From positions 1 to 24,415 of the IMG/VR virus record IMGVR_UViG_3300030106_003582: 24,415 bases of DNA; one strand, given 5' to 3'. Source of the stretch: a virus. Positions 1 to 24,415 of the stretch are shown piece after piece. Every line of letters starts with the position of its first letter. Positions within the stretch are counted from its first letter, which is position 1. A model generated the notes under the pieces. That model ran no database searches and had not been told where the DNA came from. It saw nothing but the letters and a program-made list of their open reading frames with translations. Both the position numbers and the translations under genes were made by a program.

Positions 1-196
1 TTGTTACTTTTTGCGGGTTTGTAGCTCGCAGGGAGTCGCCGACGATGAGGGCTGCGGCCACGCCAGTCAGCTTCATGAGGGTTTCATCATCCATCAAATT
101 AAGTTCCGTATTGACCCCAATGATTGCGGCAGTGACGATTCCTAGAATTACACGTTTACTTTTGAGGGCTTCGAGTATGTCTTTTACGAGAGTCAT
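1..196 (-). CDS. Small holin-like membrane protein, C-terminus cut by the window edge
   Basis: The reading frame starts at ATG 196-194 and stays open to base 1, giving about 65 residues without a stop. The visible part begins MTLVKDILEALKSKRVIL and has two hydrophobic stretches, VILGIVTAAIIGV and LTGVAAALIVGDSL. This is the layout of the short phage membrane proteins often labelled holin-like. It overlaps the preceding gene as ATGA, so translation is probably coupled. Its place after the tail genes fits a lysis-region gene, but no endolysin is visible and the role is inferred from size, hydrophobicity and position only. Confidence 0.55.
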   Translation of the reverse strand, partial: MTLVKDILEALKSKRVILGIVTAAIIGVNTELNLMDDETLMKLTGVAAALIVGDSLRATNPQKVT

Positions 197-462
197 GGGA
201 ATAGACCTTTAACCTTGTCAAAAATAGCAGACCCACCGCCACCAGATTTCAATATGAAGTAAATCGCAATACCGGCGATGATTAGCCATAAAAGGTACTT
301 GCGAGACTGTGCTTTAGCCAGCTTGAGGTTTGCTTTGGCGTTGAGCTTGTCAACCTTACCCTCCGTGCGGACCTCTTTGCGGGTTTCCGCAGGTTTGGCA
401 GGTTTGGGGTCAGCATACTGACCGTCACGCCGATAGCGTCTACGTTCCTTTTTAACGCCCAT
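193..462 (-). CDS. Small single-pass membrane protein, unknown function
   Basis: This 89-residue protein has a strongly basic, probably disordered N-terminal half (MGVKKERRRYRRDGQ, then K/A/P-rich sequence). One hydrophobic segment lies at about residues 56-71 (YLLWLIIAGIAIYFIL), followed by a glycine run and a short tail. There is no signal peptide or lipobox. Its start overlaps the previous stop as TAATG, and its stop overlaps the next ATG as ATGA. Position between tail-fibre-like genes and a holin-like gene suggests a lysis accessory or a virion-associated membrane protein. I do not recognise a family. Confidence 0.6.
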   Translation of the reverse strand: MGVKKERRRYRRDGQYADPKPAKPAETRKEVRTEGKVDKLNAKANLKLAKAQSRKYLLWLIIAGIAIYFILKSGGGGSAIFDKVKGLFP

Positions 463-1310
463 TAATATGAACCTGTATTAACGGGAGCTACGGACCGCTG
501 AATAGCTTTGTCTGGGTCGCTGTCTGTGGTGATAGTAATCACATCTGGATCGTAGATAATTGTCCCACCATTTTGCTTGAGGGTGGTCACCGTTCTGGCA
601 ACACCCTGCTTGGTGAAATCAATAACAGTTGAGGCATCCCCATTGGCTTCTATGTCGGCCACAGTGCCTGTTCCGTTCATAGTGCATGTTCCACCGTAGC
701 TCGTGAGCTTCGTGCTTATAGCGGCGTCCTCGGCGGTTTCAAAGTTCCCACCGTATATCTTTACCGTAGCGGCGGATTTGCGGGTTAAGACCTTGCCGCC
801 TGTGATGTTAACCGTACTGATTGAGGTCAGCTGCGCACCCAGACAGACATAGCCACCAGATACTCTGACGTTCGTTACAGCACCACTGTCGGCTGATTCA
901 TTACATACAGCTACATTACCGCCAGATACCGTTAGGGTTGAAATCGTGCCGTCTATATGGACGCCGTAATTGCCTGAACTGTCACCACCGGAATTCGTGA
1001 TTATCGTATTGATTCCACCCGAACCGACTTTGAAGTATGCGATCCCGCTACCGTGGTATTCAATTAACCCAACGTCTGATATTAAACGAGTTGTCGCCGA
1101 GCCGATTACAGCAGAAAAGCCTTCCTCGACAATTATTTTTGAATACGCCGTAGTCCCCGAATCAAGATTGATTAAGCAGGAATTGTTATAATTCGCTGCG
1201 AATACCAGCGTATCACCAGTGCCAGGAGCAACATTATCACTCCAATTTGCCGCTGTTGTAAACGATGTAGGTGACGTTGAATCCGTCCCTAACCAAGTCT
1301 TAATTGCCAT
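462..1310 (-). CDS. Predicted beta-helix virion or receptor-binding protein
   Basis: The 282-residue protein opens with MAIKTWLGTDSTSPTSFTTA and a W-S-DNVAPGTGDTLVF motif of the kind seen at the start of beta-solenoid surface proteins. The body is a series of short irregular repeats rich in G, T, S, V and I (for example LTVSGGNVAV, VRVSGGYVCL, VNITGGKVLT, VKIYGGNF). Such repeats are typical of a right-handed parallel beta-helix. No catalytic motif is apparent. A good ribosome binding site, AAAAGGAG, precedes the ATG. At the distal end of the tail operon it is a plausible tail spike, fibre or decoration protein; the function is inferred. Confidence 0.7.
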   Translation of the reverse strand: MAIKTWLGTDSTSPTSFTTAANWSDNVAPGTGDTLVFAANYNNSCLINLDSGTTAYSKIIVEEGFSAVIGSATTRLISDVGLIEYHGSGIAYFKVGSGGINTIITNSGGDSSGNYGVHIDGTISTLTVSGGNVAVCNESADSGAVTNVRVSGGYVCLGAQLTSISTVNITGGKVLTRKSAATVKIYGGNFETAEDAAISTKLTSYGGTCTMNGTGTVADIEANGDASTVIDFTKQGVARTVTTLKQNGGTIIYDPDVITITTDSDPDKAIQRSVAPVNTGSY

Positions 1311-1385
1311 CTCAAACTCCTTTTAACTAATTCTAAGAACCGTGCATTAAGCGAAGACTTGTTTTATTCGCATTGCGATTATTTA

Positions 1386-1727
1386 TTACCATTTTCCAAT
1401 CGGACATGACTCGTTTGCCCATTCAAGTTTGTTCGGCCAGCCCACTAGCTGACAGCCGCATTTATTGCAGGTTCTACCATTGTTATGCTCACATTTAGCA
1501 CATTCGGCTTTGCGTGTTTCGAGTATGTCATCTGGCGTCCGTTTGAATCCTGTTGCCGCATGTCTCATTGACGCTTTGGCAAAGTTCTTGAGTCGCTGTG
1601 TTAAAGCAGGTGGTTGTTCGCCGTCTTTGTGTACGACGTTTCCGCAATGACAGTAAAACGGGAATCCGTTTGTCGGGATCGCAACGGTAAAACCGCATTG
1701 GTCGCAGGTTATAACTGTTTTATCCAT
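1386..1727 (-). CDS. Small double zinc-ribbon phage protein
   Basis: The 113-residue protein has an N-terminal Cys set (C8, C11, C26, C28) and a second C-terminal set (C76, C79, C87, C90, C92, C108) ending in the motif CPIGKW. The spacing suggests two zinc-binding ribbons joined by a basic helical linker. I recall similar C-terminal modules with a CPxGKW ending in small proteins of phage tail regions, but no biochemical role is known to me. The start overlaps the end of the upstream gene by 8 bases. About 75 noncoding bases follow before the beta-helix gene; they hold that gene's ribosome binding site and no convincing terminator. Confidence 0.7.
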   Translation of the reverse strand: MDKTVITCDQCGFTVAIPTNGFPFYCHCGNVVHKDGEQPPALTQRLKNFAKASMRHAATGFKRTPDDILETRKAECAKCEHNNGRTCNKCGCQLVGWPNKLEWANESCPIGKW

Positions 1728-2949
1728 CGGTCACCGTACATGATGCGTCGGCTTCTATTTCAGCGGCAAAGTCGTCTCCTAAGAATATGTCAACAATCGC
1801 TTCCGATGTTGATAGGGTGATCGTACCCGCGCTGCCGAAGTCATTTATTTGACGATAATAATTGGTTGTCTGCGCCACAAACGGTGGGTCAGTTTTGCCA
1901 ACACAACTTGTGCCCGTATCGAAACCATCGAGTTTAAATGCCAGTGGGCCTACACCCCCAGAGTCTTTTAACATTGCGTCAGACTGTTGACTTTTGGCTA
2001 CGAACGACAGATTCAGATTCTTGCCGAAACACTGTAGTAACGGATGTCCGTCTTCGTCTGTTGCTGTTTGGGAGTGTGGAATCGGAGAGTGATATACTGC
2101 CGTTGCGATTGGGTTATCACCAGCCGGAGACGGTAACCAGCCTTTGTCATAGCCAGGGTAGTCAGCACGACTGTTAGGGACTTCATTGTTTCTTACCCTC
2201 ACAATGATAGTAAGTCCTGGTTGCAACTTAAATGTACGTGCCTGTGTTATCTGAACCATGTTTCTGCCGTCTGATCCCCAAATGCCCCCAGCGACTACCG
2301 GACGCCTGTTAGCACCGCTGCCCGACCATTGTCCTAAATATCTCGTTCCCATCTCTACCTCGACGGGCCTGTGGTGAAAGAACGCATCTAAGAAGAAATC
2401 AGCCGCTAAAGAACTGGGCGTGCCGTAATTGTACCTGCCACATTCACGACACTCTAGAGTCTCACCACTGCCTGCGAAATTGATGTTACGACATGTCAAA
2501 CCACTCACGCCGTTTAGATAGCTGGAATCTTGTTGACCTTCAATCCCCGACGCCTTCAAAGCCCACTGCGAATCAATAGTAAACCGTCCTCGGTTTGTTG
2601 GGTATCCAGTGTAATAACTTCCAGTGTAGGCAAACTGCTTACGGAGACCACAAACTTGATCGTATCGACCCCCTCGGTGTGGGCCTGTGATCTGCGCGCC
2701 TTCGCTGTGATAATAACCTGCACCCTGATACAAAACGTATGTTCCATTTATTCCGTAATCGAATCCGTTAAGAGTAACCAATGGGGCAGGAAGCCGCCCA
2801 CCTTCGCACGATACACACGGGCGTTGAATTGAATCAGTGCTTTCGATACAAGTCCCGCATTGTGAGTCACGTCTATTAAGACCTCGTTTAGCCGACTTAA
2901 TTGTGACGTTACCTTTAATAGCGGTTGGTCTGGGGATTCCGTATGTCAT
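1720..2949 (-). CDS. Cysteine-rich distal tail protein, unknown function
   Basis: This 409-residue protein has two N-terminal CxxC pairs (C31/C34 and C45/C48) and a later pair at C167/C170, so it may bind metal or form disulphides. The rest is rich in G, Y, N and S and looks like a beta-rich extracellular or virion protein. No membrane segment or known enzyme motif is visible. It overlaps the upstream gene as ATGA and the zinc-ribbon gene by 8 bases, which places it within the distal tail/adhesin set. I do not recognise a family. Confidence 0.65.
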   Translation of the reverse strand: MTYGIPRPTAIKGNVTIKSAKRGLNRRDSQCGTCIESTDSIQRPCVSCEGGRLPAPLVTLNGFDYGINGTYVLYQGAGYYHSEGAQITGPHRGGRYDQVCGLRKQFAYTGSYYTGYPTNRGRFTIDSQWALKASGIEGQQDSSYLNGVSGLTCRNINFAGSGETLECRECGRYNYGTPSSLAADFFLDAFFHHRPVEVEMGTRYLGQWSGSGANRRPVVAGGIWGSDGRNMVQITQARTFKLQPGLTIIVRVRNNEVPNSRADYPGYDKGWLPSPAGDNPIATAVYHSPIPHSQTATDEDGHPLLQCFGKNLNLSFVAKSQQSDAMLKDSGGVGPLAFKLDGFDTGTSCVGKTDPPFVAQTTNYYRQINDFGSAGTITLSTSEAIVDIFLGDDFAAEIEADASCTVTDG

Positions 2950-4661
2950 GCGATTGTAAAGTTAGCTCCCTGAATCCACGAGGTCATTCGCCATACAACG
3001 GCTTCTCCGTCCCATGTAGTTAATGAGGTAGGGAGTGGCACATAAACAGGTAGCAAGCACCAACCGACCGTGTATTCTTTACCAGTGGTAATTCGTGTGT
3101 CGTATGTAAGATTTGCAGGGTAAAGAGTTGCAAAATGGAGGTTTGAATAATAGCCGTTTCCGTCTTCGTCGATACCGAGTCGGTATCCATTGTCAACGTA
3201 ACTATCTGACGCATTAAATTGAACGGTCATCTCTGAATAGAGTCCGTAGATTTCACCAACACTTGAATCAATCATTGAGTAACTATATTTTCCACCCGAA
3301 AACTGAATCATAGGGATTCTGAAATAGCCTCCTCGCCAGACTTCTGATGCTGAACCAATGCCTGGTTGAAAGAGTGATTTTTCGTCGGTTGAGTTGTAAG
3401 TGATTGTTTGGTCGTAAGAGTGTGTCGTGACCTCGGAGGGTACAAACCCTAAATCATAAACCGTTTGTTCAACATCACGATCCCGACTGTCAATGTATTG
3501 AGGTAATAGCTGTAACTCAGAACAGGTCATATCCGAAATGCAAGAACCGCATATCTGCTTACCGGATTGCCGGTCGTTGTATTGCACTACAAGAGATTTG
3601 GCTTGAATCGGTTTTGTGTTCTTTATAAATGTTCTATTGGACAACTCACTGCCACCGTACTGATACCGAGGATCGGGATCAGCGGAGGTGGGTGTGTTCT
3701 TACCATACATTGATGCCGCGCCGACTAACGCCAACCCGTTCTCGATACCAACGGTTACCGTCGCCGAAACATAATTCAATGTTTTAGAGAGGTCAAACCG
3801 ATTGTACTTAATACTTTCAACGTACTCTTTCTGACAATAGTTGATGTTGATACTATCGTCTTTGTAATAAACGCCATTTACAGGAATTGTGTTAGCACTT
3901 GATTGATAACTTCCGTGAGCCGGTTTGGGAGTTTCTAAGTGTTCAAAAGGCTCTCGCCTACGTTCACGGATAACTGATGGTGGGTCGTCTTCTCTACCAT
4001 GTGGGTACTTATACTTTGCGGCGAATTGGATATGTGCTTTGTTGGTCGTTGTACAGGTAGTACAACTGTTATCGACAAACTTAACGCCGTTGTAATAGTC
4101 ATCTACATTAGCGTCCGTTGTCATCGTGTGAATGAACAACGTGTGATCCGTAGAACCGTAATGATGAATTGTGGCGTCCAGCTTAAAGTTCTGTTTTCCT
4201 GATAACCCTGTCAGTTCCAGCCACGCCCTGTCTCCGTACTCACCGGCAGTGTTCGAGGCTACCAGTCCGTCCGAACCTATGCCGTAGAGATAGTTTGCGG
4301 GCTGTGTCGTATCAGAGACGGCATAATCGCTTCCCAGGCGTTTGACTGTAAAAGAAGTTATGCCCTGCGTTTCTGGATCGGGGTCTAATGATTCATCCGG
4401 CGTTTCAACGTATAGAAATTCTACTTTAACGACACTGGCTGATACATCCGTGACGTAATACGAATAGAACTGTGAATCAAATGTCGATTGCCCTGTCAGC
4501 GTGTCTCCGACAGTACAAGCAGTGGGAGTGGAAGTCATCGTAATGTACCAACCGTAGGTTGACGAGCTTTGCGATGAATACGTAAGCGTTTCCAGAGAAT
4601 CTCGACTGAAATCGTCTCTAAGTATGTCGCACCCTTCAGGTGCTGCGCCACAGCAACCCAT
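2946..4661 (-). CDS. Large distal tail or adhesin protein with a possible N-terminal jelly-roll domain
   Basis: The 571-residue protein starts MGCCGAAPEGCDILRDDFSR. The DDFSRDSL motif followed by a Trp-containing strand resembles the first strand of concanavalin-A/LamG-like jelly rolls found in phage and bacterial surface proteins. The remainder is low in charge and rich in T, S, Y and G, with a CGSC pair near the middle. Its start immediately follows the upstream stop (TAA then ATG). This is the largest gene after the tape measure, so it is a candidate tail-tip, baseplate or receptor-binding component. The domain call is from pattern only. Confidence 0.65.
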   Translation of the reverse strand: MGCCGAAPEGCDILRDDFSRDSLETLTYSSQSSSTYGWYITMTSTPTACTVGDTLTGQSTFDSQFYSYYVTDVSASVVKVEFLYVETPDESLDPDPETQGITSFTVKRLGSDYAVSDTTQPANYLYGIGSDGLVASNTAGEYGDRAWLELTGLSGKQNFKLDATIHHYGSTDHTLFIHTMTTDANVDDYYNGVKFVDNSCTTCTTTNKAHIQFAAKYKYPHGREDDPPSVIRERRREPFEHLETPKPAHGSYQSSANTIPVNGVYYKDDSININYCQKEYVESIKYNRFDLSKTLNYVSATVTVGIENGLALVGAASMYGKNTPTSADPDPRYQYGGSELSNRTFIKNTKPIQAKSLVVQYNDRQSGKQICGSCISDMTCSELQLLPQYIDSRDRDVEQTVYDLGFVPSEVTTHSYDQTITYNSTDEKSLFQPGIGSASEVWRGGYFRIPMIQFSGGKYSYSMIDSSVGEIYGLYSEMTVQFNASDSYVDNGYRLGIDEDGNGYYSNLHFATLYPANLTYDTRITTGKEYTVGWCLLPVYVPLPTSLTTWDGEAVVWRMTSWIQGANFTIA

Positions 4662-5480
4662 TTAGCACTTCACCTGTATTAAATCAAAAGCGTCTGCGGT
4701 GTTATTCCATGAAATCATGCAAATATCGTTGTTATTACCATGCAACCCGAATGGATTATTTACAGTCGCAGTAGCGGCTGCGCTGTAATATATGGGCAAT
4801 GGTTGTCCGTTCATTCCCGTTAGATTATCAACATCGGTTGTCGTATCGGTATCCGCTAGTGTTGTCGTCAGGAGGCAACGATAAACCGTAGCATACGGCG
4901 ATTGATACATCCCTACATCAACCAAACAAATCTGCGTTCCAAGTCCCACGGGTTTGGCGATGATTCTGCAACCGGCACACCCGACAGTTGTACCATCTAA
5001 AATTCCCTGGGAATTGCTGGCTCTAGCTATTACATCATCCGCACTAGAGATATTTATTTTTGCGTAAGCTAATCCACCAACGACCACGTCACCAATATCC
5101 CCTGCGCCGATAGCGTTTTTAGAAATCCCGATGTTAATAGCTTGCGCAGCTGTTGTCGCATCGCCTACTTGAAACTTCGCTATATCACCCGTTACGGCAA
5201 ATTGACTCGTCGCTTTAATTACGGCGGAGTCGGTGGAACTCATGCCAGTGGTGTCTAACAATGGCGTCTGAACTGACACCGCCTCTCTAGCACCAATCGA
5301 CGATCCTCCGGTGTTTTTGAGTTTGACTACCAGCGACTGCAAATTAGAAGCAACCGGCCTTTGTGCCATCTTTGTCGTGCGGGTTCTATTGACATGGTTG
5401 GTAGCTTCCGCAATTTGATTCCAATTCGTTTGGTTGATTGGAAGTGCCTGACCGGCGGTAAATTTTGGTACGTTTGTCAT
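4662..5480 (-). CDS. Virion-associated tail protein
   Basis: The 272-residue protein begins MTNVPKFTAGQALPINQTNW. An N-terminal pattern like this (a short hydrophobic start, then F.AG..L....WN.I..A.N) is familiar from minor structural proteins near the end of phage tail operons, where it precedes a beta-rich body. The C-terminal part is beta-strand and glycine-rich, consistent with a virion surface role. It is linked to its neighbours by a one-base TAATG overlap upstream and direct abutment downstream. The exact role (tail tip, fibre hub or decoration) cannot be told from sequence. Confidence 0.65.
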   Translation of the reverse strand: MTNVPKFTAGQALPINQTNWNQIAEATNHVNRTRTTKMAQRPVASNLQSLVVKLKNTGGSSIGAREAVSVQTPLLDTTGMSSTDSAVIKATSQFAVTGDIAKFQVGDATTAAQAINIGISKNAIGAGDIGDVVVGGLAYAKINISSADDVIARASNSQGILDGTTVGCAGCRIIAKPVGLGTQICLVDVGMYQSPYATVYRCLLTTTLADTDTTTDVDNLTGMNGQPLPIYYSAAATATVNNPFGLHGNNNDICMISWNNTADAFDLIQVKC

Positions 5481-6376
5481 TACAAACTTCCTGGATCGTT
5501 GGTTGAGTAGTTATAGTTCGGCAAACCTAGCAGACCAAAATTACCTGCGGGGTATACCTGCTCTACATATCCTGCCCGTGGCCGCTTTACGACATCGCCT
5601 GTTGCCGTGTCCTCGACATCTTCATATAACACCCAGTAATAATCCCAACCGAACTTAGTCATTCCACCGACTGTCGTGTTTGCCTGAATGTCAAAGTTAT
5701 ATGTGATCGCAACGATATTGTCGTTGTAGTTGCCGGAAGCTCCCGTGAACAATACCTCTCCACTAGCGAAACCTCTCCACACGTCAGCGTTAACCGTCCC
5801 AGTTAAAAGAGATAGTGTCGCCATGAATTTAGAAGTTATTGCAGCAGGTTCGTATTTATGAGTCTCTGAAATCGTCAGATTTGGAACGATAATATCCACG
5901 CCTTCGACGCCGTTATCAGTGACGTTGATTGCACCGGCAAAATTCGGAATACCAGTGTCTGAATAGCTCGCCGAATTGCGAGTTTGAAGGCTAGAGCCTA
6001 CGTGAGTCGTACTACCGGATGTGTTAAACGACCAGGTACTTTGTCGGCGTTGAAATTCTTCTGCTGTATACTGGCAAGTCACTTCCCACAGATTGTGGTT
6101 TACCGCTTTGACTTCCATTGTGGCAAGCGGCAAAGAGTTCAAAACAATTGGTGCAGTTGCGCGTACTTCACGCCTTACATCTTCGTCGTTATTTGTACCA
6201 AAGACACGATACCGTTTTTCAAATACACCCTGCCGGTAGGTCTGTGTTGATCCACCACTACCAATAATTTCAACAACCGTTGCGCCTTCGTTGAAACCGG
6301 CTCTGTTGCCTATTGTAAACGAGCCTTTTGCTGACAGTTCAACTGGCGCGGCTGGAGGTGTAAGTGTGGTACTCAT
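5480..6376 (-). CDS. Probable distal tail protein immediately after the tape measure
   Basis: The 298-residue protein is predicted to be almost entirely beta-structured and has no cysteine-rich motif. In siphoviruses the first gene after the tape measure usually encodes the distal tail protein or another component of the tail tip, and this gene starts with a TAATG overlap at the tape measure stop. Features such as FTIGNRAGF near the N-terminus and the Trp-rich FGWDYYWVLYE segment near residue 245 are not diagnostic. The call rests mainly on position. Confidence 0.55.
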   Translation of the reverse strand: MSTTLTPPAAPVELSAKGSFTIGNRAGFNEGATVVEIIGSGGSTQTYRQGVFEKRYRVFGTNNDEDVRREVRATAPIVLNSLPLATMEVKAVNHNLWEVTCQYTAEEFQRRQSTWSFNTSGSTTHVGSSLQTRNSASYSDTGIPNFAGAINVTDNGVEGVDIIVPNLTISETHKYEPAAITSKFMATLSLLTGTVNADVWRGFASGEVLFTGASGNYNDNIVAITYNFDIQANTTVGGMTKFGWDYYWVLYEDVEDTATGDVVKRPRAGYVEQVYPAGNFGLLGLPNYNYSTNDPGSL

Positions 6377-8724
6377 TATTCAGTTAATCCTACTCCCGCT
6401 AGTTTGCGGTCAATTTTCTGGAGAATGTCTGCCGACCGTTCGTTTGCGCTCGCATTTCGTTCGTCTACCGCAGCGACCGGCGGGAGCATGGCAGACATTG
6501 CTACTCTGACTGCGGCGGCAGTATTAAAAGCTCCAGTAAGTCCCCGAAGAATACCGGCACGGCCTCCTCCCGTTTCGTTGCCCAATTCCAAATCGTCTAT
6601 GTTGGGAATCGTTACATTAGGCTCTTCAAATTCTTCACGTTTCGCCTTCATAGTTTCTGAAAATCTTTGGGTTTCAGCGTTGTAGCGAGCATCCGCTTCC
6701 GCTTTCTGTTTCAATGCTTCATTAACACGCCCGTGTAATTTCGCCTCTAATCCACGCATTTTCTGGGCATGTTTTTCTCGTGCTTCGTCCTGCGGCGACC
6801 AGTTTGGGTCATAGGCCATACGCATACCGAGACTGGTAAGTATGTCGGCTTGTTTTTGCAATTGCGTAGCTTTTGCCGCGCCCACCTTTTCGCCGTAACC
6901 TTCTACATACTTTTCCCAAATCATGTCATCTAAAATGTCATGTCCCGATTTATACCCAAATCCCTCTGCTGCTTTTGCCGACGCATTAGCTGACGCCCGC
7001 ATTTCAGCCACTTCCTTGCGATTGTTTTTTTCATATTCATTTCTCCACTTACGCCATTGGTCACTCCCCCGATCCATGTTTGGAGGTGTTGGTGGAAATA
7101 ACTTATTCCACAAACTTTCAGCCTGTACTGACCATCGTGCAATTCCATTAGTGATTTGTGAAAACTGCCGAATAATCCAACTGAAGGTTGTCTTGAATCC
7201 ATCCTTAATCCAGAACCAGAAGTCTTCCCAAATTAGTTCCAGACCAGCAACTAATATCTCCATAGCAAGATCAAGATTCGCCGCCTGTAAAGCGGCAATT
7301 ACGCCCGTCATCGCAGCGGACATATTGTTTTTCATCGCTCCCCACGTATCGGCAACATGGTTACTCCATTTGCTCCATTCGTTCCGGCTTGCGACTAGGT
7401 TGAGCGTCAACAATGCTAATCCGGCAATCGCTACCTTCGGAATGGCAACTAAAAGACTGAAAAGAGCGACGACACCTTTAAGCACAACCATCGTGGCAGA
7501 CAACGCCATAATTGTCATATTGATCGCTTTCCCAAAAGCCCATAACGCAGCCCCACCAGCTACAAGTTTGAACGCAAGCGTTGCAATCATTTTTATCAGT
7601 GGCTTTTGGGTTTTGACAAAAGCTATCACCCCTGCGGCGGCTTCATTGAACCACTCAATAAATGATTTGAGTTCCGGCATTAATGCTTCACCTACAGTTT
7701 GTAAAAACACTGTAAACGATTGCTTCAGACGGCCAAGCTGGAATGAAACGGTTTCTGACATCTTTTCAAATGCTTCGTCCGTAGCCCCTGCTGAATCCTG
7801 CATAGCCTTAACGTCTCTTCGTAAATCCGCGCTATTTGAAGCAGCGGGTAACACACCCATTAACGCGCGGACGTTTGGAAACATCATCGCAATATCTTCG
7901 GATGATTCCTCTGCGAGTTTGCGCAGGAAGCCTGACAAACCGCCCATGCGTTTTATTGCGTCAGGATTCATCGACATGTTAAATAGTTCTTGGAACTTTT
8001 CAGCAGATTGCGACGCCGGTTTTAATAAAGACGCCAGTGCCTGCCGGATTGCAGTGACAGCAACTTCGGTTTTAATACCATTTCTTGTTAATAACGCAAT
8101 AACAGCGGACACTTCTTCAAACGATACACCAACTTCGGCAGACACCGCAGTGAGTTTACCCATGAATTGCGCAAGCTCCCCAAACGTAGTTTTTCCACGT
8201 TTAATGGTCGCAAACAAAATATCACTTACCCGAATAGCCTCTTCTGCTGCGAGTCCGTAACTATTCAAAACGGTCGTAATAAGGTCAGCGGCAGTGGTTG
8301 TGTCACTAAGCCCTGCAACTGCGGCTTTAGATGAAACATGCAAAACACCTATCGCTTTATTTGCGTCAATGGTCGCCGATAAAATCTGGTAAAGACCCTT
8401 TGCCATTACCGCTGTACTTTCGCCGAACTCAACACTAAGTTTTTGCACCGAGCTACTAAAGTATCTCATGTGACGTTCAGGTTCATTAAGCATCGTCGAG
8501 ACTTCGGCCATTTGTCTCTCAAACACAGCAAACGCACGCGCAGCGGCAATCAGCGGGATTCCGAGCGCACCACCTACCATCATCATCCTTCTACCAAGAC
8601 GTGACATGCGATACCCGAACCGGTTCATGCTACGGGTAACTCGGTTTAGCCCATTTTTTGTTTGGTCGGAAACTGCCAACTCGACATAGGCTTTTCCGGC
8701 TTTGATTGCACTCTGGAATACCAT
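6376..8724 (-). CDS. Tail tape measure protein, TP901 type
   Basis: This 782-residue protein sets tail length and is thought to be expelled during DNA ejection. Residues about 40-330 match the TP901-type tape measure core. They include the MSRLGRRMMMVGGALGIP segment, a FERQMAEVSTML motif, then GELAQFMGKLTAVSAEVGVS and a RNGIKTEVAVTAIRQALASL stretch. A hydrophobic region at about 365-450 gives several potential membrane helices, and a charged helical tail follows. By the usual rule of about 0.15 nm per residue, the tail would be near 115-120 nm. Order relative to the chaperone and tube genes is the standard siphovirus order. A long plus-strand ORF inside it is a shadow. Confidence 0.93.
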   Translation of the reverse strand: MVFQSAIKAGKAYVELAVSDQTKNGLNRVTRSMNRFGYRMSRLGRRMMMVGGALGIPLIAAARAFAVFERQMAEVSTMLNEPERHMRYFSSSVQKLSVEFGESTAVMAKGLYQILSATIDANKAIGVLHVSSKAAVAGLSDTTTAADLITTVLNSYGLAAEEAIRVSDILFATIKRGKTTFGELAQFMGKLTAVSAEVGVSFEEVSAVIALLTRNGIKTEVAVTAIRQALASLLKPASQSAEKFQELFNMSMNPDAIKRMGGLSGFLRKLAEESSEDIAMMFPNVRALMGVLPAASNSADLRRDVKAMQDSAGATDEAFEKMSETVSFQLGRLKQSFTVFLQTVGEALMPELKSFIEWFNEAAAGVIAFVKTQKPLIKMIATLAFKLVAGGAALWAFGKAINMTIMALSATMVVLKGVVALFSLLVAIPKVAIAGLALLTLNLVASRNEWSKWSNHVADTWGAMKNNMSAAMTGVIAALQAANLDLAMEILVAGLELIWEDFWFWIKDGFKTTFSWIIRQFSQITNGIARWSVQAESLWNKLFPPTPPNMDRGSDQWRKWRNEYEKNNRKEVAEMRASANASAKAAEGFGYKSGHDILDDMIWEKYVEGYGEKVGAAKATQLQKQADILTSLGMRMAYDPNWSPQDEAREKHAQKMRGLEAKLHGRVNEALKQKAEADARYNAETQRFSETMKAKREEFEEPNVTIPNIDDLELGNETGGGRAGILRGLTGAFNTAAAVRVAMSAMLPPVAAVDERNASANERSADILQKIDRKLAGVGLTE

Positions 8725-8730
8725 TGGATA

Positions 8731-9612
8731 TTAGCTTGTAAATAAGGTGGGAAAGTTCTGTGCCGCCTGACGCCCTGCTGTTTGTAGGATGGTGTTCGCA
8801 ATTGCCTCATTAAGACGTGCTGATTTAATTTTTCGTTCCAAAAATGGAAACGACTTCCAGAAGGCCGGTCGCATAAACGGGCGGGGCTTGTAACGAACTG
8901 ACATGGCCTTTTTATAGCCCTTCAAATTGGAAATAATTAACTGCCCGAAAATGTTATGTTTATACGCCTGCTCTTTAACTCGTGTCCCACCGTATTCCAT
9001 AAGATTGGCAATCATATTTGCGCGAGGTAACGGACCAATGACTACGTTTAGATTGAATTTGCTTGCTTTGAACATTAACATTTTGCGAATGTTTGGCTGT
9101 TCATGGGCAAACGGTTTATCGCCTGGTTTTGAATACGGGTATTCTTTGAAAGCTATATCCATCAATCCCTCTGGAGCGATTAAGCCTGGTGTCACTTTCA
9201 TTTGCTTTTTCTGGCGTGTCAAAGTACCAAATACGGGATTAGCCCGTTTTTTAATTTTGCCAGCCAGAGTCACTGATACACGCTGTACTTTACTTGGGTT
9301 AATTTTTTTGCGCTTTTTATACCGCATAGAGTTTTTGGCAGTATTGCGAACATACGCACCGAACTGGTGTAGGATTCGGTCGATTTTGTCTTCGACACGC
9401 ATTTTAGACTTAGCGTGTTTCGTGGTGACTTTATCGAAACGAGTGATGACTGCAACGCCGGTTTTGCTGACGTTTTGTGGTGCGCCACTCATTATTTTTG
9501 TAAACAGAGAACTTCGTGACATACGTGAGTTCATTGACGACCCACCCGTACCACGAAAGGCTTTAGCGAGATTTGCGTATTGACGATGTATTGCAGGGTC
9601 AAGTTTTCCCAA
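8731..9612 (-). CDS. Basic tail completion or connector-like protein (HK97 gp10-like)
   Basis: The protein of about 293 residues is very rich in K and R, with a helical segment (DRILHQFGAYVRNTAKNSM) followed by a basic stretch (RYKKRKKINPSKVQR). The pattern of a long helix with the motif NTAK.SM then a basic patch resembles HK97 gp10-like neck/tail-completion proteins. Here it is larger and sits after the chaperones rather than before the tube. I chose the TTG start at 9612 because AAAGGA lies seven bases upstream; the TTG at 9618 is too close to it. It overlaps the upstream gene by 14 bases. The function is tentative. Confidence 0.5.
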   Translation of the reverse strand: MGKLDPAIHRQYANLAKAFRGTGGSSMNSRMSRSSLFTKIMSGAPQNVSKTGVAVITRFDKVTTKHAKSKMRVEDKIDRILHQFGAYVRNTAKNSMRYKKRKKINPSKVQRVSVTLAGKIKKRANPVFGTLTRQKKQMKVTPGLIAPEGLMDIAFKEYPYSKPGDKPFAHEQPNIRKMLMFKASKFNLNVVIGPLPRANMIANLMEYGGTRVKEQAYKHNIFGQLIISNLKGYKKAMSVRYKPRPFMRPAFWKSFPFLERKIKSARLNEAIANTILQTAGRQAAQNFPTLFTS

Positions 9613-10057
9613 GTTCAAATCCTTTGCGATTTGGATCGTTCAGCGGCAAAAATGCTTTTAGTGCCTCAACACCAACTGTTCGATGTGCCTTCTTTTCTAT
9701 ACGCCTTTTAACGAGAGGATTCAGTTCGTGTGGCTTTACCGGCGGTGCGCCTTTTTTTCTGTTCTGATTTATCTGTAACGCCATCAAGTTTGCTGTATGC
9801 CACCATTCCTGTTCCAAACGAGAATTAGCCATCCAACATAGTTCTCGCAGTGTCAACGGATTGGGGTCAACGCCGACTATTCCGGCAAGTTTCCAGATTT
9901 CAACCCAGAGAGTGCTTCGTTGATAGCGTCGTCCTTCGTTTGATTCAGTCTCAACTCCAGTTCCCTGTCGATTTCCTCGTTCTCCAGAATCGCCAGCATC
10001 TTGTCGTTTGTTTGATTTTGATGATCGGTCGATTTCTCCCAAAGTTTGCGTATCCAC
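9599..10057 (-). CDS. Tail assembly chaperone partner, gpGT-like frame (-1 relative to the upstream gene)
   Basis: This frame shares 181 bases with the upstream chaperone gene in the -1 register. Its first 48 residues, read from a GTG at 10057, are low-complexity and charged and look like shadow. From LWVEIWKLAG onward it has the signature of a conserved phage protein: an A-G-VDP-PLTLREL..MA stretch, then EWWHTANLMAL, then a basic tail. The arrangement matches lambda gpG/gpGT, where a -1 frameshift makes a fusion that helps load the tape measure. No perfect slippery heptamer is present, so translation by frameshift or from a weak internal start is unresolved. Confidence 0.7.
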   Translation of the reverse strand: MDTQTLGEIDRSSKSNKRQDAGDSGERGNRQGTGVETESNEGRRYQRSTLWVEIWKLAGIVGVDPNPLTLRELCWMANSRLEQEWWHTANLMALQINQNRKKGAPPVKPHELNPLVKRRIEKKAHRTVGVEALKAFLPLNDPNRKGFELGKT

Positions 10058-10368
10058 ATCCGCTTCTTCGGGTTCGGGAAAAAATCTATTAATGCTTCAA
10101 CCATTGCATTAATTCCGTCGAACAGAACGTCACCGCTAAGTGACTGTCCAAATTGTTCATCAGTAACATTATTTTTTTCAGCCTGCTCACTACATAGCAC
10201 GTAAAGAACATCTACACCTTTTACGATGTCATCAGTAAGCGAAGCAAGCGTCTCGTGTATTTGCTCATTTAGCAAATCGACATCGAGACGCTGTTTCACT
10301 TGCTTTGCTAAGTGAACCGTAAGTTGGACGTTCCATACCCGTCCTTCTGTATCCGTAAACTTTGACAT
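9877..10368 (-). CDS. Tail assembly chaperone, gpG-like
   Basis: The 163-residue acidic, helical protein has a short N-terminal beta section (MSKFTDTEGRVWNVQLTV) and then predicted helices, with the motif ALIDFFPNPKK near the middle. It has the size, composition and location (between the tail tube and tape measure genes) of the G-type tail assembly chaperone. These chaperones bind the tape measure protein in the cytoplasm and recruit tube subunits. A good ribosome binding site (GAAAGGG) lies about six bases before ATG 10368. Its end overlaps the downstream frame in the -1 register. Confidence 0.75.
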   Translation of the reverse strand: MSKFTDTEGRVWNVQLTVHLAKQVKQRLDVDLLNEQIHETLASLTDDIVKGVDVLYVLCSEQAEKNNVTDEQFGQSLSGDVLFDGINAMVEALIDFFPNPKKRMWIRKLWEKSTDHQNQTNDKMLAILENEEIDRELELRLNQTKDDAINEALSGLKSGNLPE

Positions 10369-10389
10369 TTTGCGCCCTTTCAGAAGTTA

Positions 10390-10830
10390 TTACGAGATGG
10401 TTGTCCAAGCTGGTGCGGTGGCGTTATAACTGGGCTGTAGTGTGACATCGACCATGACCGCCTCTTCCAAGTTCTGTGGCTCAGAGAAGTTGGTTACGTT
10501 CATAAAGGCAATGAGGCCCTGCGAACCCGATGTTGCGATATCACCGTCCATTGCCGCAATTTTGATTTCACGAGCCGCAGCGGTAGTTGCTAAAAATGCC
10601 GTTTGAAGTGCAGTAAAGTCAGCATCGGTGTTGTCATACACCATTTGGAATGTAACCGTACCATCACGTAGTGTAGCCACGTTTTGACGCCAGCCGTTAC
10701 CACCCCTGGTAGTCACGTCGGCGACTCCCATTTCCATGTTGATTGAGAGATCACGCACGTTGCCGATCTCTTCCCATGTGCCGCTGTTGTCACGGTACAG
10801 CTTGCACTCAAGTCCTAATTTAATAGCCAC
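10390..10830 (-). CDS. Major tail tube protein
   Basis: The 146-residue protein has the composition and motifs of siphovirus tail tube subunits: an N-terminal strand LGLECKLYRDNSGTWEEIGN, the segment VADVTTRGGNGWRQNVATL, and a strand-rich body. It is followed directly by the chaperone genes, which is the usual order. Translation begins at GTG 10830 with AGGTG just upstream. It should be made at high level, since hundreds of copies form the tube. Related phage tube proteins commonly share the DV..R...GW....A.L pattern. Confidence 0.85.
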   Translation of the reverse strand: MAIKLGLECKLYRDNSGTWEEIGNVRDLSINMEMGVADVTTRGGNGWRQNVATLRDGTVTFQMVYDNTDADFTALQTAFLATTAAAREIKIAAMDGDIATSGSQGLIAFMNVTNFSEPQNLEEAVMVDVTLQPSYNATAPAWTTIS

Positions 10831-10838
10831 AAGTTCAC

Positions 10839-11264
10839 CTATTTAATTTCAAAGTATGTTAATGAATAAGCAACAAGAAACTCGTTGCGTTCGTTTAGTA
10901 ACTCCAAGTCATAAGACTGTGACGTTTCAGCACCACGAAAAGATGTGTTGCTCATGCGTATACGGTCCAGTGACTCAATAACCTGTTCGGAAAAATACAT
11001 TTCATCAGCAAGGTCTGGTTCTTTAGCCGCTTTCACGGGTATACGGATGACGATGTTGATGTTGTACAAATACTGGTTGTCGCTTCGGGAAGCGAAACTG
11101 ATTTGTTTTCCGGCAGGGAATATAGTTATTTCCGCTGAGTCTAAATCTTCCCGTTCAAAATCAGGCAGGTAATCCAGTTTTGCTGTGAAGGTCATACTCA
11201 ATGATTGACTATTGAGATAAACAGCTATTGCGTTAGCAACGTCTACTTCTTTAGCGTTTGGCAT
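10839..11264 (-). CDS. Tail terminator-like protein
   Basis: The 141-residue protein lies between the head closure-like gene and the tail tube gene, the usual place of the tail terminator. It has an N-terminal helix (AKEVDVANAIAVYLNS), then alternating strands including YLYNINIVIRIPV, and a helix (SEQVIESLDRIRM). That alpha/beta layout is compatible with the small terminator fold. It shares a TAATG overlap with the upstream gene. The last codons also carry the ribosome binding site of the tube gene. Position carries most of the weight. Confidence 0.6.
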   Translation of the reverse strand: MPNAKEVDVANAIAVYLNSQSLSMTFTAKLDYLPDFEREDLDSAEITIFPAGKQISFASRSDNQYLYNINIVIRIPVKAAKEPDLADEMYFSEQVIESLDRIRMSNTSFRGAETSQSYDLELLNERNEFLVAYSLTYFEIK

Positions 11265-11623
11265 TATGTCTGCTTGGTATAAACTCGGATGATTTGACGA
11301 AACGGATCGGAGTATTTGAAATACCTACTCCCGTTCGACAAAACGGGGTAGGTAAATTCTTCTCCATTGACAACTTCAGTGATTGTGTCGCCGCGCTCTG
11401 GAAGCACAGCTTTACCACCAAAGTTCAATTCGCTCGCCACAAAAACAAAGTCACGGCTCTCGACCGTTTCCATGTAGCCTTCGCCTGATGTTTGAACAAA
11501 CTCAGTGCTACCTGGAACGGCCTTAATCGACACATTACGGTCGCCACGGGAATACTTAATAGTTATTCCCGCAGCGGCCTGTAGTGTCTTGTGAGCGTCA
11601 CCTATATGTGTGGCAAGACTCAT
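11264..11623 (-). CDS. Head closure or connector-like protein
   Basis: The 119-residue protein is beta-rich and starts with a short helix (ATHIGDAHKTLQAAAG) followed by strands such as ITIKYSRGDRNVSIKAVPGS. It follows the capsid gene with a TAATG overlap and precedes the terminator-like gene, a location typical of head completion or head-tail stopper proteins. I recall small proteins with the ITYRRG...I.AV.G.T pattern from phages of similar layout, but I cannot name an experimentally studied member. Confidence 0.6.
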   Translation of the reverse strand: MSLATHIGDAHKTLQAAAGITIKYSRGDRNVSIKAVPGSTEFVQTSGEGYMETVESRDFVFVASELNFGGKAVLPERGDTITEVVNGEEFTYPVLSNGSRYFKYSDPFRQIIRVYTKQT

Positions 11624-12540
11624 TAGCTGACCAACGCTTCCGTGTCGCTAACAGCGTCCGATACGATGATCGGAATACCGAAGGCAGACTCAGGGAACGG
11701 TGCTGGCGCACCAGTCGGATTCGTCGCAGTTCGGCTTCGTTGAAGCTGACTTAGGCTACGGCGTGACATGACGAGCATGTTTGGCAAACGACCGGATGGG
11801 AACTTCTCAAGCAGTTGAGAAATCAAATCATCGGTCAAGCCTTTACCGGAATCTTCGGTAATGTTAGCTAAACGACCGGCAGACCAAGCTGATCCGTAGA
11901 TCAAACCACAGTAACCAGTTACAGGCGTCCAGTAAGAACCGTAGTGTCCAGAGCTAGAACCGGCAGTACGGATAATGCTGGTATCCTTCGCTTCAATGAC
12001 ACCCTGATTACCCCAAGCAATCTGTGTATCGTTAAAGCCAGTAGTTATTGCCCAAACAGAACTTCCGGTGTCGGCTGTAGTACCTCCAGCAGAGATAACA
12101 GTTGCGTCTGCTAGTGCATTAAGTTCGTCACCTAAAGCGGCAAAACCGTTCGTGTTTGCACCGTAGATAAGCTCCTGTTCAATCTTGAACATCATCGCTT
12201 CCATATGATTACGCATTTGGAGAGCAAGAAACGCTGCTGGTCCGAGGCGATAACCTTCGGCGGCGGCAATATCGACGTTGAAGCTGGCATCAGCGATAGC
12301 CAGATCGACAGTTACTTGTGTGTAATCTGCCACGTCGTTTTCAACACCGTCATTAAGCAGTCTGAAGCCAACACTTGGATCAGCCGTCTTTTTGACGTAT
12401 TTAAGTTGAGTCCCATCAACACTGAACGCACTCAAGCGGCGAATCAGTGGTGCGCGATTGAGAACATCACTTACATCGAAAGATAAATCGCTTTCGTTGA
12501 AGGTGATGATCTCGGCACTTGTGTAATAATCGTCAGCCAT
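11623..12540 (-). CDS. Major capsid protein, HK97 fold
   Basis: This 305-residue protein forms the icosahedral shell. It follows the protease/scaffold gene and precedes the connector genes. Recognisable parts include the N-terminal segment NRAPLIRRLSAF, the acidic helix region ending EAMMFKIEQELIYG (spine-helix like), the segment SYWTPVTGYCGLIYGSAWSA, and a C-terminal stretch LPNMLVMSRRSLSQLQ...GIPIIVSDAV. These resemble the gp7-like group of HK97-fold capsid proteins. A ribosome binding site AAAGG lies about ten bases before the ATG. There is no obvious N-terminal delta domain, which fits a separate scaffold. Confidence 0.88.
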   Translation of the reverse strand: MADDYYTSAEIITFNESDLSFDVSDVLNRAPLIRRLSAFSVDGTQLKYVKKTADPSVGFRLLNDGVENDVADYTQVTVDLAIADASFNVDIAAAEGYRLGPAAFLALQMRNHMEAMMFKIEQELIYGANTNGFAALGDELNALADATVISAGGTTADTGSSVWAITTGFNDTQIAWGNQGVIEAKDTSIIRTAGSSSGHYGSYWTPVTGYCGLIYGSAWSAGRLANITEDSGKGLTDDLISQLLEKFPSGRLPNMLVMSRRSLSQLQRSRTATNPTGAPAPFPESAFGIPIIVSDAVSDTEALVS

Positions 12541-12559
12541 TGTAGATTTACCTTTCTAT

Positions 12560-13042
12560 CTATTTGTTGGCGAGTTGTTTTTCAAAGCGGGCTGCGAAAC
12601 CTGCCACGAAATCGTTGTTCACGCCGTTCTTCTTGTACTTTTCAACAAGTGCAAGTCGTTCAGCATCTTCTGGGGTTACGCCTTCAGAAAAGCTAACAGG
12701 ATTAGCTTCGCCTTCGGCATTGGCATGAGCGAGTTCACGCAGGCGACCGGCTTCTTCAGCCAAACTTGCGTTGTCCTCTTTCAGTTGCGCGATTTGAAGT
12801 GCGTAACACTCGGCTTCGCTTTTGCCTTCGATAAACCACAAAGCTCCCTGATCTCCAAAGAGTTCGACGAATCGTTTACCTTCGGCGGCAGAGAGTTGTG
12901 CTTCTGCGGCTTCTACGACTTCGGCTTCTTCGGATGATTCAGCGGCCTCTGGTGTTTCGACTTCTTCCACCTGATCTTCGACCGCTTCAGCTACAACAGC
13001 TTCTTCGTTTTCGACTTCAGGTGTGTTTTGGTCGTCACTCAT
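12560..13042 (-). CDS. Internally started scaffold protein nested in the protease gene
   Basis: An in-frame ATG at codon 195 of the protease gene (13042-13040) is preceded by a consensus ribosome binding site GAGGAG at 13054-13049 with a six-base spacer. Initiation there would give a 160-residue acidic helical protein starting MSDDQNTPEVENEE and ending with a basic helical tail (DFVAGFAARFEKQLANK). This is the same logic as lambda C/Nu3, where the scaffold is translated from inside the protease gene in the same frame. The signal is direct; expression is inferred. Confidence 0.7.
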   Translation of the reverse strand: MSDDQNTPEVENEEAVVAEAVEDQVEEVETPEAAESSEEAEVVEAAEAQLSAAEGKRFVELFGDQGALWFIEGKSEAECYALQIAQLKEDNASLAEEAGRLRELAHANAEGEANPVSFSEGVTPEDAERLALVEKYKKNGVNNDFVAGFAARFEKQLANK

Positions 13043-13624
13043 AAGAGACTCCTCTAAAACATCTACTAAAATTTCGTTGCCGTTTGACAACACAACAGAT
13101 TCGGTATTTTCATCAGCACCGTAGGGTGTGATAGCGACGCCCCGTAGCGGCCATGTGCGAATCACTGTCGCCGGTCCGCTAAATTGTTTTTCATTAACCG
13201 TGAACTCACCCTCCGTGGTGATGCGCTCGACGCTGATCCCATCGCCACCAAAATTGATACTGGCTTGCCAGGGAATTCCGGCTTTGGCTTTACGGACGAT
13301 CTCTGCGCTTCGATCCTTCTTAGAAAAGCTCACAAGTTTTCCGCTGGCGACTAAGCCTTCAGGCTTCTGCTCAAAGCGGTCTAAGTAGCCAATGACTTCA
13401 CCGTTATCGTGGTTAAAGTCGATTGGGATTTTCTCGGCCACACGCATCCCTGCAAAATCATGAATCGTCTGGTCTCCCCAATACCAATGTTCGATGGCCT
13501 GTGAACTGCGTGCTAACAGGCTTACGTCGTAAAGGGTTGCTTCACCATCCTCCGACGAGCCTTCCGTGATAGAAATCTCCGTCGATTGAAGGTGCATTGC
13601 GTTTGCTGGTACTTGTTCTTTCAT
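12560..13624 (-). CDS. Prohead maturation protease fused to scaffold region
   Basis: The 354-residue protein has two parts. Residues about 30-175 match a HK97-type prohead serine protease: candidate catalytic His72 in IDFNHDNG and Ser122 in WQASINF, then WPLRGVAITPYGADENT before the boundary. Residues about 195-354 are highly acidic (many E and A), predicted helical and coiled-coil, as in scaffold proteins. Proteases of this type mature the capsid and then digest themselves and the scaffold. The start overlaps the portal stop as ATGA. A strong internal start at 13042 could make the scaffold part alone. Confidence 0.88.
   Translation of the reverse strand: MKEQVPANAMHLQSTEISITEGSSEDGEATLYDVSLLARSSQAIEHWYWGDQTIHDFAGMRVAEKIPIDFNHDNGEVIGYLDRFEQKPEGLVASGKLVSFSKKDRSAEIVRKAKAGIPWQASINFGGDGISVERITTEGEFTVNEKQFSGPATVIRTWPLRGVAITPYGADENTESVVLSNGNEILVDVLEESLMSDDQNTPEVENEEAVVAEAVEDQVEEVETPEAAESSEEAEVVEAAEAQLSAAEGKRFVELFGDQGALWFIEGKSEAECYALQIAQLKEDNASLAEEAGRLRELAHANAEGEANPVSFSEGVTPEDAERLALVEKYKKNGVNNDFVAGFAARFEKQLANK
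13049..13054 (-). promoter_or_regulatory. Internal ribosome binding site for the nested scaffold
   Basis: GAGGAG on the minus strand, six bases before an in-frame ATG, falls exactly at the junction between protease and acidic scaffold regions. It is one of the best ribosome binding sites in the late operon, and its position argues that it is functional rather than chance. Confidence 0.65.
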
Positions 13625-15048
13625 ACTTCTTCCTCTTCTTCTTCCACTTCCGGTCGGCGACCTGATACAGGTGGTTCGACCTCATCGGGAACGATTTCGG
13701 CAATACTCATATCAGGAATCACGCCGCGCGAATTCATGTATTCCTGTTCAGCCGCTAAAGTATCAATCACGTCACGGAACTCTTTCCCGTGACGCTCACG
13801 CACAATCTGGGTTCGTGTCTTTAATCCGGCATTGATTGCCGCTATGTCGGCGTTGATTTCCTGCTGTGGATTCCACCACGGCGTGCCATCCGGCATCCAC
13901 TCCCAGTTAAGATCAGTCAAAGACATGCCGCTTGGCAGTCTTAGTGTTCCGTCGTTAATGAACATCTTCATGCGGAAGCCGGTAATGCGATCCAACAGGT
14001 GAACGAGGTCAGCTCGTCTGGTCTTACATGCTTTTTCGTACAAGATGTGACCGGCACGAGAACCAAAGAAGTTTGTTCGGCTTGTGTCGAAAAAACTCAT
14101 CGGGATGCTTAGACTTTTCAGAGCCAGTGCGGTCATCTGTTCGCTAAACGTCTGGAACTCATTGGACGGGTTTTTGCTTTCGAGGATTTCAGCGTGGTCG
14201 CCTGGGTCAAGGTCAAGCATGACCGGCCCTTTTCCGAAATCCACTTTGTAGCCGCCTGTCACGCTATCGTCTTTCGTGACATCGCCCCAACCATCGGAAC
14301 TTTCACGGCTCAACACCAACCCAAACATTTGTGAAACCTTGAGCTTTGCAAGAGCATAATCGTAGGACTCATACAGGTCACGGAACGTATTGATTGCTGG
14401 AGCTAGAGGACTAACGCCACGAATTTGATCGAAGCGGTCGTAGTATCCGAGTTGGTAGACATTGCGGGCGGCAATGGAGCGTTCATAATCGTAGCCGCCT
14501 GAACCATCACGACGCCAAACGGCGTATCGCTCTGGACGACCACCGTCAGATACACGAACTCCGTGTATCCATCGGTCGTCGAGTACCTTGTCGGGGTTTT
14601 TGATTCGGTCAGCCTCAATCGGCTGGAGCTTGCCGTTACGCAGTTTGATTAAAAAGACATCTCCATCAACCGTTCTACGTTCTTCACACATGCGTATCAT
14701 GCGAGATAGGGTGTGACGGCCTGATACGTCGCAGTTTTCTGGACGCTGATACCAGTCCATCAGTGCCTGAAGGTCACGGTCGAGTCCTTCGTCGCCTGTT
14801 TGTGGCTCGAAGGTAAATCGTGAGACGTAATCTAAGTGCAGACTGATTGCCCATGCGGCGGCAGTGAAGTTTTGCTGTAAATCCCTGGCGTTAGAAATTA
14901 ACTGCTTTCGCTTGGTCGGCGTAAGTATTTGGTCGGTAGACTTGAGGCGCGTCGGTGGGCTGTACCTCTTGGTCGAGGTATTGGCGGCGTCATAGTCTAG
15001 CTTTGTCGGATCGGCTTTTGCCGAATCAGTCAACGTCGGTTGCGGCAT
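13621..15048 (-). CDS. Portal protein, lambda gpB-like
   Basis: The protein of about 475 residues forms the dodecameric DNA entry ring at one capsid vertex. Recognisable motifs include the N-terminal RDLQQNFTAAAWAISLHLDY, then CEERRTVDGDVFLI, a VSPLAPAINTFRDLYESYDY segment, and SIPMSFFDTSRTNFFGSRAG, all typical of lambda-family portals. The tail is acidic (EVEEEEEEV). I prefer ATG 15048, because the upstream alternative at 15060 is a TTG and neither has a good ribosome binding site. It overlaps the gpW-like gene by 23 bases and the protease gene as ATGA. Confidence 0.92.
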   Translation of the reverse strand: MPQPTLTDSAKADPTKLDYDAANTSTKRYSPPTRLKSTDQILTPTKRKQLISNARDLQQNFTAAAWAISLHLDYVSRFTFEPQTGDEGLDRDLQALMDWYQRPENCDVSGRHTLSRMIRMCEERRTVDGDVFLIKLRNGKLQPIEADRIKNPDKVLDDRWIHGVRVSDGGRPERYAVWRRDGSGGYDYERSIAARNVYQLGYYDRFDQIRGVSPLAPAINTFRDLYESYDYALAKLKVSQMFGLVLSRESSDGWGDVTKDDSVTGGYKVDFGKGPVMLDLDPGDHAEILESKNPSNEFQTFSEQMTALALKSLSIPMSFFDTSRTNFFGSRAGHILYEKACKTRRADLVHLLDRITGFRMKMFINDGTLRLPSGMSLTDLNWEWMPDGTPWWNPQQEINADIAAINAGLKTRTQIVRERHGKEFRDVIDTLAAEQEYMNSRGVIPDMSIAEIVPDEVEPPVSGRRPEVEEEEEEV

Positions 15049-15298
15049 TAGATAGATCAATCGTTAAAGCGATAGGGCGAGTTCCCTTTTCACGCGCAAC
15101 GACCTTCTGCCAATGGGTAAGCTCCCGTAGCATTTGGGGGCGGCTCATAGTGACGCTTGTTCCATCAATTGATGTACTCGTCACTCCACCCGTACCTGCA
15201 ATCAGATCGGCCTGAAGTTTGGTGACCATCTGCTCTGCAAACGTAGGTGTCGAAGCGGTCGCATCTTTGCGCGTAATATTGGTAGGCATAACCACCAT
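15026..15298 (-). CDS. Small head-tail joining protein, gpW-like
   Basis: The 90-residue protein sits immediately upstream of the portal, where lambda-type phages carry gpW. It shows the usual pattern: a helix (EQMVTKLQADLIAGTGG), a short hairpin (TSTSIDGTSVTMSR) and a second helix (PQMLRELTHWQKVVARE). This fits the small alpha/beta gpW fold that joins head and tail. Either Met1 or Met4 could be the start. The 3' end overlaps the portal start. Confidence 0.7.
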   Translation of the reverse strand: MVVMPTNITRKDATASTPTFAEQMVTKLQADLIAGTGGVTSTSIDGTSVTMSRPQMLRELTHWQKVVAREKGTRPIALTIDLSNAATDVD

Positions 15299-15324
15299 TA
15301 CACGCGCAAGTGCAAACCTAATTT

Positions 15325-15522
15325 TCAGACAATATTCGTTTCCCGAATATTATTTTCATCCAGAAGTTTTCGGCTCACGTCAATGAGCATCTCATCGAAC
15401 TCTCGGTCGTTACCACCGAAGAGGTGATGACAGTGCGCTAAAGCCTCATTGAGTAAGTTAGCTTGCGACCGATCTAGTAACAGTTCAATCACAACTTGTC
15501 TTTCAGTTTGTTGTTGGTTCAT
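15325..15522 (-). CDS. Small helical protein, unknown function
   Basis: The 65-residue, mildly acidic protein is predicted to be helical (RQVVIELLLDRSQANLLNEALAH, then EFDEMLIDVSRKLLDE) and resembles no family I know. It is the first gene of the leftward late operon. It has a ribosome binding site AAAGG just before ATG 15522 and a candidate promoter about 55 bases upstream. In many phages this place before gpW is filled by terminase genes, but the protein is far too short to be a large terminase, and I see no DNA-binding motif that would make it a small one. Confidence 0.55.
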   Translation of the reverse strand: MNQQQTERQVVIELLLDRSQANLLNEALAHCHHLFGGNDREFDEMLIDVSRKLLDENNIRETNIV

Positions 15523-15573
15523 ATCCTTTCCCGCCCTCTTAATCCCGTAACTTATTCCGGAGGAGTTAAACGA

Positions 15574-15602
15574 AATTTAGCATAGAAATAGAGCCAAGTA
15601 AA
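15574..15602 (-). promoter_or_regulatory. Candidate late promoter for the structural operon
   Basis: On the minus strand TTTACT (15602-15597) is followed after 17 bases by TAAATT (15579-15574), with TG one base before the -10, forming an extended -10. It lies between the integrase stop and the first late gene. It could be recognised by the host sigma70-type factor, possibly with a phage activator. It is a sequence match only. Confidence 0.4.
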
Positions 15603-15674
15603 TTTATTTATTTGTCGCTTTTTGCGTACACCTTTGATGGCGTGTAGCATGAAAGATGACAGTGACACGGTTGG

Positions 15675-16994
15675 TCACTCATCGGTGGTATTGGCAGATA
15701 AAGCACGAAGTTCGGCAATATTTTGTGCCAAGACTGCCGCCTTCTTAGCGTAAATCTCGGTAGTGTTGAGTTGTTTATGACCGAGGATTGCTGAAGCGGC
15801 TTCGATTCCATGCTGATCCCGCACTTCCTGACCGACCTTATGACGGAAACTATAAGGACTAAAAAACTCTACGCCTGCTTTTTCGCACGCTCTCTCTAAG
15901 TGCCTATAAAACTTTTCTTTGTCAAACAACTCCGTTCCTCGGATTGTCATATTCTTCCAGAGGCTGTGAAGTGTTTTTTCGTGTTCTTTCGTCTGGTGTC
16001 GCCAATTACGGACGGTAGCTCGCCCGACACCGAGTTTCTTGGCAACTTTGGCATGAGACTGCGATCCGGCAAGTAGCTTGAGCATTTCGGGAGTAAATTT
16101 CTTCTGATGCTTTTCCCAGTCGTTGAAAGCCCGTGCCTCTCGGACAGTAAAGTAGTAGTTATTACCGGCGTCTGGGCGCACGTCCTGTAGCTTTTCGAGT
16201 GCTTCAATACAGATTTCGTTTAGGAATACGCTACGAACGTGGCCTTTGCCAGCCGTTTTATGCTTCTTTGGTACATATTCCCATGTTGCCGTATTGATTT
16301 CCTGCTTATTGAGATTAGTAAGCTCCGATGGACGCATCCCTGTTTGATTAGCGATGATTATCATCGTTCTCAGCACAGGATTAGTCGCTTGGCAGACCTT
16401 TTCAATCTCAAAGTCACCAGGCGTCTTCATTTCACGGGGATCACGGATGCGATCACGGTATTTCTTGACGATCCGGTTATAATGGCTCATCCCGATCTCA
16501 TCAACAAGTCCTCTAGGAAACATTCTGCGGACTTGACCGTACTTAACGAGGTCACGACAACTCGCAATGATTTTACGCACGGTGGTAATATTCCAACGCT
16601 GAGTCTCTGCGGCTTCTTTGCAGATTGCCTCGACGATCTCACAGAAGTTTTGGCCCGTAAAATTAGAAGCATCGGTCGTGGCGTGGGGTGTAAAGAATCC
16701 GGCTACAGTCTGCGTCCAGCCGTAGACGCTTTCAAAGGTCAACCAGTCACGGACAATCTCGCCAACAATGAAGTGGTATTCACCATTACTTTCGACTGGC
16801 TTCTGGCTTTGGATAGCCTGCACGAAATCGGAAAACTTCTGCTTACTTTCCGGTGTGCCGTGCTTGCCGAAATACTTGAACTTCGGCTTCCTCTTTCCTT
16901 CAGCGTTGAAGGTGTCGTAGGAAGTGTAAGCTCTCCCATCCTTCTTCTTTTTGTACTTCAGGTTGACCGGATAACGTACCTTAAACTCACTCAT
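15675..16994 (-). CDS. int: Tyrosine recombinase (phage integrase) with an HTH-like insertion
   Basis: This protein (439 residues from the preferred start) catalyses site-specific integration. Counted from an upstream Met at 17009, the catalytic set is Arg226 (TGMRPSEL), Lys251, Arg389 in PYSFRHKVG (with Tyr where most members have His), His411 in ILGHKQLNTTEIY, and the nucleophile Tyr420. An N-terminal basic region and a SAM-like core-binding domain precede it. Between Lys251 and Arg389 lies an extra segment (about 305-340) resembling a helix-turn-helix: HAKVAKKLGVGRATVRNW. I chose ATG 16994 because GAGGG lies eight bases before it. A plus-strand ORF across it is a shadow. Confidence 0.93.
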   Translation of the reverse strand: MSEFKVRYPVNLKYKKKKDGRAYTSYDTFNAEGKRKPKFKYFGKHGTPESKQKFSDFVQAIQSQKPVESNGEYHFIVGEIVRDWLTFESVYGWTQTVAGFFTPHATTDASNFTGQNFCEIVEAICKEAAETQRWNITTVRKIIASCRDLVKYGQVRRMFPRGLVDEIGMSHYNRIVKKYRDRIRDPREMKTPGDFEIEKVCQATNPVLRTMIIIANQTGMRPSELTNLNKQEINTATWEYVPKKHKTAGKGHVRSVFLNEICIEALEKLQDVRPDAGNNYYFTVREARAFNDWEKHQKKFTPEMLKLLAGSQSHAKVAKKLGVGRATVRNWRHQTKEHEKTLHSLWKNMTIRGTELFDKEKFYRHLERACEKAGVEFFSPYSFRHKVGQEVRDQHGIEAASAILGHKQLNTTEIYAKKAAVLAQNIAELRALSANTTDE

Positions 16995-17089
16995 TTCACG
17001 CGCCCTCATAGTAAAATGTTGTCAGATTGTTGTCATTTGGGCTTATTTCGGCGTCTTTTTACCGAATCCAAATAACTCCATAAAACACT

Positions 17090-17118
17090 ATTATACTATA
17101 AAACAAGGCATTTGTGAA
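17090..17118 (-). promoter_or_regulatory. Candidate integrase promoter
   Basis: On the minus strand TTCACA (17118-17113) and TATAAT (17095-17090) are separated by 17 bases, a near-consensus sigma70-type promoter reading into the integrase gene. The leader of about 85-90 bases crosses the two left TGTTGTCA repeats, so integrase binding there could repress its own gene. Confidence 0.6.
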
Positions 17119-17219
17119 GACCACCCAGAATCAAGTGGTATTATCGAACACTCTTTCTCCTAAAATGGGCGTGTTGGATAGTACCGTTTTTAAGAAATGG
17201 CCTAAGACCCCTTGTTTTA
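17099..17219. repeat. Widely spaced inverted repeat TAAAACAAGG / CCTTGTTTTA
   Basis: TAAAACAAGG at 17099-17108 is repeated inverted at 17210-17219, 101 bases apart. With neighbouring bases, 13 of 14 positions agree (ACT.TAAAACAAGG). The left copy lies in the spacer of the candidate integrase promoter, so the pair could be operator sites bridged by a looping repressor. Core-type recombinase sites are less likely given the spacing. Confidence 0.5.
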
Positions 17220-17325
17220 CAGTCTTAAACTACTATTTATATCGTCATCGAAAATGGCTGATATGACAACTTATGACAACTTATGACATAATTTGTTGTC
17301 ATTTGTTGTCACTTTGTTTTGAAAG

Positions 17326-17406
17326 TACCGGAGAGAGGACTCGAACCTCCACGCCTTGCGGCAACAGTTCCTAAGACTGCCGTGTCTGCCATTCCACCAC
17401 TCCGGC
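17326..17406 (-). tRNA. tRNA-Leu (anticodon UAG)
   Basis: An 81-base class II tRNA folds from the minus strand. The acceptor stem is GCCGGAG/CTCCGGT with a G-U first pair, there is a D arm, and the anticodon loop CTTAGGA gives UAG, reading CUA/CUN leucine codons. The variable arm has stem GCC-GCAA-GGC, the T loop is TTCGAGT, and the discriminator base is A. CCA is not encoded (the next bases are CTT). It begins 5 bases after the 75-residue ORF, so both are probably on one transcript. Phage genes lie on both sides, so this is a phage-borne gene rather than a host boundary. Confidence 0.92.
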
Positions 17407-17411
17407 TTTAT

Positions 17412-17639
17412 TTACTCCAACATTTCATCCAGAGTTGCTCTATCGGCATCGCCGATGAACAGTGCGATCTTATGAAGTGCCTGCGACAGCCCGACGCCGT
17501 AATTAATGGACACCGACTCGATTTCTCGATCTTCTAAAAACTTAGCAACCCGCTCAAGTTCTGCCGCCTGGCGATTGATCCGCTTGGCAACTTCTATCAG
17601 GTCATCTCGTTTGTATTGTTTAGTTGATAATTTCGGCAT
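17412..17639 (-). CDS. Small helical protein cotranscribed with the tRNA
   Basis: The 75-residue protein starts MPKLSTKQYKRDDLIEVAKR and is predicted to be two helices with a short strand pair (IESVSINYGVGLSQ) between. It has no membrane segment or recognised motif. It is transcribed leftward from the divergent control region, ahead of the tRNA gene and the integrase region. By position it may be a lysogeny-region regulator, but it lacks a clear helix-turn-helix. I do not recognise a family. Confidence 0.55.
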   Translation of the reverse strand: MPKLSTKQYKRDDLIEVAKRINRQAAELERVAKFLEDREIESVSINYGVGLSQALHKIALFIGDADRATLDEMLE

Positions 17640-17697
17640 CAGTCTATCACGACCTATAAAGGGCTATTGATAAGTAAAGTCTACCGGCGAAGTAAAC

Positions 17698-17746
17698 ATT
17701 ATATAAGTATACGTACCCATACTTTTTGATAATTCTTGTCAGAATT
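17698..17746. promoter_or_regulatory. Divergent control region with two operator-like inverted repeats
   Basis: Between the leftward 75-residue gene and the rightward early genes lie a perfect minus-strand -10 TATAAT (17703-17698) with no good -35, an inverted repeat AAGTAT (17705-17710) / ATACTT (17719-17724) just upstream of it, and a second inverted repeat AATTCT TGTC AGAATT (17731-17746). The two palindromes are likely binding sites for a regulator controlling the divergent transcripts. No clean rightward sigma70 promoter is visible; TTGATT-16-TACAAC (17760-17787) is the best weak match. Confidence 0.5.
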
Positions 17747-17829
17747 GTCTGAAAAAGTGTTGATTCCTCTAGATGATCAGCTACAACAGAAATCCACATG
17801 GCAACAAATAAAACCAAGTGGAATTATAC

Positions 17830-18120
17830 ATGGACGGTATTAAGCTCACGGATGAGCTTCTCACAATCAGAGAAGCGGCTAACCTTTTGAAGGTTAGCGA
17901 GCGTACAATTCGCCGGTGGGTAGCCTCTGGCCGACTAGATTACACGAAAGTCGGCCAACGAGTCTATACCACTATTCAAAAGCTCGAATCTCTTTCAGAG
18001 CGTCCTAAACGTATTTCTGCTGAACAACAACAGGCTCTTGACGAGCTTAATCAAATGTTAGGAGGGACGCATGGACTTGTTCACACAACCGCACGTTTTG
18101 GCTCGGAATTCCGATCCTGA
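17830..18120 (+). CDS. Excisionase-like helix-turn-helix protein
   Basis: The protein of about 96 residues has the compact MerR/excisionase-type DNA-binding pattern: LLTIREAANLLKVSERTIRR, then WVASGRLDYTKVGQRVY, with a basic C-terminal tail. Proteins of this kind direct excision by binding near attP or act as early regulators. It is the first rightward gene, near the integrase and attachment-like repeats, which fits a directionality factor. I prefer ATG 17830 over the GTG at 17818. Its last 50 bases overlap the next gene. Confidence 0.75.
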   Translation: MDGIKLTDELLTIREAANLLKVSERTIRRWVASGRLDYTKVGQRVYTTIQKLESLSERPKRISAEQQQALDELNQMLGGTHGLVHTTARFGSEFRS

Positions 18121-18385
18121 AACGTCTTTAATTGCCGCCAGAGAAATGGCAGCGACTGGTCAGCTTGGAAACATGGAGCTTACAGCACTGAACCTAGTGC
18201 TAAACAATCCTGGTTGGACTTCTGCCGAGCTAGAGAAACGACACGGATTTGAACGGGGGCAAATCGGCAAACGACTTTCAACGCTTGTTAATAACGGGCG
18301 TGTGATACGGGGCGACAAACGCCGGTGTGAAATCACCGGAAAACTTGCTTTTACTCACTACACGAAACCGCATAAACCCAGATAG
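18071..18385 (+). CDS. Winged-helix DNA-binding phage protein
   Basis: The 104-residue protein begins MDLFTQPHVLARNSDPETS and has a winged-helix pattern: a helix ELTALNLVLNNPGWTSAELEK, a recognition helix FERGQIGKRLSTLVNNG, and a wing RVIRGDKRRCEITGK. Small phage proteins with the NSDPETS start and this arrangement are common in early regions, usually of unknown function. A consensus AGGAGG lies five bases before the ATG, so it should be well translated despite overlapping the preceding gene. Confidence 0.75.
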   Translation: MDLFTQPHVLARNSDPETSLIAAREMAATGQLGNMELTALNLVLNNPGWTSAELEKRHGFERGQIGKRLSTLVNNGRVIRGDKRRCEITGKLAFTHYTKPHKPR

Positions 18386-18393
18386 GAGAGGTC

Positions 18394-18612
18394 ATGCTAC
18401 AGAAGTTCTTTCAAACAAAAGAAGAGGCGTCCGCTTATGCCGAGGAAATTAACGCTTACGCAGTCAGCAAGATAGGCGACCGGTGGCGTGTTAGCTGGAT
18501 TGGGGCTGTTGATCCGAACGCTCCAGCCGACGCACCTAAAGCCAAAGCTAAACCTAAACGCAAACCCAAAAAGAAAGAAGAAGAAGTAAAAACCGACGAT
18601 GAGCAGTCTTAA
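18394..18612 (+). CDS. Small protein with basic-acidic tail, unknown function
   Basis: The 72-residue protein has an N-terminal region of about 45 residues (MLQKFFQTKEEASAYAEEIN, then SKIGDRWRVSWIG), perhaps a small alpha/beta fold. It ends in a repetitive tail of alternating K, P and A followed by E and D residues. AGGAGAGG lies just upstream. The charged tail suggests nucleic-acid or protein contact. No family is recognised. Its end overlaps the next gene by 14 bases. Confidence 0.6.
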   Translation: MLQKFFQTKEEASAYAEEINAYAVSKIGDRWRVSWIGAVDPNAPADAPKAKAKPKRKPKKKEEEVKTDDEQS

Positions 18613-18808
18613 TAACATTTGTGATTTAGTTCCCTTGCGTGACCTGCGGCTTCCCACAAACCCGTCACTTCAAACGATTAATACGTGGTGGCGTGATGGC
18701 GTCAATGGCGTGTTTCTCAAAACCTACAAGCTCGGTGGCGTCCGCTGCACCACGCATGAGGACTTAATTTCGTTTGTTCAACAGATCGGGGAGGACTCGG
18801 CAGAATGA
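18599..18808 (+). CDS. DUF1580-like small DNA-binding protein
   Basis: The 69-residue protein shows the DUF1580 pattern as I remember it: a short start, then PLRDLRLPTNPSLQTINTWW, a GVNGVFLKTYKLGGVRCTT segment and a helix HEDLISFVQQI. The layout is that of a shortened MerR/excisionase-type domain (helix, Trp, wing). DUF1580 is known mainly from planctomycetes, so this gene is one of the better hints to the host. It overlaps both neighbours. A regulatory or DNA-architectural role is likely but unproven. Confidence 0.7.
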   Translation: MSSLNNICDLVPLRDLRLPTNPSLQTINTWWRDGVNGVFLKTYKLGGVRCTTHEDLISFVQQIGEDSAE

Positions 18809-19068
18809 GCGATCCTGTTTCTCAACCCTCGCATTACCAGAATGATGGCGACAGCCTTGAATGTTTTCCGGCATTTGTGGCTATGCGGGGTCGGGAAGCG
18901 GGACTAACAGCGGCGTTATTTAACGTCCACAAATACTGCTACCGTTTCGACAAGAAACATAACGAACTGGGGCAACAGATTGAAGACCTAGAAAAAGCCA
19001 AACAATACCTCAGTTTCGCAATCGAATTGTTGTCCGATGCAGAATCCCGAAGAACTAAAGAACTTTGA
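18805..19068 (+). CDS. DUF3310-family phage protein
   Basis: The 87-residue protein matches the DUF3310 pattern: an N-terminal QPSHYQNDGDSLECFPAFVA, a central helix in which GLTAALFNVHKYCYRFDKK parallels the usual G.AIKYL.R...K, and a C-terminal helix DLEKAKQYLSFAIELL. The family is widespread in phages and sometimes fused to nucleotide-metabolism proteins, but its biochemical role is not established. It starts within the end of the DUF1580 gene and overlaps the next gene by 32 bases. Confidence 0.8.
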   Translation: MSDPVSQPSHYQNDGDSLECFPAFVAMRGREAGLTAALFNVHKYCYRFDKKHNELGQQIEDLEKAKQYLSFAIELLSDAESRRTKEL

Positions 19069-19237
19069 AATCACGTACTTTCGTCGAGATTATCACATTC
19101 GGCTGTTCCACGTACTGCACAACGGATCGCACAAGCAATACAGGCTGATAGCAGTTTTCCCCGCAAAAAGCGCGGAGGACATGGATGCGATTTCAGCAAT
19201 TAAACAATACCTGATTTACTTTCGTTTTGAGGCGTAA
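19037..19237 (+). CDS. Small hypothetical phage protein
   Basis: The 66-residue protein is predicted alpha/beta, with strand-like segments FEITYFRRDYHIRLFHVL and YRLIAVFPAKSAEDM and a C-terminal helix. It overlaps the DUF3310 gene by 32 bases and ends exactly where the next gene begins (TAA then ATG). Conserved gene packing supports it as real. No family is recognised. Confidence 0.5.
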   Translation: MQNPEELKNFEITYFRRDYHIRLFHVLHNGSHKQYRLIAVFPAKSAEDMDAISAIKQYLIYFRFEA

Positions 19238-19453
19238 ATGACTGTTCGAGGATGGAACAACCCACTTGCTAAACCTGCCGCTAAATGGCGATGTCCTCGC
19301 TGTGGAGGGCTTTGCAAAACAAAAGGATGTTTAGCCTGCTGGACTCGCTTAAACCCAGAGAGAATACATGCAAGCGATTTATCGGCAACGCAAAAGCGTG
19401 AATTATTGTGGGAGCTAAACGATGTTATGCGGAGAAACGGATGCACATCCTAA
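19238..19453 (+). CDS. Small zinc-ribbon protein
   Basis: The 71-residue protein has the Cys set CPRCGGLCKTKGCLAC (C19, C22, C26, C31, C34), suggesting one zinc-binding ribbon. A helical region with RKRELLWELNDVMRR-like charge distribution follows. The ATG follows directly on the upstream stop. Small zinc-ribbon proteins of this kind are common in phage early operons and may bind nucleic acid or host polymerase; no specific role can be assigned. It overlaps the next gene by 13 bases. Confidence 0.6.
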   Translation: MTVRGWNNPLAKPAAKWRCPRCGGLCKTKGCLACWTRLNPERIHASDLSATQKRELLWELNDVMRRNGCTS

Positions 19454-19719
19454 ACGGTGACGACCTGGAAATTGATTTTCCACCAACGAGCCTGTTGTGG
19501 GAGAGCTTCTCTAGAGGGAAAGCAGTTCACAAACTAGGCGTAAAGAACATGGGCGTCGGTGATAGATGGCTAACGAACATGGAAATGCACGACTTAACGA
19601 CGTATCTCAAGCGAGTTAATCGCTTCAAAAATACAACAAAAAACTGGATTCGAGAGTTTGAATATTTTTTAACAATTGTGGAGGGCGCACATGGCCGACG
19701 ACAGAACGCTGGAGTTTAA
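19441..19719 (+). CDS. Small hypothetical protein upstream of recT
   Basis: The protein of about 92 residues begins MHILNGDDLEIDFPPTSLLW and is mixed alpha/beta, with a basic middle (YLKRVNRFKNTTKNWIREFE). I chose ATG 19441 rather than 19408 because GGAG lies about six bases before it. Its end overlaps the start of the recT gene by 29 bases, so the two are probably coupled. The segment GVGDRWLTNMEMHDLTTYLK is not diagnostic of a family I know. Confidence 0.5.
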   Translation: MHILNGDDLEIDFPPTSLLWESFSRGKAVHKLGVKNMGVGDRWLTNMEMHDLTTYLKRVNRFKNTTKNWIREFEYFLTIVEGAHGRRQNAGV

Positions 19720-20467
19720 TCTGGCTACGATTGAATCGAAATTAACTGAAACACAGGACAGATGGCAGAGGCTTTTCCCACCGTCGTTACAAACAACCGA
19801 ACATTCGGAATACATTAAGGGGCTTTTGATAAGTCTCTTCAAAGAATCGCCCGACCTTCTAAATTGTCGCCCCGAAAGTATCTGGCGTGCAATCGCAAGC
19901 ATTGTAAAACTCGGTCTAAAGCCGGACGGCATGATGGGTGAGTGTTACTTGATCCGTTACGGGCAGGAAGCCAAATTACAAATCGGCTATAAGGGATTGG
20001 TAGAGCTTGCCAGGCGAAGTGGTGAAATATCTAAGATTGTCACCTACGTAGTCCGAGAGGGCGATGAATTCGAGTATTCAACCGGTATTGAATCTTACGA
20101 GAGGCACAAACCGTGTGATTCAGCAAACCGTTCGGAGCAACCCATTACTCACGCCGTCGCCGCTATCAAGCTAACAAACGGTGAAATCAATCTGCAAGTT
20201 ATGGATTGGTCTGCTTTAGAGCGTCATAAAACGCAATACAGCAAAGGCGCAAACAGCAAACACAGCCCGTGGAACACCGCTGAAGAACAAATGTGCAAAA
20301 AGACTGCTTTAAGTGGGCTTCTAAGAAGCGGCTGTGTCCCAATTCAAACAGACGTTGAAATCGACATGAAACAATCTAACCCAGTTGTTTCCAATGTTGA
20401 GTTCGAGGAATTAGTAGACAACTACTCCGAATCTCCTGCGTCAGGGGGTGAATTGGCTTCGGCCTAA
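19691..20467 (+). CDS. recT: RecT-family single-strand annealing protein
   Basis: The 258-residue protein belongs to the RecT/Redbeta-type annealing proteins, which coat single-stranded DNA and anneal complementary strands during phage recombination and replication. Diagnostic parts are GLKPDGMMGECYLIRYG, then KLQIGYKGLVELARRSGEI, VVREGDEFEY, ALERHKTQYSKG and SPWNTAEEQMCKKTALSGLL. Start ATG 19691 has GGAGG six bases upstream. The usual partner exonuclease (YqaJ or RecE) is not next to it in this window. A strong hairpin follows the gene. Confidence 0.93.
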   Translation: MADDRTLEFNLATIESKLTETQDRWQRLFPPSLQTTEHSEYIKGLLISLFKESPDLLNCRPESIWRAIASIVKLGLKPDGMMGECYLIRYGQEAKLQIGYKGLVELARRSGEISKIVTYVVREGDEFEYSTGIESYERHKPCDSANRSEQPITHAVAAIKLTNGEINLQVMDWSALERHKTQYSKGANSKHSPWNTAEEQMCKKTALSGLLRSGCVPIQTDVEIDMKQSNPVVSNVEFEELVDNYSESPASGGELASA

Positions 20468-20490
20468 CCCACCGTTCACCCCTCTCTCGC

Positions 20491-20531
20491 TGCCGGTCGG
20501 GATGCCCTCCGAAAGTCCCGACCGGCATTTT
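20491..20531 (+). terminator. Strong hairpin with short U-tract after recT
   Basis: A perfect 12-base stem TGCCGGTCGGGA (20491-20502) / TCCCGACCGGCA (20516-20527) with a 13-base loop is followed by TTTT. It fills most of the gap between recT and the replication gene. It looks like an intrinsic terminator or attenuator, possibly an antitermination-controlled site, although the U-tract is short. Confidence 0.7.
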
Positions 20532-20543
20532 CAAGGAAGAACA

Positions 20544-21443
20544 ATGTTACACGACGGATTCATACACGCTAAAACGGTTGATCTCCAGCGAATACTTGGA
20601 CTAAACAAGTATGAGGCTGTTGGCATCTTAGAGTGCATATGGCACTTTGCCGCCGTAAACGCCTGTGATGGTGGTATAGGACGCCACAGCAATGGCTTAA
20701 TCGCCTATTGGATCGGGTATCTTGGCGACGCCGACAAATTAATCTCTGGATTGGTAGAGGCTGGCTTCTTAGACGTATGCGACGAAAGCCGACTACAGGT
20801 ACACGACTGGTTCGATCACGCACCTAAATACATCAAAGACCGTTACCGTCAACGCAAAGCACGCAAGTCACAAGTTGTCACACCTGTGTCACACGATGTC
20901 ACACCCGTGTCACAACCTGTCACACCTGAGTCACAACCTGTAGAGCTTAGTAAAGTAAAGGCAAGTAAAGACAAGCACAGAGATATTACGATTGAAAATC
21001 GTGATCTCTCTGTTTTAGTTGAAAAATGGAACAAAGCACCGCAGGTTGCTAAATGCCGAACTCTATCGGCTGGCCGCAAAGAAGTCATCTGGAATTACAT
21101 TAACACTGACCCGAACTGGCTTAGTGACGCTTTAGAAGCGATAGACAAGTTTCCTCTTCAATGCTGGAAGAATCGTTCGTACAAACCGAACTTCGACTGG
21201 TTTTTGCGAGAAGGCACAATCATACAAATTCTGGAAGACCAACATGACTGGGGCGACAACTACACACCACCACCTAAGCCACGAAAAGAGCTAACTGAGG
21301 CTCAGAAAAAAGAAAAAGCTATTTCTGACGACTTGTACAGTCGGCTAAAAGAATATCAGCGAAAAGGGGAGGGGTTGTCTGATGCGGCCTCTGCACTTCG
21401 TGACCAGATTGCACAAATGGAGAACACCACATGCAATTCATAG
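20544..21443 (+). CDS. Phage replication initiator, lambda O-like organisation
   Basis: The 299-residue protein begins MLHDGFIHAKTVDLQRILGL, a winged-helix-like replisome-organiser N-terminus: KYEAVGILECIWHFA, then IAYWIGYLGDADKLISGLVEAGFLDV and VHDWFDHAPKY. A linker of about 26 residues (SQVVTPVSHDVTPVSQPV and so on) is encoded by phased DNA repeats. The C-terminal part (about 145-250) carries WNKAPQVAKCRTLSAGRKE and a FDWFLREGTI segment resembling replication proteins. A charged tail follows. I chose ATG 20544 (AAGGA six bases upstream). The protein probably binds the repeats in its own gene and loads the host helicase. Confidence 0.8.
   Translation: MLHDGFIHAKTVDLQRILGLNKYEAVGILECIWHFAAVNACDGGIGRHSNGLIAYWIGYLGDADKLISGLVEAGFLDVCDESRLQVHDWFDHAPKYIKDRYRQRKARKSQVVTPVSHDVTPVSQPVTPESQPVELSKVKASKDKHRDITIENRDLSVLVEKWNKAPQVAKCRTLSAGRKEVIWNYINTDPNWLSDALEAIDKFPLQCWKNRSYKPNFDWFLREGTIIQILEDQHDWGDNYTPPPKPRKELTEAQKKEKAISDDLYSRLKEYQRKGEGLSDAASALRDQIAQMENTTCNS
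20867..20935. repeat. Helically phased iteron array, candidate replication origin
   Basis: GTCACA occurs seven times, starting at 20867, 20877, 20888, 20898, 20909, 20919 and 20930, so the spacing alternates 10 and 11 bases (two per 21-base unit). The full core is often TGTCACAC. The array encodes the linker of the replication initiator. One helical turn per copy places all copies on one DNA face, as expected of initiator-binding iterons. Confidence 0.7.
20979..21009. repeat. Imperfect palindrome downstream of the iterons
   Basis: AGAGAT (20979-20984) pairs with ATCTCT (21004-21009) and ACGATT (20988-20993) with AATCGT (20997-21002), leaving a three-base loop and a small asymmetric internal bulge. 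It lies about 45 bases after the iterons, beyond a purine-rich stretch with repeated GTAAAG. An inverted repeat in this place is also found in the lambda origin. Confidence 0.5.
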
Positions 21444-21880
21444 GAATAGACCCTGGCATCAACGGAGGGATCGCACTAATAGAACGTGGGCGAGTTCTTG
21501 CATGGAGGATGCCACCCACGGAAAAGGACGTTAAGAAGCTACTTGACGACATTCAATACGACACTGACGACAAGACATTTTGCCTGATAGAAGAGGTTCA
21601 TTCAATGCCTGGAAATTCAGCCAGAAGTATGTTTACGTTCGGTCAGAACTACGGAATGTTGAGAGCTATGTTGATTGCTTCCTACATCCCCTTTGAAACA
21701 GTCACGCCGACCGTGTGGCAAAAGGAATTCGGACTGACTAACCGCAAAATTTCTAAAACCAAAAAGAAGAACAAACACAAAGCTAAAGCACAGGAATTGT
21801 TTCCAACCATTGATCCGATGACTCACGCATTAGCTGATGCTTTGCTTATCGCTGAATACGCAAAAAGGAAATACAAATAA
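21431..21880 (+). CDS. RuvC-like Holliday junction resolvase
   Basis: The 149-residue protein has an RNase H-fold resolvase pattern: MQFIGIDPGINGGIALI with catalytic Asp7, LIEEVHSMPG with Glu54/Glu55, and THALADALLIAEYAKR with His132 and Asp136. A basic run KTKKKNKHKAKA lies before the last motif. Such phage resolvases cleave branched DNA to free replication intermediates for packaging. It is a little shorter than cellular RuvC (about 170 residues), as is common in phages. The start overlaps the end of the replication gene by 13 bases. Confidence 0.88.
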   Translation: MQFIGIDPGINGGIALIERGRVLAWRMPPTEKDVKKLLDDIQYDTDDKTFCLIEEVHSMPGNSARSMFTFGQNYGMLRAMLIASYIPFETVTPTVWQKEFGLTNRKISKTKKKNKHKAKAQELFPTIDPMTHALADALLIAEYAKRKYK

Positions 21881-22179
21881 TGGGAATCGTCGGAATGGTT
21901 TCAAACGTCAGTGATGCGACTATCGCAAAGGTCGGGGCTGCGTTGACAAACGAATTGGCAACCTCCAAGCAAATTGCCTTACAAATTGGATTGTCTAAAT
22001 CAACAGTTGCCCGCGCAATGCACTCGTTAGTTCTAGACAACCAAGCCGAGCGCGTGAACATGCAATTGGTATTCAATATCGACACCGGCGAATGTTACGA
22101 GGTCGAGCGTTCCCAAAGAACTCGAAAAGAAACGCTAGTCAAACATCTACCGGCCCAATTTAGAAAGGCAGCGAAATGA
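21880..22179 (+). CDS. HTH transcription regulator-like protein
   Basis: The 99-residue protein has a helix-turn-helix of the winged type: ELATSKQIALQIGLSKSTVA, RAMHSLVLDNQAERV, then a strand pair (QLVFNIDTGECYEV) that would form the wing. A basic tail follows. It starts as TAATG on the resolvase stop and overlaps the next gene as ATGA. It could regulate late gene onset or silence early genes, but no operator is identified. Confidence 0.65.
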   Translation: MGIVGMVSNVSDATIAKVGAALTNELATSKQIALQIGLSKSTVARAMHSLVLDNQAERVNMQLVFNIDTGECYEVERSQRTRKETLVKHLPAQFRKAAK

Positions 22180-22352
22180 GAGCTAGATTCGTAAATCCGA
22201 ACAATCGGGAAAGGTGCATGATTCGCACTAACACCATTAAAACTTTTCAACAACTAAAACCACAGTTAAAAGCAATCGGGATGAGGGAAGTCGGCCTGAT
22301 TGGATTTTGGAAGCACGTGCTTTTTGGCCGTATTCGACGAAAACCGTCCTGA
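22176..22352 (+). CDS. Small basic hypothetical protein
   Basis: A 58-residue ORF starting ATG 22176 overlaps the previous stop as ATGA. It begins MRARFVNPNNRERCMIRTNT and is strongly basic, ending RIRRKPS. It has one moderately hydrophobic region (VGLIGFWKHVLFG). It continues the chain of coupled genes but has no recognised family. Confidence 0.4.
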   Translation: MRARFVNPNNRERCMIRTNTIKTFQQLKPQLKAIGMREVGLIGFWKHVLFGRIRRKPS

Positions 22353-22461
22353 GTTCGGACTCATAGTCATTTTATTTACTGTTTTATTTCCACCTTATCC
22401 GGCGATCCCGATTTTTGTCGTATTCGCCTTAACCGCAAATTACATACGGGGCAAACAATGA
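22324..22461 (+). CDS. Small hydrophobic membrane ORF with TTG start
   Basis: An open frame ending TGA 22459-22461 overlaps the next ATG as ATGA. From TTG 22324 it encodes 45 residues, MAVFDENRPEF followed by a strongly hydrophobic section (GLIVILFTVLFPPYPAIP, then IFVVFALTA) and a short basic end. The two hydrophobic runs separated by a proline-rich turn suggest a membrane hairpin. An earlier TTG at 22300 is also possible. The ATGA overlap supports it, but there is no clear ribosome binding site. Confidence 0.4.
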   Translation: MAVFDENRPEFGLIVILFTVLFPPYPAIPIFVVFALTANYIRGKQ

Positions 22462-22715
22462 GAACCACAAATAACAAAGAAAAAATAATAAGTTTTCCAG
22501 AATACATCCAAGACAACACTCATTTCTACAAAGGAACAAGAGGGAACTTTTTTGTCTTTGGGGTCGCCTGTAATTACGGTGACGGAGAGCAAAGTACAGA
22601 ATTCATAATTGATCAGGACAGCACGCTGTATCAACGCTTTATCGACACTTTAGCGTCCATAGGAGATGTGCAAGAAGCAGTCACGAAGTTAGTGGTTACT
22701 AGTGATAGCGAATGA
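22458..22715 (+). CDS. Small hypothetical protein before the methyltransferase
   Basis: The 85-residue protein starts MRTTNNKEKIISFPEYIQDN and is mostly polar alpha/beta, with central strands GNFFVFGVACNYGDG and TEFIIDQDST and a helix YQRFIDTLASIGDVQEAV. It is linked to both neighbours by ATGA overlaps and is therefore probably expressed. No family is recognised. Confidence 0.55.
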   Translation: MRTTNNKEKIISFPEYIQDNTHFYKGTRGNFFVFGVACNYGDGEQSTEFIIDQDSTLYQRFIDTLASIGDVQEAVTKLVVTSDSE

Positions 22716-23479
22716 GAAAACTACAAATCGGTAGCTGTTTTTCAGGCATCGGAGGCTTGGAGTTAGGGCTAGAAGCCACTGGTTTTTTTGAAACGAAATG
22801 GCAGGTGGAAATCGAGGACTTCCCGACAAAGGTTCTTGAGAAACATTGGCCGGACGTTAAACGCTGGAAAGACGTAAGAACATTTCCACCTGAAGGGGAC
22901 TGGTCGTGCGACATTTTGGTTGGCGGCTTCCCGTGTCAGGACATATCAATAGCTGGTAAAGGCGGTGGGCTAACCGGCGAACGCTCAGGATTATTTTATG
23001 AGTTGCTTCGCATCATTGACCTTATCCGGCCAGACTGGATATTACTGGAAAACGTCCCAGCAATCCTTCATCGAGGAGCAGATGAAGTATTCCGATCACT
23101 GGCCGAAATCGGTTTGCGTGACGACAATCCCCACTTTAGACGGATGGAAAGTCACTGCTTCCCAGCTTCCTCCGTTGGCGCGCCACATAAACGAGAACGG
23201 TTTTTCTTACTGGCCCACGCCAACCTGTCGGGATTACAAGGATACAGGGAAATGGACAAGCCTCGCGCGATTTGTAGACAAGAAACGCTTGGCGTGTTCT
23301 TTAGCCGCAATCGAAAAGGTTTCTGGGCAAATGAACCCAGCGTTCCCCGAATTTCTAATGGGTTTCCCAAACGGATGGACCGAATTACAGCAATCGGAAA
23401 CGCCGTCGTTCCCCAGGTCGCCGAATACCTCGGATCAGAGATAGTGAGCTATATCAATGATTGTTCTAAAGAAACATGA
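22712..23479 (+). CDS. C5 DNA cytosine methyltransferase
   Basis: The 255-residue protein is a compact Dcm-type methyltransferase that moves a methyl group from S-adenosylmethionine to C5 of cytosine. Motifs in order: I FSGIGGLELGLEA (10-22), IV GGFPCQDIS with catalytic Cys75, VI ENV (113-115), VIII GAPHKRERF (156-164), and X AIGNAVVPQVAEYL (227-240). The segment between VIII and X is only about 60 residues, so target recognition must be minimal, as in many phage enzymes. No restriction endonuclease is next to it, which suggests an orphan protective or regulatory enzyme. A second ORF overlaps its 3' half in the +1 frame. Confidence 0.92.
   Translation: MRKLQIGSCFSGIGGLELGLEATGFFETKWQVEIEDFPTKVLEKHWPDVKRWKDVRTFPPEGDWSCDILVGGFPCQDISIAGKGGGLTGERSGLFYELLRIIDLIRPDWILLENVPAILHRGADEVFRSLAEIGLRDDNPHFRRMESHCFPASSVGAPHKRERFFLLAHANLSGLQGYREMDKPRAICRQETLGVFFSRNRKGFWANEPSVPRISNGFPKRMDRITAIGNAVVPQVAEYLGSEIVSYINDCSKET
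22998..23444 (+). CDS. Overlapping +1-frame ORF with a phage methyltransferase-associated protein signature
   Basis: The 148-residue frame lies wholly inside the methyltransferase gene. ATG 22998 has AGGA seven bases upstream. The sequence contains YSDHWPKS, SQLPPLARHINENGFSYWPT, then PTCRDYKDTG and NPAFPEFLMGFPNGWTEL. I recall this order (WP.S, QLPPL, WPTPT..D.K, NP.WVEWLMGFP.GWT) as a conserved module of proteins annotated in phage methyltransferase regions. Here it is the alternate frame of the methyltransferase motifs, with LMGFPNGWTEL read from the codons for SNGFPKRMDRIT. It could be a separate translated protein or a conserved shadow. Confidence 0.55.
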   Translation: MSCFASLTLSGQTGYYWKTSQQSFIEEQMKYSDHWPKSVCVTTIPTLDGWKVTASQLPPLARHINENGFSYWPTPTCRDYKDTGKWTSLARFVDKKRLACSLAAIEKVSGQMNPAFPEFLMGFPNGWTELQQSETPSFPRSPNTSDQR

Positions 23480-24041
23480 AGTCGTGATATTCACGCCCCC
23501 AAACACTAAAAGCCGACCATTGCACGACGCTCTGTGTGACGCTAAGGGAGCATATTGGGTATTAGGGACAAATAGCCACGCAATCGGCACGCCGCATACT
23601 ACCGTCGTTCCTAACGAGTTTAAGAGCTATAAGCGTGCTTTATTGGTCCGCAATCCCTACACTCGGATGCTTTCGCTGTATCAGAAGTATTTACGCAATC
23701 ATGAGCCTTCGACGGTCAGGCCATACGAATTCATGGAATATAACGACCATTTGTCACGAATGGGTTGGGAGCATGAATTTACAATCAACCATTGGTGCGG
23801 TGGTATACATTTTGATTACTTACTTCACGCCGAAACAATCAGGAAAGACCTGCGGCAGTTCATGCCACGAGTTCCTAAAGTTGATGAGACAGAGTTCGAT
23901 CCGCTTGATTGGGATAAACAGTTTAGACCGCTAGGCTATGATCGGCTAGTCGAATTATATGAGCGAATATTGCCTGATTTGATTTACGGTTACGACCGGA
24001 TAGCAATTACTCCCACAAGAGCTAGGTTGTTATGCCATTAA
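23457..24041 (+). CDS. Sulfotransferase-like protein
   Basis: The 194-residue protein resembles family 2 sulfotransferases. An N-terminal strand-loop-helix VVIFTPPNTKSRPLHDAL (residues 9-25) stands in the place of the 5'-phosphosulfate loop, and LLVRNPYTRMLSLYQKYL (62-79) matches the 3'-phosphate motif (VRNPY.R..S.Y). His47 precedes it as in many members. The remainder is shorter than cellular enzymes. The family moves sulfate from PAPS to hydroxyl or amino groups. The first loop is atypical (PPNTKS rather than PKTGST), so activity is uncertain. It overlaps the methyltransferase stop by 23 bases. Confidence 0.65.
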   Translation: MIVLKKHEVVIFTPPNTKSRPLHDALCDAKGAYWVLGTNSHAIGTPHTTVVPNEFKSYKRALLVRNPYTRMLSLYQKYLRNHEPSTVRPYEFMEYNDHLSRMGWEHEFTINHWCGGIHFDYLLHAETIRKDLRQFMPRVPKVDETEFDPLDWDKQFRPLGYDRLVELYERILPDLIYGYDRIAITPTRARLLCH

Positions 24042-24235
24042 AACTTCGGCTAAAAGCTGGCGATAAACTTGTGCTTGGTTCGGCGTTTCTTGAAGTGGAA
24101 CGTGTAGCGGGAACGACCGTTTCGGTTTCCGTTGAAGCTCCGCAGGAAATTGCTATTTTCAAACAAAGAAAAACGTGTTTACAGGAATTGCCGGATTCCT
24201 CAGAATTAAAGAAGTCGTCGAACGACAAACCTTGA
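24032..24235 (+). CDS. CsrA-like RNA-binding protein, divergent
   Basis: The 67-residue protein aligns with CsrA across its core: KAGDKLVLGSAFLEVERVAG with KVGESIVIGDNIEVTVLEVKG, and VSVSVEAPQEIAIFKQ with VRIGIEAPKEVAVHRE. CsrA dimers bind GGA in mRNA leaders and repress translation. In CsrA, Arg6 and Arg44 contact RNA. Here Arg6 appears one position out of register and Lys replaces Arg44, so RNA binding may be weakened or altered. A tail of about 15 residues is extra. It overlaps the sulfotransferase-like gene by 10 bases and ends just before a terminator. Confidence 0.7.
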   Translation: MPLKLRLKAGDKLVLGSAFLEVERVAGTTVSVSVEAPQEIAIFKQRKTCLQELPDSSELKKSSNDKP

Positions 24236-24244
24236 ATCCGTTGA

Positions 24245-24276
24245 ACGGGCATCTTCTCTGATGCCCGTTTTTTTTT
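24245..24276 (+). terminator. Intrinsic terminator of the rightward early operon
   Basis: ACGGGCATC (24245-24253) pairs perfectly with GATGCCCGT (24260-24268) across a six-base loop and is followed by a run of nine T (24268-24276). It lies ten bases after the CsrA-like stop. The minus strand has no U-tract, so it is a one-way, rightward terminator. Confidence 0.93.
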
Positions 24277-24298
24277 GGCCTAACTAAAGGAATTTCAC

Positions 24299-24415
24299 AT
24301 GGCATCCGGCGTAACAGACGCAGGCAAGACTATCTTGCTCAATAACTCATTCAAAGGTAGCACCGTTGCCGCTGACTACCATTTAATTCTAATTAGCGAC
24401 ACATCTGGCGTAGAT
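24299..24415 (+). CDS. N-terminal part of a possible virion protein, cut by the window edge
   Basis: A frame opens at ATG 24299 with AAAGGA seven bases upstream and stays open to the end (39 codons). It begins MASGVTDAGKTILLNNSFKG, then AADYHLILISDTSGVD. Starts of the form M.SGVT..GK..LL...F are common in small phage tail or virion proteins, so it may begin a second structural group. It lies just after a terminator with no visible promoter of its own in 23 bases, so it may depend on readthrough. Confidence 0.5.
   Translation, partial: MASGVTDAGKTILLNNSFKGSTVAADYHLILISDTSGVD

Follow-up and report, generated by a model that had tools for sequence, protein, structure and literature searches.

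The window, by which we mean the whole stretch of 24,415 nucleotides analysed here (IMG/VR record IMGVR_UViG_3300030106_003582, from a marine bacterial virus), contains a tyrosine integrase gene flanked on one side by arrays of a short repeated word and a tRNA gene. Portal, protease, capsid and tail genes are found to the left of the integrase gene, and small helix-turn-helix genes, RecT and a DNA methylase to the right of the tRNA. At the right end of the fragment, a sulfotransferase-like gene (23457-24041, a weak match) adjoins a C-5 cytosine methylase gene (22712-23479). The features on which the following analysis is centred are these:

15675-17009, minus strand: tyrosine integrase of 444 aa (PF00589, 1.5e-12; phrog_1, 4.5e-18; R, H and Y motifs TGMRPSEL, FRH and LGHK..TTEIYA)
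15975-16100, minus strand: helix-turn-helix insert in the integrase catalytic domain, residues about 304-345 (HTH_23, HTH_Tnp_1 and HTH_29 around 1e-4, below the Pfam cut-offs)
17017-17035, plus strand: left, integrase-side arm-type repeats (TGTTGTCA at 17017 and 17028, 11 bases apart)
17090-17118, minus strand: sigma-70-like int promoter TTCACA-17-TATAAT (11 of 12 consensus positions; TTCTCA-17-TATAAT in the related contigs L003 and L004)
17121-17185, minus strand: hairpins (17137-17185 and 17121-17138) with compensatory changes among relatives
17154-17166, minus strand: proposed attP core, the invariant 13-base block ATTTTAGGAGAAA, containing TTTAGGA (17158-17164), the anticodon loop of planctomycete tRNA-Leu(UAG)
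17262-17311, plus strand: right arm-type repeats (TATGACAACT at 17262 and 17272, a partial copy at 17282, TGTTGTCA at 17294 and 17304; 10-base phasing)
17325-17406, minus strand: complete phage tRNA-Leu(UAG), the proposed replacement for a broken host gene (ARAGORN; Rfam, 52 bits)
17412-17639, minus strand: 75-aa ORF directly upstream of the tRNA and in the same direction (relatives in L003, L004 and L107)

The integrase gene directly adjoins the repeat region and its catalytic motifs are conserved. Its helix-turn-helix-like insert is kept in contigs L102 and L105, and the integrases of L111 and L107 apparently carry an insert in the corresponding position. Searches for homologues of the integrase gave none among named phages, and one distant match only (28% over 40%) in plasmids. 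The int promoter is located on the integrase side of the proposed core, and would thus remain with int after integration. Eight bases after its −10 box begins a tiny ORF on the minus strand, MELFGFGKKTPK (17044-17081), in which the changes seen in L003 and L004 are synonymous only, and which could possibly be a leaderless leader peptide. The 75-aa ORF is probably cotranscribed with the tRNA-Leu gene.

The initial annotation described two copies of the repeat on the left at 11-base spacing and four to five on the right with a 10-base period in both orientations, and this count was confirmed, with four full copies and one partial copy on the right. The two TATGACAACT words are reverse copies of TGTTGTCA whose starts are 10 bases apart; they are followed by the partial fifth copy, TATGACAT, and by the two plus-strand TGTTGTCA words, also 10 bases apart. 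GTTGTCA occurs six times within the 295 bases of 17017-17311, where about 0.05 occurrences are expected. For the window as a whole the count is 12 and the expectation from shuffled sequences 4.3, none of 100 shuffles getting to 12. The same annotation took the roughly 230 bases between the arrays as noncoding; indeed, 17037-17262 (226 bases) is free of any convincing gene, but it is far from empty, since it carries the strong sigma-70-like promoter of int, the covarying hairpins and the invariant 13-base block.

Three more IMG/VR contigs contain this integrase, L002 with 100% identity and L003 and L004 with 84%. All full repeat copies are kept in L003 and L004 despite integrases that are only 84% identical, and the arms are identical across the four contigs save for a single position in L003 that adjoins the partial copy. 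In the more divergent contig L102, the right arms are built from a related word, TTATGTCATA, with the same 10-base period. Another contig, L008, was discarded as a relative, its 18-base match being due to chance. As phage genes flank the region on both sides in the window, L002, L003 and L004, the putative attP is unbroken in all of them, and the DNA of the window was therefore not integrated at this site, which rules out a prophage inserted here. The proposal that the window comes from a virion or circular form holds to that extent; a virion and an excised or replicating intracellular form look alike in these data.

The portal gene led us to phages of the same group that have other integrases, and the neighbouring MarR-like protein to further ones. 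Six of these (L107, L111, L113, L176, L177 and L178) share portals or neighbouring genes like those of the window and encode different integrases. In all six, arm-like repeats of another word flank the 5' half of a tRNA that stops at the anticodon loop, tRNA-fMet in five cases and tRNA-Ser in one. In each of the five fMet phages (L107, L113, L176, L177 and L178), tandem copies of a word of its own (TTACGCA, TTACGGAT, TTACACA, TGCACA) enclose about 250-275 bases, and CGCGGGGTGGAGCAGCCCGGTAGCTCGCGAGGCTCATAAC, corresponding to the tRNA-fMet 5' half up to the anticodon loop, is located between the arms; in L111, GGTGTCCA repeats surround the tRNA-Ser 5' half. These halves lie at 2299-2339 in L107, about 1758-1799 in L113, about 2018-2058 in L111 and upstream of int in L176, L177 and L178. 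Since identity with the tRNA stops at the anticodon loop, strand exchange in the attP of these relatives evidently occurs there, and when the four fMet phages tested were joined in silico to a host tRNA-fMet, a complete tRNA was rebuilt on one side. These phages carry a 5' half instead of the more usual 3' half, with a promoter-like sequence upstream in some of them; among distant relatives, L148 has a tRNA-Ile 3' half and L147 the complete gene beside int. The window, with repeated arm-type sites on both sides of its putative core, matches the layout of the six relatives, whose other integrases come with other repeat words, and this comparison supports the earlier reading of the arrays as P and P' arm-type integrase sites. 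The repeat word follows the integrase while the architecture stays, which is what would be expected of an attP and not of the operators of a regulator. Binding of the integrase to the TGTTGTCA arm sites is predicted.

The attP of the window differs from those of the six relatives in having no tRNA half. What it does contain is TTTAGGA, which corresponds to the anticodon loop of planctomycete tRNA-Leu(UAG) over its full length and is oriented like the tRNA halves of the relatives. TTTTAGGA is the only word of at least 6 bases common to the window, L003 and L102 at about equal offset from the right arms, the offsets of TTTAGGA being 98, 98 and 101 bases, respectively. The portal of L102 is 98% identical to that of the window and its integrase 43% identical, with a middle region otherwise unalignable; its contig stops inside the right arms. 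In shuffled L102 sequences, TTTAGGA fell within 5 bases of that offset in 0.2% of cases and any shared 7-base word in 7%, and either of the Leu(UAG) loops TTTAGGA or CTTAGGA appeared anywhere in the shuffled middle of the window in 6.5%. The distances from core to arms are 97 and 121 bases, as compared with about 140-165 and 96-109 in the fMet relatives, a difference that, like the 6.5% of shuffles, counts against the proposed core. TTTAGGA was chosen after three candidate cores had been examined, and we regard the evidence for it as good but not conclusive. One rejected candidate was the inverted repeat TTCGGT-AAAAAGAC-RCCGAA (17049-17068), inside the tiny ORF, which would have meant that a host protein gene receives its 5' end from the phage; a genome scan returned 52 hits, all of them chance matches or unrelated coding DNA. 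A further point against TTTAGGA is that GTCTTAGG (17201-17208) also resembles a Leu loop. This word is part of a different invariant block, the longest one, and has around it an inverted repeat, spaced by 7 bases, that is clear in L003 and one mismatch short in the window.

On the host side, a pattern around the motif GAYTTAGGATC matched in 124 of the 170 genomes from a single planctomycete order and was single-copy in 122 of those 124, indicating by this pattern a single tRNA-Leu(UAG) gene. Joining the halves of the host tRNA-Leu(UAG) in silico to the flanks of the window, L003 or L102 yielded no tRNA on either side; the core would hence be too short to rebuild the tRNA, conditional on its having been placed correctly, and integration at tRNA-Leu(UAG) would remove a single-copy tRNA. 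The core shared by attP and attB is probably only 7-8 bases long, so that a search for longer identity finds nothing, and blastn of the middle region against 392 planctomycete genomes gave chance matches only. Of the two places suggested for a short identity with the host attB, 17036-17263 or the tRNA 3' end, the former contains the match of TTTAGGA to the host loop, whereas the latter falls outside the arms and is not taken as the core. Neither close homologues of the integrase nor a lysogen containing it were found in the bacterial genomes searched, and for this reason we infer the site of strand exchange, TTTAGGA with attB in tRNA-Leu(UAG), from the comparisons above.

The phage tRNA of the same isoacceptor lies 13 bases outside the right arms. 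It differs strongly between the window and L003, in a compensated way: when both are aligned to two host tRNAs, pairing is kept in 99% of stem cells, and nine pairs are changed on both sides. This compensated divergence indicates that the tRNA is functional, under structural selection and outside the identical block, and the isotype that it supplies is the one matching the core. Its best match is the tRNA-Leu(UAG) of several genomes of the planctomycete order (84-86% identity over about 70 bases). We would expect it to be expressed in the lysogen and to be needed there.

Further elements are found between the arms. The hairpins of the window and L003 (in the latter at 9824-9893) fold better than shuffled sequences, lie between core and arms and show compensatory base changes between relatives; in L102 a strong hairpin (140-187) is located beside its TTTAGGA and not around it. 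The idea that the core belongs to a known RNA was dropped, as an Rfam search gave no match besides the tRNA. An inverted repeat, CCTTGTTTTATAGT / ACTGTAAAACAAGG (17095-17108 and 17210-17223), about 55-60 bases to each side of the core, could possibly represent excision-factor sites, and CTTGTTTT-like words are present in the attP of L111, L113 and L178 too. It would be tempting to combine these data into the double proposal that tRNA-dependent lysogeny arose independently in phages of Planctomycetota from an ancestor that reconstructed the tRNA from its 5' half, and that the covarying hairpins are a structured part of attP needed by the integrase with the helix-turn-helix insert to accept a 7-base core; as a whole, we hold this to be rather improbable.

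Concerning the host, the 33-base fMet-half stretch plus the next C is found exactly in 24 of 392 genomes of Planctomycetota, and all 28 genomes from other phyla lack it. Relatives of the portal occur in 26 of the 170 genomes of the planctomycete order, the best 20 at 37-49% identity, and the best match in 50,697 phage records reached about 26%. Furthermore, two complete genomes of that order contain prophages with related portal and capsid in tRNA-Leu genes (CAG in one, GAG in the other), situated between two tRNA-Leu 3'-half copies that are identical from the anticodon stem onward. These observations, together with the similarity of the tRNA of the window to host tRNAs, make a planctomycete the most likely host.

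Taken together, the data suggest that a temperate tailed phage infecting Planctomycetota has its attP, intact and suited to tRNA-dependent lysogeny, at 17017-17311, a reading that we consider likely. According to this proposal, the integrase (15675-17009) would bind the TGTTGTCA repeats to the left and right of the core, and strand exchange would take place between TTTAGGA (17158-17164) and the anticodon loop, identical to it, of the single tRNA-Leu(UAG) gene of the host. With only 7-8 bases common to attP and the tRNA, insertion of the phage would destroy that gene, so that a single-copy leucine tRNA gene of the host is probably broken, and the phage tRNA-Leu(UAG) at 17325-17406, just outside the right arms, would take over.

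The two-sided arms hold without any claim on the core, and attP could accordingly be intact with core and attB elsewhere, for example at GTCTTAGG (17201-17208), at TTCGGT-AAAAAGAC (17049-17068) or in an intergenic site. In that case the tRNA-Leu would be an ordinary phage tRNA that aids translation or evades anticodon nucleases, and phage tRNAs often have other roles. GTCTTAGG stands in the longest invariant block and has 8 bases in common with the phage's own tRNA; however, L102 lacks it in the corresponding position, and the agreement of GTCTTAGG with host loops extends over 6 bases only, while the genome scan for the TTCGGT-AAAAAGAC element gave chance or coding matches only. The tRNA, moreover, is located right at attP, and its isoacceptor is the one predicted by the TTTAGGA match. 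A core elsewhere therefore appears unlikely to us.

As for the repeats themselves, they flank the int promoter and leader and are present in both orientations, as in operators, which would also be compatible with a regulator that controls int and the tRNA operon instead of with arm sites. Yet relatives with another integrase show an entirely different word in an unchanged two-sided arrangement around a tRNA half, and conservation is higher in the neighbouring MarR-like gene than in the repeat word, which makes a role as operators very improbable. We judge equally remote the idea that the tRNA-Leu itself is the attB-derived core, with exchange at its 3' end and all arms on one side. The 3' ends of tRNAs are common attB sites, and planctomycete integrases are mostly found beside complete tRNA genes; the tRNA of the window, however, is complete and outside the arms, it differs strongly between the window and L003 while the arms are identical, and the core is between the arms in all six relatives. 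The tRNA 3' end was rejected as the core on account of its position outside the arms.

The attP of phage lambda is likewise located beside int, and its arm sites, a pair on one flank and a larger number on the opposite one, extend over about 240-300 bases. The window resembles it in the two-sided arms, in their extent and in their position next to int, and differs in that the attB of lambda is outside tRNA genes and lambda carries no tRNA.

A closer parallel is provided by tRNA-dependent lysogeny, defined in 2024 in phages of Actinobacteria and tested so far only there, in which a short core flanked by arm-type sites fails to rebuild the tRNA and a phage tRNA of the isotype of the host gene is required for lysogeny (Guerrero-Bustamante & Hatfull 2024, PMC10865867). 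The examples given there include Fionnbharth, Cluster L and Gaia, with published cores of 8-17 bases, and its authors state that the spread beyond actinobacteriophages needs further investigation. Reports on Sinorhizobium also discuss this type of lysogeny, one of them describing it as absent in phiLM21-like prophages and pointing to Mesorhizobium-phage-like prophages that show it. The window is predicted to fit the published definition, and would extend this type of lysogeny to another phylum with a case that is clear at the level of sequence. It comes with a built-in comparison, since sister phages with related portals but another integrase have half a tRNA and lack a spare one, and it offers one concrete reason why a temperate phage might keep a single tRNA gene beside attP. 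It also provides a simple search rule for more cases, namely arms that flank a stretch free of any tRNA half and that have an entire tRNA gene next to them.

Like the actinobacteriophage systems (PMC10865867), the window combines a tyrosine integrase and a short putative core flanked by arm sites with a predicted failure to rebuild the tRNA at integration, and it has close relatives that do rebuild it. Gaia likewise involves a tRNA-Leu, but with anticodon CAA and an 8-base core (PMC10865867). Prophage Lj965 of Lactobacillus johnsonii is reported, as cited in PMC10865867, to integrate without tRNA rebuilding and to have the cognate tRNA in the prophage, as predicted for the phage of the window; going by that citation, it differs in host and in phage group. 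Unlike the actinobacteriophages (PMC10865867), the window is assigned to a host among Planctomycetota that we infer, would use the isoacceptor Leu(UAG) and has its tRNA immediately beside attP, all this being known here from sequence alone. Its putative core of 7-8 bases is at the low end of the 8-17 published, which with 7 bases counts against the proposed reading, and its relatives rebuild the tRNA from a 5' half, not from a 3' half.
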